A DNA stretch of 64,000 bases from Synechococcus sp. CBW1108 (GTDB taxonomy: Bacteria > Cyanobacteriota > Cyanobacteriia > PCC-6307 > Cyanobiaceae): assembly GCF_015840335.1 (NCBI RefSeq), contig NZ_CP060395.1:1711277-1775276 (forward strand), in the 5' to 3' direction. The number at the start of each line of letters is the position of its first letter. Position 1 is the first letter of the stretch. The notes under the pieces were generated by a model, which saw only the letters and a list, made by a program, of their open reading frames with translations, was not told where the DNA came from and did no database searches. Below are positions 1 through 64,000 of this stretch, in pieces. Both the position numbers and the translations under genes were made by a program.

Positions 1-1
1 G

Positions 2-349
2 CGGCTCCAGTCGATGGGCTTCCAGCCCGATGGCTCCCTCTGGATGCTGGCCCGGGGCGCCCAGATCCGCTTCAACCCTCCTGGCGGCAACGTGGAGGAG
101 TGGGGTAAGGCCGTGATCCCGATCACCAATGGCTTCGGTTATCTCGATATGGCCTGGGCCCCCGATGGTTCAATCTGGACCGGTGGCGGCAGCAGCACCC
201 TGCTGGTGTCAGCCGACGGCGGCAAGAGCTGGCAGAAGGATCCGGTGGGGGCCCAGCAGCCTTCCAACTTCACCCGGATCAGCTTTGGCGCCGATGGCAA
301 GGGCTTCGTGCTGGGTGAGCGGGGCTCCTTGTTGCGCTGGGTGGGCTGA
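2..349 (+). CDS. ycf48: Photosystem II assembly factor Ycf48/HCF136, 3' part
   Basis: C-terminal ~115 residues of a protein whose start lies upstream of the window. The visible part has the sialidase/BNR-like repeat pattern of Ycf48 (a GGKSW turn followed by a hydrophobic strand, ending in GERGSLLRW). Ycf48 is a lumenal seven-bladed beta-propeller that binds precursor D1 and helps build the photosystem II reaction centre. The family is known to lie directly upstream of psbEFLJ in cyanobacteria, and psbE begins 111 bases after this stop codon, which supports the call. Signal peptide and N-terminal blades cannot be checked here. Confidence 0.9.
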   Translation, partial: RLQSMGFQPDGSLWMLARGAQIRFNPPGGNVEEWGKAVIPITNGFGYLDMAWAPDGSIWTGGGSSTLLVSADGGKSWQKDPVGAQQPSNFTRISFGADGKGFVLGERGSLLRWVG

Positions 350-460
350 CCCCTGACCCTCACCTCTGAGCTCGGCCGCCAACTTCTGTAACCAAGCGCC
401 CCTGTCACTCCCTCCAGCCGGCTCCACACCCCTAGGATCAATTCGCTGAACGCTTCCGCT

Positions 461-709
461 ATGGCTGCCGGCTCAACTGGAGAACGCCCGTTCTTCGAGA
501 TCATTACGAGCATTCGCTACTGGGTGATCCATGCGGTCACCCTGCCCGCCATCTTCCTGGCTGGCTTCATGTTTGTGTCCACGGGCCTGGCCTACGACGC
601 CTTCGGAACGCCCCGCCCTGATGCCTACTTCCAGGCCCAGGAGAGCAAGGCTCCTGTGGTCAGCCAGCGCTATGAGGGCAAAAGTCAGCTTGACCTGAGG
701 TTGAAATAG
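461..709 (+). CDS. psbE: Cytochrome b559 subunit alpha (PsbE)
   Basis: 82 residues, the usual length. One transmembrane helix is preceded by the heme-ligand segment [12 protein letters not shown], in which the histidine coordinates the b559 heme together with the PsbF histidine. The lumenal tail contains the conserved [10 protein letters not shown]. PsbE is an essential core subunit of photosystem II in the thylakoid membrane. It is the first gene of a compact four-gene operon psbE-psbF-psbL-psbJ; psbF starts 3 bases after its stop. The 111-base gap upstream should hold the operon promoter, though no clear box was recognised. Confidence 0.98.
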
Positions 710-712
710 GCC

Positions 713-850
713 ATGACCCAGACCCCTGCCCCCACAACGCCCCGCAACTATCCGATCTTCACGGTCCGCTGGTTGTCGATCCATGCCCTCGGGGTGCCCA
801 CGGTGTTTTTCCTGGGAGCCCTTGCGGCCATGCAGTTTGTTCGCCGCTGA
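713..850 (+). CDS. psbF: Cytochrome b559 subunit beta (PsbF)
   Basis: 45 residues, found by reading the gap after psbE. The protein runs [16 protein letters not shown], then [20 protein letters not shown] and ends FVRR. The histidine in [11 protein letters not shown] is the second axial ligand of the cytochrome b559 heme, and one membrane helix follows. Length and sequence match the family throughout. It pairs with PsbE in the thylakoid membrane as part of the photosystem II core. It sits 3 bases after psbE and 34 bases before psbL, consistent with one transcript. Confidence 0.97.
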
Positions 851-884
851 CGTTCGCCGTTGAGCCGGTCCATCCCCTCCAGCC

Positions 885-1004
885 ATGCAACGCTCCCCCA
901 ACCCCAATAACCTGCCGGTCGAACTAAACCGCACCAGCCTTTTTCTCGGCCTGCTCTTCGTGTTCACGATCGGCATTCTTTTCTCGAGCTATTTCTTCAA
1001 TTAA
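885..1004 (+). CDS. psbL: Photosystem II protein L (PsbL)
   Basis: 39 residues starting [20 protein letters not shown], followed by one transmembrane helix ([19 protein letters not shown]). The polar start, the VELNRTSL motif and the YFFN end are diagnostic of PsbL. PsbL lies at the monomer interface of photosystem II and is needed for normal electron flow at the acceptor side. Third gene of the psbEFLJ operon; psbJ begins 29 bases downstream. It is shorter than most ORF-length cut-offs. Confidence 0.97.
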
Positions 1005-1033
1005 TCCCTGTTCAAGTCACCAGGAGCGCCCCA

Positions 1034-1234
1034 ATGAGCGGCAAGAAGTCCAACCTGCCTGACGGCCGGATTCCAGATCGCCTTCCCGATGGTCGCCCGG
1101 CAGTGGCCTGGCGCTCCCGCTGGACCGAAGGGGTGCTACCCCTCTGGCTCGTTGCCACCGCGGGTGGAATGGCTGTGATTTTTGTGGTGGGATTGTTCTT
1201 CTACGGCGCCTACGTGGGAGTGGGTTCGGCCTGA
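1034..1234 (+). CDS. psbJ: Photosystem II protein J (PsbJ)
   Basis: 66 residues with one membrane helix near the C-terminus ([21 protein letters not shown]) ending in the conserved [12 protein letters not shown]. PsbJ is a small photosystem II subunit near cytochrome b559 that affects plastoquinone exchange and assembly. The first ~28 residues form a polar extension rich in Asp, Gly and Arg, typical of the longer PsbJ of picocyanobacteria. Last gene of psbEFLJ. The next gene downstream starts 49 bases later and belongs to a different functional block. Confidence 0.97.
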
Positions 1235-1283
1235 GTCTTCCCTGACGGCTTGGTCCGTGCTCCCTGCTTGAATCCTTAAGCCG

Positions 1284-1961
1284 TTGCCCAAGAAGCGCCA
1301 GCTGCTCAACAACCCCTTTCTGGCCACTCTGACTGGGGTTCTGCTGAATGGCTATGGCGAATTGGTACGTCGCACCTCCAGGATTAGGATCCAAGCCGAT
1401 CCAGAGGTCGACCGCCTGTTGCATGAAGCAAATGCACCGATTATTTATGCAATCTGGCACTGCCACGTTTTCTTCTTGCCGCTCGTGCGTCTCTATGCAC
1501 GCAAGCCGATTTCCGTTCTTCTAAGTTCCCATCGAGATGCCCAAATCGTCGGGGTAGCTGCCCGAATGCGTGGTCTTGAACTGGTGGAAGGCTCCTCCAC
1601 CCGTGGCGGCACCCGCGCCTATCGCCAGTTGCTAGCCCTCCTGCGGGGGGGGGATTCGGTGTGCATTACCCCCGATGGTCCCAAGGGACCTGCCTTGAAG
1701 TTGAAAGCAGGCATTGTTCACCTTGCTCAGAAATCTGGTTGTGCTGTGGTTCCTGTGGCTGCGGCCTGCACGCGGATGCGCAGGATAAAAACCTGGGACC
1801 AAACCCTTCTACCCCTGCCCTTTGGACGTTGCGTGTTGGAGCTGGGCCCTCCGATCTACATCAGTCCTGAGAGCCCTCTGGATGATCAGCTGGCCCAGTT
1901 GGCTGCTGCTCTCAATGACACGGTCCACCGTGCGTCCGGAAACCTCCTCTCGTCGGCTTGA
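1284..1961 (+). CDS. DUF374 lysophospholipid acyltransferase-like protein, probable lipid A acyltransferase
   Basis: 225 residues from a TTG start. It shows the LPLAT fold signatures of the DUF374 family: WHCHVFFLP near residue 53, then SSHRDAQIV, in which His and Asp form the HxxxxD-like catalytic pair, and a TPDGPKGP motif that in this family contacts the acyl/phosphate substrate. DUF374 proteins transfer acyl groups at the inner membrane and are often coded beside Kdo transferase genes. Here the 3' end touches waaA, the first of four lipid A genes, so a late acyltransferase role in lipid A assembly is a reasonable inference. Base composition is visibly less GC-rich than lpxK and lpxB. Confidence 0.75.
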   Translation: MPKKRQLLNNPFLATLTGVLLNGYGELVRRTSRIRIQADPEVDRLLHEANAPIIYAIWHCHVFFLPLVRLYARKPISVLLSSHRDAQIVGVAARMRGLELVEGSSTRGGTRAYRQLLALLRGGDSVCITPDGPKGPALKLKAGIVHLAQKSGCAVVPVAAACTRMRRIKTWDQTLLPLPFGRCVLELGPPIYISPESPLDDQLAQLAAALNDTVHRASGNLLSSA

Positions 1962-1974
1962 GCGCGCCGCAGCT

Positions 1975-3231
1975 GTGAAGGGCAGTGCCCTGCTTTTGCT
2001 GTTCCGGCTGTTCGCCCTGCTGCTCTCCCCGCTGCTGTTGGCGGTGCTGATCTGGCGCCTGCTGCACGGCAAGGAGGATCCTCGCCGGCTTGGCGAGCGG
2101 CTGGGCCTAAGCGGGTGTCGCCGCCCCCCTGGCCAGTTGGTGTGGCTGCATGCCGCCAGCGTCGGTGAACTGATCAGCCTGTTGCCCTTGCTGCAGCAAT
2201 TGGAAGGGGTGTCTGGTCCCAGACTGCTGCTGACCACGGGCTCGCGAAGTTCGGCCGAGTTGGCGAGCCGCCGCCTGGGGGCTGGGGTGGTTCACCAATA
2301 TGTGCCCCTGGATCACTGGTTGAGTTTTGCCCTCTTTCGCCGCCATTGGCGGCCCGATCTGGGTGTGCTTGCGGAGGCCGAACTCTGGCCTGAGCTGATC
2401 CACGCCATGCCCAGGCCCCTGCTGATCAATGCCCGCATGAGTGGGCGTTCCTTTCGGCGCCATCAGCGGCAGCCTTGGTTCGCCGCTTGGCTGCTGGCGC
2501 GATTTCAGGCCATTCTGGCCCAGTCGCCCCAGGATGGTGAGCGCTTTCGACGTCTGGGGGGCCGCCAGGTGCGCTCAGTGGGGTCCACCAAGCTCGATGC
2601 GGAGCCGCCCAGGGCGGATCCGGCGATCGTGGCAAAGCTGGCCCAGGCGTTCGCCTGCCGTCCAGTGCTGCTGCTGGCCAGTAGCCATGCTGGCGAGGAT
2701 GTTGCCCTGCTGGCCGCCTACCCGGAGCTTCGACGCAGGCTGCCGGCCCTAGCCCTGTTGCTGGTACCCCGCCACCCGCAGCGGGCCCATGAGGTGGCTG
2801 CGGCTGCGGCTCGTGATGGCCTGGCCGTGCGCTGTTGGGGCGAGCTGGCCGGGGGCGCCCCCGCCGAAGCCCTCGATGTGGTGGTGGCCGATCGGATTGG
2901 GGAAATGGGCGCCTGGATCCAGGCCTCCCGTCTTGTGGTGATGGGGGGCAGCTTCGCTTTGGGGGGGAGGGCCATAGGCGGCCACAACCCGCTCGAGCCG
3001 CTTCGGCTCGGCCGCCCGGTGCTGTGTGGTCCCGATATGGCCAACTTCGCCGATCTCACAGAGGAGCTCATTGACACAGGTTGGTTGCTTCAGTGCGCCG
3101 ATCTCCCCCAGCTCTGGCAGGCGGTGGCGGCTCACCCGGCCTGGGCGGCTCTGCCCCAGGGGCCGCCGCCAGAGTTGCAGGGCCCCAGCCGCCTCATCGC
3201 CGCCCTGATCCGTGCGGAGCTCAAGGCCTGA
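1975..3231 (+). CDS. waaA: 3-deoxy-D-manno-octulosonic acid (Kdo) transferase WaaA
   Basis: About 418 residues from GTG 1975; an in-frame ATG at 1915 would add 20 residues and overlap the previous gene. An N-terminal membrane anchor (LLLLFRLFALLLSPLLLAVLIW) is followed by the hallmark WLHAASVGE, whose glutamate is the proposed catalytic base. EAELWPELI, VGSTKLD and the C-terminal GGHNPLEP and GPDMANF segments also match WaaA/KdtA, a GT30 glycosyltransferase. The enzyme adds Kdo from CMP-Kdo to the lipid A precursor on the cytoplasmic face of the inner membrane. The stop overlaps the start of lpxK (TGATG), so the genes are translationally coupled. CMP-Kdo synthesis genes are not in this window. 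Confidence 0.93.
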   Translation: MKGSALLLLFRLFALLLSPLLLAVLIWRLLHGKEDPRRLGERLGLSGCRRPPGQLVWLHAASVGELISLLPLLQQLEGVSGPRLLLTTGSRSSAELASRRLGAGVVHQYVPLDHWLSFALFRRHWRPDLGVLAEAELWPELIHAMPRPLLINARMSGRSFRRHQRQPWFAAWLLARFQAILAQSPQDGERFRRLGGRQVRSVGSTKLDAEPPRADPAIVAKLAQAFACRPVLLLASSHAGEDVALLAAYPELRRRLPALALLLVPRHPQRAHEVAAAAARDGLAVRCWGELAGGAPAEALDVVVADRIGEMGAWIQASRLVVMGGSFALGGRAIGGHNPLEPLRLGRPVLCGPDMANFADLTEELIDTGWLLQCADLPQLWQAVAAHPAWAALPQGPPPELQGPSRLIAALIRAELKA

Positions 3232-4232
3232 TGCTGCTTGCCACCCCCCGCTTCTGGTACGCCCGGCAGCCCACCCTGCTGGCCCGCCTGCTGCAGCCCC
3301 TGGGCTGGCTTTATGCCTTGGGCGTGCGTTGGCATCGGCGCCACAGCCGCCCAGGCCGGCTGCCTGTGGCCGTGCTGTCGGTCGGCAACATCACCTTGGG
3401 CGGCACCGGCAAGACACCCCTGGTGATCGCCCTGGCCCGGGAGCTCCAGCGGCGCGGCTTCACGGTGGCCGTGCTGTTGCGGGGCTATGGCGCCAACAGC
3501 CGCCAGCCCAGGCGGGTGGGCCCGACCGATGCAGCGGCTCTGGTGGGCGATGAGGCCTTGGAAATTCAGCGTTCCCTGCCAGAGGTGGCCGTGTGGGTGG
3601 GAAGGGACCGGTTGGCCGGGGGGGCGGCGGCGATCAGCGCAGGCGCCGATCTGCTGCTGCTCGACGATGGACTGCAGCATTGGCGCCTGGCCCGCGACTG
3701 TGACATCAGCGTGCTCGATCGTCGCCAAGGCCTGGGCAACCGCCTGGTTTTTCCGGCCGGTCCGCTGCGGGAGCCCGTAGATCAGCTGGGGCGCGCCGAT
3801 CTGCTTGTGCTTGCCGGTGCTGGTTTGGCCCCGAGGCCACCAAACTGGCCCTTCGAGAAGCCCTGCTTCTTCCTGACTGGTTGGATCGAGCCACCGGAGC
3901 GGTTGCGGGCAGTGCCCCTGCTGGCCTTCTGCGGCATCGGCCTGCCGGATAAGTTCTTTGCGGCCCTGCGGCAGGCGGGTCTGCAGCTGGTTGGCACCGT
4001 TGGTTTCCCAGATCACCACCCTTATGCTGCTGCAGATCTGGAGCGCCTGGAGTGCCGTGCAGACGCCCATGGCGCCACATTGGTGACCACCTTGAAAGAC
4101 TGGCACCGTCTGCCGGAAGGGTGGGGCGGACGGGTTGTGGCCCTGCCCCTAGTCCTCGATGGCCGGGTAGTGGCGGAGATCGCCTCGGCGGCCCTGGCCA
4201 GGCTGGAGGCCAGACGGGCTGGAACCACCTGA
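3231..4232 (+). CDS. lpxK: Tetraacyldisaccharide 4'-kinase LpxK
   Basis: 333 residues, normal for LpxK. It opens with a short membrane-associated segment, then the Walker A loop GNITLGGTGKTP (Lys61, Thr62) and the family motif LLDDGLQHW, in which the acidic pair lies in the ATP/lipid site. LpxK phosphorylates the 4' position of the lipid A disaccharide at the inner membrane, the step after LpxB and before Kdo transfer. The ATG at 3231 shares a base with the waaA stop; the stop at 4230-4232 directly abuts lpxB. A longer frame upstream exists but overlaps waaA entirely, so the TGATG start was chosen. Confidence 0.93.
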   Translation: MLLATPRFWYARQPTLLARLLQPLGWLYALGVRWHRRHSRPGRLPVAVLSVGNITLGGTGKTPLVIALARELQRRGFTVAVLLRGYGANSRQPRRVGPTDAAALVGDEALEIQRSLPEVAVWVGRDRLAGGAAAISAGADLLLLDDGLQHWRLARDCDISVLDRRQGLGNRLVFPAGPLREPVDQLGRADLLVLAGAGLAPRPPNWPFEKPCFFLTGWIEPPERLRAVPLLAFCGIGLPDKFFAALRQAGLQLVGTVGFPDHHPYAAADLERLECRADAHGATLVTTLKDWHRLPEGWGGRVVALPLVLDGRVVAEIASAALARLEARRAGTT

Positions 4233-5369
4233 ATGGTTGAGTCTCCTGCCAGAGCCTGCCGGATCCTGTTGGTGGCTGGGGAGGCCTCCGGCGACCTCCA
4301 TGGGGGGCACCTAGTGCGGGCGTTCCGCCAGCTTTGCCCCACTGCCGAAGTGGTGGGTGTGGGCGGGGCCCAGCTGGGTGCTGCTGGTATGGAAATCCTG
4401 GCGGATGTGAACAAGCTCTCGGCGGTGGGGCTGGTGGAGATCGCCGGCAGCATTCCGCGCCACTGGCGGGTGATGCGCCTGCTCAAGCAGCAGATGGCAA
4501 GGCATCGCCCGGACCTGGTGGTGCTGGTTGACTATCCGGGCTTCAACCTGATCGTGGCCAGGGAGGCCCACCGCCGGGGCATTCCGGTTTTCTTCTATGT
4601 GGCTCCGCAGGTGTGGGCTTGGGGGAAGGGGCGGGCGCGTCGCATGGCCGGCTTCATCGACCGGCTGGCGGTGATCTTTCCCTTCGAAGAGGCCATCTTC
4701 AATGGCTACGGGCGCCGCTTTGCCAGCTACGTGGGGCACCCCCTGCTCGATGGCTTGGTGGTGAGCTGCGATCGGGCCGACACCCTTCGGAAACACGGCT
4801 TTGACGATGTTCAGCCCCTGCTGGTGCTGATGCCAGGCAGCCGCCGCAGCGAGGTGCGGTTGCTGTTGCCAGCGATGCTGCGGGCGGCCGAACTGCTCAG
4901 CAACGAAGGCTGGCAGGTGGCTCTAGTGCAGGCCCCCACCGTTCCCGAGAGCTACCTGAGCCAGGTGGCCGGCGGCAAACTGCAGGTGCCGCTGATTCGA
5001 GGCGATACCTACAACCTGCTGGCAGCTGCCGACGCCGGCCTGATCGCCTCCGGTACCGCCACCCTGGAGGCTGCCCTGCTGGGCTGCCCTCCGGTGATTG
5101 TGTACCGCTTCTCGTGGTTCACCTATCTGCTGGCTAGGTTGGTCATTGGGCGCCGCTCGATGGGGCTGCCCAATGTGGTGCTCGGCAGGTCGGCCTTTCC
5201 GGAGCTGATCCAGCGCAATTTCAAGCCCGTTCAGCTAGCCCAGGCGGTGCGTGACCTGGCAGCGCGGCGCGGCCTGAATAGGCAGCTAATTGACGAACTG
5301 CGCTCGAAGATGGGGGTGGCGGGCGCCTCGGAGCGCGCTGCCAACCTGATGCTTGAGCTGCTGCGATGA
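4233..5369 (+). CDS. lpxB: Lipid-A-disaccharide synthase LpxB
   Basis: 378 residues, family length. GEASGDLHG at the N-terminus, VDYPGFN, the APQVWAWG stretch, VGHPLLDG, PGSRRSEV and GTATLEAAL are all LpxB (GT19) signatures. The enzyme condenses UDP-diacylglucosamine with lipid X to make the lipid A disaccharide. In most cyanobacteria lpxB sits in an lpxC-fabZ-lpxA-lpxB cluster; here those neighbours are absent and lpxB lies between lpxK and msbA instead. That may mean a second copy or a moved gene. The start overlaps nothing but follows the lpxK stop with no gap; the 3' end overlaps the next gene by ATGA. Confidence 0.93.
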   Translation: MVESPARACRILLVAGEASGDLHGGHLVRAFRQLCPTAEVVGVGGAQLGAAGMEILADVNKLSAVGLVEIAGSIPRHWRVMRLLKQQMARHRPDLVVLVDYPGFNLIVAREAHRRGIPVFFYVAPQVWAWGKGRARRMAGFIDRLAVIFPFEEAIFNGYGRRFASYVGHPLLDGLVVSCDRADTLRKHGFDDVQPLLVLMPGSRRSEVRLLLPAMLRAAELLSNEGWQVALVQAPTVPESYLSQVAGGKLQVPLIRGDTYNLLAAADAGLIASGTATLEAALLGCPPVIVYRFSWFTYLLARLVIGRRSMGLPNVVLGRSAFPELIQRNFKPVQLAQAVRDLAARRGLNRQLIDELRSKMGVAGASERAANLMLELLR

Positions 5370-7117
5370 AAGCTGAGATGAAAGGCCCCCTGCTGTCTCG
5401 CTTCCTGGCCTACGGAAGGCGCTATCTGTGGCCCCTTTTCAGCCTGGCGCTGCTGTTCAATTTTGCCTACGGGGCCTCGACCGCCTTCGTGCCCTTGGTG
5501 ATCCGCTTCCTTTTTGACGACATCCTGCCCTCCAATGACAGGGGCCGTCTTTACCTAGCCCCCGTCGTCATTGTTGGTGTGATTGCCCTGCGGGCGGTAT
5601 CCCAGTTCGTGGGCACCTATCTCACCGAGTCGGTGGGCCAGAGGATCACTGCCGATCTGCGCACGGACATGGCAACCAAGGTGCTCGAGCTGCCCCAGGG
5701 CTATGTGGATAGTCATCCTTCAACCGTGCTGGTGTCTCGGGTTCTGACGGATGTGGATCTAGTCAAGTCTGGCCTGGTGGATGGGTTCTCTTCCCTGATA
5801 AAGGATGGATTGACCCTGATTGCACTGGTGACCGTGGCCTTCTATCAGGACTGGCTGCTGTCTGTGCTCGCCTTCATTCTTTTCCCCCTAGGGGTCTATC
5901 CGGTGCTGCGTTCCTCCAAGAAGGTGCGCCATCATTCCAAAGCGGGCCAGACCCGGCTTGCCCGTTTGGCGGCCTACCTACAGGAGGCCCTGGTGGGCTC
6001 AAGGGTGGTGAAAATCTTCGGCATGCAGGCCTATGAACTGGGTCGTTTTCAGGAGGAGAACAATTCGGTTTTGGCTTCGGCTTTGCGCACCTCCAGGGCC
6101 AAGCTGATCAACCAGCCGCTGATGGAATTTTTGGGCGCTGTGGGTTTCAGTGCAGTGCTGGTTTATGGGGGCGAGACTGTGCTAGCCGGCGACCGCACCA
6201 CCGGCAGTTTCTTCGCATTCCTAACTTCGCTCTATCTTTGTTATGCCCCCTTCAAGGGTATTGCCAGGTCAAATGCCACCCTCCAGCAGGGCCTATCGGC
6301 GGCGGAGGAGCTGTTCACCATCCTCGATGTAGAGGTTGAGCCGAGCGATCCTCTGCGGCCCCAGCCCCTCACGGGTTTCGAGCAGGGGCTGAAGGCCGAG
6401 CAGGTGAGCTTCGCCTATGGTCAGGATGAGGTGATATCCAGCCTGGATCTCGAGGTGCCCTGTGGTGCAACCGTGGCCCTGGTTGGTCCAAGTGGGGGCG
6501 GCAAGAGCACGATCATCGATCTCTTTTGTCGCTTCCACGATCCCCAGCGGGGTCGACTGACGATTGACGGCATCGATTTGAGGCAGGTGGCTCAGGCTGA
6601 TCTGCGCGCCCTCATCTCCGTGGTCGATCAGAACACTTTTCTGTTCAATGACAGCGTTGCCAACAACATCGCCTATGGCCACGCCGAGGCTTCAGTGGAG
6701 ACGATCGAGGCAGCAGCCCGGGCCGCCAATGCCCACAATTTCATAGTGCAGTTGCCCCAGGGCTATGAAACCCCAATTGGTGAGAATGGCACCATGCTCT
6801 CTGGCGGACAGCGTCAGCGCATCGCCATTGCCAGGGCCCTGATCAAGAACGCCCCGATCCTCTTCCTGGATGAGGCCACATCGGCCCTGGATTCCGCCTC
6901 AGAGCAGCTGGTCCAGGAAGCGCTCGACCGCTTGATGCAGCATCGCACCACCTTGGTGGTGGCGCACCGGCTCTCCACCATCGTCAATTCCGATCGGATC
7001 TGTGTTATTGAAGCAGGCAGACTAGTTGAGGCCGGCACCCACAGCGAGCTCCTGGCCAGGGGCGGTCGCTATGAGTCCCTATTTTCCACTCAGTTTGCAA
7101 GGGCTGGAACCCCTTAG
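5366..7117 (+). CDS. msbA: MsbA-like lipid A-core ABC exporter
   Basis: 583 residues in the order of a half-size exporter: six membrane helices (residues ~20-300), then an ATPase domain with Walker A GPSGGGKST (~373), signature LSGGQRQRI (~478), Walker B ILFLDEATSALD and the H-loop AHRLST. Length and the single-chain arrangement fit MsbA, which flips lipid A-core across the inner membrane as a homodimer. The ATGA overlap with lpxB and the run of lipid A genes upstream support that substrate. Sequence alone does not exclude another lipid or drug exporter. A T-rich stretch follows the stop but no clear hairpin. Confidence 0.82.
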   Translation: MKAEMKGPLLSRFLAYGRRYLWPLFSLALLFNFAYGASTAFVPLVIRFLFDDILPSNDRGRLYLAPVVIVGVIALRAVSQFVGTYLTESVGQRITADLRTDMATKVLELPQGYVDSHPSTVLVSRVLTDVDLVKSGLVDGFSSLIKDGLTLIALVTVAFYQDWLLSVLAFILFPLGVYPVLRSSKKVRHHSKAGQTRLARLAAYLQEALVGSRVVKIFGMQAYELGRFQEENNSVLASALRTSRAKLINQPLMEFLGAVGFSAVLVYGGETVLAGDRTTGSFFAFLTSLYLCYAPFKGIARSNATLQQGLSAAEELFTILDVEVEPSDPLRPQPLTGFEQGLKAEQVSFAYGQDEVISSLDLEVPCGATVALVGPSGGGKSTIIDLFCRFHDPQRGRLTIDGIDLRQVAQADLRALISVVDQNTFLFNDSVANNIAYGHAEASVETIEAAARAANAHNFIVQLPQGYETPIGENGTMLSGGQRQRIAIARALIKNAPILFLDEATSALDSASEQLVQEALDRLMQHRTTLVVAHRLSTIVNSDRICVIEAGRLVEAGTHSELLARGGRYESLFSTQFARAGTP

Positions 7118-7329
7118 GGAATTTCCCATAGACGCTTTTCCCTTTTTGGGTTTGCTCTTAGCTTTTGCTTTTACCTTTTGATTGGGCGTTTGCCTTGTTG
7201 TTTGATCTGCTGCTGGAGTCCGCAGCTGCTGCCCACCTATTGCCAGTTTGGTGATAGCATGGGAAGGCTATCAAGCTGTTGGCGGTGAAAGTGAACGATT
7301 CGGTAGATCAGCCTGGTGGCCAGGGGGGT

Positions 7330-7605
7330 ATGGACACCTCCGAAATGACCGATGATCAAATTGTCGCTCAAATTGCAGGTCTCATCCGTAAGTGCGTCCC
7401 TGATGCCCAGGCGGTTGCAATTGGCATGGATTCCAGGCTGGTTGAAGATATTGGCATTGACTCCCTGGGCGCCTACGAATTAATCATGGAAGCGGAAGAC
7501 CTTTTCCATATTGAAATCACTGATTCCCAGGTTGAAGGCATAAAGACAATCGCCGACCTGATTGCCATCGTGCGTGGGCCTGTCGTGCAAGGGCCTAATG
7601 CCTGA
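7330..7605 (+). CDS. Divergent acyl carrier protein
   Basis: About 91 residues from ATG 7330; the frame can be read from TTG 7279 or GTG 7285, and ATG 7345 is also possible. The fold is that of an ACP: helix I (DDQIVAQIAGLIRK), the phosphopantetheine site GIDSLGAYEL with Ser45, and an acidic recognition helix. It differs clearly from the housekeeping cyanobacterial ACP, whose site reads GADSLDTVEL. It overlaps the following ketosynthase by 8 bases, so the two are coupled. Codon use is visibly less GC-rich than most of the window. Placement after five lipid A genes suggests it carries a special acyl chain, which is inference. Confidence 0.85.
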   Translation: MDTSEMTDDQIVAQIAGLIRKCVPDAQAVAIGMDSRLVEDIGIDSLGAYELIMEAEDLFHIEITDSQVEGIKTIADLIAIVRGPVVQGPNA

Positions 7606-8848
7606 ATCCTTGTCGGCTCAAGTTGCCGTAACCGGATTGGGCTGTATTTGTCCCCTGGGCAATACACCGGAAGCTGCCTACTCCGCCTACGCTCGAGGTG
7701 ATACGGGAATCAGCTTGCTTACTGAGCCCTGGGCCGAAACTTTCAAGTCCAGGCTTGGTGGTTTAGTCAAATTGGATATGGTTGCTGAGCTGGGTGATTA
7801 TCTGGTTAGTCGTCTGGATCGTTTTAGCCAGTTTGCCCTGCTGGCAGCTAGGCAGGCCTGGAATGCAAGTGGTTTGCATGATTCGGGGCTTGCCCCCGAG
7901 CGGCTCGCCGTAGTTATGGCCACTGGAATTGGCGGAGTTAATACGATGCTTGAGCAGCATCAAAGGCTCATCTCCGGCGCCAAGCGACTCCATCCGTTGG
8001 GCATCGCTATGGCTATGCCCAACTCTGCCACAGCGCAGATCACTATGGAAATAGGAGCCTGTGGGGGAGCCCATGCGCCTGTTTCAGCCTGTGCAGGGGG
8101 TGCCGAGGCGATTGCATGGGGGTTGATGTTGCTCGAAGCTAGAAAGGTTGATGCCGTGCTTGTGGGGGGGGCTGAATCTGCAATCCATCCCCTCGCGATC
8201 CGAGGATTTTCAGAGATGCGTGCCCTTTCTTCAAGACTTGACGATCCAGCCTCTTCTTGTCGCCCGTTTGCCGCAGATCGTGAGGGCTTTGTTTTGAGTG
8301 AAGGGGCCGGGGCAATTGTGCTCGAACGACTGGATGACGCCAGGGCCCGCCATGCGCATGTGCAGGCGCTGCTGATGGGTGCAGGGATGACCAGTGATGC
8401 GCACCATCTGGCCACTCCCCATCCCGAGGGAGTGCACGCAGCCAGTGCGATCAGTTTGGCCCTGCGGGATGCGGATATATCAGCGCAGGATGTGAACTTC
8501 ATCAGCGCCCACGCAACCGGTACCCGGATCGGAGATCTAGCTGAATCTCGGGCGATTGAATCTGTTTTTGGTGCCTCTACCCAGGATCTTTGGGTCACCG
8601 CTCCGAAGGGAGCCCTAGGCCATCTGCTGGGTGGAGCTGGTTCGGTGGAATCGGTCTTGACAATAAAGGCCCTTCAGGCTGGGGTGGTGCCGGTGAGCGT
8701 TAACTCAACTCCGCGGGATCCGGACATAGGCCTGAATATTCCCACTGCTTCTGAGCCCTATCTGGTGAATCGTTCCCAGCGTTTTGCCTTAAAAAATACA
8801 TTTGGTTTTGGTGGTCATAATGTATCTCTTGTGTGGGCAAGTGTCTAG
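7598..8848 (+). CDS. Beta-ketoacyl-ACP synthase, KAS II/FabF-like
   Basis: 416 residues from ATG 7598, inside the end of the ACP gene. The Cys-His-His triad of a condensing enzyme is complete: Cys165 in VSACAGG, His305 in SAHATGT and His342 in KGALGHLLGGAG, with FGFGGHN near the C-terminus. The nucleophile context ACAGG departs from the common TACA(S/T)G, so this is a divergent KAS rather than the housekeeping FabF. It should elongate acyl chains on the ACP coded just before it. Like that ACP, its DNA is less GC-rich than neighbours, hinting at separate origin or transfer. A polyketide or glycolipid role cannot be ruled out. Confidence 0.85.
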   Translation: MPESLSAQVAVTGLGCICPLGNTPEAAYSAYARGDTGISLLTEPWAETFKSRLGGLVKLDMVAELGDYLVSRLDRFSQFALLAARQAWNASGLHDSGLAPERLAVVMATGIGGVNTMLEQHQRLISGAKRLHPLGIAMAMPNSATAQITMEIGACGGAHAPVSACAGGAEAIAWGLMLLEARKVDAVLVGGAESAIHPLAIRGFSEMRALSSRLDDPASSCRPFAADREGFVLSEGAGAIVLERLDDARARHAHVQALLMGAGMTSDAHHLATPHPEGVHAASAISLALRDADISAQDVNFISAHATGTRIGDLAESRAIESVFGASTQDLWVTAPKGALGHLLGGAGSVESVLTIKALQAGVVPVSVNSTPRDPDIGLNIPTASEPYLVNRSQRFALKNTFGFGGHNVSLVWASV

Positions 8849-8970
8849 GGCTATTCAGGCATCAAGTGCTTAATGGGAATTGCGCCCCCCTGCGCCAGGG
8901 TGATCAACGCGGTTGGGAGGGCAAACCGCTAGAACGATTTCAGATAAAGCACTTTGCTTCCCTGCCCCGC

Positions 8971-10491
8971 GTGATTTCCTCTGCCACACTCCCAGTTGCG
9001 GATGGTCCCCGTTTCGACCGAGCTGATTGGTCAGGCGCTTTCCGCAACGTCGGCCTAGAGCTCAGTGACGAATTGGTAGTTGCCGTTCGGGGCACCATCC
9101 CAACAGAGTTGGCCGGCACCCTTTATCGCAATGGTCCGGGTCGGCTTGAGCGAGGCGGCCTCTGGGTCCATCACCCTTTCGACGGCGATGGCATGGTCGC
9201 GGCCCTCAGATTTGAAGCCGGTCAGGTCCACCTCACCAACCGTTTCGTGCGTACCGAGGGCTGGCTGGCCGAGGAGCGGGCCGGGCGCTTCGTCTATCGG
9301 GGGGTGTTTGGCACCCAGAAACCTGGCGGTGTCTTGGCCAATGCTTTTGATTTGCGCCTCAAGAACATCGCCAATACCCATGTGGTGCGGCTCGGCGATC
9401 AGCTGCTGGCGCTCTGGGAGGCGGCCGAGCCCCATGCTCTTGATCCCCAAACCCTTGAGACCCGCGGCCTGTCACGGCTTGACGGGGTACTTAAGCCTGG
9501 TGAGGCCTTCAGTGCCCATCCCCGCTTCGATCCAGGTCACCACGGTGAGCCCCGCATGGTGACTTTCGGTGTCAAGGCGGGCCCCACCAGCACGATCCGA
9601 TTGATGGAGTTCGCCACCGAGGAGCAGCCCGACGGCGTGCGGGCCGGTGAGCTGGTGGCCGACAGAAGCCACAGCTTCAAGGGGTTTGCCTTCCTCCATG
9701 ATTTCGCCGTCACCCCCAGCTGGGCAGTGTTTCTTCAGAACGCTGTGGCCTTCAATCCCCTGCCCTTCGTGTTTGGCCAGAAGGGGGCGGCCCAGTGCCT
9801 GGCCTCCAAGTCCGGCGAAGCCGGCCAGTTCTGGTTAGTGCCTCGTCAGAGCGGCCACCATGCCGGCGCCAAACCAGTGCAGCTGCCAGCTCCCGAAGGT
9901 TTTGTGTTTCACCACCTCAATGCCTTTGAGGATGGCGCTAGTGGTGAAGTGGTGGTGGATTCGATCTACTACAAAGACTTCCCCTCGATCGGCCCCCAGG
10001 TTGATTTCCGCGAGATTGACTTCGCTTCGATTCCCGAGGGGCAACTACGCCGCTGCCGCATCAACCCCCGCTCCGGGGCTGTGCAGAGCGAATGGCTGGA
10101 GCAGCGTTGTTGCGAGTTCGCGATGGTCAACCCCGCCCACCAAGGGCTTGAAGCGCGCTTTGCCTGGATGGCGGTGGCGGAGTGCGAACGGGGCAATGGT
10201 CCCTTGCAGGCCATTGAGAAACTTGACCTCCAAACCGGCGAGCGTCGGCTGTGGAGTGCTGCCCCCCGCGGTTTTGTCACCGAGCCCGTAATGGTGCCCC
10301 GCCCAGCATCTACTGCCGAAGACAAGCATGCTGAAGATAGTGGCTGGGTGTTGGTGCCGGTCTGGAACGGAGCCCGCTGCGCCACTGACCTGGTGATTCT
10401 CAGGGCCGATGATCTGGCTGAACAGGCAGTGCTGGAGCTCCCATTGGCGATCCCCTACGGCCTGCACGGCAGCTGGGCTGCTGCCACTTGA
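8971..10491 (+). CDS. Carotenoid cleavage oxygenase (RPE65/CCD family)
   Basis: About 506 residues from GTG 8971; the frame is open further upstream, but family alignments normally begin near FDRADWSGAFRNV. The four iron-binding histidines of the beta-propeller dioxygenases are visible in their usual contexts: ANTHVV, LHDFAVT, VFHHLNAFED and the C-terminal YGLHGSW. HPFDGDGM and GTLYRNGPG are further family marks. Such enzymes use O2 to split carotenoids or apocarotenoids at a double bond. The exact substrate cannot be told. Separated by ~120 bases from the ketosynthase gene, so probably its own unit; convergent with rdgB, whose stop is adjacent. Confidence 0.9.
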   Translation: MISSATLPVADGPRFDRADWSGAFRNVGLELSDELVVAVRGTIPTELAGTLYRNGPGRLERGGLWVHHPFDGDGMVAALRFEAGQVHLTNRFVRTEGWLAEERAGRFVYRGVFGTQKPGGVLANAFDLRLKNIANTHVVRLGDQLLALWEAAEPHALDPQTLETRGLSRLDGVLKPGEAFSAHPRFDPGHHGEPRMVTFGVKAGPTSTIRLMEFATEEQPDGVRAGELVADRSHSFKGFAFLHDFAVTPSWAVFLQNAVAFNPLPFVFGQKGAAQCLASKSGEAGQFWLVPRQSGHHAGAKPVQLPAPEGFVFHHLNAFEDGASGEVVVDSIYYKDFPSIGPQVDFREIDFASIPEGQLRRCRINPRSGAVQSEWLEQRCCEFAMVNPAHQGLEARFAWMAVAECERGNGPLQAIEKLDLQTGERRLWSAAPRGFVTEPVMVPRPASTAEDKHAEDSGWVLVPVWNGARCATDLVILRADDLAEQAVLELPLAIPYGLHGSWAAAT

Positions 10492-11112
10492 TCAGCTGCC
10501 CAACAACTCTCTCAGGGGTGCCTCGAGTTGGGCGAAGGCCCGGCCCCGGTGGCCGATTCGGCCCTTGAGGGTTTGGTCCATCTCGGCGTAGGTGAGTCCG
10601 GTCTCCGGCACGAAAAACACTGGGTCGTAGCCAAACCCCCCCTCGCCGCGGGGGGCCTCGAGAATCACGCCCGCGCAGATGCCCTCCACTTCGATGCGCA
10701 CATTGCCATTGGGATCAGCCAGGGCTAGGGCTGCGCTGAAGTGGGCAGTGCGGTCGCTGCTGCCTGCCAGTTCGTCTAGCAGTCGGGAGATGCGGGCTGG
10801 GTCCGTGGCTGCGTAGCGAGCGGAGTGCACCCCGGGAGCTCCATTGAGGGCAGCGACGCTGAGGCCCGAATCATCTGCCAGGGTCCAGCTGCCGCTGTGT
10901 CTGGCAACTGTGATTGCTTTGAGGCGGGCATTTTCTGCGAAGGTTGCACCTGTTTCCTCCACCTCCAGATCCCCAGGCTGGGCATCGATTTCCAGGCCCA
11001 TGCCAGCCAATAATTGGCGAAATTCTCCAATTTTGCCGGCATTGGTGCTGGCGATCACCAATCGGCTGAAGGGTGCTGGGTCTAAGGCCAGGTCTAGGTC
11101 TAGGGCAGCCAT
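10492..11112 (-). CDS. rdgB: XTP/dITP diphosphatase (RdgB/HAM1)
   Basis: 206 residues from ATG 11112. The N-terminal substrate loop ASTNAGKIGEF, the catalytic ADDSGL, GVHSARYA and the late GGFGYDPVFF identify the HAM1 family. The enzyme hydrolyses non-canonical purine triphosphates such as dITP and XTP to keep them out of DNA and RNA. A longer in-frame start at 11139 would overlap the upstream phosphohexomutase gene; ATG 11112 leaves a 4-base gap and fits family length. It is the second gene of a two-gene minus-strand pair and ends flush with the convergent carotenoid oxygenase gene. Confidence 0.93.
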   Translation of the reverse strand: MAALDLDLALDPAPFSRLVIASTNAGKIGEFRQLLAGMGLEIDAQPGDLEVEETGATFAENARLKAITVARHSGSWTLADDSGLSVAALNGAPGVHSARYAATDPARISRLLDELAGSSDRTAHFSAALALADPNGNVRIEVEGICAGVILEAPRGEGGFGYDPVFFVPETGLTYAEMDQTLKGRIGHRGRAFAQLEAPLRELLGS

Positions 11113-11116
11113 GGCC

Positions 11117-12586
11117 TTAGACCGCCTCCGCCAGCTCACGGGCCCAGATCAACACCTCGTTCACCCGAGCGACCGTGGGGGCTTCGCAGTAGAGCCGCAG
11201 AAGTGGCTCTGTGCCTGAGAAGCGCAACATCAGCCAGTGGCTGGGGCCGAGTCGCAGTTTCACCCCATCGGTGGTGACCACTTCCAGCACGGGGCAGCCG
11301 GCGACTGCGCTGGGGGGGGCCTCTGCCAGCTTGGCCTCCAAACGCCGCCTGGCTTCCATGTTGGCCAGCCGCAGGTCGAGCCGGTCGTAGGCCGCCGCGC
11401 CGCCGCAGCGCTGCTGCAAGGCATCTATTCGCTCCCCCAGGGGCACACCGCCCTCCACCAGGGCTTCGATCAGCAGCAGGGCCGCAAAGGGTGCGTCCCG
11501 CTCGGGCAGGTGCATCCCGAAGCCCACGCCACCCGATTCCTCGCCGCCAACCAGCACCTCGCTGCTGAGCATTTCAGCTGCGATGTATTTGAAGCCGACG
11601 GGTTTTTCCAGCACCTGGCGGCCCAGATCCTCAGCCACCAGCTGCATTAGGTCGGAGCCGCTGACGGTTTTGATCACGCTTCCCGGCAGCTGGCGGGCCC
11701 GGGCCAGGTGGTCGATGAACAGGGGCATCAGCAGCTGGGTGCTGCAGAAGCGGCCGCGTTCATCCACGGCTGCAATGCGATCCCCGTCGCCGTCAAACAC
11801 GATGCCCATGGCCGGCCGCCCCGCGGCGGTGCTCGCTTGGACCGCGCCGATCAGCTCGCCCAGGTAGGCCGCAAGGGGCTCGGGAGGGTTGCCGCCAAAC
11901 AGGGGGTCGCGCCGGCCCCGGATCTCGCTGATGGCGCCGCTGTTTGTGGCCCCTTCCCCCAGCAGGGCCGGCAGCACCCCGGCCGCGGAGCCGTGCATCG
12001 GGTCCACGATCACCGTCAGCCCCAGCCGATCTAGCCCCTCGGCCAGGGCGGCGGTGTCGACCTTGGCCTGGAGCCCGGCCACGTAGGCGCCCATGGCATC
12101 AAATTGGCCAACTTCGCCAGGTATGGGCACGGTCAGTCCGCCGGCGGCCAGTCGGGTTTCAACACGGCCGGTGAAGTCGCCCTCCACCGAGCCGCCGAAC
12201 GGCCCCTTGATTTTCAGCCCCAGCCATTCCGGTGGGTTGTGGCTGGCGGTGATCACCAAAGCTCCCAGGGCCTGGCGTTGCACTACGGCCCAGCTAGAGG
12301 CGGGGGTGGGGGTGGGTGTGTCGCAGAGCAGGGGGGTCAGGCCGCAGCCCCGCACGGCGCTGCAGATCGCTTGGGCCAGTTCGGGGGCCAGGAAGCGGCG
12401 GTCGTAGCCGATGATCACCTCCCGGCTGGTGAGGCTTGTCGGGGCCGAGTGGGCCAGTTCCTGGGCCGCGGCCGCCGCGACTGGCAGCAGCCGCTCCATG
12501 GTGATGTCGACGCCCAGGATGCCGCGCCAGCCATCGGTGCCGAAGGCGATCGGAATTGCTGCAAGGGGCAGGGGGGCTGAAGCCAT
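11117..12586 (-). CDS. Alpha-D-phosphohexomutase (phosphoglucomutase/phosphomannomutase family)
   Basis: 489 residues with the four-domain layout of the family: FGTDGWRG at the start, the phosphoserine loop ITASHNPPEW (Ser115), the metal loop DGDGDRIAAVD, the sugar-binding GGEESGG and the phosphate-binding RFSGTEPL at the end. It interconverts hexose 1- and 6-phosphates. Whether glucose, mannose or another sugar is preferred cannot be decided from motifs. It is distinct from the glmM at 57226, which has the HNPPHDNG form of the loop. Divergent from the TM0106-type nuclease gene across 72 bases that must hold both promoters. Confidence 0.88.
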   Translation of the reverse strand: MASAPLPLAAIPIAFGTDGWRGILGVDITMERLLPVAAAAAQELAHSAPTSLTSREVIIGYDRRFLAPELAQAICSAVRGCGLTPLLCDTPTPTPASSWAVVQRQALGALVITASHNPPEWLGLKIKGPFGGSVEGDFTGRVETRLAAGGLTVPIPGEVGQFDAMGAYVAGLQAKVDTAALAEGLDRLGLTVIVDPMHGSAAGVLPALLGEGATNSGAISEIRGRRDPLFGGNPPEPLAAYLGELIGAVQASTAAGRPAMGIVFDGDGDRIAAVDERGRFCSTQLLMPLFIDHLARARQLPGSVIKTVSGSDLMQLVAEDLGRQVLEKPVGFKYIAAEMLSSEVLVGGEESGGVGFGMHLPERDAPFAALLLIEALVEGGVPLGERIDALQQRCGGAAAYDRLDLRLANMEARRRLEAKLAEAPPSAVAGCPVLEVVTTDGVKLRLGPSHWLMLRFSGTEPLLRLYCEAPTVARVNEVLIWARELAEAV

Positions 12587-12658
12587 GGGGCGCGGAAGCC
12601 GAGCTCAGCTGATTCTGCTGTGCCGCCCGCTCCTCAGCACTAGCGTCTCTACGAGTGG

Positions 12659-14140
12659 ATGCCCCCCTTGACTGCGCCCCTCCCCGCCGACCAGCCCCTT
12701 ACCGACCGCCTGCTGCGCAGCTGGCTGCGCTGCCGGCGCCGCGCCTGGCTGGATCGATTTGGCGTGGCTGGTGAGCGCCGCTGGAATGCCCACCGCGCCC
12801 TGGCCCTGAGTGACCAGCTACGCAGCTTTCAGACCCTGCTGGCAAATAGGCCGGGCCATGGAGAGGTGGCCTGTGCCGCTGGAGCCCCAGGGGTGGTGGG
12901 CTTGCGCCTGCGCGGGCATGACCCCCAGGGGCGGCGGCTGGAGGCCCACCCCGCCCTGCTGGAGCGCATTGCCGGCACCAGCCGTTGGGGGGATTTCGCC
13001 TATCGGCCGGTACTGGCCCGGCAGGGCTACCGCTTGACCCGGGAGGCCCGGCTGGTGCTGGCCCTCTGGGGCCGCCTTTTGGCAGAGCACCAGCAGGCTC
13101 CGGTGCCCCATGGCCTGGTGTTGGCGGGGGCGGGGCGGGCCCTGCAGCAGGAGCGCCTGGCCCTGGGCGGTGGCCTCCAGCATCAGCTCGATGAGAGCCT
13201 GCAGCGTCTCGCCGCAGATCTGGCCGAGGCCACACCGCCTCCCTTGGTGAACGACCGCAAGAAGTGCACCCTCTGCAGTTGGCGCGGCCCTTGCGACCGG
13301 GAGGCTGCGGCGATGGGGCACCTCAGCGAGGTCAGCGGTATTGGCGGTAAACGGCGGGAGATGTTGCTGGAGCGGGGGGTGACCAACCTGCCGGATTTGG
13401 CATCCCGGAACCCGGAGCAATTGGCCGAGGAATTGGCCGTCTATGGGGAGCAGCATCGTGAGATCGCCGCTGAATTGGTTGCCCAGGCCCGGGTGCAGGC
13501 CACGGGCATTCCCCAGCGGCTGGGGGCTGGCCCGGTGCTGCCTGAGCTGGCCCAGGCCCCCGGGGTGCTGCTCTATGACATCGAATCGGACCCTGATGCC
13601 CGCGACGATTTCCTGCACGGGTTTCTGGTGCTGGAGGCCGATGGTGGGGGGGGATGGAAGGAGCAGAGTTGGCGCTACCAGCCGCTCCTGGCCCTGCAGG
13701 AGCATGGCGAGCAGCGCCTCTGGCAGCGGCTGAAGCGATTTTTGGATCGCTATCCAGACTGGCCCGTGCTGCACTACGGCGAAACCGAAGTGATCGGCCT
13801 GGTGCGGCTGGCCCAGCGCCAGGGAGCCAGCGAGGTTGAACTGCAGCGGTTGCGAAGCCGGATGCTGGATGTGCATGCGCGCCTGCGCAGCCACTGGCGC
13901 CTGCCGGTGAGCAGCTATGGGCTCAAGGCTGTGGCCGGTTGGCTGGGCTTCACCTGGAGCCAGAAGGGGGTGGATGGGGCCCGCTGCCTGCTCTGGTGGC
14001 GCCAGTGGCGCCAGTGGCATCGTGGTGTGGATGGCCGCGGCCGGGCCAGTCGCCAGCAGTTGCAGCGGATCTTCCTTTACAACCGCGACGACAGCCTGGC
14101 CACCTGGGCAGTGGTGCGCTGGCTGCTGGCTCAGACCTGA
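12659..14140 (+). CDS. TM0106-family RecB-like putative nuclease
   Basis: 493 residues. The N-terminal half contains a CRRRAWLDRFG segment typical of RecB/Cas4-like nuclease folds and a cysteine cluster KKCTLCSWRGPC (~residue 200) that could bind a metal or Fe-S cluster. A helix-hairpin-helix-like stretch (SEVSGIGGKRREMLLERGV) follows. The C-terminal half resembles the RNase H-fold YprB exonuclease domain, with LLYDIESDPD as the first acidic motif, HYGETE and a late NRDDSLAT acidic motif. Role in the cell unknown; DNA processing is likely. No helicase or Cas gene is adjacent. Convergent with ygfZ, overlapping its 3' end by about 10 bases. Confidence 0.8.
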   Translation: MPPLTAPLPADQPLTDRLLRSWLRCRRRAWLDRFGVAGERRWNAHRALALSDQLRSFQTLLANRPGHGEVACAAGAPGVVGLRLRGHDPQGRRLEAHPALLERIAGTSRWGDFAYRPVLARQGYRLTREARLVLALWGRLLAEHQQAPVPHGLVLAGAGRALQQERLALGGGLQHQLDESLQRLAADLAEATPPPLVNDRKKCTLCSWRGPCDREAAAMGHLSEVSGIGGKRREMLLERGVTNLPDLASRNPEQLAEELAVYGEQHREIAAELVAQARVQATGIPQRLGAGPVLPELAQAPGVLLYDIESDPDARDDFLHGFLVLEADGGGGWKEQSWRYQPLLALQEHGEQRLWQRLKRFLDRYPDWPVLHYGETEVIGLVRLAQRQGASEVELQRLRSRMLDVHARLRSHWRLPVSSYGLKAVAGWLGFTWSQKGVDGARCLLWWRQWRQWHRGVDGRGRASRQQLQRIFLYNRDDSLATWAVVRWLLAQT

Positions 14141-15087
14141 CGCCCGGCCCCGGCCGGGGGATCCACCCAGGCTGGGGGGAGCGAGAGCTGCAGGATCGGC
14201 CCGTTGGGCTCGTGGCCCAGCCGTAACTCGTTGCGCTCTAGGAACTGGCGCCGCACCAGGGCCAGGCCGATCCAAAGGCCCCCAGCCAAGGCCAACGCTG
14301 ATGTGATTTGACCAGCCCGGCTGCCCGAATCGTCATCCAGGCCGAACAGCGGTGCCCCCGGGGCAGGCCCACCCGTCCCCTCCGAGCTGCTCCCGTACCA
14401 GCGCCTGAGCTGCTGTTTGACCCCGTCATAGGTGCTCAGTTTGGCCAGGGTTTCCTGGCCCACGTAGCAACCTTTGCTGAGGCTGACCCGGTCCGCCAGC
14501 CCCAGCTCAAACGGGTTGGTGGAGTCGTTGATTTCCCAGGGCCAATCGGCCAGGCCCTGCTGGATCCGCCAGCGCTCCTGGTCCTGCGGGGAGAGAGGCG
14601 GCAGATCCGCCAGCCAGGGGGGCAGTTCCCCATCCGCCGGGATCACCAGCTGCTCGCTCAGCAGCCAGCCAGCTCTGCCATTTTCCATGGCCAGCCAACG
14701 GCCCGCGGGGCTTTGGGGCCATTGATCCGGCCTCCTCTCGCCCAGGGGCGTGACCATCCGGGCTGGCATCACGGGCCCAAGATGAACCTGATCGGCGGGA
14801 AAGAGCACCCGATCCAGGGCCTGCCAGATGCTGGCTGGATCCCCACGGCTGATCAGCAGCCAGGCTCCAGCGTCATCGAGGAGTACCTCGGCGAGGCCCC
14901 GCAGGCGTCCGATGGCGGTGATGCAGCAGGTGGGGATCCAGCTGCCGGCTGGGCAGCCGTCGATGGCGGCGCTGGTCTGGCCGTGCAGAAACCGGTGGGT
15001 GTCCGGCCCGTCCAGCCTGATCAGGCTGGCGGCTTGCTCGATCCGGCGAGGGCCTGCGGCTTGCCAGTCCCAGGGGCTTGGCTTCAT
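14131..15087 (-). CDS. ygfZ: Folate-binding protein YgfZ (GcvT-like)
   Basis: 318 residues from ATG 15087. The signature KGCYVGQE is present (Cys in the KxCYxGQE motif), with [19 protein letters not shown] at the N-terminus and an aminomethyltransferase-type C-terminal barrel. YgfZ uses tetrahydrofolate and helps to assemble or repair certain Fe-S enzymes such as MiaB. The frame stays open far upstream, but that region is the antisense of pyrE coding sequence; ATG 15087 overlaps the pyrE stop by 4 bases and gives family length. So pyrE and ygfZ form a tight two-gene unit. Confidence 0.9.
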
Positions 15088-15707
15088 GACGACGCCAGTT
15101 CTGCGGCCAGTTCTGCGGCCAAAGCTGCCACCTCCGCCAGCAGGAACAGGCTGCGCATTTCCAGGCCTGCGGCCTGCATCGCCTCCTGGCCCCCTTCCTG
15201 GCGATCCACGATCGTCACCACCCTTTCGACCCGGTAGCCCGCCTCCCGCAGCTGCTGCACAGCCTTCAGGGCGGATCCACCGGTGGTGACGACGTCTTCC
15301 AGCACGGTGATGGGGCTGCCAGGTGCCGGTAGGGGGCCTTCCAGCCAGGCCCCGGTGCCATGGCCCTTCGCCTCCTTGCGCACGATCAGGGCATCCAGGG
15401 CGCGCCCCCCCAGGGCGGCGGCCATGGCCACGGCGCTTACCAGCGGATCGGCGCCGAGGGTCAGGCCTGCCACCGCCTTGGCTTCCGGCTCCACCTGCTC
15501 CAGCAGCAGGGCCCCCAGCAGGGCCAGGCCGCTGCCGCTGAGGCTGACAGGCTTGCAATTCACGTAATGGTGACTGGTGCGTCCCGATGCCAGGGTGAAG
15601 TTGCCGTGGCGATAGGCCTTGGTGGCCAGAAGCGGCAACAGCGCCATCCGCATCTCTGCGGGGGGAAGGGTGATGGCGGGGGAAAGGGTCGACAAGGCCT
15701 GGTTCAA
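15084..15707 (-). CDS. pyrE: Orotate phosphoribosyltransferase
   Basis: 207 residues, normal for Pyr[17 protein letters not shown] near residue 40 binds orotate, and the PRPP-binding motif [15 protein letters not shown] is complete. The enzyme makes orotidine 5'-phosphate, the fifth step of pyrimidine synthesis. The C-terminal ~20 residues are an Ala/Glu/Leu repeat ([14 protein letters not shown]) that looks like a short helix and is not needed for the fold. First gene of the pyrE-ygfZ pair; divergent from the secreted-protein gene at 15771 across 63 bases. Confidence 0.95.
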
Positions 15708-15770
15708 TCGAGATGGGTTGTCTAGTTTGCGGCCACCGACCCCCCGCCAGCAGAAGGGCCCATTGGATCC

Positions 15771-16400
15771 ATGGCAAATACCAACTTGTTCAGCGCCATC
15801 CTCTTAAGTGCCACCCGGCTCAAGGGCTCCCTGCTCCTGGCAGGCGCCCTGCTAGCTCCCCTGCTAAGTCACTCCCTGCTAGGTGAATCTGTCTGGGCTG
15901 GTCCGGTGGTGTGCACCACCACGCTCGAGCCCCCCCTGCTAATCGGCGCGCGCAGCGGGGTTGGGGCGTCGGCAGGGGAGTTAGGAGTGGCCTCTGGGCC
16001 GGTTGAGGTCACCCGCTGCGGCCAGGTGCAGACCCCCCCTGCACTCATGGAAAAGCGCTTTTACAGCTTCAGGGCGCCCTATGCCCCCGGGGTGAGCCTC
16101 ACCAATCAGATCACCGACCTCTTCGGCATTGCCCTGGGGGGAGTTGATGGCACCAGGGTGATGGGCCTGGGTTTTCCTGATCAAGCCATCGTCTGGGATG
16201 GCACCGCGGTGGAAAACACCTATCGGGTGCTCCTTGAGCAACAAAGTGGGCCGATGCCCTGGCGCACCGTCGATGTGCCCAACGGTTACTCAGGCAGCCT
16301 TGGATCAGCTGGCCCAACCCAGCTAGGCAAGACCCAGCCCGGTGGCGGCTGGCAAGATGGGGGAGCGAGCTATCGGACCCCGGTTCGGGGTCTTTGGTAG
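15771..16400 (+). CDS. Secreted protein of unknown function
   Basis: 209 residues with a clear signal peptide: a positively charged start, a long hydrophobic core ([19 protein letters not shown]) and a likely AxA-type cleavage near SVWAGP. The mature part has two cysteines (VVCTTT, TRCGQV) about 40 residues apart that may form a disulfide, a central segment with [17 protein letters not shown], and a low-complexity Gly/Pro/Thr tail ending in VRGLW. No family was recognised. Similar short exported proteins are common in picocyanobacteria. The tRNA-Met gene begins 12 bases after the stop, so the two may share a transcript. Confidence 0.7.
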
Positions 16401-16412
16401 CCCCGGATGGAT

Positions 16413-16485
16413 GGGGGTCTAGCAATCTGGTGAATGCAGCGAACTCATAATTCGCCTTAGCCGAGTTCGATCCTCGGGACCCCCA
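16413..16485 (+). tRNA. tRNA-Met (anticodon CAU)
   Basis: A 73-base cloverleaf. Acceptor GGGGGTC (16413-16419) pairs with GACCCCC (16478-16484), followed by discriminator A. The anticodon arm GCGAA-CTCATAA-TTCGC places CAT at the anticodon; the T arm CCGAG-TTCGATC-CTCGG is perfect. The variable loop is 5 bases (CTTAG). The D arm is weaker (GCA/TGC with a mismatch) but has the GG of the D loop. The paired first base and the lack of the GGG/CCC anticodon stem argue against the initiator. The elongator type is most likely; a tRNA-Ile read after lysidine modification cannot be excluded. CCA is not encoded. Confidence 0.9.
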
Positions 16486-16594
16486 CTCACTATTCCCCAT
16501 CCTCTAATGACGATTGACTATTGAATATTTCCTATTTCATAGTTGCTATTTCTAAGAATCTACCGATCGATCCGCAGCTCCTAACCTTGCCCCA

Positions 16595-17932
16595 GTGCTG
16601 GCTTCCAGGGTGGGTCTTGCCGTGATTCAACTCCTGGCTCTGGTGATTCTTTTGGCCCTGCTGGCTTTTTTTGCCGCTGGGGAATTCGCCCTGATTCGCC
16701 TCAGACCAAGTCGGGTGCGCCAGCTGCAGGAAGGGGGCGAGGCCGGGGTCCTGGCCGTTGCCAAATTGCAGAGCCGGCTGCGGCGGGTGCTGGTGGCCAC
16801 CCAGTTGGGAGCGGCCCTCTCCCTGGTGGCGCTGGGTTGGGCCGGACGGGGCCTGGCCGAACAGCTGGGGGCGGCATGGGCGGGGCGGGGCGCCCTCGGC
16901 TCGGTTCCCCAGGGGTGGCTGGATGCTGTTGTATTTCTGCTCCTGGTGCTGTTCGCCACGGTTTTTGGGGGGGTATTGCCCAAGGCCTGGGTGCTCCATC
17001 GCCCGGAAGTCTCTGCCCTGCGGCTGGCGCCGCTGCTGGATTCGGTGATTCGCAGCCTGATGCCCCTGCTTTCCCTGGTGGAGCGCTTCAGCGCCGGGCT
17101 GCTGCGCTTGTTGGGGCTACCGCGCAACTGGGATGAACTTGTGCCCGTGCTCTCCGCCGGTGAACTCGAAACCCTGATTGAAACCGGCAGCGTCACAGGG
17201 CTGATGCCCGATGAACGCAGCATTCTTGAAGGGGTGTTTTCCCTGCGGGACACGTTGGTGCGGGAGGTGATGGTGCCCCGCTCTGGCATGGTCACTCTGC
17301 CTGTGGATGTCAGCTTCGCTGAGTTGATGCGGGAGGTGCACGACACTGCCCACGCCCGCTTTCCGGTGATTGGCAGCTCCCTCGACGATGTGCGGGGCAT
17401 GTTGGATCTGCGCCGCCTGGCCGATCCGATCGCCAGGGGGCTGCTCACAGCCGAAACGCCTTTGGCTCCCTACATCACCCCGGTGGCTCGGGTGCAGGAG
17501 AGCACTCCCCTAGCCGAGTTGCTACCCCTGATCCGCAGTGGTCAGCCCCTGCTGGTGGTGGTGGATGAGCATGGAGGCACGGAGGGCCTGGTCACGGTGG
17601 CAGATCTCACCAGCGAGATCGTCGGTGACGAGGACGACTCGCTCGAGTCAGCCCAGGACCTCCAGCAACTCGCCGAGGGCTGCTGGTCTGTGGCCGGGGA
17701 TCTCGAGATCTTTGAGCTCAACAGGCAATTGTCCCTGCAGTTGCCTGAAGCGGATGGACACCACACGCTGGCGGGTTTTCTCCTGGAACGGCTCCAGCAC
17801 ATCCCGGCTCCCGGGGAGGGTCTGCGCTGGAAGGGGCATCAGTTTTTGGTACTGGCCATGGATGGCCCGCGGATTGAACGGGTGCAGATCGAGCGTCCGG
17901 TGGTGGATTCCCCCGCCGCCGAGGAGAATTAA
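16595..17932 (+). CDS. CNNM/HlyC-CorC family transporter with CBS pair
   Basis: 445 residues from GTG 16595. Order: a CNNM/DUF21 membrane domain with about four helices (LLALVILLALLAFFAAGEFAL first), a CBS pair beginning after REVMVPRSGMVTLP (~residue 227), and a C-terminal CorC_HlyC domain (VAGDLEIFELN, HTLAGFLLERL). Proteins of this layout move or sense Mg2+ and related cations in the inner membrane; ATP or another nucleotide binds the CBS pair. The old name hemolysin is misleading. The Gfo/Idh gene follows after 28 bases, so co-transcription is possible. Confidence 0.85.
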   Translation: MLASRVGLAVIQLLALVILLALLAFFAAGEFALIRLRPSRVRQLQEGGEAGVLAVAKLQSRLRRVLVATQLGAALSLVALGWAGRGLAEQLGAAWAGRGALGSVPQGWLDAVVFLLLVLFATVFGGVLPKAWVLHRPEVSALRLAPLLDSVIRSLMPLLSLVERFSAGLLRLLGLPRNWDELVPVLSAGELETLIETGSVTGLMPDERSILEGVFSLRDTLVREVMVPRSGMVTLPVDVSFAELMREVHDTAHARFPVIGSSLDDVRGMLDLRRLADPIARGLLTAETPLAPYITPVARVQESTPLAELLPLIRSGQPLLVVVDEHGGTEGLVTVADLTSEIVGDEDDSLESAQDLQQLAEGCWSVAGDLEIFELNRQLSLQLPEADGHHTLAGFLLERLQHIPAPGEGLRWKGHQFLVLAMDGPRIERVQIERPVVDSPAAEEN

Positions 17933-17960
17933 GCCACCTGGGCGGCTCCCTGCACCGATA

Positions 17961-18977
17961 ATGCCCCCAGTCGAGAGCCTTGCCTTGATCCCTGTGCGCG
18001 TGGGTGTCATCGGCATCGGCAACATGGGCTGGCACCATGCCCGGGTTCTCAGCCTGATCAAGGACGCCCAGCTGGTGGGTGTGGCCGATCCGGATGGGGC
18101 CCGCGGCCAGCTGGCCAACCAGCAGTTTCGCTGCCGTTGGTTTCCGGACTATGGAGAAATGCTGGCCGAGGTGGATGCGGTGTGCATCGCTGTGCCCACC
18201 CTGTTGCACCACCGGGTAGGCCTGGCCTGCCTCAAAGCAGGGGTGCATGTGCTGATTGAGAAACCGATCGCCGCCAGTCAGCAGGAGGCCCTCGAACTCA
18301 TCCAAGCCGCCGACCAGGCGGGCCGCCTGCTCCAGGTGGGGCATATCGAGCGCTTCAATCCGGCCTTCCGGGAGTTGGTCAAGGTGGTGGCCAATGAGGA
18401 GGTAGTGGTGCTGGAAGCCCGCCGCCACAGCCCTAACCCCGACCGGGCCAACGACGTGTCGGTGGTGCTCGACCTGATGATCCATGACATCGACCTGGTG
18501 TTGGAGTTGGCCGGTGCCCCCGTGATCCGCTTGGCCGCAGCCGGGGGGCGCACGGCCGCCGGACCGATCGACTACGTCAACGCCACGCTGGCCTTTGCCA
18601 ATGGAGTAGTGGCCAGCCTGACGGCCAGCAAGATGGCCCACCGCAAGATTCGCAGCCTCAGTGCCCACTGCCGCGGCAGCCTGGTGGAAACCGACTTCCT
18701 CAACCGCACCCTGCACATCCACCGCCGGGCCCATGAATCGGTCAGCGCCGACCACGGTGAACTGGTATTTCGCTCCGATGGCCTGATCGAGGAGGTGAGC
18801 ACCACCTCAATCGAGCCTCTCTACGCCGAGCTGGAGCATTTTCTTGAGTGCGTGCGCGGCGTTGAGGTACCCCAGGTGGATGGTTTACAGGCATCGAGGG
18901 CCCTGCAGCTTGCCGACTTGATTGAGCAGTGCGTTGAACAGCCCAACTTGTGCATGAGCCTGGGGGAGCCGATCTAA
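17961..18977 (+). CDS. Gfo/Idh/MocA family oxidoreductase
   Basis: 338 residues from ATG 17961 (TTG 17985 also possible). An N-terminal Rossmann fold with VGVIGIGNMGWHHARV binds NAD(P); the family catalytic lysine is in HVLIEKPIA, and the mid-domain DLMIHDIDLVLEL carries the conserved His/Asp. The C-terminal alpha/beta domain resembles those of sugar or cofactor dehydrogenases. Cyanobacterial members beside CNNM genes have unknown substrates; UDP-sugar or inositol oxidation are the common activities in the family. The 3' end overlaps the convergent GH15-like gene by 4 bases. Confidence 0.85.
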   Translation: MPPVESLALIPVRVGVIGIGNMGWHHARVLSLIKDAQLVGVADPDGARGQLANQQFRCRWFPDYGEMLAEVDAVCIAVPTLLHHRVGLACLKAGVHVLIEKPIAASQQEALELIQAADQAGRLLQVGHIERFNPAFRELVKVVANEEVVVLEARRHSPNPDRANDVSVVLDLMIHDIDLVLELAGAPVIRLAAAGGRTAAGPIDYVNATLAFANGVVASLTASKMAHRKIRSLSAHCRGSLVETDFLNRTLHIHRRAHESVSADHGELVFRSDGLIEEVSTTSIEPLYAELEHFLECVRGVEVPQVDGLQASRALQLADLIEQCVEQPNLCMSLGEPI

Positions 18978-21900
18978 GCGAGGGTGCCTTCGGCGAGTTG
19001 GCGCAGGGCCTCCAGTTGCCAGCGGCGGCAGTCCGCCGGTGAGGAGAGGTAGAACCCATCCCAGGCGTCCGCCTTGTGCTGGCCATACTGCTCTGGCGCG
19101 ATCGTGGGGTGCCGTTGTTGCCAGCCCACCCGCACGGCGTGACCGATAACTACGTCCAGCACGAGGTCATTGGCGAAGACCACCGCTGGGTTAGCCCCCA
19201 CGAAGGCGATCAGGGTGATCAGGGTTTCGGTGCAGAGCTGGCGGTAGTCCGGGGCTTCGATCTTGCTCAGCAGGTGATCTACGAGGGCGGCGAAGTTGTG
19301 TTCCCCCGGGGTCTTTTCGCTCAGCAGAGGAGCGCTGTCGAGCCGGTTGCGCTTCTCGAGTTTGTCGCCGATGACGATGCCGCTGCAGTGGTGCAGCAGG
19401 TCCCAGATGCCGGGGTAGAAATCGCGAGGCACCCTGCCCAGGGCGCCGAGGCGCAGGCGGTGCTGCAGCCAGCAGCCCCCCCTGGGCAGCTCAGCCTGGG
19501 GAGCGGGCACGGCCCAGCGCACCCGCCCGCTCACATTCAGTTGCTCCTTGCGTTGCAGGGCTGCCTTGGCGTGCTCCAGGTCGGCGAGCACGGCCCGCAA
19601 CCGGCGCTGGATGGCATGGGGAGGCTGGTCGCAGAGGGCTTCAAAGGCGTCGCTCGGGCTGAGATCGGCTTCGGTGGCCAGTTCCCCGGTGAGCAGCAGC
19701 AGCAGCTGACCCAGCTGCAGGGTGAGGCTGCCGCTGAGCAGGTCAGGTTCGCGGCGGGCCAGGCCATCGAGGGCCAGCAGCAGTTCCTGCTGCAGCATCC
19801 ACTCCCGGCCGTCCTCGCCGCTGAACCGCTTGATCAACCCGGCGATCCTGGCGCTGCCCTGGGGTGCGCTGATCCGGGAATCGCTGGTGTAGTTCCGCCC
19901 CACCACCACCTGCTTCTGGCGCACCAGCAGGTCGATGAGGGCATCCTCCAACTGGGGATGCACCAGGTCGAGGGACCCAGCGACCCGTCGCACCACGTTC
20001 CAGTCGGCTTCGGTCAGGGCGCGGCGGTAGACCTCCTCGAGTAGATCCCGCAGTCGAACGGGCTGGCTGCCGGCGGGCCCCTGCAGGCGGGAATCGGGCC
20101 CCAGCCGCCGCACCAGCTGCTCCAGCACCTCCCCCTGTTCCTCCAGGGACGCACTGCGCCAGAGCCGCTCTGCCAGTTCGCCGATGCTGATGTCGTCGCG
20201 CTCGATCTCCTGCTCCTCCCGGGCGGAGAGGGGGGCCTCCCTGGTGCTGGCCCGTAGGGGGATGGGTGCCGGAGGCTCCGGCTTGGATCCCGAGCTGGCC
20301 TGGGGCGGCAGGGCGACCCAGCTGCCCTGCTCCACCAGCTCAGCCAAGGGGGCCAACTGCACGGGCACGCCGTCCAGCAGGCCCGCCTGCAGGTCGCGTC
20401 CCAGCCGCAGAAAGGCCTCGGGGTTGGCCTGGAAGGCCCCCGGCGCGACCGGCACCAGCAGCAGCGGTGAGCCGCTGCCCCGCCAGTGGCGCTGTAGCAG
20501 GCGCAGTTCAGCCCGCACGCTGTCGACCAGCTGTTCGGGGTCGTCGGCCAGATAAAAGGTGTCCTCCTCCAGTACGGCCGGCAGAAAGGCGTGCTGGCTG
20601 TCGCCCTGGCTGCCGACTTGGCGGTAAAGGCGGGCTGTGGCCATGGTCTCCATTCGCACCCGGGGATGGCCAGTGAGCCCCAGCCTGGGGTTGGCTCCCA
20701 CCTGGACCAGCCGCTGGGCCAGGGCTCGGGAGCTGCCGATTTGCACGGGGCCAGGGTTGGCGCTGTCCTGGGCTACGGGCAGACCCGCGGCCTGCAGGGC
20801 CGCGGCGATTGCGGCATTGCCTGGCACCAGGGCGACGAGCACCTGCTGGGCGCCGAGGGGGCTGGGCCGACGGCGTCCGATCGGATCCAGGTCGTCCGGG
20901 GTGATCAGTCCATGCAGGAGCAGGTCGGAGAGCCAGGTGAGGCTCTGGGTCCACAGCAGGGGCACGTTGGGATTGGCCACCCGGCGCTGGCTGCCTGGCT
21001 GGCGCCGTTCGGCCTCGATCGCCTCCGCGGGCACCAGGTAGAGCTCGGGCAGCAGCGCACCCCCCTCCTGGTCGAGGCTTACCGCCGCCAGGCGCTGGCG
21101 CCACTGGCGAGCTTCCTGCCAACGCTCCTCGCAACAGGCGGTGATCAGCTCGTAGGCCCAGAACAGGGGCCACTCGCACTCCAGGTGCTCGAACTCGGCC
21201 AGTTCCTCCCGCTCGTAGTGCAGGCGGGTGTGGTCTTCGACCACGGTCTGGTGGCCGTCGCGGCGAAAGCGCTTGTAGCCGTAGGTGCCCCCCAGTTCCG
21301 TTCGGATCTTGGCCAGGGTGCGCTGGCGGAGCTGGGGATCTTCCACGGCCCAGGCTGGATAGCCAATCACCGAGAGGCAGGCGCTGTCCACCTCCTTGCT
21401 GGCCGACTCCCGCGGCAGCAGGCTCCGCAGGGCGCGACGCAGCCGAACGATCGCGTCGTGGGGGATCACCAGACAGCAGCTGTTATCGCCGTGGGGGCCG
21501 AACAGGTCGAGGCCCTCCAGGGATTCGAGGGCGGCCTTCACCAGGCCGATCGAGCTGGCGTTGCGCTCGGGTTGGCCGTGGTTGCCCTTGTCACCCCGCT
21601 CCCAGATGCCGTAGTCGGCGATGCGGTAGGCGCGGGCCACGTAGTACACGAGGTTTTGCACGAAGTCGCACTCGTGGCTGCTCTGCAGCACCACCAGCCC
21701 CGAGCGGGTCAGCTGGGCCAGCTGCAGCAGGAACAGGGCAGTGGCGTCGAGCTGGAGATGGCCCCAGCCGTCGTCGGCAACCACCGGGCCTCCGGTGGCC
21801 GTGTCGAACTTGGCGTGGATGGCATGCAGCCGGTGCAGGCTGTGCTTAAACCGCTCCACCTTCGGCGCCTGGCGCAGCATGGCGTTGAGCAGGCCGCGCA

Positions 21901-22255
21901 TCAGTTGCAGCACCCGGGCTTCCAGCTCGTACACCCGCCGGCTTGGTCCCCGCAGCCGCCGATGGGCGAGGGCCAGCCCCCAGACGCATTGGATTGAGTA
22001 GACGCAGTCGCGCACCCAGGCATCGCCGTAGTTGCCGTGCACGGTGTGGGCCGTGCTGGCGGGCAGCAGGCCGGTGATCGGATGCTGGCGGGCCAGCACC
22101 ACCCGATCGATCTGGCCATCGAGATCCTGCAGCACCGCCCAGGCCTGGTCAGGATGGGTGGCATCCAGCCCTGACTCGTTGGTCGAACCGGTGGTTTCGA
22201 GCGAACCAGTCATCGGCAGGGATTGCGGCAGGGATTGCGGCAGGGATTGGGCCAT
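18974..22255 (-). CDS. Large GH15-like protein related to phosphorylase kinase alpha subunit
   Basis: 1093 residues from ATG 22255 (an ATG at 22213 would drop the repeat). The N-terminal half is an (alpha/alpha)6-barrel glucoamylase-like domain: YGDAWVRDCVYSIQCVWGLA, YGIWERGDKGNHG and GLDLFGPHGD are typical. The C-terminal half (from ~residue 600) has no glucan-binding signature I know and resembles the long regulatory region of phosphorylase b kinase alpha/beta. Such proteins occur widely in cyanobacteria; a role in glycogen metabolism is likely but unproven. Whether it hydrolyses glucan cannot be said. Divergent from the TagA-type gene, 59 bases apart. Confidence 0.8.
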   Translation of the reverse strand: MAQSLPQSLPQSLPMTGSLETTGSTNESGLDATHPDQAWAVLQDLDGQIDRVVLARQHPITGLLPASTAHTVHGNYGDAWVRDCVYSIQCVWGLALAHRRLRGPSRRVYELEARVLQLMRGLLNAMLRQAPKVERFKHSLHRLHAIHAKFDTATGGPVVADDGWGHLQLDATALFLLQLAQLTRSGLVVLQSSHECDFVQNLVYYVARAYRIADYGIWERGDKGNHGQPERNASSIGLVKAALESLEGLDLFGPHGDNSCCLVIPHDAIVRLRRALRSLLPRESASKEVDSACLSVIGYPAWAVEDPQLRQRTLAKIRTELGGTYGYKRFRRDGHQTVVEDHTRLHYEREELAEFEHLECEWPLFWAYELITACCEERWQEARQWRQRLAAVSLDQEGGALLPELYLVPAEAIEAERRQPGSQRRVANPNVPLLWTQSLTWLSDLLLHGLITPDDLDPIGRRRPSPLGAQQVLVALVPGNAAIAAALQAAGLPVAQDSANPGPVQIGSSRALAQRLVQVGANPRLGLTGHPRVRMETMATARLYRQVGSQGDSQHAFLPAVLEEDTFYLADDPEQLVDSVRAELRLLQRHWRGSGSPLLLVPVAPGAFQANPEAFLRLGRDLQAGLLDGVPVQLAPLAELVEQGSWVALPPQASSGSKPEPPAPIPLRASTREAPLSAREEQEIERDDISIGELAERLWRSASLEEQGEVLEQLVRRLGPDSRLQGPAGSQPVRLRDLLEEVYRRALTEADWNVVRRVAGSLDLVHPQLEDALIDLLVRQKQVVVGRNYTSDSRISAPQGSARIAGLIKRFSGEDGREWMLQQELLLALDGLARREPDLLSGSLTLQLGQLLLLLTGELATEADLSPSDAFEALCDQPPHAIQRRLRAVLADLEHAKAALQRKEQLNVSGRVRWAVPAPQAELPRGGCWLQHRLRLGALGRVPRDFYPGIWDLLHHCSGIVIGDKLEKRNRLDSAPLLSEKTPGEHNFAALVDHLLSKIEAPDYRQLCTETLITLIAFVGANPAVVFANDLVLDVVIGHAVRVGWQQRHPTIAPEQYGQHKADAWDGFYLSSPADCRRWQLEALRQLAEGTLA
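22215..22250. repeat. 12-base tandem repeat, three copies, coding SLPQ units
   Basis: Three adjacent copies of the 12-base unit ggcagggattgc (last base g in the third copy). On the minus strand they code SLPQSLPQSLP just after the first residues of the GH15-like protein. The repeats are nearly identical at DNA level, so recent slippage is likely and copy number may differ between strains. Confidence 0.95.
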
Positions 22256-22314
22256 GGATGTCCCAGTGCCAGTGGCAAGCCAGCCATAGATTCTCCTCTC
22301 CCACCGCACCCCTG

Positions 22315-23040
22315 ATGGCAGCAACGGCACCCGAATCTGTCCGCACCGGCGTCCTAGGGGTTCCGGTAGATGTCTCCCCCGATGTGTTCCAGGCCGCTCT
22401 GGCCCTCCATGCTGGCGGCGGCGGCCAGATCGTCACCTTGAACGCAGAAATGACGATGGCGGCTCGGGTGGACCCGGAGCTCGGCTCAGCCATCGCCGCA
22501 GCAGATTTGGTGATCCCCGATGGGGCCGGCGTGGTGTGGGCCCTTGGGCTGCAGGGGTACCGGGTGCGCCGCAGCCCCGGCATCGAGCTTGCCCGGGAGC
22601 TGTTGGTGCATGCGGCCTCCAAGGGCTGGCGGGTTGCCCTGGTGGGGGCCTCGCCGGCGGTGATGGAGCAGCTCACGACTCGGCTGGGCCAGGAGTTGCC
22701 CGGGCTGAAGTTCGTACTCACCGCCCACGGATACCAGAGGGAGGAAGCCTGGCCAGGCTTGGAACAGCAGCTCGTTGGGGCCAGACCAGACCTGGTGCTG
22801 GTGGCCCTCGGGATCCCCCGGCAGGAAACCTGGATTCAGCGGCTGCCCGGCCGGCGGGGCGGCATCTGGATGGGGGTGGGCGGCAGCTTTGACGTTTGGG
22901 CTGGGGTTAAAAAAAGAGCCCCCAGCTGGATGGGCGCTCTGCAGATCGAATGGTTGTACAGGCTGATTCAGGAGCCCAGTCGCTGGCGCCGAATGCTGGC
23001 CCTGCCAGAATTTGCCTGGGCAGTGTTGCGGCAGGGATAA
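22315..23040 (+). CDS. WecB/TagA/CpsF-type glycosyltransferase
   Basis: 241 residues from ATG 22315. The family (GT26) marks are LNAEMTMAA, the AADLVIPDGAGVVWA segment with its conserved Asp, GASPAVMEQL, ALGIPRQETWI and GVGGSFDVWAG, plus the RAPSWMGALQIEWLYRLIQEPSRW C-terminus. Such enzymes add N-acetylmannosaminuronic acid, N-acetylmannosamine or related sugars to a lipid-linked acceptor, an early step of surface polysaccharide synthesis. Acceptor and donor are unknown here. A frame open upstream to 22258 overlaps the promoter side of the GH15-like gene; ATG 22315 fits family length. Confidence 0.9.
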   Translation: MAATAPESVRTGVLGVPVDVSPDVFQAALALHAGGGGQIVTLNAEMTMAARVDPELGSAIAAADLVIPDGAGVVWALGLQGYRVRRSPGIELARELLVHAASKGWRVALVGASPAVMEQLTTRLGQELPGLKFVLTAHGYQREEAWPGLEQQLVGARPDLVLVALGIPRQETWIQRLPGRRGGIWMGVGGSFDVWAGVKKRAPSWMGALQIEWLYRLIQEPSRWRRMLALPEFAWAVLRQG

Positions 23041-23137
23041 ATCTCAGCTGCGCGCTTTTGGCGTGGTTCCTGTGGATGAGGCAAGCTGATGACTCAAGCC
23101 AGGGATGACGCACCCGCCCTGGCGAAAGCCCACTGGT

Positions 23138-23281
23138 TCAGCGAAACCCCACAGAAGCCTGCCACACGAAGGCCAGCAGCAGGAAAAACAGGGGAATAAT
23201 CGGCAGGATGTCCACCAGGGGCCCAAAGGCCTGGTAGGCCTCAGGCAGCTGGGCCATGGTCTGCAGGGCGTAGACGGCCAT
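23138..23281 (-). CDS. psbK: Photosystem II protein K (PsbK)
   Basis: 47 residues read on the minus strand between the TagA-type gene and tgt. The start is [19 protein letters not shown], then [21 protein letters not shown] and ASVGFR. PsbK is made with a short presequence; the mature protein normally begins right before LPEAY, which is intact here. The double-proline DILPIIP and the [10 protein letters not shown] end are diagnostic. It is a one-helix subunit at the edge of photosystem II near CP43. The gene lies downstream of tgt in the same direction, an arrangement I recall from other cyanobacteria. It is below common ORF cut-offs. Confidence 0.97.
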
Positions 23282-23310
23282 CCCGAAAATCACTGAGCTA
23301 GAGGCGGAAG

Positions 23311-24333
23311 CTACCACGTGTGGGCGGCTGGAGAGTTGGCTTCCCAGGGAGTGAAATCTTCTGCAAAACAGCCCTCTTCGATGGCCCGAGCCATGGCGCT
23401 GCTGAAGCGCACCAGCTGGGTGATGTTGTGCAAGCTCAGCAGGATCTTGCCCAGCAGTTCTTCGCTTTTGATCAGGTGGTGCAGGTAGGCCCGGCTGTGC
23501 TGGCGACAGGCCGGGCAGGGGCAGCTCCGGTCGAGGGGGCTGTGGTCATGGCGGAAGCAGGCGTTCTTGAGATTCCAGCGCTCGCCGCCGACCAGGGCCG
23601 CCCCATGCCGGCCCAATCTGGTGGGAATCACACAATCAAACAGATCGAAGCCGTGGGCCACGGCAATGGCCATTTCCCTCAAGGTGCCAACTCCCATCAA
23701 GTAATGGGGTTTCGCTTCGGGCAGCAGGGCCCCCACCTGACGCACGATGCGATGCATCTCCTCGGTGGGCTCGCCCACGCTCACGCCGCCCACGGCGATT
23801 CCCGGCAAGTTCATGGAGGCCACCACCCGGGCCGACTCCTGGCGCAGGTGGGGGAAGCAGCCCCCCTGCACGATGCCGAACAGGGCCTGGTTGGGGGCGG
23901 TGTGGCTGGAGATGCAGCGCTCCAGCCAGCTGTGGGTGCGGCGAGTGGCAGTGGCCACCTCCGCCTCACTGGCTGGATAGGGGGGGCACTGGTCGAAAGC
24001 CATGGCCACATCGGCTCCCAACAGCTCCTGGATCGCCATTGCCCGCTCGGGCGTCAGCTCTATGCGGGCGCCGTCGCGGGGAGAGCGGAACACCACCCCC
24101 TCGTCGTTGATCGTGTTGATCTGGTCCAGGCTGAAAACCTGGAAACCGCCCGAATCGGTGAGCATGGGCCCGTACCAGCCCATGAAGCGGTGTAGACCGC
24201 CGGCATCGGCCACGATCTGCTCACCCGGCTGGAGGTGCAGGTGAAACGTGTTGGAGAGCACCATCTGGGCCCCGGTGCCCCGGAGCTGGTCGGTGGTGAT
24301 GCCCTTGACAGTGGCCAGGGTGCCCACCGGCAT
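23311..24333 (-). CDS. tgt: tRNA-guanine transglycosylase
   Basis: The first canonical ATG (24333) gives 340 residues. Active-site motifs are [11 protein letters not shown] (general acid/base Asp) and [12 protein letters not shown] (nucleophile Asp). The zinc site [16 protein letters not shown] is complete. Tgt inserts preQ1 at the wobble base of GUN tRNAs. Oddly, conserved N-terminal sequence continues upstream in frame: to about 24426 it reads [16 protein letters not shown]...[12 protein letters not shown], as in other Tgt proteins. No ATG, GTG or TTG occurs in that frame over at least 24334-24480. So either a rare start codon is used or the coding start is further away. True 5' limit is uncertain. 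psbK follows after 29 bases. Confidence 0.88.
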
Positions 24334-24481
24334 GAAGCGGGGGGTTGTGACCTCGCCGTGGGGGGTGTGGAAGCAGCCGCAGCGGGCGCGGGTGCGCGGG
24401 CAGCGGGCCGTGATCTGGAAGGAGAAGGGGGGTGGGAAGCTGATTAGGCCGAATACTTGCTGTTCAGACGCTAGGTGTCGC

Positions 24482-25249
24482 TTGCCGAAGCTCTTGCCCG
24501 CCCTGGCTCCAGGTTGGCTGGCCGACCTGGCCGGGGCCTGGGTTTTTTATTCCGTGTTGCCGGCTTGGCCCTGGATAACGCCGCGCTTTGAGCGCATCGC
24601 CCGTTTCGGCCCGCTGATCGGCTTGGTGATTGGCGGCCTGCAGGGGTTTTTCTGGTGGCTGACGGCCGGCTGGCTGCCGCTTGGCGCCCAGGTGGCCCTG
24701 GCGCTGGCCCTGGCCCTCCTGCTCACCGGGGGCCTCCATCTCGATGGGGCCATGGATACGGCCGATGGTCTGGGGGCCGGCCCCAGGGCCCTGGAGGCCA
24801 TGGCGGACAGTCGGGTCGGGGCCTTCGGTGTGCAGGCCCTGGCTTTGCTGCTGCTGCTGCGGGCCGCAGCCCTGCTCTGCCTGGCGGGGGCAGCTCCGCT
24901 GGCCCTGGTGTGGGCGGCTTTCTGGGGCCGCATGGCCCCCCTTGTGGCTATGCACGGCTTCCCCTACCTGCGGGAGCAGGGCAGCGCCGGTTTTCATCGC
25001 CAGCACTGGCGGGGGTTGGGGGCGGAACTTGTGCCGGCGCTGGTGGTCCTGCTGGTGGCCCTGCTGGGCTGGGTCTGGGCGGCCTGGCCCCTGCCTGATG
25101 GCTGGGGGCTGGTGCCGGCCCTGTTGGTGCCCCTCTGGCTGGGGAGGCGGCTCGGTGGGCACAGCGGCGACAGCTACGGCGCCAGCGTGGAGTGGGCCGA
25201 GACCCTGGCACTGCTGCTCAGTGGTTTGGGGCTGAGGCTGGCAGCCTGA
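24482..25249 (+). CDS. cobS: Adenosylcobinamide-GDP ribazoletransferase (cobalamin synthase)
   Basis: About 255 residues from TTG 24482. Multiple membrane helices and the metal/phosphate motif [16 protein letters not shown], with its Asp and His residues, plus [10 protein letters not shown] near the end identify CobS/CobV. The enzyme joins activated alpha-ribazole (or pseudo-base) to adenosylcobinamide-GDP in the inner membrane at the end of cobamide synthesis. Marine and freshwater picocyanobacteria are known to make pseudocobalamin. Divergent from tgt; a shared promoter space is very small or overlapping. The 3' end overlaps the convergent histidine kinase gene by 32 bases. Confidence 0.92.
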
Positions 25250-26387
25250 GGCAGAACGCATTGCCCTGGTCGGGCAGCTCCGGGGCGATTGCGGCCGGCG
25301 GCAGCACCAGGCTTAGCTCGCCACCAAGGTTGCGGGCCAGGTCCCTGGCCAGGGCCAGGCCCAGCCCCGTGCCTGCGCAGGTCTGACCCTGACGGCCCCG
25401 AAAACCCCGCTCGAAGATCGCCTCCCGTTCCGCCACGGCGATCGGTTCGCCGGCGTCCCACACCGTCAGCTGCCAGGGGCCCTGGGGGAGGGGCTGGCAG
25501 AGCGGTTTGCAGGGCGGTTGGCAGTGGAGCCCGATGGCTGTTCCTGGCGGGCTGTAGCGGAAAGCGTTCTCGAGCAGGTTGGCCAGGATTTCCGCCACGG
25601 CGCCGCTGTCTCCGCGCCAACTGGGCATGCAGGCCGGAGGGTGCCAGGGCCGTCCCTGTAGGGACGCGGTGGCGGCCGACCGCTGCAGCAGGGGCTCGAG
25701 CCACTCCCGCAACGGTTCGCCTTCGGGCCCGATCAGGGCGGGCGGCAGCAAAAGCAGGGGCTGGGCGGTCTCGCCCGAGACCGTCGGGGTGTCCGGGGAG
25801 CCCAGTCGGCTGAGGGCATCGATGTAGCGGTTGAGCTGGCGCTCCTCCGCCAGCAAGCCCTCGACCAGCGGCCGGTTCTGGCCGTCCTGGTCGAGGCGGC
25901 GCAGGAGGAGTTGGCCAAAGGTGCGAAGCGCAGCCAGGGGGTTGCGCAACTGGTGCAACAGGACGTTGAGCTCGGCCTCCTGCCGTCTGAGGGTCTGCTG
26001 CAGTTGCTGTTGTTCCAGATCCAGGCAGAGGGCTTCGGTCAGGCAGAGGGCAACTGCCTGCAGTCGCTGGCCGAGGCCTTCAGGCCAGGGCACCGAAAGG
26101 GTTTCCACCTGGATGGCTCCGAGCAGCACGTTCTGGTGGCGCAGCGGCAGCCAGCGGCGTTTTTCGGCCGGGGCCCGCAAGGTGCTGTTTGCTTCCACGG
26201 CCGGCAGGATGCGGCTGGTGATGGGCCATTGGCCAATGGGCACCAGGCTTGGCCCCCTGCTATTGCCAGGCTCGGCGCCAGTACCTGGCTCAGTCACGTA
26301 GACAACTACGGAGTGCACATCACTCCTGTCGGCAAATTGGGCCAACTGAAAGCTCAGCAGGGCTGAAAAGCGCTTTGAGACTTGCAT
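25218..26387 (-). CDS. Soluble sensor histidine kinase
   Basis: 389 residues from ATG 26387. The N-terminal ~130 residues look like a GAF-type sensory domain without membrane helices. Then comes an H-box with the phosphorylatable His in LLHQLRNPLAALRTF, an N-box EILANLLENAFRYSP, IFERGFRG and a G-box GTGLGLAL. It should autophosphorylate and pass phosphate to a response regulator, but no regulator gene is nearby. The signal sensed is unknown. There is a Cys/Pro-rich insert (HCQPPCKPLCQPLPQ) between the N- and G-boxes. Overlaps convergent cobS by 32 bases at the 3' end. Confidence 0.88.
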   Translation of the reverse strand: MQVSKRFSALLSFQLAQFADRSDVHSVVVYVTEPGTGAEPGNSRGPSLVPIGQWPITSRILPAVEANSTLRAPAEKRRWLPLRHQNVLLGAIQVETLSVPWPEGLGQRLQAVALCLTEALCLDLEQQQLQQTLRRQEAELNVLLHQLRNPLAALRTFGQLLLRRLDQDGQNRPLVEGLLAEERQLNRYIDALSRLGSPDTPTVSGETAQPLLLLPPALIGPEGEPLREWLEPLLQRSAATASLQGRPWHPPACMPSWRGDSGAVAEILANLLENAFRYSPPGTAIGLHCQPPCKPLCQPLPQGPWQLTVWDAGEPIAVAEREAIFERGFRGRQGQTCAGTGLGLALARDLARNLGGELSLVLPPAAIAPELPDQGNAFCLRLPASAPNH

Positions 26388-26399
26388 TTGGGGCCCCAA

Positions 26400-26818
26400 C
26401 CGCCGACTTGCTGCTCAGAAATGGCAGAAAGCGGTGAAAACAGTAAAAATAGTCTTAAGATCAAGAGGTCGACCAAGGCGACGCGGTCCGCATGCGGGCA
26501 GCGGCTCAACGTTGCGACGCCCTCACCCCCAGTTGCGGTTTCCAGCAATTGAGGCTACAGCAGAGGAAGATTCGACTTCTCGCCGATCCGTTCTCCCTGT
26601 TGTCCCCTTCCCGAATGGGCGGGTTGGGGAGTCATTGACCTCCGGGCCAGCTGATCCTTGTGGACAACTGAACGTTTGGGCGACGCCCCACTTCCGGCTA
26701 TCCGGTTTGAGGGGCTTGCTGAGTCACGGACCCTGCGCATGTCTTGCGTTCCCATGGTCCCTTCCCAACCCTCGGGTTTCTTTTTGTCCCCTCAATCCTC
26801 CCCAGCGGGAGCAGTTCA
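26400..26818. other. 419-base gap without a recognised gene
   Basis: Divergent promoter space between the histidine kinase (minus) and DUF3155 (plus), but long for this compact genome. Open frames here show no protein-like pattern. Two things stand out. GAGGTC at 26465-26470 can pair with GACCTC at 26637-26642, closing a ~178-base unit. A weak terminator-like element (AACC-CTCG-GGTT followed by TCTTTTT) lies at 26767-26785 on the plus strand. A small RNA is possible; neither point proves one. Confidence 0.5.
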
Positions 26819-27190
26819 ATGTCCAAGAAGCGCAAGCGGATCAGCCGTCGCCGGCTCGCAGGCCAGCGGGTGCTGGCGCACGTTCCCACTTTCAAGCTGG
26901 AGACTGGCTCCCACAAGCCGGTCACCGCGGCCCGTCGCTACATCGCTGAGGAGCTGCTGGAGCCGCCTGCGATCCTCAATGTGCGCCGCAATGAACACAC
27001 CACCGATCGCTTCTTCTGGGGCGAAAAGGGCCTGTTTAGTGCCCAGTACGCCGAGGAGAATCACTTCCTGTTCCCCTCCCTGCGCACCATTGTCGATCGC
27101 ATCGGCGAAGAGGTGTTGTTTGAAGGCATCGAAGCCCTCGCTGCCGATGACTGGGAGGAGATGGAGGAGTACGAATACGCCTTCGTCTGA
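26819..27190 (+). CDS. DUF3155 domain protein
   Basis: 123 residues starting MSKKRKRISRRRLAGQRVL, a very basic head, and ending in an acidic tail (DDWEEMEEYEYAFV). The middle has HVPTFKLETGSHKPVTAARRYIAEE, the DUF3155 core, known only from cyanobacteria. Function is unknown; the charge pattern suggests binding to nucleic acid or to a basic partner. The start ATG at 26819 was chosen because upstream extension runs into non-conserved leader. It stands alone, with the esterase gene convergent downstream (10-base gap). Confidence 0.85.
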   Translation: MSKKRKRISRRRLAGQRVLAHVPTFKLETGSHKPVTAARRYIAEELLEPPAILNVRRNEHTTDRFFWGEKGLFSAQYAEENHFLFPSLRTIVDRIGEEVLFEGIEALAADDWEEMEEYEYAFV

Positions 27191-27200
27191 GCCTGGCTAT

Positions 27201-27839
27201 TCAGCCAGACCACTGCTCCCCTAGGTAATCCCGCAGGGCTGGAAACAGGCTGCTGTCGATGGTGTGACCACCGGCAAAGCTGATCAGGTCGGCGTCTATG
27301 CCGCTCCTGCCGAGTTGCTCCTGCAGCATTTCACTGGCCCCATAGGGCACCACCGGATCCTGCTCTCCATGGGTTAGCAGGATTTTTTTCATGGCCTGAG
27401 CACCGGGTTGCCAGTTGGGATGGGGGTAGCCGCTGCAGCTGATCAGGCCGGCCAGGGGCAGGCCGTTACCTGTCGTGGCCACATCCAGGGCCATCGCGGC
27501 GCCCTGGGAAAAGCCCAGCAGCACTGTCTGCCCTAGGGGCACCTCGGTGGCCAGGTCTTCCAGCCGGGTGCGCAGGCTGGTCCGGGCCGCTGGTAGCTGG
27601 GGCCAGTTGGGCTCTTCCAGGTCATACCACTGGCGCCCTTGACCGCTGGGATGGCCCAGGGGTGCCCGCAACGCCACCACGCTCACTGCCGGACCGACCA
27701 GCAGGTCGGCCAGGTCGAGCAGGTCATCGGCATCGGCCCCCCAGCCGTGCAGCAGCACCAGCCGCTGCTCGCTGAGATCAGGGCCGCGTCGGATCACTCC
27801 GGCGTCGGGAGCGCCAGTTGCTTTGTTGTCAGGGGTCAC
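27201..27839 (-). CDS. Alpha/beta-hydrolase, phospholipase/carboxylesterase family
   Basis: 212 residues from GTG 27839. The nucleophile elbow is GFSQGAAM (Ser), the acid is the Asp in HGEQDPVVPYG, and the base is the His in GGHTIDSS, giving the full catalytic triad in order. LLHGWGADADDLLDLA is the oxyanion-side motif of this family (COG0400). Substrates are probably short acyl esters; acyl-protein thioesterase activity is known in relatives. Upstream frame extension would cover the purH start, so GTG 27839 was chosen. It is divergent from purH with a 54-base gap. Confidence 0.87.
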   Translation of the reverse strand: MTPDNKATGAPDAGVIRRGPDLSEQRLVLLHGWGADADDLLDLADLLVGPAVSVVALRAPLGHPSGQGRQWYDLEEPNWPQLPAARTSLRTRLEDLATEVPLGQTVLLGFSQGAAMALDVATTGNGLPLAGLISCSGYPHPNWQPGAQAMKKILLTHGEQDPVVPYGASEMLQEQLGRSGIDADLISFAGGHTIDSSLFPALRDYLGEQWSG

Positions 27840-27893
27840 GATTGGGTCGCTGCTGCTGCTTAGGTTGGCTCCCGAACCCGCTCTCCGGCAGCC

Positions 27894-29429
27894 ATGGCCC
27901 CCACGGCCCTTCTCAGCGTGTCCAACAAGGAGGGATTGGTGCCCCTGGCCCAGGGTTTGGTCGGGGCTGGCTACCAGCTGATTTCCAGCGGCGGCACGGC
28001 TGCGGCCCTGCAGGCAGCCGGGCTGCCGGTCACCAAGGTGGCAGATCACACCCAGGCCCCGGAGATCCTGGGCGGTCGGGTCAAGACCCTCCACCCCCGC
28101 ATTCACGGCGGCATCCTGGCCCGTCGCGCTGAAGCCAGCCATCAGGCGGATCTGGTGGCCCAGGGCATCGTTCCGATTGACGTGGTTGTGGTGAACCTCT
28201 ACCCCTTCCGCGAAACGGTTGCCGATCCGGCAGTGGGATTCGATACCGCCATTGAAAACATTGACATAGGTGGGCCGGCGATGCTGCGGGCGGCCGCCAA
28301 GAACCATGCTGACGTGGTGGTGCTGACCAGCCCCAACCAGTACGACGCTTTCCTTGAGGCCCTTGCCAGCTCAGCGCTGAGCCTGGAGCTAAGGCGCCGC
28401 CTGGCCTTGGAGGCCTTCCAGCACACCGCCAGCTACGACGCCGCGATCAGCGCCTGGCTGGCTGGCCGTCTGGGGGAGGAGTTGCCGCTGCGATTGGAGC
28501 TGCCAGCTCGCCAAAGCCTGCGCTACGGCGAAAATCCCCACCAGCAGGCCCGCTGGTACAGCGAGCCCAAGGCGGGCTGGGGGGCCGCCGAGCAACTCCA
28601 GGGCAAGGAGCTCAGTTACAACAATCTGATCGATCTAGATGCGGCCCTGGCCACCGTTCGGGAGTTTGGCTATGGCCCCGCTGCCGAGCCGGCGGCCGTG
28701 GTGGTCAAGCACACCAACCCCTGCGGGGTGGCCACCGGCAGCGACGCGGCGGCGGCCCTTACCCGGGCGCTGGATGCCGATCGCCTTTCGGCCTTCGGCG
28801 GCATCGTGGCCCTCAACAATCCGGTAGATCTGGCGGCGGCGGAGCTGCTCAGCAGCCTGTTTTTAGAGTGTGTGGTGGCACCTGGTTTTGATGGCCCGGC
28901 TCGGGACCGGCTGGCTGCCAGGGCCAATCTGCGCTTGTTGGAGCTGGCGCCCGAGGCAATTCCGCAAGCATCCCGCCGCCACTTGCGCTCCTTACTGGGT
29001 GGGGTGCTGGAGCAGGAGCTCGATGACCAACCGGTGCAGGAGAGTGGCTGGCAGGTGGTGAGCGAGCGCCAGCCCAGCCCCCAGGAACTGGTCGATCTGC
29101 GCTTTGCCTGGAAGCTGGTGCGCCACGTGCGCTCCAATGCAATCACCGTGGCCAAGGGTGGCCAGAGCCTTGGAATCGGCGCTGGGCAGATGAACCGGGT
29201 GGGCTCAGCTCGCCTGGCCCTGGAAGCCGCTGGTGACCGGGCCCAGGGCGCTGTGCTCGCCAGCGATGGTTTCTTCCCCTTTGATGACACGGTGCGGCTG
29301 GCGGCTGGCCAGGGAATTACGGCGCTGATTCAGCCCGGTGGCAGCATGAGGGATGGCGATTCGATCGCCGCCTGCAACGCCCTGGGCGTGGCGATGGTGA
29401 TGACGGGTCATCGTCATTTTCTCCACTGA
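27894..29429 (+). CDS. purH: Bifunctional AICAR transformylase / IMP cyclohydrolase
   Basis: 511 residues, full length. The N-terminal MGS-like IMP cyclohydrolase domain has [24 protein letters not shown] and [14 protein letters not shown]. The C-terminal AICARFT domain has [11 protein letters not shown], with the catalytic Lys-His, [10 protein letters not shown] and the late [10 protein letters not shown]. The enzyme performs the last two steps of IMP synthesis, using 10-formyltetrahydrofolate. DUF4079 follows 84 bases later in the same direction. Nothing unusual seen. Confidence 0.97.
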
Positions 29430-29513
29430 TACCCCCTGGCGGGCGGCGTGAGTTGTAACTTCGCTCGATCGGTCTTTGCCGCTGCGGTTCCCGCCAGTTC
29501 TCCCTTCCCCACC

Positions 29514-29978
29514 ATGCCCGAAGCGCTCGCCTACAACCTCAATTTTTTTCATCCCCTGCTTATGGGAGGACTGCTGGCCCTCTCCGGCTACGGCATGTTT
29601 CTTGGCATCAAAGCGAAAAAAACCCGCACTGCGGACGCGGCGGACCGCAAGGAGCTGATCAAGGGGCAGTTCGCCAAGCGCCATTTTCAGATCGGCAGCC
29701 TGATCCTGGTGTTGATGGTGCTGGGCACCTTTGGCGGCATGGCAGTCACCTATCTCAATAACGGCAAATTGTTTGTCGGCCCCCACCTGTTGGTGGGCAT
29801 TGGCATGACCTGCCTGATTGCCCTGGCGGTGTCACTCGCGCCATTGATGCAGCAGGGCAACCTGATTGCCCGCAAGGCCCACGTGGGCCTGAACATGGCG
29901 ATGATGACCCTCTTTTTGTGGCAAGCCGTGAGTGGTTTGCAGATTCTGGCCAAGATCTGGGAGAAGCGGCCCGCCTGA
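29514..29978 (+). CDS. DUF4079 membrane protein
   Basis: 154 residues from ATG 29514. Four membrane helices (LLMGGLLALSGYGMFLG; IGSLILVLMVLGTFGGMAV; LLVGIGMTCLIALAVSL; AMMTLFLWQAVSGLQIL). Histidines at helix ends (FFHPLL, GPHLLVG, KAHVGLN) resemble those of b-type heme membrane proteins, and DUF4079 is related to that group. Conserved in cyanobacteria and some plastids; no proven function. The frame is open upstream to 29448 but that part lacks conservation-type composition. Convergent with DUF1997 gene across 15 bases. Confidence 0.85.
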   Translation: MPEALAYNLNFFHPLLMGGLLALSGYGMFLGIKAKKTRTADAADRKELIKGQFAKRHFQIGSLILVLMVLGTFGGMAVTYLNNGKLFVGPHLLVGIGMTCLIALAVSLAPLMQQGNLIARKAHVGLNMAMMTLFLWQAVSGLQILAKIWEKRPA

Positions 29979-29993
29979 GCCTGAGAGACCCCC

Positions 29994-30641
29994 TTAGAAC
30001 TGGGACTGGCGCCTAGGGGGACACTCGAGCCCCTGGCTCGAGTGGAAGTCTTCCTGCACCTTCCAGGTGAGCTTGCGGGACACCTGGCGCACGATTTGCC
30101 TGAGCAGGTGGTCGCCGCTCGACTGCACCAGGCCTTCGGGCAGCAGGGTGATCACCCCTGGCAGGCGGATCCAGACACTCAGGTCCAGTTGCCAGCGCAC
30201 CAGGGTGAGGGGGCCGGTCTCTTCGACCCGCAGAGAGGCGTTGAAGTCAACGTCGTAGAGACCCTCCAGATTGGGGTCACCGCCCAGGTTGGGCACCGTG
30301 AGGATGCGGTAGAGCCCCTGGTCTTGGGGGAGAAGCTGGAGACCGATCGTGGGCTCCACCTCGAAGCCGAAGTTGCCAAAGGTGCCGAGGGTCAGGGTGT
30401 AACCATGAGTGCCAATGGCCTCAACGGTCATCGGCGCGGCGCAGCGACGAAACCAGCTCCCATGGTCATCGAGGTAGTCGGAGACAAGTCTTGCGCTGCC
30501 GCGCATTTCCATCACATCGGCAAAGGCGCTGGCATAGCGGCGCACCTGGGGATCATCGCTGTAGCGCAGCTGCGAGCCACCGGATGCGGTGGGGTCCTGG
30601 TCCAGCGATGCGGTCGACAGCAGCAAAGACAACAGTGGCAA
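29994..30641 (-). CDS. DUF1997 family protein
   Basis: About 215 residues from a TTG; other TTG starts lie just inside, so the first few residues are uncertain. The core has MRGSARLVSDYLDDHGSWFRRCAAPM, then GTFGNFGFEVEPTIGLQLLP and LSVWIRLPGVITLLP, which are DUF1997 marks. The fold is a START/polyketide-cyclase-like lipid pocket by family assignment. Found across cyanobacteria and plastids; function unknown. Followed downstream on the other strand by DUF4079 and preceded by a 124-base gap to ispH. Confidence 0.82.
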   Translation of the reverse strand: MPLLSLLLSTASLDQDPTASGGSQLRYSDDPQVRRYASAFADVMEMRGSARLVSDYLDDHGSWFRRCAAPMTVEAIGTHGYTLTLGTFGNFGFEVEPTIGLQLLPQDQGLYRILTVPNLGGDPNLEGLYDVDFNASLRVEETGPLTLVRWQLDLSVWIRLPGVITLLPEGLVQSSGDHLLRQIVRQVSRKLTWKVQEDFHSSQGLECPPRRQSQF

Positions 30642-30765
30642 CTCCAGGTGGTGGGACTGGTGGGGCAGGGGCCTCTTTCTTTAATCAATGTAAAGGCGAT
30701 TCGGGGTCCCTCGCCCGAGGCTTTGACATCCAGACGGCAAAGGTGCGTATCTGGTGACGATCGGC

Positions 30766-31962
30766 TCAGGTCTGGCAGAGATCGATCAGCCGCTTGATCA
30801 CGTCTTCGACCACCCGGTCTGGGGTGGAGGCTCCAGAGGTGATCCCCACTCGGATCGGACCCTCCGGTAGGAAGGGCTCCTCCAGCTCCAGCGCGCCGCC
30901 GAGGGGCATGTGCTCAATGCGATTGCCCGGGCCGATGCGCTCGGGGGTGTCGATGTGGAAGGAGCGGATGCCGCGGCTGACGGCGATTTCCTGCAGGTGG
31001 GTGGTGTTGGAGGAGTTGTAGCCGCCGATCACCACCATCAGATCGAGGGGTTCATCCACCAGGGTGAAGATGGCGTCCTGGCGTTCCTGGGTGGCGTCGC
31101 AGATTGTGTTGAACGCCAGGAAGTGCTCATTCAGCTCGATGGGCCCGAAGCGCTGCAATAGCGTGCGCTCGAACATCCGGCCGATTTCCTCGGTTTCGCT
31201 TTTGAGCATGGTGGTCTGGTTGGCCACGCCAAGCCGGAGCAGATCTCGATCGGGATCGAAGCCCGGCGAACAGGCCTTGGCGAAGCGGGCCATGAAGGCC
31301 GTCCGGTCGCCATTGCCCAGGATGTAGTCGCACACCAGCTGGGCCTCGGCGAGGTCGAGCACCACCAGGTAGGTGCCGGCGAAGGAGCTGGTGGCCAGGG
31401 TCTCCTCGTGCTTCACCTTGCCGTGAATGATCGAGGTGAAGGAGTGCTTCTTGTGTTTCTCCACCGTGTTCCACACCTTGGAAACCCAGGGGCAGGTGGT
31501 GTCAACGATGTGGCAGCCCCGTTCGTTGAGCAGCTGCATCTCCTGCACGGTGGCGCCGAAGGCCGGCAGGATCACCACATCGCCGCCTGCCACCTCGGAG
31601 AAGTCCTTAACGCCCTGATCCACCTGGATGAATTTCACATCCATTTGGCGCAGGTGGTCGTTCACCGAGGGGTTGTGGATGATTTCGTTGGTGATCCAGA
31701 GCCGCTCGGTGGGGAAGTGGCGGCGCGTTTCGTAGGCCATGGCCACGGCGCGCTCAACGCCCCAGCAAAAGCCGAAGGCTTCGGCCAGGCGCACGGTGAG
31801 CCTGCCCTGCTGAAGGGTGTGGCCAGTCTCACGCAGCTTGGCAATCAGATCACTTTGGTAGGCCTGCTCGAGGTTGCCTGCCACCTCATCCCCCAGGCCA
31901 AAACCGCGGCGGTTGTATCGCTCCGAGTGGTGCAGCGAGCGCTTGAAGGCACGGGTATCCAC
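30766..31962 (-). CDS. ispH: 4-hydroxy-3-methylbut-2-enyl diphosphate reductase
   Basis: 398 residues from GTG 31962, chosen because picocyanobacterial IspH normally starts just before [12 protein letters not shown]; a TTG at 31986 adds 8 residues. Three conserved cysteines for the [4Fe-4S] cluster are visible in [20 protein letters not shown] and [19 protein letters not shown] closes the protein. IspH makes IPP and DMAPP in the last step of the MEP pathway, feeding carotenoid, chlorophyll and quinone tails; electrons come from ferredoxin. The long N-terminal extension relative to E. coli is normal for cyanobacteria. It is 26 bases from sfsA upstream. Confidence 0.96.
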
Positions 31963-31988
31963 AACAGTCGCCGCTTGGGGTGTCAACT

Positions 31989-32753
31989 CTATGGGCCTTC
32001 GGCGGGCCCCCGTTGCTCCACCCTGGCCAGTCCCTGCCAGCTCACCTCGGTGGCCGAGAAGCTGTAGCGGCAGGCAAGCACCTCCACGCCTGCCGCCAGA
32101 GCCTGGCGGAACAGCTCGCCATAGCGCGGGTCGGCCGCATCGCCCGGTGCGAAGCGGCTCACATCAGAGCGGCTCAGGCAGGGCACCAATACGGCGCGGG
32201 CTTCCGGCAACAGGGTCATCAGTTCCACCAGGTGTTTCTGGCCCCGCTCGGTCACCGTGTCAGGAAAGAGGGCCAGCTCGCCGGCGGTCCAGGTGGTGTT
32301 CTTGACCTCGAGGTAAATCGGTCTGGGATCGGCGGCCCCTGCCGCCGGGGTCAGCAGCAGGTCGATGCGGCTGCGCCGGTCCAGGCCGTAGGGCACCTCG
32401 GCCCGGATGGCGCCGATGGGGCCGAGCCAGGGTTCCAGGCAGCCAGCCTCAATCGTGGCCCTCACCAGGTGGTTGGGCAGGGCCGTGTTGATGCCCACCC
32501 AGATGGGGGCTCCCTCGGCGCCCTGCACTTCGGCCTGCTCCCAGGTCCAGGCCAGCTTGCGGCTGGGGGAGGGGGCATGGCGCAGTCGCACCCGCCCGCC
32601 GGGGTGCAGCACGCCGGTCATCGGTCCGGTGTTGGGACAGTGGGCTGTCACCAGCGCGCCGTCATCCAATTCCACATCGGCCAGGAAGCGCTTGTAGCGC
32701 CGCACCAGGGTGCCTTCCACCAGCGGACCAAGGCTGAGCACGGGGGTGGCCAT
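31989..32753 (-). CDS. sfsA: SfsA family DNA/RNA nuclease-like protein
   Basis: 254 residues from ATG 32753; an ATG at 32792 is in frame. [45 protein letters not shown] and [13 protein letters not shown] are SfsA hallmarks, with the acidic and lysine residues of a PD-(D/E)XK-like site (EVKNTTW). E. coli SfsA was first named for sugar fermentation stimulation; a nuclease-like fold is established for the family but its cellular role is not. Divergent from murJ by 76 bases. Confidence 0.9.
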
Positions 32754-32829
32754 GGCGGGCGCGGCTGGGTTGGGTGGGAGTGAGCCAGCCATACTGCCGC
32801 TCAACTCCCAGGGCTCCTGGCCCCACCGG

Positions 32830-34455
32830 ATGGCACAGTCCCTCAGGCGCATTGCCCTGGTCGTGGCGGTTGCCACGGCCCTCAGCAAGGTGGCCGGGCT
32901 GGTGCGCCAGCAGGTCATTGCCGCCGCCTTCGGTGTGGGTGCGGCCTACGACGCCTACAACTACGCCTATGTGCTGCCGGGCTTTCTGCTGATCCTGCTG
33001 GGGGGCATCAACGGCCCTTTCCACAGCGCCATGGTGAGTGTTCTGGCCCGGCGGCCCCGCGCCGAGGGCGCCCACGTGCTGGCGGCGATGAACACCCTGG
33101 TGGGGGCGGGCCTGATCGGGGTCACGGTGCTGCTGCTGGTGTTCGCAGATCCCCTGATCAGCCTGGTGGGGCCTGGCCTCGATGCCACCCGCCACGACAT
33201 CGCCGTGCTGCAGCTGCGCTGGATGGCGCCGATGGCCCTGTTCGCCGGCCTGATCGGCCTGGGCTTTGGTGCCCTCAATGCCGCCGATGAGTTTTGGTTG
33301 CCTTCGGTGAGCCCGTTGCTCTCGAGCGTGGCCGTGATCGCCGGTATCGCCGTGCTCTGGTGGCAGCTCGGCCCAGCGATCACCCTGCCCACCACGGCGG
33401 TGCTCGGTGGGGTGGTGCTGGCCGGCTCCACCACCCTCGGCGCGGTGTTGCAGTGGCTGATCCAGCTGCCGGCCCTGGCCCGTCAGGGGCTGAATCGCTT
33501 CCAGCTGGTATGGGATTGGCAGGACCCGGGCGTGCGCGAGGTGCTCCAGGTGATGGGGCCCGCCACCCTCTCCTCGGGGATGCTGCAGATCAATGTGTTT
33601 GTCTCCCTCTTCTTCGCTTCGGGCATTCCGGCGGCGGCGGCGGGACTGGGCTACGCCAACCTGCTGGTGCAGACGCCCCTGGGGCTGCTCTCCAATGCCC
33701 TACTGGTGCCGCTCTTGCCGGTCTACGCCCGGCTCACTGCTCCGCAAGATCGGCCTGAGCTGATTGGCCGCATTCGTCAGGGGCTGATGCTCTCCAACGC
33801 CAGCATGTTGCCGCTCGGGGCCCTGATGGTGGGCCTAGCCCTGCCGATTGTGGCGCTGATCTACGAGCGGGGGGCCTTCGATGCCGGCGCAGCTGCGCTG
33901 GTCGGCACCCTGTTGATGGCCTACGGCATCGGCATGCCGGCCTACCTGGCTCGTGACGTGCTGGTGCGCGTCTTCTATGCCCTGGGTGACGGGGTCACCC
34001 CCTTTCGTTGGTCGCTGGCTGGGATCGGTCTGAATGCGATTTTCTGTTGGGCCTTTGTCGGTGGGCCCGTGCCCACGGGGGTGCAGCTGCTGCCGAACCT
34101 CTACTGCGGAGCTGCTGGCCTGGTGCTGGCCACGGTGGCGGTCAACCTGATCACCTGTGTGGGCTTGCTGCTGGCCCTGCAGGGCCGGCTGGGGGGCCTG
34201 CCGCTGCGCCTCTGGCTGCGGGACACCCTGCTGCTGTTTGGAGCTGCCGTGCTGGCCGGCTTGGCGGCCTGGGGAATCGCCTTGGGCGTGGCGTGGCCCA
34301 CGGGGCTTTGGGGGCGCTTGCTGGAGTGCGGCTTTGCCGGTGGCGTGGGGGTGCTGGTGTACGGCCTGGTGGCCAGCCTGGCTGGGGTTCCGGAAGTGAC
34401 CGCAGGCATCGCCCAGCTGCGGGGGCGGTTGCCCCGCTTCAGCGCCAGGCGCTAA
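32830..34455 (+). CDS. murJ: Lipid II flippase MurJ
   Basis: 541 residues from ATG 32830 with about 14 membrane helices. ALSKVAGLVRQQVIAAAFG at the N-terminus contains the arginine shown to matter in E. coli MurJ; ARDVLVRVFYALGDGVTPF is a second family mark. MurJ moves lipid II across the inner membrane for peptidoglycan synthesis. The frame is open to 32710 but the extra part overlaps the sfsA promoter region. The 3' end overlaps the convergent hypothetical gene by 4 bases. Confidence 0.93.
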   Translation: MAQSLRRIALVVAVATALSKVAGLVRQQVIAAAFGVGAAYDAYNYAYVLPGFLLILLGGINGPFHSAMVSVLARRPRAEGAHVLAAMNTLVGAGLIGVTVLLLVFADPLISLVGPGLDATRHDIAVLQLRWMAPMALFAGLIGLGFGALNAADEFWLPSVSPLLSSVAVIAGIAVLWWQLGPAITLPTTAVLGGVVLAGSTTLGAVLQWLIQLPALARQGLNRFQLVWDWQDPGVREVLQVMGPATLSSGMLQINVFVSLFFASGIPAAAAGLGYANLLVQTPLGLLSNALLVPLLPVYARLTAPQDRPELIGRIRQGLMLSNASMLPLGALMVGLALPIVALIYERGAFDAGAAALVGTLLMAYGIGMPAYLARDVLVRVFYALGDGVTPFRWSLAGIGLNAIFCWAFVGGPVPTGVQLLPNLYCGAAGLVLATVAVNLITCVGLLLALQGRLGGLPLRLWLRDTLLLFGAAVLAGLAAWGIALGVAWPTGLWGRLLECGFAGGVGVLVYGLVASLAGVPEVTAGIAQLRGRLPRFSARR

Positions 34456-34712
34456 TCGCTCAGATTCACATCGCGCACATCCCTCACCTGCACGGGGATC
34501 TCCAGGTGTGAGCGACCCACCATCTGGGGGCCGTCCACCGAGAAGATCCGGGCCTCGATCCCAAATTCCTTGAAGGCGGTTTCCAGCTCCTGGATCAGGG
34601 CCTTTTCCACCTGGGCCTCCGCATCCACCACCTTGCCGATCAGGCGTCCGCCAAGGCGACCCATGCGTTTGCGCACCACGTCGCGGGCGTTGGTGACCTC
34701 AATGACCAGCAC
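34452..34712 (-). CDS. Conserved small protein, function unknown
   Basis: 86 residues from GTG 34712. Pattern: MLVIEVTNARDVVRKRMGRL, then a helix (DAEAQVEKALIQELETAFKEFGI), then a strand-rich end (ARIFSVDGPQMVGRSHLEIPVQV). It looks like a compact alpha/beta domain with no signal or membrane helix. I recall similar proteins only in cyanobacteria, without an assigned role. Gap of 24 bases to the DUF3181 gene upstream and same strand, so the three small genes from 35290 down to here may be one transcript. Confidence 0.65.
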   Translation of the reverse strand: MLVIEVTNARDVVRKRMGRLGGRLIGKVVDAEAQVEKALIQELETAFKEFGIEARIFSVDGPQMVGRSHLEIPVQVRDVRDVNLSD

Positions 34713-34736
34713 AGCCCGCAGCCAGGTGGCGCAACC

Positions 34737-35027
34737 TTATCGGCAAAAGGGTTCCAGCACCTCTTCGAGATCGCGCAACTGACCGGCTGGCATGAGTCGG
34801 GCAAGGGGCATGCGGGTGGCGCCACCACCGATGGGCACCTGAACGGCCTCAAGCGCCTGACGGGCACACACCTGGGCTCCCTGGTCAATCCGGCCGGCGC
34901 ATTCGATGGCCAGGGTCTGGGCCAGGCCGGCATCTCCCAGGTAGAGGTGCCAGCCGGCCACCTGCACGTAGAGGCGATCGGCCAGGGCCAGTTCGAGCTC
35001 CTTGAGGTCTGAGGCGGTGAGGGTCAT
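34737..35027 (-). CDS. DUF3181 family protein
   Basis: 96 residues, mostly helical (SDLKELELALADRLYVQVAGWHLYLGDAGLAQTLAIEC), matching the DUF3181 family found in cyanobacteria. No catalytic motif, signal peptide or membrane helix is visible. Function unknown. The ATG at 35027 overlaps the stop of the upstream membrane-protein gene (ATGA), which indicates translation coupling between the two. Confidence 0.8.
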   Translation of the reverse strand: MTLTASDLKELELALADRLYVQVAGWHLYLGDAGLAQTLAIECAGRIDQGAQVCARQALEAVQVPIGGGATRMPLARLMPAGQLRDLEEVLEPFCR

Positions 35028-35290
35028 GGCTCGGTTTTGGAGCGTTGGTTTTCGGCTGGGGGGGCCGGGCGCATGGCGATCACCCCCCCGGCGTGCACCA
35101 GCAGCACTGCCAGCCAGCCAAGGGTGAGCCAGTTGAGGTGAGCCCAGGGATGACGCAGTTCCTGCACGACCCAGAGGCCGCTGTTCAAGGCAGAAAACAG
35201 GGCGGCGTGAAGGGTGAGGTTCACGATCCGCTCAAAGTGTCTGTAGGTGGGTTCTTCGGGGTTGGCGGGGCCGTACCAGCGAATCGGCAT
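35024..35290 (-). CDS. Small two-helix membrane protein, function unknown
   Basis: 88 residues. The start MPIRWYGPANPEEPTYRHFERIVN is polar; two hydrophobic segments follow (LTLHAALFSALNSGLWVVQEL and LNWLTLGWLAVLLVHAGGVIAM) and a charged tail ends the protein. Probably a thylakoid or inner-membrane protein conserved among cyanobacteria. No function recognised. Upstream of and overlapping DUF3181; transcribed away from the tRNA-Arg gene. Confidence 0.7.
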   Translation of the reverse strand: MPIRWYGPANPEEPTYRHFERIVNLTLHAALFSALNSGLWVVQELRHPWAHLNWLTLGWLAVLLVHAGGVIAMRPAPPAENQRSKTEP

Positions 35291-35344
35291 AGGAGGGGCA
35301 GTGATTTGACGGATAGGCCCTTCATGCGGTGAGAATGGGCCAGT

Positions 35345-35418
35345 GCGCTTGTAGCTCAGCGGATTAGAGCATCTGACTACGGATCAGAGGGTCGGGAGTT
35401 CGAATCTCTCCAGGCGCG
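35345..35418 (+). tRNA. tRNA-Arg (anticodon ACG)
   Basis: 74-base cloverleaf. Acceptor GCGCTTG (35345-35351) pairs with CAGGCGC (35411-35417), then discriminator G. The anticodon arm TCTGA-CTACGGA-TCAGA gives ACG, whose A is normally deaminated to inosine to read CGN codons. T arm and D arm (TAGCTCAGCGGATTAGAGC) are standard. CCA is not encoded. A strong terminator starts 13 bases downstream. Confidence 0.96.
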
Positions 35419-35430
35419 TTTTTCCCCCCA

Positions 35431-35452
35431 ACCGCCCTCGGGCGGTTTTTTT
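35431..35452 (+). terminator. Rho-independent terminator of tRNA-Arg
   Basis: Stem ACCGCC / GGCGGT around the tetraloop CTCG, directly followed by a run of seven T. It lies 13 bases after the tRNA-Arg and ahead of glyA, so it ends the tRNA transcript and separates it from glyA. Confidence 0.92.
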
Positions 35453-35525
35453 GTGCCCGATTCGCGACCCATTCCCCGCACTGTGAAGACGTTCCTTACG
35501 ATCGGAACAAGAATTGAAATCCAAC

Positions 35526-36851
35526 ATGGCCCACTCCGGCGGTGCTGCCCTCAACCAGTCTCTCGCTGCCGGGGACCCCGCCATCGCGGCATTGATCGGC
35601 AAGGAGCTGAATCGTCAGCAAACTCACCTGGAGCTGATCGCCTCGGAAAACTTCACCTCCCGGGCCGTAATGGAGGCCCAGGGTTCGGTGTTGACCAACA
35701 AATATGCCGAGGGGCTGCCGGCCAAGCGCTACTACGGCGGCTGCGAGCACGTCGACGCCATCGAGGAGCTGGCGATCGGGCGGGCCAAGGAGCTGTTTGG
35801 TGCCGCCTGGGCCAACGTGCAGCCCCACAGCGGCGCCCAGGCCAACTTCGCCGTTTTCCTGGCCCTGCTTCAGCCCGGAGACACGATCCTGGGCATGGAT
35901 CTGAGCCACGGCGGCCACCTCACCCACGGCTCGCCTGTGAACGTGAGCGGCAAGTGGTTCAAGGCCGTGCACTACGGCGTCGATGAGGCGACCCAGCAGC
36001 TCAATTTCGACACGATCCGCCAGCTGGCCCTGGAGCACAGGCCCAAGCTGATTGTCTGCGGCTATTCCGCCTACCCCCGCACGATTGATTTCGCGGCCTT
36101 CCGCGCCATCGCCGATGAGGTGGGCGCCTACTTGCTGGCCGACATGGCCCACATCGCCGGGCTGGTGGCCGCTGGCTTGCACCCCAACCCGGTGCCCCTT
36201 TGCGATGTGGTGACCACCACCACCCACAAGACCCTGCGCGGCCCCCGCGGTGGCCTGATCCTCTGCCGCGACGCCGAGTTCGCCAGGCAGTTCGACAAGG
36301 CCGTCTTCCCCGGCAGCCAGGGAGGCCCGCTCGAGCACGTGATCGCCGCCAAGGCGGTGGCCTTCGGTGAAGCCCTGCTGCCCTCCTTCAAGGCCTACAG
36401 CCAGCAGGTGATCGCCAATGCCCAGGCCCTGGCCAAGCGCCTTCAGGAGCGCGGCATCGCCGTGGTCAGCGGTAGCACCGACAACCACATCGTGCTGGTG
36501 GATCTGCGCTCGATCGGCATGACCGGCAAGGTGGCTGACCTGCTGGTGAGTGACGTCCACATCACCGCCAACAAGAACACGGTGCCCTTCGATCCCCAGT
36601 CGCCCTTTGTCACCAGCGGTCTGCGCCTGGGCACTGCCGCCTGCACCACCCGCGGCTTCGATCAGGAGGCTTTCGCCGAGGTGGCCGATGTGATCGCCGA
36701 CCGCCTGCTCAACCCCGAGGATGCCGCCATCGAGCAGCGCTGCCGCAAGCGGGTGGCGGCCCTCTGTGAGCGCTTTCCGCTCTACGCCGAGGAGTCCGGC
36801 GCTGATCCTGTCGATGGGCAGCGTCAGCTGCAGCACGCCCGATCCCTGTAG
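35526..36851 (+). CDS. glyA: Serine hydroxymethyltransferase
   Basis: 441 residues from ATG 35526 (TTG 35514 would add four). LIASENFTS at the N-terminus, [20 protein letters not shown] and the PLP-lysine motif [14 protein letters not shown] are all intact. GlyA converts serine and THF to glycine and 5,10-methylene-THF. That C1 unit is used by the ThyX coded in this window and, after oxidation, by PurH. Also part of photorespiratory glycine handling in cyanobacteria. No glycine riboswitch was seen in the ~70 bases between the terminator and the start. Confidence 0.97.
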
Positions 36852-36905
36852 CCGCCCGTAAGGTAGGCGCCAAAGCCCGCCGCCTGCCCGCTTCAGCCTG
36901 GTTCT

Positions 36906-38006
36906 GTGACCCTCACTGAAAGTCCCAACCTGGCGGCCCTGATCACGTTCGCTGTGGCGGCCCTGCTGACAGCTCTGGTGGTGCCTGTGGTGCGTCGAGT
37001 TGGGTTGCGCTGGGGTCTGGTGGATGTCCCCGATTCCCGCAAGCAGCACTCCACTCCCATGGTGCGCCTGGGAGGGGTGGGCATTGTCATCTCCTTCAGC
37101 CTTGCCCTGGCGCTGGTTTGGCTGCTGGGTGGATTTGCCAACCTGCCCATGGAAAAGGACCAGTTGATCTGGACCACCCTGGCCGGGGCGCTGTGCTTTT
37201 TTCTGATCGGCCTGGCCGACGACCTCTTTGCCCTGCCACCCTTGCCCCGCCTGGCTGGCCAGCTGGTGATCGCCATGGTGACCTGGAACGAGGGGGTGAG
37301 GATCGGCAGCATTGAGCTGCCCATGGCCTGGCTGGGGGGAGCGGATCTGCTGTTGCAGCTGCCCGATTGGCTGAGTTTGGTCGCCACCTTGATTTGGTTG
37401 GTAGGGATCACCAATGCCATCAACTGGCTTGATGGGCTCGATGGGCTCGCCGCTGGGGTGAGCGGCATTGCCGCCGTCGGTCTGTTGTCGGTGAGCTTCA
37501 GCCTGCACCAACCGGCGGCTGGCCTGCTGGCGGCGGCTCTGGCCGGCAGTTGCCTGGGCTTTCTGCGCCACAACTTCAATCCGGCCCGCATTTTCATGGG
37601 GGATGGGGGTTCCTATTTCCTCGGATTCGCCCTGGCGGCCATCAGCATCGTCGGCCCGGCCAAGGGCCTCACCAGCGTCAGCCTGCTGTTGCCGTTGCTG
37701 ATCCTGTCGCTGCCGCTGGCCGACATGTCTGCCGTGATCATGGGCCGCCTCAGTGAGGGCCACTCGCCCTTCTACCCCGACCGGCGCCACTTACATCACC
37801 GCCTGCTGCGCAGCGGCCTCAGCCATCGCCGCACGGTGCTGCTGATCTATGCCTTCACCCAGTGGCTGGGTTCCCTGGCCCTGGTGCTGGTCAATGCTGA
37901 ACTGCGCTTTCTCTGGCTGGCGCTCGCCACCGCGTTGCTGATCTGGGTGTTGGTCAGCACCCGTCGTGCCTTGCAACAGCCACCATCCAACCAGGAGCTC
38001 GGATGA
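36906..38006 (+). CDS. WecA/MraY-family polyprenyl-phosphate sugar-1-phosphate transferase
   Basis: 366 residues from GTG 36906, with about 10-11 membrane helices. [21 protein letters not shown] near the N-terminus, the Asp pair in [26 protein letters not shown] with its catalytic acids, and RRHLHHRLL (the histidine motif of WecA-type enzymes) support WecA rather than MraY. Such enzymes load GlcNAc-1-P or a similar sugar phosphate onto undecaprenyl phosphate, starting O-antigen or other surface glycan. The cinA gene starts one base after its stop, so they are co-transcribed. Confidence 0.9.
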
Positions 38007-38007
38007 G

Positions 38008-39264
38008 GTGACTGCCGAAATCCTCTGCATCGGCACCGAGTTGCTGCTTGGCAACATCACCAATGGCAATGCCCGCTGGATTGCCGAACAGCTGGCGGCC
38101 CTAGGCATTCCCCACCACCGCCAGACGGTGGTGGGCGACAACCGCGAGCGGCTGATCGCCGCGGTGCGCGAGGCGGCCGGCCGCTGCCGGCTGCTGATCA
38201 CCACGGGGGGACTGGGTCCCACCCCCGATGACCTCACCACCGAGGCGATTGCCGCCGCCTTCGGGGTCCCGCTGGTGGAACACCCGGAGGTGTGGTCTGA
38301 CATTCAGGCCAAGATCACGGCCCGGGGTCGGGCGGTGGCCCCCAGCAATCGCCGCCAGGCCCAGCTGCCCCTGGGGGCGGCCGTGCTGCCCAATCCCGCC
38401 GGCACCGCACCAGGGATGGTCTGGACCCCCCCGGCTGGCGTAGGGATCCAGCCCGGGTTCACCGTGCTCACTTTCCCCGGGGTGCCCAGTGAGCTCGAGC
38501 TGATGTGGCAGGTCACGGCCGTGGCCTGGTTGCGCGACTCGACCCTGGCGGCTGGGGTGTTCGCGAGTCGGATGCTGCGCTTTTGGGGGGTGGCCGAATC
38601 CAGCCTGGCCGAGCAGGTGGCCGATCTGCTGGCGGGCGAGAACCCCACCGTGGCCCCCTACGCCGGGGCCGGGCAGGTGAAGCTGCGGATCACGGCCCGG
38701 GCCAGCACGGCGGTGGAGGCGGCGGCACTGCTGGCGCCGGTGGAGGCCGAGCTGCGCCGTCGCACCGGCAGCCTCTGTTTCGGCAGCGACGACGACAGCT
38801 TGGCCTCGGTGGTGTTGCAGTTGTTGCGGCAGCGGGGCCAGACGCTGGCCGTGGCTGAGAGCTGCACGGGCGGCGGCCTGGGGGCAGCCCTGGCGGCGGT
38901 GCCGGGGGCTTCAGATGTGTTTCTTGGCGGGGTGATCGCCTATGCCAACGCAGTCAAGCAGGAGTTGCTGGCGGTGCCGCTGGCCGCCCTTGAGGCTGAC
39001 GGAGCGGTGAGTGATTCGGTGGCCACAGCCATGGCCGAGGGGGTTCGCCGCAGGACAGGAGCCACCTGGGCCCTCGCCGTGACCGGCGTGGCCGGGCCCG
39101 GGGGAGGCAGTGGCGATAAGCCCGTGGGGTTGGTGCATATCGCCCTCGCCGGTCCGGCTGGCTGCAGCAGCGAGGGGGTGCGCTTCGGCAGCAGCCGGGG
39201 GCGCAGCTGGATCCAGTTGCTGACGGTGGGTGAGGCCCTCAATCGACTGCGGCTGGCCCTCTAG
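38008..39264 (+). CDS. cinA: CinA family protein, nicotinamide-nucleotide amidase type
   Basis: 418 residues from GTG 38008, right after the WecA-like stop. The N-terminal COG1058 (MoCF-like) domain has [16 protein letters not shown] and [13 protein letters not shown]; the C-terminal CinA domain has [13 protein letters not shown] (Ser/Cys active site) and [17 protein letters not shown]. The C-terminal domain deamidates NMN in the pyridine nucleotide cycle; the N-terminal domain often has ADP-ribose pyrophosphatase activity. The competence-induced name comes from Streptococcus. leuC starts 13 bases downstream of its stop at GTG 39278. Confidence 0.9.
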
Positions 39265-39277
39265 GGTGTGGGCAAAT

Positions 39278-40720
39278 GTGTCTGCATCCGCTTTGAGCGC
39301 CGGCACCCTCTACGACAAGGTCTGGGATCTGCACCGGGTGGCGGAACTTCCCGGCGGCTCCACCCAGCTCTTTATCGGCCTGCATCTCATCCATGAGGTA
39401 ACCAGTCCCCAGGCCTTCGCTGCCCTCAACGAGCTGGGCCTGAGTGTGCGGCACCCCGAGCGCACCGTCGCCACGGTTGATCACATCGTGCCCACCACCT
39501 CCCAGGCGCGGCCCTTCGCCGATCCCTTGGCCGAGCAGATGCTGGCCACCCTGGAGGCCAACTGCGCTGAGCACGGGATCACCCTGCATGGCATCGGCAG
39601 CGGCCGCCAGGGGATCGTGCACGTGATCGCCCCCGAGCTCGGCCTGACCCAGCCCGGCATGACCGTCGCCTGCGGCGACTCCCACACCTCCACCCACGGG
39701 GCCTTCGGCGCCATCGCCTTCGGCATCGGCACCAGCCAGGTGCGCGACGTGCTGGCCAGCCAGAGCCTGGCGATGGGCAAGCTCAAGGTGCGGCGCATCT
39801 GGGTGGACGGGCGGCTGCAGCCCGGGGTCTTCGCCAAGGATCTGGTGCTGCATGTGATCCGCAGCCTGGGGGTGAAGGGCGGTGTGGGCTATGCCTACGA
39901 GTTCGCCGGCCCGGCGATCGAGGTGCTCTCGATGGAAGAGCGCATGACCCTCTGCAACATGGCGATCGAGGGCGGTGCCCGCTGTGGCTACGTCAACCCC
40001 GACCAGACCACCTTCGACGATCTGAAGGGTCGGCCCTTTGCACCTGCCGGTGCGGCCTGGGATCGGGCCGTGGCCTGGTGGAGCAGCCTGGCCAGTGGGC
40101 CAGATGCGCTGTATGACGACGAGGTGCGCTTCGATGCAACCGCCATCGCCCCCACCGTGACCTGGGGAATCACCCCGGGCCAGGGCATCGGTGTCGACGA
40201 AGCTGTACCCACCCTCGAGCAGACCCCCCCAGACGAGCGCCCCCTGGCCCAGGAGGCCTATCGCTACATGGACCTCCAGCCAGGCAAGCCGATAGCCGGC
40301 ACGCCGGTGGATGTGTGTTTCATCGGCAGCTGCACCAACGGCCGTCTCTCCGATCTGCAGGCGGCTGCAGCCGTGGCGAAGGGCCGCCGGGTGGCCCCCG
40401 GCATCAAGGCCTTTGTGGTGCCTGGTTCCGAGCAGGTGGCAGCCGCTGCTGAGGCTGAGGGGCTCGATCGGGTATTCCTGGCGGCCGGCTTCGAGTGGCG
40501 AGAACCCGGCTGCTCGATGTGCCTGGCCATGAACCCCGATCGCCTCGAGGGCCGCCAGATCAGTGCCAGCTCCTCCAACCGCAATTTCAAGGGCCGCCAG
40601 GGTTCCGCCAGTGGCCGCACCCTGCTGATGAGCCCAGCGATGGTCGCCGCAGCAGCCATCGCTGGCAAGGTCAGCGATGTGCGCCAGCTGTTGCCCACCA
40701 TGCCGTGCCAGCAGCGATGA
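39278..40720 (+). CDS. leuC: 3-isopropylmalate dehydratase large subunit
   Basis: About 480 residues from GTG 39278 (GTG 39266 also in frame). [12 protein letters not shown] starts the conserved part; [35 protein letters not shown] and [11 protein letters not shown] carry the residues that hold the [4Fe-4S] cluster and substrate. LeuC and LeuD convert 2-isopropylmalate to 3-isopropylmalate in leucine synthesis. The stop overlaps the leuD start by ATGA. Both family motif set and gene order are ordinary. Confidence 0.96.
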
Positions 40721-41331
40721 CCAGTACGCCATTCCCCATGGGCCCCATACCAGCCCTGCGCGGCCGGGCTGTGGTTGTGGCCGGAGACGATATCGACACC
40801 GATCGGATCATCCCGGCCCGCTTCCTCAAGTGCATCACCTTTGAGGGGCTGGGCAGCCAGGTGTTCGCCGACGACCGGGCCGAACGCCCCGCCAGCCACC
40901 CCTTTGATCACCCAGCAGCGCAGGGTGCTTCCCTGCTGGTGGTGAATCGCAACTTCGGTTGTGGATCCAGCCGGGAACATGCGCCCCAGGCCCTGATGCG
41001 CTGGGGTATTCGGGCAGTGGTGGGGGAGAGCTTCGCTGAGATTTTCTATGGCAACTGCCTGGCCCTGGGCATCCCCTGTTTCACGGCCCCCCATGACGAG
41101 GTGCTGAGCCTGCAGGCGGCACTGGCCGCCATCCCCACGCTGGAGCTTGTCGTTTGCCTCGATACCCTTCGCCTCGAAGCAGCTGATGGCCAGAGTTGGC
41201 AGCTTGAGTTGCAGACAGGCCCACGCCAGATGCTGCTCTCCGGTCAGTGGGACGCCACCTCGCAGTTGCTCGCAAATGGCGCTGAACTCGATCGCCTGGT
41301 TGGGGCCTTGCCCTATCTCAACGGCTTCTAG
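40717..41331 (+). CDS. leuD: 3-isopropylmalate dehydratase small subunit
   Basis: 204 residues from ATG 40717, overlapping the leuC stop. [20 protein letters not shown] and [16 protein letters not shown] are the swivel-domain marks of LeuD. With LeuC it forms the isopropylmalate isomerase. A frame open upstream to 40495 lies inside leuC and is not used. The 3' end overlaps the convergent DUF3769 gene by 14 bases. Confidence 0.96.
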
Positions 41332-43723
41332 GCCTGGGCACGAAGGGGGTGCCGGTGCCGGCGAAGTTGAAGTCGTTGAGTTTGACCCGGATGCCGCCAA
41401 TGCCGTCGTAAGGGCTATAGAAAACCCCGATTTCATAGGAGCGCCGTTGCAGTTTCAACTCCATATAGGAATAGGAAGCATCGCCGTAAAACTCCGAGCG
41501 GTTATCAATATTGAAGGTGGCGCCAGCTTCAACTACCAGCGGCCCATAGATCTGCTGGGCCACCTGGAAACTTACCGTGCGTAGGTCCACGGTTCGGTCA
41601 AAGCCAAACGGGCTGGCCCCGTTCAAAAAAGTGCCGGCAATGGAGGCCGAGAAGCGGGTGTAATCGAAAAAGGGTTTGTCAAATTGGCCAATGGTGAGGG
41701 CTGGGCCACCCCAGAGGGTGAGCGTGTTCTGACTGGCGCCGTCGCTGTAGCTGGCTACGTAGCCGCTCGCGCCAAAGTCGAGCCCAAAGCCTGGAACTAC
41801 CGGGGAGGGTGCATAGCGAAAGCCGCGGGTGGGGTCATCGCTGGTATCGAGAGCTGCTCCCTGCCAGAGCTGAAGGGTGCTGCTGATAGCCAGGTTGGCG
41901 TAGCTGCGCCAAATTGTTTCGAGGGTGTTGGTTTCGAATAGTGTTGCTTCGTAGTTGCCGGATTGGGCGGCCCAATTTATACTAACTGGCTGAAAGAATG
42001 GCCCTTTGCTGCGTGGGACGGTTGCTTGTTCGATCGCCTGCTCGGTTGCCTGATCTGTTGGGTCGGGTGTTTTAGATGGCCGGGGTGATTTTGGTTTATT
42101 GAGCACTACACTGCCTGCAAAATTGGCGCCATAGGAATACACCACCGTTTGCAATCCTAGGCTGCCATTGTAAATGCGCTCCCGGTAAGAGCCAAAAAGG
42201 CTGGCGCTGGCGCTGTTGTGGCCTGGCAGGGCCAGAGGGGCGCTCAGCTGGCCGGTGCTGCGGGTGCCGGAGCGGAAATTGTCGGGATTGAAGGTGGACA
42301 GGCTGGCCAGGGCGTTCAGGGAAAGCCAGCCCATCGGCAGGTTGAGCGCGGCCAGCAGGCCGAACATGTCAGCGAGGGTGGCTGGCTGGTCAGTGTTGGG
42401 GTTGGCCAGGCTCTCGCCTGGCAATACGAAGCTGTTGGTGTTGCCTTCAAAGGCCCGTTGCAACATCAGTTGCGGTTGGAGCCGCAGGCTGCCGTTGCGC
42501 CCGAGCCTGATCGGATCGAGGTTGTAGCCGATAAAGAAGCCATCGCGATCCTGGTTGTCGGTATCGGCGGCCCAGCGTGTTTCCTCCTCGCCAATGGTGG
42601 TGTTGACAATCGCGGGCAGGGAAACCTTGCCATCTAGCAGTATCTGCGCCCTACGCCCCTTGATCTTGGTCACCCCGCGCTCGTCCATGACGGCCTCCAC
42701 CTTGCGGGCAATGCTCCAGGAGGCCGCAGGGGTGAAGGGATCGTTGGTGAAGGCCACCTCTTCGGCTGTCCAGCGCTTGGCCTGAATTTTGATCTGGGCG
42801 CCCTGGAAGCGCAGACGGCTGACCTTGCCCCCCGAGAGCGAGGGGGGCCGGTATCCATAGCCGGCGTTGTTGAGGGAATCGTTGGTGTCGATAACGGCGT
42901 CAAGATTGAGCTTTAGCTGGGTGCCCCAGCTTTGTTGATAGGCCACATTGCGCACCCGTTGCTCAGCTGAAGTGAGTTGTTCCGGTTCGCCCGCGCCCGC
43001 GCCCGCTGCTAGCTGCTGCTGCTTGGCTGGGGTTTCGCCTGGCAGGGGGCCGAAGGCCACAGATTCGAGCGCCTGGTTCAAGCTCAGAGCAGGTCTGGTG
43101 AATTCACTGCCGGGGCAGCCGGCTGGAGGGGGCATGGTCGGCAGGTTGGCGCGACCAGGGGGGATAAGCCGCACAAGGCTTTTTTTCCCCGGGTCGGCCA
43201 CCAGGGGTGGACAGGCAAAGGAGGGCTTTTGGGCAACGGTTGGTTGGTCACTGAGCAGGGTGTCCTGGTCAATGACGCCGTAGACATCATCCAATTCACC
43301 GGTCCCTTCCAGTTCGCTGTAGCGCAGCCGGCTGGCCTGAAGATATTGATCCCCCTTGCTGAGTCGCACCTGGCCAGAGATGTAGATGCTGCGACTCTTT
43401 TCTGCCATTTCCACCCGCTCGGCCTGGAGCAGCCAGCCGTTGAAGCGAGCTTCCACATTGCCCGTGGCCACGAAGCGATTCAGTTGCTGGTCGTAGCCCT
43501 GCTGGTCGGCCCTGATCACCACCAAGCTCGGGGTCGGCTCAGTCGATGGGGATGGAGCAGGGTCGGTTCCCTGGCCTTGGGGGCTGGGCTTCTCTGCCGC
43601 CAGGCTGGCCCCACTCAGCAGGCTGGGCATCAGGATCGCTGGAAGCAACAGCAGCGCCAGGTGGCGGCGCGTTAGAAGTTTCCAGCTAAAAAATTTGGCC
43701 GGGAGGTTCAAGCCAAGTTGCAT
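41318..43723 (-). CDS. DUF3769 outer-membrane protein, LptD/OstA-like
   Basis: 801 residues from ATG 43723 (GTG 43780 possible). A signal peptide (LTRRHLALLLLPAILMPSLLSGASLAAE) leads into an LptA/OstA-like N-domain: VVIRADQQGYDQQLNRFVATGNVEARFNGW, YISGQVRLSKGDQYLQASRLRY. The rest is strand-rich with alternating aromatic and small residues, as in a large beta-barrel. This is the usual cyanobacterial counterpart of LptD, which inserts LPS into the outer membrane. It is thus the natural end point of the lipid A pathway at 1284-7117, though 34 kb away. A Gln/Ala/Thr-rich linker (TDQATEQAIEQATV) sits mid-barrel. Confidence 0.85.
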   Translation of the reverse strand: MQLGLNLPAKFFSWKLLTRRHLALLLLPAILMPSLLSGASLAAEKPSPQGQGTDPAPSPSTEPTPSLVVIRADQQGYDQQLNRFVATGNVEARFNGWLLQAERVEMAEKSRSIYISGQVRLSKGDQYLQASRLRYSELEGTGELDDVYGVIDQDTLLSDQPTVAQKPSFACPPLVADPGKKSLVRLIPPGRANLPTMPPPAGCPGSEFTRPALSLNQALESVAFGPLPGETPAKQQQLAAGAGAGEPEQLTSAEQRVRNVAYQQSWGTQLKLNLDAVIDTNDSLNNAGYGYRPPSLSGGKVSRLRFQGAQIKIQAKRWTAEEVAFTNDPFTPAASWSIARKVEAVMDERGVTKIKGRRAQILLDGKVSLPAIVNTTIGEEETRWAADTDNQDRDGFFIGYNLDPIRLGRNGSLRLQPQLMLQRAFEGNTNSFVLPGESLANPNTDQPATLADMFGLLAALNLPMGWLSLNALASLSTFNPDNFRSGTRSTGQLSAPLALPGHNSASASLFGSYRERIYNGSLGLQTVVYSYGANFAGSVVLNKPKSPRPSKTPDPTDQATEQAIEQATVPRSKGPFFQPVSINWAAQSGNYEATLFETNTLETIWRSYANLAISSTLQLWQGAALDTSDDPTRGFRYAPSPVVPGFGLDFGASGYVASYSDGASQNTLTLWGGPALTIGQFDKPFFDYTRFSASIAGTFLNGASPFGFDRTVDLRTVSFQVAQQIYGPLVVEAGATFNIDNRSEFYGDASYSYMELKLQRRSYEIGVFYSPYDGIGGIRVKLNDFNFAGTGTPFVPRPRSR

Positions 43724-43793
43724 TAGCCCCAAGGCCTGATTTGCGTTGAATTTGCCTGGGGAATGGGACAGCTCATGCACACGAATGCTCTCT

Positions 43794-43823
43794 GGATAAT
43801 CGCCCTATTGGCGGGATTATTCC
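43794..43823. repeat. Imperfect inverted repeat downstream of psbI
   Basis: GGATAATCGCC (43794-43804) faces GGCGGGATTATTCC (43810-43823), separated by CTATT. Arms match over about 11 pairs with two small bulges. It lies between the psbI stop and the DUF3769 start, both minus strand, so it could stabilise or end the psbI transcript or act as an operator. No T run follows, so it is not a standard terminator. Confidence 0.55.
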
Positions 43824-43854
43824 ATAGAGATCCGGCGGCCTTAGGCCCCAGTGG

Positions 43855-43974
43855 TCAGTCTTCGAGGTCTTTACGGCTGGGGGTGCGGCTGGGATCGCTT
43901 GCCAGGAAGCCAAACACGAAGATCCCGATAAAGAAGAAAACGACCGAGTAAACCGAGATCTTGAGGGCGAGCAT
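43855..43974 (-). CDS. psbI: Photosystem II reaction centre protein I (PsbI)
   Basis: 39 residues read on the minus strand: [39 protein letters not shown]. The MLxLKIxVY start, the VFGFL end of the helix and the DPSR/RKDLE tail are diagnostic. PsbI is a one-helix subunit next to D1/CP43 that helps early reaction-centre assembly. It is monocistronic here or leads into the DUF3769 gene 131 bases on. Not part of a larger psb cluster; psbK is 20 kb away. It is below usual ORF cut-offs. Confidence 0.97.
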
Positions 43975-44088
43975 GGTTCGGCCTTGGGGAACAGCGGACG
44001 GGTGACAGGGAGTGACAGGCGCTTGGGGGAGCCTGCTCGACCCCGCGGCGGCGGGATCATCCTATGGGTCTTGGCTTGCTATCCAACG

Positions 44089-46992
44089 ATGCCCGAGGCC
44101 CCTCCACCAGGGCAGCCCCCGAGGATTGAAACGTTTCAGTCACGTTCGCAGCCCCGCGGAGCCCGATGGGATCTGCAGCCGCTGTGGAGCTGGCCACAGG
44201 CCGAGGGTGGCCAGGGCCAGGCCCTGGCCGATCCCTGGGGGGCGCTGCATCGCCCCGACTGGCACTCGCGGGGACTGCTGATCTGGCCCCGGGGTGGCCA
44301 GTGGCGCCGGCTGAGGCTGGAGCTGGCCTGTCCGGATCCCTGGCGGCAGCTCCAGGTTCCCGCTCAGGTGGCCCAGGCCCGTCTGGTGTTGCGCTGGTGG
44401 GCTGATAAGGCCGAACTGCGGGTGGATGGCCAGGTAGTGCATGGCGGCGATCTGTTTGATACGGCCTGTCGCTGGGTGTTGCCCCAGCGCTGGTGGCAGG
44501 GGGAGGCCCTGCTGATTGAGCTGCGGCTGCGCAGCCCTCTCCACGACGACGGGGCCTTGATCGAGAGTCGCCTGGAGCTCGAACCCCTGGATCCGGCGGA
44601 CCCCGCCGGCCTGTTGGCCGAAACCAAGGCTGAGCTGGCCCAGCTGCGGGCCGGCCAGCCCCTGCGCGGCGGCTTCCACCTGCTAGGCCACGCCCACCTG
44701 GACCTGGCCTGGCTGTGGCCGGTGGCCGATACCTGGCAGGCGGCCGAGCGCACCTTCTCTGCTGCACTGGATCTGATCGAGCGCTTCGGCGAGCTCCATT
44801 TCGCCCACTCCACGCCGGCCCTCTACGCCTGGTTGGAGCAGTACAGGCCTGAGCTGTTCACCCGCCTGCGCCGGGCGGTCGCAGCCGGTCGGTTCGAGCC
44901 GATCAATGGTCCCTGGGTAGAGAGCGATTGTGTGTTGATCAGCAGCGCCTCGCTGTTGCGCCAGTTTCAGCTGGGCCAGCACTACAGCACCACCACCTTT
45001 GCGGAGCTGGAGCACGCCCTGGCCTGGCTGCCGGACAGCTTTGGCTTCGCCGCCGGTCTGCCGGCCGTGGCCCGCAGCACTGGCGTGCGTTGGTTCTGCA
45101 CCCACAAGCTCTTCTGGAACGCTACCAATCCCTTTCCCCACCGGCTGTTTCGCTGGCGCAGCCGCTGTGGTGCCGAGCTGCTGGCCCTGATGACTGCCCC
45201 GATCGGCACCGATGGGGATCCGCTGGCGATGGAGCGCTATCGCCTGGCCTGGCAGGCGGCGACGGGGGTGGACGGGACCCTCTGGCTGCCTGGGGTTGGC
45301 GACCATGGCGGCGGCCCTACGGCAGAAATGCTTGAGCAGCTGCGGCTCTGGCAACAGCAAGACGAGGCCGCACCCCAGCGGCACGGCAGCCTGCGGGCCT
45401 ACCTGGCCGAGCTCGAGCCGCTGGCCCGGCGGCTGCCGGTGTGGCGCGATGAGCTCTACCTGGAGCTGCACCGGGGCTGCGCCACCTCCCGTCCCGATCA
45501 AAAGCGCCACAACCGCACCCTGGAGCGCCTGCTGAGGGAGGCGGATCTGGCCCAGGCGTTGGCCGGTTCAGGCCCGTCGGTTGCCTGGGAGACCTTGCTG
45601 TTCCAGCAGTTTCACGACATCCTGCCGGGCACCTCGATTCCGGAGGTGTTTGACCAGGCTGAGCCCCAGTGGCGGGCCGCCCGCCGCCGCGCCTGCTTCC
45701 TAAGGGATCGGGCCCTGCAGGCCTGGCTAGGGCCCTGCCGGGGCTGGTGGGTTGCCCAGCTGCAGCCCCTGGCAGCTCGGGCCCGCACCCTGAGGTTGCC
45801 AGCGGGCCGCTGGAGCCATACCGGCCTTGAGCTGCCGGCCCAGGCGGCCCGCGGCGGCGGCCAGTGGCTGCAGTTGCCTGCTCTGGCCGGGGTGGATGCG
45901 CTGGAGCTGGAGCTGGATCTAGAGCTGGAGCGCAGGGCCGGATCCCCCGCTGGCGTGGCAGCGCCCGTGTGGGTCGAGGGCTGGCGCTGCGGCAATGGTT
46001 TGGTGAGCTTTGAGCTGGGCCCCCAGGGCCTGGAGCAGCTCTGGGATGGCACGGGCCAGCCCCAGCTCGGGGCTCCCCTGGCCTGGCGGCGCTACGCCGA
46101 TCGGGGTGAGTTCTGGGATGCCTGGGATATCGCCGCCGACTACCGGGAGCAGCCGCTGGAGTGGGCTTGGCAGGGCGAGCCGACCTGGCTCGAGTGCGGA
46201 CCGCTCTGCACCAGTTTTCTGTGGCGCGGCTGTTGCGGTGCCAGCCGGCTGCGGCTGGAGGGGCGCTTGCTGGCCAACACCCCCTGGTTGGAATTGGTGC
46301 TGAGCGTTGATTGGCGCCAGCGCCACGAGTTGCTGCGCCTGGAGGTCCCCCTGGCCCAGCCGGCGGACCGCTGGGCTGCCGACACCTCCGGGGGGGTGCT
46401 CGAGCGGCCGGCCCAGCCGGTCACGGCCCGGGAGCGGGCCCGCTGGGAGGTGGCGGCGATCAGCTGGATCGCGTCGGTGGCTGCAGATGGGGGTCTGGCG
46501 GTGTTACTCGATGGCCCCCAGGGGGTTTCGGCGAGCCCGAGCCAGCTGGGCGTGTCCCTGCTGCGGGCCCCCACCTGGCCTGACCCTGGCGCCGATAACG
46601 GCCGCCAGCGGCTGCGGCTGGCCCTGATGCCCTGTCGCCTGGGTTGGGGCCGCGCCGGGGTGCCCCAGCAAGCCGTGGCCTTTCGCGAGCCTCTCTGGCT
46701 GCGGCCGGCGGCGGTCCAGGCCCGGCCTGCCCCGCGCCCGTCCTTGCCTTGCCTGGGGGAGGGCTTGCTGCTGTTGGGTTGCCGGCCTTCTGGGGCGACA
46801 GGAACAGTGGTGCTGACCGTGCAGAACTGCTCCCCGTGTCGCCGCCGCCTGAAATTGGGCCCCAACTGGCAGTTGCTGCAGCGTCTCGATGGGCTGGAGA
46901 GGCCCCTGCCCCTAGATCAGCTGCCAGGCGGGGATCCCTGCTTGCTGCTGCCCTGGAGCATCGGTTTTTGGCGCTTCTCAGTCTTCCCTTAG
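44089..46992 (+). CDS. Alpha-mannosidase, glycoside hydrolase family 38
   Basis: 967 residues from ATG 44089. The zinc-binding start of the catalytic domain is GHAHLDLAWLWP (His201, Asp205); the nucleophile Asp316 lies in WLPDSFGFAAG; WVESDCVLIS and FHDILPGTSIPEVFD are further GH38 marks. No signal peptide is seen, so a cytoplasmic enzyme acting on mannose-containing oligosaccharides or surface glycan intermediates is likely. The C-terminal beta domains are present, so the gene is complete. No sugar transporter or other glycosidase is adjacent. Rather GC-rich and Trp-rich. Convergent with psbN, 7 bases apart. Confidence 0.9.
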   Translation: MPEAPPPGQPPRIETFQSRSQPRGARWDLQPLWSWPQAEGGQGQALADPWGALHRPDWHSRGLLIWPRGGQWRRLRLELACPDPWRQLQVPAQVAQARLVLRWWADKAELRVDGQVVHGGDLFDTACRWVLPQRWWQGEALLIELRLRSPLHDDGALIESRLELEPLDPADPAGLLAETKAELAQLRAGQPLRGGFHLLGHAHLDLAWLWPVADTWQAAERTFSAALDLIERFGELHFAHSTPALYAWLEQYRPELFTRLRRAVAAGRFEPINGPWVESDCVLISSASLLRQFQLGQHYSTTTFAELEHALAWLPDSFGFAAGLPAVARSTGVRWFCTHKLFWNATNPFPHRLFRWRSRCGAELLALMTAPIGTDGDPLAMERYRLAWQAATGVDGTLWLPGVGDHGGGPTAEMLEQLRLWQQQDEAAPQRHGSLRAYLAELEPLARRLPVWRDELYLELHRGCATSRPDQKRHNRTLERLLREADLAQALAGSGPSVAWETLLFQQFHDILPGTSIPEVFDQAEPQWRAARRRACFLRDRALQAWLGPCRGWWVAQLQPLAARARTLRLPAGRWSHTGLELPAQAARGGGQWLQLPALAGVDALELELDLELERRAGSPAGVAAPVWVEGWRCGNGLVSFELGPQGLEQLWDGTGQPQLGAPLAWRRYADRGEFWDAWDIAADYREQPLEWAWQGEPTWLECGPLCTSFLWRGCCGASRLRLEGRLLANTPWLELVLSVDWRQRHELLRLEVPLAQPADRWAADTSGGVLERPAQPVTARERARWEVAAISWIASVAADGGLAVLLDGPQGVSASPSQLGVSLLRAPTWPDPGADNGRQRLRLALMPCRLGWGRAGVPQQAVAFREPLWLRPAAVQARPAPRPSLPCLGEGLLLLGCRPSGATGTVVLTVQNCSPCRRRLKLGPNWQLLQRLDGLERPLPLDQLPGGDPCLLLPWSIGFWRFSVFP

Positions 46993-46999
46993 TCGTCTC

Positions 47000-47149
47000 T
47001 CAGTCGTCGTGGTCGTCGAAGGGGTCGGTGAGACCCTTTGACGGGGGGCCGAAGGCCTGATAGACCCCAAAACCGGTGAGGGCCAGGAGCACCGCCAGCA
47101 CGGCAAGGGCCACGGAGAGGGCCGGTGAGCTGGTGGTGGTTGGATCCAT
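47000..47149 (-). CDS. psbN: PsbN
   Basis: 49 residues from ATG 47149, one membrane helix (ALSVALAVLAVLLALTGFGVYQAFG) and the conserved tail GPPSKGLTDPFDDHDD. PsbN is not a stable photosystem II subunit but is needed for reaction-centre assembly and repair. It is coded opposite to psbH, 119 bases away, the standard head-to-head arrangement in cyanobacteria and plastids. An in-frame GTG/ATG upstream (to 47200) would add non-conserved residues. Confidence 0.95.
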   Translation of the reverse strand: MDPTTTSSPALSVALAVLAVLLALTGFGVYQAFGPPSKGLTDPFDDHDD

Positions 47150-47268
47150 GGCTAGGGAAAGGTGCAGGTGTCGGGTTGCGTCACAACTCTCGACGCCCAA
47201 GCGCGGCAGGGCGCTCAGGCCCCTTACAGTAACGGGAGCGATTCAATGCCCGAGGGGCTTCTGCAGAC

Positions 47269-47469
47269 ATGGCCCAACGCACCCGCCTCGGCGACATCCT
47301 GCGGCCACTCAATTCCGAGTACGGCAAGGTTGTTCCCGGTTGGGGCACCACGCCCGTGATGGGCATCTTCATGGTGCTGTTCCTGGTGTTCCTGCTGGTG
47401 ATTCTCCAGCTGTACAACAAGTCGCTGCTGCTAGAGGGCATCACGGTCAACTGGAATGGACTTGGCTGA
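47269..47469 (+). CDS. psbH: Photosystem II protein H (PsbH)
   Basis: 66 residues: [32 protein letters not shown], then one helix ([20 protein letters not shown]) and [10 protein letters not shown]. All are conserved in PsbH, which helps QB-site function and CP47 assembly. The N-terminal threonines phosphorylated in plants are not all kept, as usual for cyanobacteria. Head-to-head with psbN. tatA follows 36 bases after the stop. Confidence 0.97.
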
Positions 47470-47505
47470 GGCCGCGGCCATTCCTCCCCTGCCAGAACCG
47501 GTTCC

Positions 47506-47850
47506 ATGAACATCTTTGGCATTGGACTTCCCGAAATGGCGGTGATCGCCGCCATCGGGCTTCTGGTGTTCGGCCCGAAGCGCTTGCCGGAGCTAGGTAA
47601 AACCCTGGGTCGCACCCTCAAGGGGTTCCAGTCGGCCTCCTCCGAATTCGAGAAGGAATTCAAATCAGCCATCACTACTGCCGACGTCACCACTACTGAA
47701 ATCACCACTGCCAACCTGCCCGAGGTGCGACCTGGCGAGATTCAGGCAGTTGGGCAGGCGGTAGGTCAAGCCGTTGGCCAGGCGGTCGGGCAGGTAGTTC
47801 AGTCCGAAGCTGGAGGGCTGCACCAGCCCGTTGACGGCCCGCCCGCCTGA
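47506..47850 (+). CDS. tatA: Twin-arginine translocase subunit TatA/E
   Basis: 114 residues. An N-terminal helix MNIFGIGLPEMAVIAAIGLLVFGPKRLPELG with the FGPKRLPELG hinge, then an amphipathic helix (TLGRTLKGFQSASSEFEKEF), identify TatA/TatE. TatA builds the pore that exports folded proteins with RR signal peptides across thylakoid and plasma membranes. The tail is unusual: a run of QAVG repeats (residues ~80-97) coded by a 12-base tandem repeat. psbH-tatA-pth is compact, and pth starts 6 bases after the stop. Confidence 0.93.
   Translation: MNIFGIGLPEMAVIAAIGLLVFGPKRLPELGKTLGRTLKGFQSASSEFEKEFKSAITTADVTTTEITTANLPEVRPGEIQAVGQAVGQAVGQAVGQVVQSEAGGLHQPVDGPPA
47743..47799. repeat. Imperfect 12-base tandem repeat in the tatA tail
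   Basis: Four units coding QAVG and a decayed fifth (QVV). Third-codon bases vary between units (gtt/gta/gtc; ggg/ggt/ggc), so the peptide is kept while the DNA has drifted. This differs from the near-identical repeat at 22215 and suggests an older, selected peptide repeat. Confidence 0.9.
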
Positions 47851-47856
47851 GCTCGG

Positions 47857-48480
47857 GTGATTGCGACCAGTTCGGCCCTACAGCTGGTGGCAGGTCTGGG
47901 TAACCCCGGGGCCAACTACGCCGCCACCCGCCACAACGTTGGCTTCATGGCCCTCGAGCGGCTGGCCGCCGCCGCAGGCTCCTCCTTTCGCCAGCAGACC
48001 AAGCTGCGCGGCCTGCTCGCCGAGGTGGGTCAGGGTGCGGCCCGGCTGCGCCTGTTGATGCCCCAGACCTACATGAACGAAAGCGGCCGCTCGATTCGTG
48101 CCGCCCTCGACTGGTTTGGCCTGGATCCGGCCCAGCTGCTCGTTGTGGTCGACGACATGGACCTGCCCTTGGGCAAGCTGCGGCTCCGGGCCAGGGGTAG
48201 TGCGGGAGGCCATAACGGCCTGCGCAGCACTATCAATCATCTCGGCACCCAGGATTTTCCCCGGCTACGCATCGGCATCGGGGCCCCCGCCGAGGATCCG
48301 GCCGAACGCCGCGCCCAAACCATCGGCCACGTGCTGGGGCGCTTCAGTGCCGCCGAGCAGCCCCTGCTGGAGGCGGTGCTCAGTGAGGTGGAAACGGGGA
48401 TTGGTCTGATTCAAAGCCTGGGCCTGGAGCGGGCGGGGAATCGGCTCAACGGTTTTCAGCCCCACGGCACGCCAGCATGA
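47857..48480 (+). CDS. pth: Peptidyl-tRNA hydrolase
   Basis: 207 residues from GTG 47857. LVAGLGNPGANYAATRHNVGFMALE contains the catalytic His and Asn; PQTYMNESG and VDDMDLPLGKLRLRARGSAGGHNGLRS complete the active site. Pth frees tRNA from peptidyl-tRNA dropped by stalled ribosomes. Six bases after tatA; DUF3146 starts 4 bases after its stop, giving a likely psbH-tatA-pth-DUF3146 transcript. Confidence 0.96.
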   Translation: MIATSSALQLVAGLGNPGANYAATRHNVGFMALERLAAAAGSSFRQQTKLRGLLAEVGQGAARLRLLMPQTYMNESGRSIRAALDWFGLDPAQLLVVVDDMDLPLGKLRLRARGSAGGHNGLRSTINHLGTQDFPRLRIGIGAPAEDPAERRAQTIGHVLGRFSAAEQPLLEAVLSEVETGIGLIQSLGLERAGNRLNGFQPHGTPA

Positions 48481-48484
48481 GTCC

Positions 48485-48742
48485 ATGGCCCAGCTACCCG
48501 CCACCACTGCCCAGCTCCGCGTCCTGCATCAGAGCTTCAGCCAGCGGGTGCTGGAGGGAGAAATCAGTGCCGGTGGGTATCGCTGGAGTTTCCGCTGGGC
48601 GTTTGACCGCGGCGAACTGAGTGTGGAGCCCTCCCTAGGGCGGGCCCTGATCCAGGACGCCTTGCTGCGCTACCTGCTCAAGGTGGATTACCAGCTGGAA
48701 CCCGGCGGCGACTATGTGTTCACGGTGCGGGCCCGTTTTTAA
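48485..48742 (+). CDS. DUF3146 family protein
   Basis: 85 residues with AGGYRWSFRWAFDRGELSVEPSLGRALIQDALLRYLL and a strand-rich end, as in DUF3146 of cyanobacteria. No signal or membrane helix. Unknown function. It is tied to pth by a 4-base gap and overlaps the convergent resolvase-like gene by 23 bases at the 3' ends. Confidence 0.83.
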   Translation: MAQLPATTAQLRVLHQSFSQRVLEGEISAGGYRWSFRWAFDRGELSVEPSLGRALIQDALLRYLLKVDYQLEPGGDYVFTVRARF

Positions 48743-49199
48743 ACCCATCCGCTGGCCACTGGCGCAGCACCTCGCCGTAGCGGCGCCGCAGCGGTTCCCC
48801 CAGCCAGCGTTCCAGCAGCAGCTGGGCTACGACGTCGTCAATATCCCTTGGGGGCAGCCGCAGGCCGGTGGGCAGTAGGCGCATCCAGGGGTTTGGCGGA
48901 TCCAGCTCCCAGTAGCGCTCGCGGGCGGCCAGGCTGCTGCCGCGCTCATCAACCAGGGTCAGCTCCAGGTTGAGTTGGCGCAGTAGGGGGCGCCAGGGGT
49001 GACTGCCGGTGCCGTTGCCCAGAATCACCCTGGCCAGGCCGCGTTGCTGCCAGGCCTGCAGCAGGCCCTGGCTGGCTGGGGGAGGCAGGATTGCCGCCTC
49101 CAGGACTTGCCCCTGGGATGCATCGGCCAGCACCAGGCCACATTTGCTGTTGCCTGGGTCGAGGCCGGCGATCAACGCTGACGCCTGCATGCCGGTCAT
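48720..49199 (-). CDS. RNase H-fold resolvase-like protein (RuvC/YqgF-type)
   Basis: 159 residues from ATG 49199 (ATG 49190 also possible). IAGLDPGNSKCGLVLAD gives the first catalytic Asp, TLVDERGSS the acidic residue of the middle strand, and PRDIDDVVAQLLLE the last Asp pair. This matches the RuvC/YqgF superfamily used in Holliday junction or pre-16S rRNA processing; which one applies is not clear. It follows DUF3084 with an ATGA overlap, and the pair is conserved in cyanobacteria as far as I recall. Confidence 0.75.
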   Translation of the reverse strand: MTGMQASALIAGLDPGNSKCGLVLADASQGQVLEAAILPPPASQGLLQAWQQRGLARVILGNGTGSHPWRPLLRQLNLELTLVDERGSSLAARERYWELDPPNPWMRLLPTGLRLPPRDIDDVVAQLLLERWLGEPLRRRYGEVLRQWPADGFKNGPAP

Positions 49200-50389
49200 G
49201 GGCGCCGGGGCCCCCTCGGGATGTCGTCCGCCGGCGGTCGCAACCAGCGCAACTCGACTGCAATCGGATCGGGGGTGTCGGCATCGCGCAGCACCACGGC
49301 TTCCAGCTGCACCACCTGGCCAGCGGGTCTTTCGCCCAGGGCCCGACCCAGTTGGTTCAGGCTGGCTGCGTCGAATTGCAACCCCTCCACCAGGGTGCCC
49401 TGGCGCTGGGCGCGGGCATAGGCCGCCGCCAGCAGCAGGTTCAAGCGGCGGTTGATGCCATCTAGGCCGGTGAGGTCTCCCTCCACCGTGGTGCTGGCCA
49501 GCACCTCGCCGGCCTTGACGACGGGTCGATTTGGCCGCAAGTCGGGGAAGGCCAGCACCTGGCGCTCCCCCCGCAGCACGTTGGCGGCCGAGAGGATGCT
49601 CACCACCCAGCGGCCGGGCTTGGCGAGCAGCTCCTCCAGTTTGGCGATGTCGTTTCTGGGCACCAGCAGGATCTGGCGATCCGGTGGTTGGCCCGGTAAC
49701 ACCCGGCGGAAGGCGTTGATGTTTGCCTGCTGCAAAAGGGCCGTGATCACCTGCTGGGCTTGCTCGGGGCGTTCCAGGGCCACCTTGGCGCTGGAGAGGA
49801 TTTGCCCGCTGGTGATCACCACATCGCCGCGGCGCAGGGCGATCAGGTTGCTTTCCAGATCCTTGAGCTCTTGGGCTCCCGCCGCAATTCGCTTGCGCAC
49901 CTGGCTCAATTCGGCCTCGGTGCGGCCAATCTCCGCGTCCCGGTCCCGCACTTCGAGGTTGAGCCGGGAGCGCTCCTGCTCCAGGCGATTGCGCTGGGCG
50001 ACCAGGGGGGCCAGTTCCTGCCGCAGCTTGCTGGCACGGGCCTGGGCCTGCTCAAAGCGCTGCTGGGCATCTCGCTTGCCCTGTTCGGCTCGGTTGAGCT
50101 CCAGCTGACTGCTGGCCAGCAGGCGACGACTATTGGCCAGGCGCTCCTCCAGTTGGTCGAGTTCAAACAGGCCTGTGCGCAGGCGTTCGCTCACCAGCAG
50201 CATCAGGCCGAGGGAGATGGCACTGATCAGGCTGCCGGTGAGCACCGTGATCAGAACGGCGGTGTTGCGGGGCCGCAGCCTGAACAGGCTCAGCCGCGCC
50301 TTGCCCACCCGGCTCCCCAGACGGTCGCCCAGGTTGGAGAGCACTCCGCCCAGCACCAGCAGCGTCAGGATCAGCAGCCAACCCGTCAC
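49196..50389 (-). CDS. DUF3084 coiled-coil membrane protein
   Basis: 397 residues from GTG 50389. Two membrane helices (WLLILTLLVLGGVLSNL and TAVLITVLTGSLISAISLGLMLL) precede a long coiled coil (~residues 80-170, rich in Gln, Glu, Arg, Leu). A globular C-terminal domain contains VITSGQILSSAKVALERPEQAQ. Typical of DUF3084, known from cyanobacteria and some other bacteria. Likely anchored in the inner membrane with the coiled coil in cytoplasm or periplasm. Function unknown. It lies 34 bases downstream of ntcA on the same strand, so NtcA may share its transcript. Confidence 0.85.
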   Translation of the reverse strand: MTGWLLILTLLVLGGVLSNLGDRLGSRVGKARLSLFRLRPRNTAVLITVLTGSLISAISLGLMLLVSERLRTGLFELDQLEERLANSRRLLASSQLELNRAEQGKRDAQQRFEQAQARASKLRQELAPLVAQRNRLEQERSRLNLEVRDRDAEIGRTEAELSQVRKRIAAGAQELKDLESNLIALRRGDVVITSGQILSSAKVALERPEQAQQVITALLQQANINAFRRVLPGQPPDRQILLVPRNDIAKLEELLAKPGRWVVSILSAANVLRGERQVLAFPDLRPNRPVVKAGEVLASTTVEGDLTGLDGINRRLNLLLAAAYARAQRQGTLVEGLQFDAASLNQLGRALGERPAGQVVQLEAVVLRDADTPDPIAVELRWLRPPADDIPRGPRRP

Positions 50390-50423
50390 GTGCGTCTGCG
50401 ACCGGCCCCAGTATCTCCGGAGT

Positions 50424-51164
50424 TCAGCTGAAGCGCTTGGCCAGGGCGATGGGATCAAACACCGTTATCTTCTTACGGTCGATCTGCACCAGGCCATCGT
50501 TGCGCAGATCCCCGAGCAATCGGGTGATGGTCACCCGGGTTGAGCCGATCGCTTCGGCGATGGCCTGGTGGGAAAGACGCAGATCAATGGTGATTCCTTG
50601 GCTGCTGGGAACCCCAAAGTCGCGGCAGAGCACCAGGAGGAAACTGACCAGCCGTGAACTCATGTCCCGGTGGGTGAGGGTTTCGATCATCGTTTCGGTC
50701 TGCAGAATCCGCGAGGAGAGACCTTGAAGCAGTAGGAGCCCCACGCTGGCATCCTGTTCGATCGCCTTGCGCACGGAGGTCGCCGGCGCGGTGACAATCT
50801 CCACCCGGGTGAAGGCGATGGCGTGATAAAAGCGATCTGAGCGCTGGCCCGTGAGCAGGGAGAGGACGCCGAATAGGCTGTTCTCACGCAGCAGGGCAAC
50901 GGTGATCTCCTCACCGGATTCGTAGACCCGTGACAGGCGCACGGCACCGCGGCGCAAAAGATAGACCCGTTCGGCCGGATCACCGGGGAAAAAGATAGTT
51001 TTTCCCCGCTCTATTGTTTCGGCAGTGCTGCCGGCCAGCCCGCGGATCACTTCCTGCAGGGTGGGACCCGCCTGACTGGCACTGCCCATACCCGCCACCG
51101 AACCCGGGGCCCCTGTGGTTGGAGTGTTGGCGGTACGGCTGAATCCGTGGGTAGCGCCAACCAT
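50424..51164 (-). CDS. ntcA: Global nitrogen regulator NtcA
   Basis: 247 residues from ATG 51164; ATG 51089 (222 residues) fits the usual family length and may be the real start. CRP/FNR family: the cyclic-nucleotide-like sensor domain ([30 protein letters not shown]) binds 2-oxoglutarate. The HTH ([25 protein letters not shown]) recognises GTA-N8-TAC sites, and [15 protein letters not shown] ends the protein. NtcA activates ammonium-repressed genes under nitrogen limitation. No full GTA-N8-TAC box was found in its own promoter region (51165-51373). Confidence 0.96.
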
Positions 51165-51373
51165 TACGGCTCTGGCATATCTCGGGACCTTAAGGATCGC
51201 CTGTAGGGATCCCTGTAGCAATACACACGGTTTCCTGGCTCTCCCCCTGGGACGATAGGCGTTGGTACAGGTGTTTCCGCTAGGGATGGGGTCGGATGCT
51301 TGTGAAGCGACCCGATGCCGCTACATTCAGCTTCGCGCAGTCGCCCATCAGCGGCTGTCGTTTCAGAGAGTTC

Positions 51374-51943
51374 ATGACCGCCAGCTTGCCCCTTGCCCCA
51401 GTCACCCCGGCCCCCGTGCTGCGTCTGGTAGCCCAACAGGAGGGGCTGCTGCAGATTCACACGGCTCCGTTTCGGGGCAGTTTTGGGTCGGTGTTGAGCC
51501 AGGCCCTGCGGACCGCCGGCCTGGGTAGCAGGGTGCTGGTGAGCCAGTTGCTCAAGGGAGGGGTGGATCAGGGGCTCGAAAGCAGCCTTTGGCTGTGTGG
51601 GCGCCTGCAGTGGCTGCGGCCCGGGGTGCCCTACTGCATCTCGGAGCCGGCGGCCAGCCAGTCTGAGGAGTTGACTGCCCAGTCGCTGGCGGCCCAGTCT
51701 CTAGCGGCAGTGCAGCAGGTGTGGGCCTACAGCCGAGAGCGGCTGCTCAGTGGGGCAGTAGACCTGCTGGTGCTTGATGAGCTCGGGCTGGCAGTGGAGC
51801 TGGGCTATCTCGATAAAGCTGAGGTGCTTGCCACCCTGGAGCGCCGTCCGGTCCATCTGGATGTCATTGTGACCGGCCCGGCCATGGCTCCTGAATTGAT
51901 GGCCATGGCCGACCAGGTCACCAAGCTGCGGCGTGGTCTCTAG
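51374..51943 (+). CDS. CobO/BtuR-like protein with degenerate P-loop
   Basis: 189 residues from ATG 51374. The overall pattern is that of the corrinoid adenosyltransferase CobO/BtuR: QIHTAP at strand 1, DLLVLDELGLAVELGYL (Walker B-type Asp-Glu), and HLDVIVTGPAMAPELMAMADQVTKL. But the Walker A loop expected as GxGKGKT reads APFRGSFGSVL, lacking the lysine and threonine. The protein may therefore not bind ATP in the usual way. Such P-loop family proteins next to ntcA are known in picocyanobacteria. Same strand as dcd, 43 bases upstream of it. Confidence 0.72.
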   Translation: MTASLPLAPVTPAPVLRLVAQQEGLLQIHTAPFRGSFGSVLSQALRTAGLGSRVLVSQLLKGGVDQGLESSLWLCGRLQWLRPGVPYCISEPAASQSEELTAQSLAAQSLAAVQQVWAYSRERLLSGAVDLLVLDELGLAVELGYLDKAEVLATLERRPVHLDVIVTGPAMAPELMAMADQVTKLRRGL

Positions 51944-51986
51944 GGGCTTTTGATGGCCCCGTCGTTCCTGTTTCCCCTTCCCGTCA

Positions 51987-52580
51987 ATGCTCAAGAACGA
52001 CCGCTGGATCAATGAGCAGGCCGCCTCCGGGATGCTTCAGCCCTTCCAGTCGAGCCTGGTGCGCCACCTGGATCCGGATACGGCTAGCTCGCCGGTGCTC
52101 AGCTACGGCTGCTCCTCCTATGGCTACGACCTGAGGCTCTCTGCTAAGGAGTTTTTAATTTTCCGGCACGTGCCTGGCACGGTGGTGAACCCGAAGCGGT
52201 TCAATCCCGCCAACCTCGAGCCCGCACCCCTAAATCAGGATGGGGACGGGGTCTATTTCATTCTGCCGGCCCACTCCTACGGCCTCGGTGTGGCGCTGGA
52301 GAAGATGAAAGTGCCCGCCAATATCACCGTGATTTGCCTGGGTAAGAGCACCTATGCTCGTCTAGGCATCATCGTCAACACCACGCCGGCTGAGGCGAGT
52401 TGGGAGGGCCATCTCACCCTTGAGTTCAGTAATTCCTCGGGAGCCGATTGCCGCATCTACGCCAACGAGGGTATCTGCCAGCTGTTGTTCTTTGAGGGGG
52501 ATCCCTGCGCAACCACCTATCATGATCGCGCTGGCAAGTATCAGCACCAACCAGAGCGGGTCACCCTGGCGCGTATTTAG
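51987..52580 (+). CDS. dcd: dCTP deaminase
   Basis: 197 residues. SSYGYDLRL, the substrate loop GKSTYARLGIIVNTTPAEASWEG with the catalytic Glu, and LEFSNSSG identify Dcd. It deaminates dCTP to dUTP, the main route to dUMP for thymidylate synthesis. In this window the next step is provided by ThyX, coded convergently 38 bases away. Length and motifs are normal. Confidence 0.95.
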   Translation: MLKNDRWINEQAASGMLQPFQSSLVRHLDPDTASSPVLSYGCSSYGYDLRLSAKEFLIFRHVPGTVVNPKRFNPANLEPAPLNQDGDGVYFILPAHSYGLGVALEKMKVPANITVICLGKSTYARLGIIVNTTPAEASWEGHLTLEFSNSSGADCRIYANEGICQLLFFEGDPCATTYHDRAGKYQHQPERVTLARI

Positions 52581-52618
52581 GGCTGCCGGAGGAATAGCAG
52601 ACGCTGGGGTATGGCCCG

Positions 52619-53365
52619 CTAGGGGGCCAACCGAGCCTTGTGCAGCCGGCTCTTCTCGTACCAGTCGGCAAACTGGGGGGCCCAGGCCTGCAGGTGGGGC
52701 CAGATCAGGACGCAGAGTTCGCGTATTTCCTGCTGGGCATCGAGTTTGGCCCGCAGGTCGAGGAAGTGCAGCAGGGCCCGCAGTGTAAAGCTAACCACGA
52801 AGTGCTGGCGGTAATCAAAGGGCAGGATGCCGCGGGCGTGCTCCTCGGCGAAGCCGGCGGCCAGCAGGTCGCGGTAGCGCTCGGCGGCGGCGCGGCAGAG
52901 CTCCAGATCGATAGCGCGCTGCCCTATCGAATAGTGATACTTCTTGCCCTTGCGGTCGCTGTAATCGCAAACGGGCCGGAGATAGAACACCTCCTCCAGC
53001 TCCAGTTCGCCCCGGGCGGCGCGGCAGATGCGCTCGCCCGTGTAGCGCATCGACTGCACATCAAAGCTCACCCCCACCCGGTGGGTGCGGGCCTGTTGCA
53101 TCACCGAGTGGGGAAACCAGCCCACATTGAGCACGATCTGGGCGTGCTCGAGGGGGCCGTAGTGGCCTCGCTCTCCGGCCAGTAGCCGTTTGACGCAGAT
53201 CTCGCCAGCTTGGGTCTCATCGGGCCAGTTGGCCCGATCGGCGGCCACGAACCCCTCGCTGTAGTCCTGGTGCATGCCCGCATAGACGCACTGCTGCGGG
53301 TTGGGGGTGGCGGCGATCAGCTCAACGCGGAAGCGGGGATCAAGGGACACGGCGGCTTCAGCCAT
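52619..53365 (-). CDS. thyX: Flavin-dependent thymidylate synthase ThyX
   Basis: 248 residues from ATG 53365. The ThyX motif RTHRVGVSFDVQSMRYTG (~93-110) holds the FAD/dUMP-binding residues, His95, Arg96, Ser100, Ser105 and Arg107. RKGKKYHYS and FTLRALLHFLDLR are further family marks. ThyX uses NADPH, FAD and methylene-THF to make dTMP. The ATG overlaps the 3' end of the membrane-thioredoxin gene by 8 bases. The start upstream at 53431 adds only antisense-like sequence. Confidence 0.95.
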   Translation of the reverse strand: MAEAAVSLDPRFRVELIAATPNPQQCVYAGMHQDYSEGFVAADRANWPDETQAGEICVKRLLAGERGHYGPLEHAQIVLNVGWFPHSVMQQARTHRVGVSFDVQSMRYTGERICRAARGELELEEVFYLRPVCDYSDRKGKKYHYSIGQRAIDLELCRAAAERYRDLLAAGFAEEHARGILPFDYRQHFVVSFTLRALLHFLDLRAKLDAQQEIRELCVLIWPHLQAWAPQFADWYEKSRLHKARLAP

Positions 53366-53921
53366 GGCTGCGGGGTGAGGCCATGGTGCCAGCTTCTGCG
53401 GCCTTGGGCTCGGGATCGCTGCCAAGGGCACTGACCTGGCCTACCCCCGCCAGCTGGGGCAGGGGCTGGCCGCTGAGCAGGGCGTCGCTGAGGGCCTGCA
53501 GTTCGCCGGCGCTGCGGGCGCCGATGGCCCGGCCCACGGCCACCCCGGTGGCATCAAACAGCTCAAGCTGGGGAATGCCGTTGACCGCATAGCGCTCCAG
53601 CTCCGCTTGCCAGCGGGGGTTGTCCACATTGAGCAGCACGACATCGAGCTGGCCGCGGTGCTGGACTTCCACTCTCTCCATGGCTGGAGCCATGCTGCGA
53701 CAGGCTTCGCACCAGTCGGCATAGAACTCCACCAGAGTTGGCCTCCCGTTGTGGAGAGCCACCTGCAGGTCGAGGGACTGGCGAGCCAGGCGCTCCAGCG
53801 GGGCTTCCGGGTGGAGGCCACCGCGGAACCACAGCAGGCCGGCGGCAAGTAGGGCCGCCAGCAGCAGTAGCAGCAGCCTTTCGCCCTGGCCCAGAGCTGG
53901 GGTGGGGGGGGAATTCACCAT
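53358..53921 (-). CDS. txlA: Membrane-anchored thioredoxin (TxlA/HCF164-like)
   Basis: 187 residues from ATG 53921. One N-terminal helix (LLLLLLAALLAAGLLWF) is followed by a thioredoxin domain with LVEFYADWCEACRSMAP (redox pair Cys-Glu-Ala-Cys) and the cis-Pro turn NGIPQLELF. This is the TxlA/HCF164 family, which faces the lumen or periplasm and supplies reducing power for cytochrome c and b6f maturation. The last ~40 residues are Ala/Gly/Pro-rich and variable. Overlaps thyX. Confidence 0.85.
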   Translation of the reverse strand: MVNSPPTPALGQGERLLLLLLAALLAAGLLWFRGGLHPEAPLERLARQSLDLQVALHNGRPTLVEFYADWCEACRSMAPAMERVEVQHRGQLDVVLLNVDNPRWQAELERYAVNGIPQLELFDATGVAVGRAIGARSAGELQALSDALLSGQPLPQLAGVGQVSALGSDPEPKAAEAGTMASPRSHG

Positions 53922-53976
53922 GACCTCACTTTGGCAGTGCTTGCTAGCGTTGTGAGCAAGGCAAAGGGGCCTCCCT

Positions 53977-54405
53977 GTGAAACGGCGCCTCATCCTCCAT
54001 TTCCCCCGCGAGGCGGTGCACCAGCCGATCACCTATCGGCTGGCGGTGGACTTTGACATTGCCGCCAAGATTCTCAAGGCCCAGATCGCGCCCAACCAGA
54101 GCGGCACCATGGTGGTGGAGCTGTCGGGTGACATCGATGAGCTGGCCGCGGCGGAGACCTGGCTGGAAAGCCAGGGGCTTTCGCTCAATCGGGCCCCGGC
54201 CCAGATCAGCATCGATGCCCAGCTTTGCGTCGATTGTGGCCTCTGCTCGAGTGTGTGCCCCAGCGGGGCCCTGGCTCTGCATCAGCCCGTCTGGCAGTTG
54301 CAGTTCGATGCGCAACGCTGTCTGGTCTGTGAGCAGTGCATTCCGAGTTGCCCCCTAGATGCGATTGCCCTGGTGCTGGCCCCACCCGTGAAAGCGACAC
54401 CGTGA
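53977..54405 (+). CDS. NIL domain-ferredoxin protein
   Basis: 142 residues from GTG 53977. Residues 1-75 form an NIL domain (ILHFPREAVHQPITYRLAVDFDIAAKILKAQI), an ACT-like fold usually found at the end of the methionine ABC ATPase MetN. Residues 76-142 hold two [4Fe-4S] motifs: CVDCGLCSSVCP and CLVCEQCIPSCP. NIL-ferredoxins of this layout work with DUF39 proteins in an alternative homocysteine synthesis route in methanogens and sulfate reducers. Whether that holds in cyanobacteria is not settled. No DUF39 gene in this window. Confidence 0.88.
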   Translation: MKRRLILHFPREAVHQPITYRLAVDFDIAAKILKAQIAPNQSGTMVVELSGDIDELAAAETWLESQGLSLNRAPAQISIDAQLCVDCGLCSSVCPSGALALHQPVWQLQFDAQRCLVCEQCIPSCPLDAIALVLAPPVKATP

Positions 54406-54415
54406 AATCAAAACC

Positions 54416-54892
54416 GTGAAGGCGATCTGGAGGCTGCTGCTGTTGCCCGTGCGGGCCCCGATGCTGCTGGTTCTGGCGGTGGTTTCGGTGTACGAAGGGC
54501 TGCATTGGAGCCAGCCGCTCGAGGGCGCGGCGTCTTCGGGCATGGGCCAGTTATCCAGCCTGTTCTGGTCGATTGATTTCCTCCATGCCCTGCTGGTGGT
54601 GCTGGTCTGCACCATGCCCGATCTGCTGCTGCAGTGGATCTCCAGCTTGATGGCGGCCAGCCGGGTGATGAGCCTGGTGGTCAGCCTGCTGAGCGTGACG
54701 GTGGTGGCGCTTTACATGCTCCACCTTGCGGTGCTGGCCAATGTGCTGATCCTGGGTTCGACGGTGCTCCTGGCTCGCCTGGACCTGGCCAGGGTGCGTG
54801 TGGCTCCTCCGCCCCTGCTCCTGGCGGGGGCCCTGGGTGTACTGGTGTTGGCCGGGGCGGCCCTGGGGCGCCGGCTTGCTAGCGGCTTCTAA
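54416..54892 (+). CDS. Conserved membrane protein, function unknown
   Basis: 158 residues from GTG 54416 with about four membrane helices (APMLLVLAVVSVYEGLHW; FLHALLVVLVCTMPDLLLQW; VMSLVVSLLSVTVVALYML; LLLAGALGVLVLAGAALG). No motif was recognised. It starts 10 bases after the NIL-ferredoxin stop and is probably co-transcribed, so it may be a partner for an electron-transfer step. Convergent with the slt gene downstream. Confidence 0.7.
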   Translation: MKAIWRLLLLPVRAPMLLVLAVVSVYEGLHWSQPLEGAASSGMGQLSSLFWSIDFLHALLVVLVCTMPDLLLQWISSLMAASRVMSLVVSLLSVTVVALYMLHLAVLANVLILGSTVLLARLDLARVRVAPPPLLLAGALGVLVLAGAALGRRLASGF

Positions 54893-54903
54893 TACCCCAG
54901 TGC

Positions 54904-56901
54904 CTAACAGCGCGGTGTGGGCCGCTGCTGGAAGCTCCAGAGATTTCCCAGCACTTTTTTGACGTAAAGCCGGGTTTCCGGATAGGGAATTGCCTCGATC
55001 CACAGTTCAGGTTGCAGCTGCAGCTGGGGATTCACCCAGCCGGCCACGGCGCCGGGCCCGGCGTTGTAGCTGGTGACCATCAGCACCGGATTGCCCTGCC
55101 ACTGGCGCCGCAGGTTGCTGAGATAGAGGGCCCCGAGCCGGGCATTGCGCCCGGGATCGCTGAGGGCCCCTGGCGGCAAGGGACCTCCAGCAAGCTCGGC
55201 GGCCGTTTCCGGCATCAGTTGCAGGAGCCCCACGGCGCCGGCACTGGAGCGCACCCCTGGGCTGAAGCGCGATTCCTGTTTGGCCACGGCCGCCAGCAGG
55301 GTCGCCGGTAGGCCGGCCTCGGCCGCCGCCTGCTCCAGTTCCGCAACGAAGCTGGCGGTCTGCAGACTGCTGGCGAGCACCCTGCCCAGGCCGCAGGCCT
55401 GGTTGGTGGGGAGCCGCAGGCTGGCCTGCTCCAGTTGGCCCAGGCCGATCCAGTGGTCGCCCACGGCCCGGCGCAGCCGGCCTTCCAGCACCAGCTCCTC
55501 AGGGGCCCTGGGAGGGGCTGGGCGTTGGCTGCGCCAGTGCTCCCAGGCCTCCAGGGATTGGTCCAGTCGCCAGAGCCGCTCGAGCTCGCGATCGCCGCTG
55601 CCGAGCGGTTGCCAGACGGCAGGCGACAGGGCTGGGCTGGCGGCCGGATCGAGGCTGAGATCGCCCCGCCCCAGCCGCAGCGCGGCCCGCCAGCCGTAGT
55701 AGCCATGGGGATGGTGCTTGAGCAGGTTGCTCCAGGTTGCCCGGGCCTGGTTGCGTTGACCCTGCTGCCACTGGCTGAAGCCCAGCCAGAAACGCTGGCG
55801 GCCCACCAGCCCCACTGGCAGATGGCGCTCGATTGGGGCGCTCAGGAAAACCTGGGCCCCGCTCCACTGACCTGCCAGCAGGGCCTGGCGGGCCCGTTGC
55901 CATTGCAGCTCCCAGCTGGCTGGATGGTTGGGCCAGCGTTGCAGCACCGCCAGCACGGCGCTGCTGCCAGGGCTGTCGAGGGCGCGGCGGGCCTGAACCG
56001 GGGTTGTGTATTGCAGGGCTGCCGGCAGCCTGGTGAGGGCCTGCAGGCTGGAGGCCCCTGGCTGGTCGCTGAGCAGGCTGACGGCCTCCACGGCCAGGGG
56101 GGAGTGGGGCCTGGAGCTGGCCAACTCGAGCAGCAGGCCCTGGCCAAGGGCCTGCTGGGAGGCGTTGCCGCTGAGCAGGGTTTTGGCCAGGGCCAGTTTG
56201 GTTTCCGGGCCGGGTGGCTGACCCTGGAGGCATGCCGAGGCGGCTTCCCCGTCGCCGAGCTGGGCCAGGGCCAGGGCCAGCTGGTCCCGCTGGAGGGGGT
56301 TGGGCGGGGCCGTTTTGCTTTGGCAAGCCTGGCGGAACTTCGCGCCGGCTCCGGGCCAGCGCAAGCCATGGCGGGCCAGGTGCAGGGCCCCATCGCGCCT
56401 GGATGGGGCCGAGGGGCCTGCTTCCAGGGCCGCCGCCAGGGCGGCCGGGTGGGCGGGGAAGCGCTGGAGCAGCAGCTTGCGCAGCCTGGGCTGGTCGCGC
56501 CCCAGGGCGTAGAGCCCATCGGCGGCAGCAGGTGTCTGGGGGAAGCGGCGCAGCAGTTGCCGCCAGAGCTTTTGCGCCGCTGGAGCATCGCCAAGGGCTG
56601 CCGCTGCCAAGGCATCGCGCTTGAGCACCAAAGCTGCCAGGGGATCCCTGCCCCAGCCCTGGCCCCGTAGGAGCCGGCGGCTGAGGACGGGGTCAGGCCC
56701 CTGGCGGGCCAGCAGCAGCAGGTTGGCCTCACGCCGTCGCTGCGGATCCAGGCTGAGGGCGCGCACCAGTGCCAGGCTGCTGCTGGGGGTGGTGGGATCG
56801 GCGGCAGGGATCTGGGTGAGAAGCGCCCGGCCACCCACCAGGAGGGTGCCGCTGCCCAGGCAGGTGATGGCCAACAACAGGGGGAGGCGGGCCAGGTTCA
56901 T
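54904..56901 (-). CDS. Soluble lytic murein transglycosylase (Slt70-like)
   Basis: 665 residues with an N-terminal helix that serves as signal or anchor (LLLAITCLGSGTLLVGGRAL). A long alpha-helical superhelix built from short repeats (RALSLDPQRRREANLLLL, ...) follows. The C-terminal SLT domain has KQESRFSPGVRSSAGAVGLLQLMPETA with catalytic Glu543, plus SYNAGPGAV. It cuts peptidoglycan to 1,6-anhydro products in the periplasm. Frames on the plus strand across this gene are antisense shadows. Next on the other strand are glmM and a BadF-type kinase. Confidence 0.92.
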   Translation of the reverse strand: MNLARLPLLLAITCLGSGTLLVGGRALLTQIPAADPTTPSSSLALVRALSLDPQRRREANLLLLARQGPDPVLSRRLLRGQGWGRDPLAALVLKRDALAAAALGDAPAAQKLWRQLLRRFPQTPAAADGLYALGRDQPRLRKLLLQRFPAHPAALAAALEAGPSAPSRRDGALHLARHGLRWPGAGAKFRQACQSKTAPPNPLQRDQLALALAQLGDGEAASACLQGQPPGPETKLALAKTLLSGNASQQALGQGLLLELASSRPHSPLAVEAVSLLSDQPGASSLQALTRLPAALQYTTPVQARRALDSPGSSAVLAVLQRWPNHPASWELQWQRARQALLAGQWSGAQVFLSAPIERHLPVGLVGRQRFWLGFSQWQQGQRNQARATWSNLLKHHPHGYYGWRAALRLGRGDLSLDPAASPALSPAVWQPLGSGDRELERLWRLDQSLEAWEHWRSQRPAPPRAPEELVLEGRLRRAVGDHWIGLGQLEQASLRLPTNQACGLGRVLASSLQTASFVAELEQAAAEAGLPATLLAAVAKQESRFSPGVRSSAGAVGLLQLMPETAAELAGGPLPPGALSDPGRNARLGALYLSNLRRQWQGNPVLMVTSYNAGPGAVAGWVNPQLQLQPELWIEAIPYPETRLYVKKVLGNLWSFQQRPTPRC

Positions 56902-56950
56902 CGACGGCGCGATTCGGTCATTCTGGGCAGGACTAGATCCGGCTTGGCTG

Positions 56951-57190
56951 GTGCGATTCCATCCTCTTCCTCTCTCCCTTCCCTTCTCCCTTCCCCCCTA
57001 CCTTTCCAGCCTGCCGGGCGCGCCCCAGCGGCTGCGGGCGCTGCGGGTGCTGGCTGGGGTGGGTTTGGTGCTGCTGCTGAGGCCCTGGTGGCCACTGAAC
57101 TTGCTGCCTGGCTGGCTGGTGGGGCTGCTGCTGCTCTGGGCCCTGGGGGAGCTGGTGCGCTGGGTTTGGTGGCCCCGTCGTTGGCGCTGA
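56951..57190 (+). CDS. Possible 79-residue membrane protein
   Basis: Within the 324-base gap between slt and glmM, a GTG at 56951 opens 79 residues: a Pro/Leu/Ser-rich start, then LRALRVLAGVGLVLLLRP and LLPGWLVGLLLLWALGELVRWVWW, two hydrophobic spans with a basic end. Upstream frame extension is antisense to slt. No family was recognised. Other frames here are rich in Ala/Gly and less protein-like. It may be a real small membrane protein or only a GC-driven frame. Confidence 0.45.
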   Translation: MRFHPLPLSLPFSLPPYLSSLPGAPQRLRALRVLAGVGLVLLLRPWWPLNLLPGWLVGLLLLWALGELVRWVWWPRRWR

Positions 57191-57225
57191 TCGACGTAGC
57201 CTGAGCCCCCCTGGGGCATCCGTCC

Positions 57226-58614
57226 ATGGCCGAGCTGGCTTCCCATCCCGTTGGCCATCCCCTGCGGAGTGGCGTTGCCGGTTTCGGCACCGATGGCATC
57301 CGCGGCCGCGTCGGCACCCAGCTGAGTCCGGCCTTGGCCATGCAGGTGGGTTATTGGTGCGGCCAGGTGCTGCCGCCATCCGGCCCGGTGTTGATTGGGA
57401 TGGATTCCCGCTGCAGCGGTCCGATGCTGGTGGCCGCACTCACTGCGGGCCTCACCGCCGCCGGCCGGGAAGTGTGGACCCTGGGTGTTTGCCCCACGCC
57501 GGCAATCCCTGGGGCGATCCGTCGCCTGGGGGCGGCCGGCGGGCTGATGGTTTCGGCCAGTCACAACCCCCCCCACGACAACGGCATCAAGGTGTTTGGT
57601 GCCTCCGGTGCCAAGTTGAGTCGCGGCCAGCAGCAGGCGATTGAGGCTGGGCTCCAGGGAGTGGGGCCCGCCGGTGGCTTCGGCGGTAATGGGGTCGTGC
57701 ACGCTCGCCAGGAGCTGCTGGCCGACTACCAGCGGGCCCTGGTGGCCAGCGTGCTGGGGCGGCGTCTGGATGGGTGCTCGATCGTGCTCGACCTCTGCTG
57801 GGGCGCGGCGACGGCCTGTGGCGAGGCGGTCTTTCGGGCCCTGGGAGCCAAGCTCACGGTGCTACATGGTGAACCCGATGGCGAGCGCATCAACGTGGGC
57901 TGTGGCAGCACCCACCTGGAGCCCCTTAGGCGGGCCGTGCTCGACCAGGGCGCTGCGATGGGTTTTGCCTTTGATGGCGATGCCGACCGGATGCTGGCGG
58001 TTGATGGCCGGGGCCGGGTGGTCGATGGCGACCAGATCCTCTACCTGTGGGGAACCTCCCTACTGGCTGAGGGCCAGCTGCCGGCAAACCGGATCGTTGC
58101 CACCGTGATGTCGAATCTGGGCTTCGAGCGGGCCTGGCAGGCCAAGGGCGGAGTGCTGGAGCGCACCGCTGTTGGTGATCAATATGTGCACCAGGCGATG
58201 GAGCAGATGGGGGCGGGTCTAGGCGGCGAGCAGTCGGGCCATATCCTCTCGGCCCGCCACGGCATGAGTGGCGACGGGTTGCTTACGGCCCTGCAGGTGG
58301 CCACCCTGTTGCACCGTTCCGGCCAGAGCCTGGCTGGCTGGATGGACAGCAGCTTCAAGCCCTATCCCCAGATTTTGGTAAATGTGACGGTGCCCGACCG
58401 CCAGCGGCGCCAGCAGTGGCAGCAGTGCGAACCCCTGCGCCTGGCCGTAGATGCGGCGGAGGCGGCCATGGACGGTTGCGGCCGGGTGCTGGTGCGGGCC
58501 AGTGGCACCGAGCCCCTGCTGCGGTTGATGGTGGAGGCGGACGATCAGAAGTTGGTGGATCACTGGGCCTCCCAACTGGCCAGGGAGGCCGAGCAGCACC
58601 TCAACGCGGCTTAG
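57226..58614 (+). CDS. glmM: Phosphoglucosamine mutase
   Basis: 462 residues. FGTDGIRGRVG at the start, the phosphoserine loop SASHNPPHDNGIK (Ser112), metal loop DGDADRMLAVD, sugar loop GGEQSGH and the end RASGTEPLLRLMV identify GlmM. It converts glucosamine-6-P to glucosamine-1-P, the entry to UDP-GlcNAc for peptidoglycan and lipid A. Next to it, convergent, lies a BadF-type kinase that may phosphorylate GlcNAc, so the two could meet in amino-sugar recycling. Confidence 0.95.
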   Translation: MAELASHPVGHPLRSGVAGFGTDGIRGRVGTQLSPALAMQVGYWCGQVLPPSGPVLIGMDSRCSGPMLVAALTAGLTAAGREVWTLGVCPTPAIPGAIRRLGAAGGLMVSASHNPPHDNGIKVFGASGAKLSRGQQQAIEAGLQGVGPAGGFGGNGVVHARQELLADYQRALVASVLGRRLDGCSIVLDLCWGAATACGEAVFRALGAKLTVLHGEPDGERINVGCGSTHLEPLRRAVLDQGAAMGFAFDGDADRMLAVDGRGRVVDGDQILYLWGTSLLAEGQLPANRIVATVMSNLGFERAWQAKGGVLERTAVGDQYVHQAMEQMGAGLGGEQSGHILSARHGMSGDGLLTALQVATLLHRSGQSLAGWMDSSFKPYPQILVNVTVPDRQRRQQWQQCEPLRLAVDAAEAAMDGCGRVLVRASGTEPLLRLMVEADDQKLVDHWASQLAREAEQHLNAA

Positions 58615-58630
58615 ATCTAATTACTTGGAT

Positions 58631-59587
58631 TTAGGGCTCCAGGCAAAGCCGGGCCAGGGCCAGGGCGCCGCTGCAGCCATCCCCTGCTGCCTGCTCCAGC
58701 CTGGTCCCCGGGCAGTGGAGCGCGAGCGCCGCGGCAAACCGTTGGCGCAGCAGCTCGAGGTGTTCCAGGGCGCCGCCCAGGGGCCATACCGGCGGGTTCC
58801 CCAGCGCCAGCCGCTGGCTGATGGTCGCCACCATCCGGGCCAGGGCCTGGGCGGAGCGCTCCACCACTGCCGCCGCCGCCGGATCGCCCTCGGCGGCGGC
58901 GGCGGCCACCAAGGGGGCCAGGCGGGCAAAGCCAGCGGCGCCGAAGTCGGGCGCCACCACGCGGGCCTTGATCGCCTGGGGGGCCTGGGGGTCGCCGGGG
59001 TCCAGGCCCAGGCCGGCCCAGATCCGCGCTCTCAGGGGCGAATCACTTCGGCGACCATCCGCCATCTCCAGGGTCAGGGCCAGCCCATCGCGGCCGATGT
59101 CCATGGCGGAGCCGGCCCCATCCAGCAGCCAGCCCCAGCCCCCGCAACGGTGCTCCTCCCCGGCGCCGTTGCGGCCGACGGCGATCATGCCGGTGCCGCT
59201 GATCACCACGATGCCGGCCGACTGGCTGCCCATCGCCCCCCGCAGGGCCGTGCGCTCATCTCCAGTCACCAAAACGCCCTGCAGGGGTAGTCCCAGGGCG
59301 GCGGCCGCCAGCTGGCGGGCTTGATCCTGCACGGGGGTACCCACTTCGATGCCGCTGGCGCCAATCCCGGCAGCGACCAGGCGCCCGGGGCTGAGCTGGT
59401 CCAGGGCCTGCTGCAGGCTTTGGCCCAGGGCGCGGCCAAAGCGGTCGGGGCCGTTCGGCCCCAGCAGATGGCACACACCTGGGCCCTGCCCTTCGGCCAA
59501 CACCGCACCGCTGCCGGCAGCAGCTAGTCGACAGGTGGTGTGGGTCTGGCCGGCATCAAAGCCGGCGACCAGGGCCAGATCAGGCAC
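58631..59587 (-). CDS. BadF/BadG-type sugar kinase, probable N-acetylglucosamine or MurNAc kinase
   Basis: 318 residues from GTG 59587. ASKHA-fold marks: VAGFDAGQTHTTCRL (phosphate 1), GTGMIAVG (phosphate 2), LLDGAGSAMDIG and a late WPLGGALE. Relatives phosphorylate GlcNAc or anhydroMurNAc-type sugars. It lies between ictB and glmM and near slt, which fits recycling of peptidoglycan sugars, but the substrate is inferred. The GTG overlaps the ictB stop by 8 bases, so the genes are coupled. Confidence 0.8.
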   Translation of the reverse strand: MPDLALVAGFDAGQTHTTCRLAAAGSGAVLAEGQGPGVCHLLGPNGPDRFGRALGQSLQQALDQLSPGRLVAAGIGASGIEVGTPVQDQARQLAAAALGLPLQGVLVTGDERTALRGAMGSQSAGIVVISGTGMIAVGRNGAGEEHRCGGWGWLLDGAGSAMDIGRDGLALTLEMADGRRSDSPLRARIWAGLGLDPGDPQAPQAIKARVVAPDFGAAGFARLAPLVAAAAAEGDPAAAAVVERSAQALARMVATISQRLALGNPPVWPLGGALEHLELLRQRFAAALALHCPGTRLEQAAGDGCSGALALARLCLEP

Positions 59588-60884
59588 GGGCGTGGGTGGC
59601 CCCGGCCGCCAGGGTGGCCACGCAGAACCAGCCACTTAGCTGCACTTCCGGCCGGAAGAAGATCGTGTCAGTGAGGCCCTGTACCCCCAAACCAGCGATC
59701 ACGGCGATCACGGCCAGGGCCGGCAGGCTGAAGAAGCCATCGCCACGCCAGAGGCTGGTGGCGGTGCGCAGGCTGGCCACCAGCAGGCCGATGCCGGCCA
59801 GCAAGCCGGGAATTCCCGCCTCCACCGCCAGCTCCAATGGGATGGAGTAGGCACTGAGGGCATTGAACTTGGGTTGCTGAAAGAGGGGATAGATCTGGTT
59901 GAAGGCGTCGTTGCCCGGGCCTATCCCCAGCCAGGGTCGGGCCTGAATCATGTCCAGGGCGGCCAGCCAGACGTTGATGCGGAAGTTGTTGGAGCTGTCT
60001 TCGCGGCCGGCCAGCAGGCTCATCACCCGCACCCTTAGGGGTTCCACCTGGGTCACCAGCACCACCAGCAGGGCCGCTCCGCCCAGCAGCAACAGCAGGG
60101 GGGCCAGCTTGCGCCAGAGGGGTGGCCAGGTGCGGGTGCCGCGGATGGCCAGCAAGAGGATGGTCACCCCAGCCTGGGTCACCAGTCCCATCCAGGCGCC
60201 GCGGCTGTAGGTGAGCACCAGGGCTGCCAGGCCCAGCACCAGGGCCGTCAGGGCAAACAGCTTGCGGGCCAGCCCGGGCCAGCGCAGCAGGCCCACCAGG
60301 GCCAGCGGCAGCACGGGCAGGAGGTATCCGGCCAGCAGGTTGGGGTTTTCCAGGGTGCTGTAGATCCGCACCGTGCCATCCGCCACCGAATTGGGGTCGG
60401 CCCAGCGGGCCAGTTCGCCGGTGTCCGCATAGAGCTGGCGGATGCCGATCACGCTGGTGACCAGTTCCCCGGCCAGCAGGGCCGCCACGATCCGGTCCCA
60501 CCAGATCGGCGCGGTGCTGAGCAGCTGGCGCATCAGGGCGTAGACCCCCAGGTAGCTGACCAGTTTCACCAGCCCCTTGGCGGCAGCCAGGGGCACCGGC
60601 GAGAACCCCGTGGCCAGCAGGGCCAGGGAGAGTATTGCCAGAATCCAGCGGTCGATTTCCCCCAAGGGTCCCGGGGGTGTGCGCAGGGCAATCAGCAGCC
60701 ACAGCAGGCCACTGGCAAGCACCAGCAGGCTCAGGCCGCTGCGGGTCACCAGGGGCAGGCCAGCCATCAGGGCGCAGAGCACGAGCCCGGCCACCAGGGT
60801 CAGCTGCCTGCCGAGGGCACCGCTGGGTGCGTGCTGCAGCGAGCCCTGCCAGCGCAGCAGGAAGGGAATGGTGGGGGCGCTCAA
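59580..60884 (-). CDS. ictB: IctB family protein (O-antigen ligase/Wzy_C fold)
   Basis: About 434 residues from TTG 60884; an earlier frame start at 60947 overlaps trmB by 47 bases. Around 10-11 membrane helices with the IctB marks ENPNLLAGYLLP, LTYSRGAWMG, DSSNNFRINVW, a large loop NDAFNQIYPLFQQPKFNALSAYSIP and QGLTDTIFFRPEVQ. IctB was once thought to carry bicarbonate; the family shares the Wzy_C ligase fold and its true activity in cyanobacteria is unsettled. Universal in cyanobacteria. Between trmB and the BadF-type kinase. Confidence 0.88.
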   Translation of the reverse strand: MSAPTIPFLLRWQGSLQHAPSGALGRQLTLVAGLVLCALMAGLPLVTRSGLSLLVLASGLLWLLIALRTPPGPLGEIDRWILAILSLALLATGFSPVPLAAAKGLVKLVSYLGVYALMRQLLSTAPIWWDRIVAALLAGELVTSVIGIRQLYADTGELARWADPNSVADGTVRIYSTLENPNLLAGYLLPVLPLALVGLLRWPGLARKLFALTALVLGLAALVLTYSRGAWMGLVTQAGVTILLLAIRGTRTWPPLWRKLAPLLLLLGGAALLVVLVTQVEPLRVRVMSLLAGREDSSNNFRINVWLAALDMIQARPWLGIGPGNDAFNQIYPLFQQPKFNALSAYSIPLELAVEAGIPGLLAGIGLLVASLRTATSLWRGDGFFSLPALAVIAVIAGLGVQGLTDTIFFRPEVQLSGWFCVATLAAGATHARA

Positions 60885-60900
60885 GGGGCGAAGGCTGGCG

Positions 60901-61620
60901 TCAGGCCGGATTATCAACCCCTTTGGGCAGATCCTCCAGCTCTTCAAGGGGGGCCAGGGGACTGTTGTTGCGCCGGTAGAGCACGCGATACACCGGCAAG
61001 CCCTGGGCCATGACGTATGCCTCCCGCTCGCTCGGGATGGGCAGGGGGTTGGTGGCTAGCCAGGGCCGCCGATCTTCATCTGGTCGCTCAAATTCTGGTT
61101 GATCAAAGCCTGGTCGATCAAAGCCGCCGCTGGCTTCGATCAGCTGCACCATCGGTGTGATCACCGCCAGCACATCACTCTGAATAAACAGCTCCTTGCC
61201 GGGGGAGAGGGCACCGGCAAGGGCCTGCAGCAGGGCGGGCTGCAACACCCGCCGCTTGTGGTGTTTCTGCTTGAACCAGGGGTCGGGAAACTGGATCGAA
61301 ACCCGTTCCAGCAGTCCTGCCGGCAGGCAGGCCAGCCAGGCCTGCAGGCTGATGTTGGCGTTGCAGAAGAGATAGTGGAGGTTGTCCAGTCCCAGGGCAT
61401 GGCGCTCGGCCTCTGCTGCCTCCACCAGCGCCAGGCGGATCTCCACGCCGAGGTGATTGAAGCCGGGTTCCTGCTTGGCTAGGGCCAGCAGGAAGCGGCC
61501 CCGGGCGCAGCCGATGTCGAGATGGAGGGGCTGGCCGGGCCTGGGGAATAGCTCGGCCGGGGCCGGCAAGGGCCGGGGCTGCTGGAAGAAGCGGCTGAGC
61601 GGATTGACGTGCTGGCGCAC
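60901..61620 (-). CDS. trmB: tRNA (guanosine(46)-N7)-methyltransferase
   Basis: 239 residues from GTG 61620. [15 protein letters not shown] is the SAM-binding loop, [11 protein letters not shown] follows, and the catalytic/RNA part [20 protein letters not shown] is intact. It methylates G46 in the variable loop of many tRNAs. A short repetitive segment ([19 protein letters not shown]) sits before the C-terminal SEREAYVM motif and is a local expansion. Two bases after the FIST protein stop. Confidence 0.94.
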
Positions 61621-61622
61621 CT

Positions 61623-62903
61623 TCAGCCTTCTCCCCGGGGCACTAAAAAAGCCAGGCTGGCGGTGTAGCCGTGCAGGTAGGTGCTGCCGGCGACCGGTCC
61701 GATCTCGCCATTGCAGAACACCCCGGCAATCGGCACCTGCTGGAAGGCTTCACGGCAGAGATTCACATCGCCATCTGCTGCTCCGTAGAGGCCTTCGCCG
61801 CGACCGAGGCAGGCAAATAGCAGGGTGGCCAGGGGGTTGGGCGTCTGGGCTTGCTGCTGGGCCAGGAGCTGCCTTAGTTCCTGGCGGGAGGCCTCCGCAT
61901 CGCGCAGCTGGAACTGCACCTGTTGGCCCACCCGCATGCGCTCGGCCACGGCAACGGCTCCGTTGCGCGGGTCCACGCCGATCAGGTTGCGCACGAGGAA
62001 GGCCCCTGGCTTGGAGGGCTCGGCGCTGTCTAGGTTGAAGTTGCTGCGCCCCACCCCTAGAAAGAGGGAGTGCTTGACCAGCACCCGCTCCTGGGGGCTG
62101 AGGTCGGTGAGGATCGCCTGCAGGGCTGCCACCGGGCTGCGGCGGTCCTGGCCCTGGCTCACTTCCAGCACCACATTGCGCTGGGCTTGTTCGATGTCGA
62201 ATACCGGTCCGATGGGCCGGCAGCCCTGGGCTACGACCGGGTCGAGCTGCCAGCTGCCGCCGATCAGGCAGCCGACGGCTCCCCGGGCAACCTGGTTGCC
62301 AAATAGCAAGGAGCCGTGGCCAGCGCTGTGTTGCCCGGCGATTCCGCCCAGTTTCACCGCCTCGGGGCAGGCGTAATCGAGGCCGCTGATCAGGTCGTTG
62401 ATGCGTGAGCAGCTGGGATCCACTAGCAGCAGCATCGAGGGGCTGGGCGAGCCGCCCGTCGTCTCTGCGGCGTTGAGCAGGGCGCGCCAGGGCTCGGCCG
62501 GACCATCGAGGTCGGGCAGGGTCTCGGTGTCGATGGCAAAGGGCTGCAGCTGGGCGCCGGGCAGGCGCAGCAGGGTGACACTCAGGGCGGGCTTTTTTTC
62601 CAGCTCATGGGGGGTGCCGGTGGCGTCGGTGCCCACCACCCCACCGCCGAGGCAGCCGATCCAGTGGCTGGCCCGCAGTTTTTCCTGGAGCAGCGGCAGC
62701 AGCCTGGGCAGGTCACTGGCGTAGCTGGCGGCGGCAAAGACCAGGGCCAGGTCTGCCGGCCCGGCACCGCGCAGCTGGTGAACGATGGTTTCCACCGATG
62801 CCTGCAGGGAGGTTTCAGAGGCCAGGGCGGTGCGGCACCAGGCCTGGCCCCGGTTGGGTCCAATGTGGCGGGACAGCCAGCTGGGCAGGGAAAATGCAGC
62901 CAT
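61623..62903 (-). CDS. FIST domain protein
   Basis: 426 residues from ATG 62903. The N-terminal FIST_N part ([35 protein letters not shown]) and the C-terminal FIST_C part ([30 protein letters not shown]) are present. FIST domains are thought to be small-molecule sensors, often with signalling modules; none is fused here. Conserved in cyanobacteria directly upstream of trmB. The frame stays open far upstream but that is antisense to DUF3177. Divergent from DUF3177 across 36 bases. Confidence 0.87.
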
Positions 62904-62939
62904 AAGTCGGACCATATCGCCTGCCGGGGGCCGCGGATA

Positions 62940-63593
62940 ATGGCGCCTTACCGAACTAACCGTGTGCTCGCTGTCCTGCCAGAACCTCTGTATCGCTCTT
63001 TGGTGTGGCTCGACGTCCGAGTGGCCATGTTGTTCAGCATCGGTCTGCCGCTGGTGCTGCTGATCTGGGCTGGCCTGCGCCGGGAGGGGGCGCTGGTGCG
63101 GCTGCTTGGCATCTATTGGAAGGTGGCCAGCCTGCTGCTGCTCGTCACCCTCTTGCTGACCGACCGCCGTCCCCTTGGTTTTCTGCTGGCGGTGCTGGCC
63201 CAGTTGCTGGTGGTGGCGAGTGTCTGGTTCTGGGTGGATCTCAACGAGGAACTGGCAGACATGCCTCCCTGGCGAGCCCTGCCCCTCACCCTGCGCGTCT
63301 GGCGCTGGAGCTTGACGGTGTGGGGCCTGCTGGGGGCAGCCCTCAGCACGACAGCCCTGGGCTGCATGGCCAGCGCTGGCCTGGATCGGCCCGCCTGCTC
63401 CATCTGGATCCAGCCGCCCCTTGGGCTCCATCAGCAGTTGGTGGGGGTGTTTGCCTTTGTATTCGGCGGCTCCTGGACCCCTGGGGTGGCAGCTTTCATC
63501 GGCTATGTGGGGTTGGTGGCCTACGGCGTTGGGCTGCTGCAGTGGCTGCTGGTGCGGCTGCCCAAGCAGGGCCGGGTGGCGGGGGAGTTCTGA
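62940..63593 (+). CDS. DUF3177 membrane protein
   Basis: 217 residues from ATG 62940 with about five membrane helices, the first being VAMLFSIGLPLVLLIWAGL. FWVDLNEELADMPPWR in a loop and GSWTPGVAAFIGYVGLVAYGVGLLQW near the end match DUF3177 of cyanobacteria. No function known. The stop overlaps the next start by TGATG, so the two are coupled. Confidence 0.82.
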   Translation: MAPYRTNRVLAVLPEPLYRSLVWLDVRVAMLFSIGLPLVLLIWAGLRREGALVRLLGIYWKVASLLLLVTLLLTDRRPLGFLLAVLAQLLVVASVWFWVDLNEELADMPPWRALPLTLRVWRWSLTVWGLLGAALSTTALGCMASAGLDRPACSIWIQPPLGLHQQLVGVFAFVFGGSWTPGVAAFIGYVGLVAYGVGLLQWLLVRLPKQGRVAGEF

Positions 63594-63910
63594 TGACCCT
63601 GGCCGCCAACGCTCTGATTGCTGGGCTGGAGGCGATCAGCCGAGAGCGGCCGGATCGGGTGCTGCGCCTGCGCGGTGCCCTCGATTCGGCGGGCGCGCTC
63701 GAGGAGCCCTACGAGCTGCTGATCTTTCGCGGCTTCTCCAGCAGCACCACCCACCCCACCGGTTTCGATCCCGACCAGCCATTGCTGCCCGAGGGGGTGC
63801 GGCTGCTTACGGCCGAGTTGCTGGCTGGCCCGCTCGACCCAGCTGCGGAGCAGGTGTTGGCCGCCGGCAGCAATCCCCAGGCCTACCTGCAAGCCCCAGC
63901 CTGGCTCTGA
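63593..63910 (+). CDS. Small conserved protein (DUF7734-like)
   Basis: 105 residues from ATG 63593. ERPDRVLRLRGALDSAGALEEPYELLIFRGFSSSTTHPTGFDPDQPLLPEG is the core; the FRGFSSSTTHPT stretch is shared with a family found in cyanobacteria and plastids that I recall as DUF7734. No catalytic residues stand out. Coupled to DUF3177 by TGATG. Unknown function. Confidence 0.7.
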   Translation: MTLAANALIAGLEAISRERPDRVLRLRGALDSAGALEEPYELLIFRGFSSSTTHPTGFDPDQPLLPEGVRLLTAELLAGPLDPAAEQVLAAGSNPQAYLQAPAWL

Positions 63911-63941
63911 GTTGGCCCTGGGAGGCACATACCAGTTTGGC

Positions 63942-64000
63942 TCAGGGCTCCAGCACGGCCACGCAGCGGCCGCAGAGGGTGGGGTGGCTGGGGTGGCGGC
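63942..64000 (-). CDS. 3' tip of a minus-strand gene, probably isoleucyl-tRNA synthetase
   Basis: Only 18 residues before the stop are visible: RHPSHPTLCGRCVAVLEP. A Cys-x2-Cys pair at the extreme C-terminus with HPTLC(x)RC is the second half of the zinc knuckle that ends bacterial IleS. The gene runs off the window edge. With so few residues the name is an informed guess. Confidence 0.55.
   Translation of the reverse strand, partial: RHPSHPTLCGRCVAVLEP

Follow-up and report, generated by a model that had tools for sequence, protein, structure and literature searches.

The window analysed here, a stretch of 64,000 nucleotides from Synechococcus sp. CBW1108, contains two overlapping genes for an acyl carrier protein (ACP) and a β-ketoacyl-ACP synthase (KAS), placed within an operon of lipid A genes (Table 1). 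The upstream order DUF374-waaA-lpxK-lpxB-msbA given in a preliminary description of the sequence was confirmed by Pfam and NCBIfam. The ACP is recognised by the Pfam PP-binding model (E 2.2e-9) and scores under all NCBIfam ACP cut-offs; the serine of its DSL motif is encoded at 7462-7464. The KAS gene overlaps it by 8 bases, and its product has both ketoacyl-synthase domains of Pfam (N and C). With 396.6 bits it passes the cut-off of the FabF-subfamily model PRK07314 (387), and with 410.2 bits it stays below that of the fabF equivalog TIGR03150 (493.75). Residues 7-412 of about 416 can be aligned to solved FabF chains, the best being 1j3n (E 1.3e-92). The catalytic residues, read directly from the sequence, are Cys (8090-8092), His (8510-8512), Lys (8606-8608) and a second His (8621-8623); the Cys-His-His triad seen earlier is present, with the Lys in addition. 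The lower GC content noted for the pair is also borne out, with GC3 of 0.54 and 0.53 against 0.61-0.83 in the surrounding genes from DUF374 to pgm. Compared with the sister strain Synechococcus sp. CS-1331, dN/dS is 0.115 for the ACP and 0.126 for the KAS (0.03-0.39 for the neighbours), and such low values rule out a decaying remnant. The two genes are real, intact and under purifying selection.

Table 1 The acyl carrier protein-ketosynthase pair and its neighbours in the lipid A operon (positions in the window)
Feature	Position	Strand	Remarks
DUF374 acyltransferase-like protein	1284..1961	+	Pfam; conserved operon member also where the pair is absent
waaA/kdtA Kdo transferase ORF	1822..3231	+	Pfam, NCBIfam; start uncertain
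lpxK	3231..4232	+	Pfam, NCBIfam; ORF opens at 3081, start uncertain
lpxB	4233..5369	+	Pfam, NCBIfam
msbA-like transporter, upstream border of insertion	5366..7117	+	TIGR02203 549.7 bits, under the cut-off of 602
212-base stretch between msbA and ACP, part of insertion	7118..7329	+	
Specialised ACP, 91 aa	7330..7605	+	ATG 7330; GIDSLGAYEL phosphopantetheine site; Pfam PP-binding
β-Ketoacyl-ACP synthase II-type, 416 aa	7598..8848	+	ATG 7598, stop ends at 8848; Cys-His-Lys-His catalytic set intact; Pfam, NCBIfam, trees
RPE65/carotenoid cleavage dioxygenase ORF, downstream border of insertion	8833..10491	+	Start uncertain; directly after msbA in relatives

Is the pair a regular part of this operon? 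The order DUF374-waaA-lpxK-lpxB-msbA-RPE65-rdgB-pgm recurs in the genus. Fourteen other genomes have an lpxK match, and 12 operon loci were read from them, with CS-1331 read separately (L048) and a genome with a match of 50 residues (G008) left out. One contig ends before RPE65 (L135), and at all of the 11 loci where the junction is readable the msbA and RPE65 ORFs overlap with nothing between them, by 4 bases at nine loci and by 115 at two. The distance from msbA to RPE65 is 1,715 bases in the window and 1,854 in CS-1331, that is, an insertion of 1.7-1.9 kb holds the pair in these two strains. Since the relatives without the pair have the two flanking ORFs overlapping, the pair is most simply, by parsimony, an insertion in two strains and not a loss in the others. 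A promoter and terminator scan of the 212-base stretch ahead of the ACP gave nothing above chance and no better than shuffled sequences. The acyltransferase at 1284 had been proposed as the enzyme that uses the pair's chain; however, the DUF374 protein is present at 10 of the 11 loci without the pair (at L127 it was not found by the ORF caller), and it is therefore not the dedicated partner of the pair. RPE65 is ruled out as a partner too, as it follows msbA also where the pair is missing. Extra ORFs lie between RPE65 and rdgB at four loci (L125, L128, L129 and L134). A carotenoid-cleavage-dioxygenase-like gene follows msbA across the genus, with the 4-base overlap at 9 of 11 loci. Of 16 genus genomes, 15 gave an lpxK match (in one of them the match of 50 residues) and G003 gave none, as did all 24 genomes from outside the genus. 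A 2010 survey, in its available text, credits cyanobacteria with only lpxA, C, D and B (PMC3087551).

The genome, a single contig of 3.23 Mb, has four ketosynthases and three ACPs by Pfam, which belong to three ACP/KS systems: the window pair, a housekeeping pair and, at about 1.236-1.240 Mb, a third system. The housekeeping acpP-fabF pair was found at about 1.588-1.589 Mb (G000:C1), and this rules out the window pair as the sole acpP/fabF of the genome. The housekeeping FabF resembles the window KAS in its KAS II fold and catalytic residues and is 38-40% identical to it, but it falls into another clade and has AHGTST around the first His where the window KAS has AHATGT. The housekeeping AcpP likewise reads GADSLD where the window ACP reads GIDSLG; the two share 41% over 49 aa, or 38% over 64 aa in another comparison. 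Because a separate housekeeping pair exists, part of the preliminary description holds: a specialised ACP and KAS, distinct from acpP-fabF, do lie directly after lipid A genes. The analogy with rhizobial acpXL that it drew does not hold.

The third system is a type II FAS/PKS set (G000:C1:1234444-1241314; L051:6444-13314), which is also present in CS-1331 (L053). It comprises two SDR reductases, an ACP, a FabZ/FabA-like dehydratase, a KS, a KS-beta that lacks the catalytic Cys, and a fusion of a phosphopantetheinyl transferase with an LpxL-type acyltransferase (398 aa), in which the HX4D motif reads HFGNFT. The order ACP, dehydratase, KS, KS-beta, LpxL is like acpXL-fabZ-fabF-fabF-lpxXL; two reductases stand before the ACP, and the zinc-binding dehydrogenase of the acpXL unit is missing. 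The ACP of this set is 39% identical to AcpXL over 74 aa (2e-14) and 39% to a Streptomyces type II ACP over 124 aa (5e-24); its KS is 42% identical to the FabF of the same genome, 41% to a Streptomyces KS and 35% to an XL ketosynthase. GC3 of the set is 0.51-0.66 against 0.71-0.88 in most neighbours, and among 388 genomes of the class the KS-beta as query matched 17 others, all at 32-38%. Of 13 genomes searched for an LpxL-type acyltransferase (PF03279), all 9 from the genus have one and none of the 4 others does. In all seven other genus members tested LpxL has 317-348 aa (open frame), whereas CBW1108 and CS-1331 have a single PF03279 protein, the one fused to the phosphopantetheinyl transferase, with 24-28% identity to the five usual LpxLs compared. 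Among the genomes read, the fused form is limited to these two pair-bearing strains.

Where do the closest relatives of the window pair lie? The window KAS has one 95% match in 60 genomes (CS-1331), three at 44-48%, and the rest at 43% or lower. A contig search with it returned the same close relative plus six proteins at 36-39%, and tblastn against plasmids gave no match of 60% or more, the best being about 44%. When 400 genomes were sampled from the family, 44 had a KAS of this clade (E<=1e-95, a limit set at a gap in the scores), the nearest being those of three genomes of the genus labelled g6, at 60%. We read the surroundings of all clade matches except the window strain and CS-1331, i.e. 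42 loci in stretches of 8.9-20 kb. KpsC/KpsS homologues, by BLAST to reference proteins, are present at all 42. An adjacent ACP was found at 41 (by the ORF caller, not at L209), a polysaccharide export protein at 39 (not at L100, L168 and L179) and a GNAT at 36 (not at L173, L181 and L201, and absent in the three g6 clusters). By BLAST in the same stretches, homologues of DUF374, waaA, lpxK, lpxB and RPE65 occur at none of the 42; lpxA, C and D were outside the set of genes compared, and msbA was left uncounted because other ABC transporters match it (L098, 38%). The lipid A association suggested earlier for the pair thus does not extend to its relatives, which sit beside KpsC/KpsS genes; the preliminary description had itself named such an outcome as one that would refute its reading. 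The link is also seen on the genome level: PF05159, the KpsC/KpsS family, occurs in 42 of 44 genomes with a clade KAS against 38 of 356 without (Fisher 5e-32, uncorrected for kinship). KAS and PF05159 were counted in two draws of 400 genomes, and all 42 names are common to both. The window strain and CS-1331 are the genomes that depart from this: neither PF05159 nor PF13444, the family of the partner GNAT, has any match in them, so that the window pair has no KpsC/KpsS in its cluster.

The capsule-cluster pairs are like the window pair in gene order and shared motifs, and their KAS are 44-60% identical to the window KAS and of one clade with it. Their ACPs share 36-52% with the window ACP in the best matches besides the sister strain, with 49-52% over 80 aa for the three g6 clusters. 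They differ in having KpsC/KpsS and PF13444, while the window genome is without both and carries its pair in the lipid A operon. At two loci read by Pfam (L045, L047), the export protein is followed by GNAT (PF13444)-ACP-KAS, facing KpsC and a fusion of KpsS with a PF01553 acyltransferase. The GNAT weakly matches residues 305-569 of the OlsF model, with 44 and 56 bits against a cut-off of 620, and neither the GNAT nor the KpsS-acyltransferase found a match in the PDB. Putative glycosyltransferases of DUF6716 recur beside KpsC/KpsS at these two loci and at many other capsule loci. The g6 clusters (L165, L166, L167) carry a PLP enzyme and an SDR together with the ACP and KAS. In L166 the PLP enzyme is like AONS/serine palmitoyltransferase, and a KpsC-like protein, an ABC-2 permease, a KpsE-like protein (under the cut-off) and glycosyltransferases are also present. 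This enzyme shares 89% and 76% identity with its counterparts in the two remaining g6 clusters, and its best match in the window genome has 36%. The g6 clusters could make a long-chain amino base for a capsule lipid.

A tree of 68 ketosynthases, including those of 31 of the 42 loci, puts 33 pair and capsule KAS into one group (support 98/91) with housekeeping FabF apart. Within the group, the window and CS-1331 KAS are sister to the three g6 KAS (100/99). The placement is unchanged in a 25-row tree that includes Sinorhizobium and Streptomyces ketosynthases (98/94 and 100/100). In both trees the window KAS is nested in the capsule clade. Three Mycobacterium KAS stand at the base of the clade on a long branch, and the tree program warns of long branches. 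The branch length is about 1.4 from the window KAS to the g6 proteins compared with about 0.2 for FabF within the genus. On these branch lengths, to be read with the long-branch warning, the pair was most likely acquired horizontally. Two features that had been thought unusual are not so within the clade. GIDSLGxYE is found in most clade ACPs, the window ACP included (L100, L170, L176 and L178 differ; the site pattern gave no reading in L169, L171 and L048), so that the supposedly non-standard site is not a defective one. In the ACAGG context of the nucleophile the letter can be A, S or G within the clade; the context is unremarkable, and as a sign of altered chemistry it is ruled out. The clade KAS have HATGT (except L178) at the position where housekeeping FabF has HGTST.

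What, then, might the pair do? KAS II enzymes use malonyl-ACP to elongate acyl-ACP, and by means of a separate ACP the chain is directed to particular acyltransferases. We consider it fairly probable that the pair is a dedicated acyl module of the capsule type, which was acquired and has been retained for the acylation of a glycolipid in the envelope, with lipid A as the likeliest acceptor. It consists of a specialised ACP and an elongating KAS, belongs to the clade of the ACP-KAS pairs that picocyanobacteria of this family carry in KpsC/KpsS capsule clusters, and was most likely inserted between msbA and the next lipid A operon gene in the ancestor of CBW1108 and CS-1331. The data establish the identity of the pair, its clade, its insertion site, its intactness, the selection on it and the lack of its partners; the direction of transfer, the substrate, the product and the acceptor are inferred. 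The KAS may lengthen an acyl chain carried by the dedicated ACP through condensation with malonyl units, the other steps presumably being carried out by housekeeping enzymes, and the identity of the ACP would reserve this acyl-ACP for an acyltransferase making an envelope glycolipid. The acceptor in the capsule clusters would be a capsule lipid, reached by way of the weakly OlsF-like GNAT and the acyltransferase domain fused to KpsS. As these are the acyltransferases recurring with the pair, a dedicated capsule lipid would be the economical reading there. Since the closest relatives lie in capsule clusters, the pair looks like a capsule-lipid tool borrowed into the lipid A operon, and since the capsule partner enzymes are missing from the window genome, the acceptor has presumably changed. 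The missing partners and the insertion in the lipid A operon make a role in lipid A possible, and lipid A, or a lipid made with it, appears the likeliest acceptor here. The two strains also differ from the genus in LpxL, the fused form replacing the usual one; this adds a little weight to a lipid A acceptor, the strains being one lineage and the co-occurrence one event. Against this reading it should be noticed that no pair-specific acyltransferase adjoins the pair, that chance may account for its site in the operon, and that the capsule link could reflect a decorated polysaccharide instead of an anchor. Moreover, the third system with its acpXL-like set would be a better candidate than the window pair for a special lipid A chain, if one exists.

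Other readings distribute the same evidence differently. The pair might still serve a polysaccharide lipid, or another envelope lipid than lipid A, with its partners elsewhere and its place after msbA incidental. This would suit the capsule ancestry and the upstream stretch of 212 bases that the pair has to itself, but PF05159 and PF13444 are missing from the genome and the g6 PLP enzyme finds a match of just 36% there, and we hold it to be unlikely. Quite improbable is the original proposal of a cyanobacterial counterpart of rhizobial acpXL-fabF, making a very long lipid A chain for the acyltransferase at 1284. The position directly after waaA-lpxK-lpxB-msbA, the separate housekeeping acpP-fabF and the purifying selection all agree with it; it is opposed by the capsule-cluster relatives, by the occurrence of DUF374 without the pair, and by the gene content and the sequence comparison with the acpXL unit given below. 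Least of all do we expect a nearly neutral passenger that stems from a capsule cluster, either lost since or transferred, and that would at most add to general fatty acid synthesis. A restriction to two strains and the absence of partner genes nearby are what such a passenger would leave, yet dN/dS is low in both genes, and the catalytic residues and the gene overlap have been kept, which makes this very improbable.

The preferred reading of an acquired acyl module connects specialised ACPs, capsule lipids and lipid A. The recurring block of GNAT-ACP-KAS facing KpsS-acyltransferase and KpsC suggests a concrete lipid chemistry, open to test in cultured marine Synechococcus. The window strain offers a natural example of this acyl module in a genome that lacks KpsC/KpsS. 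In E. coli the capsule anchor is lysophosphatidylglycerol. A bolder and tentative proposal, possible though doubtful as a whole, is that picocyanobacterial KpsC/KpsS capsules are, unlike that of E. coli, built on a custom lipid made by the dedicated ACP, KAS, GNAT and KpsS-fused acyltransferase, and that one lineage lacking KpsC/KpsS recruited the ACP-KAS half to its lipid A operon, giving lipid A a new chain. A literature search on a capsule-linked ACP-KAS module (KpsC/KpsS, Synechococcus, lipid anchor), with most subscription journals outside its scope, found no description of it. The available text of a 2015 cyanobacterial survey reads the restricted occurrence of KpsS/KpsC as indicating that a poly-Kdo linker is either missing or made in another way (PMC4594306).

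How does the pair compare with known systems? The acpXL-lpxXL unit of Rhizobiaceae is described, in the available part of one report, as six genes including fabZ, two fabF, a dehydrogenase and lpxXL (PMC11901934), and the same six genes are present in the Sinorhizobium meliloti record. The window pair is like this unit in combining a specialised ACP and KAS for an envelope lipid. It differs in consisting of one ACP and one KAS, with msbA and RPE65 as neighbours; no fabZ, second fabF, dehydrogenase or lpxXL lies beside it. By BLAST with the S. meliloti unit, the window ACP matches AcpXL with 33% over 30 aa (E 0.001), compared with 49% over 81 aa for a capsule-cluster ACP, and the window KAS is 30% and 21% identical to the two XL ketosynthases, 39% to its own FabF and 60% to a capsule KAS. 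Both proteins are thus closer to housekeeping proteins than to the Sinorhizobium unit, and gene content, kinship and sequence comparison together led us to reject an acpXL-like unit. Two capsule systems serve as precedents. RkpF of Sinorhizobium meliloti, a specialised ACP for capsular polysaccharide according to a passage citing it (cited in PMC9386255), can be likened to the capsule-cluster ACPs as a specialised ACP tied to capsule genes. VexE, in the available text on the Vi antigen capsule, is an ACP-dependent acyltransferase making a dedicated glycolipid (PMC9597891); it is neither an ACP nor a KAS, and by its description it sets a precedent for an ACP-dependent capsule glycolipid.
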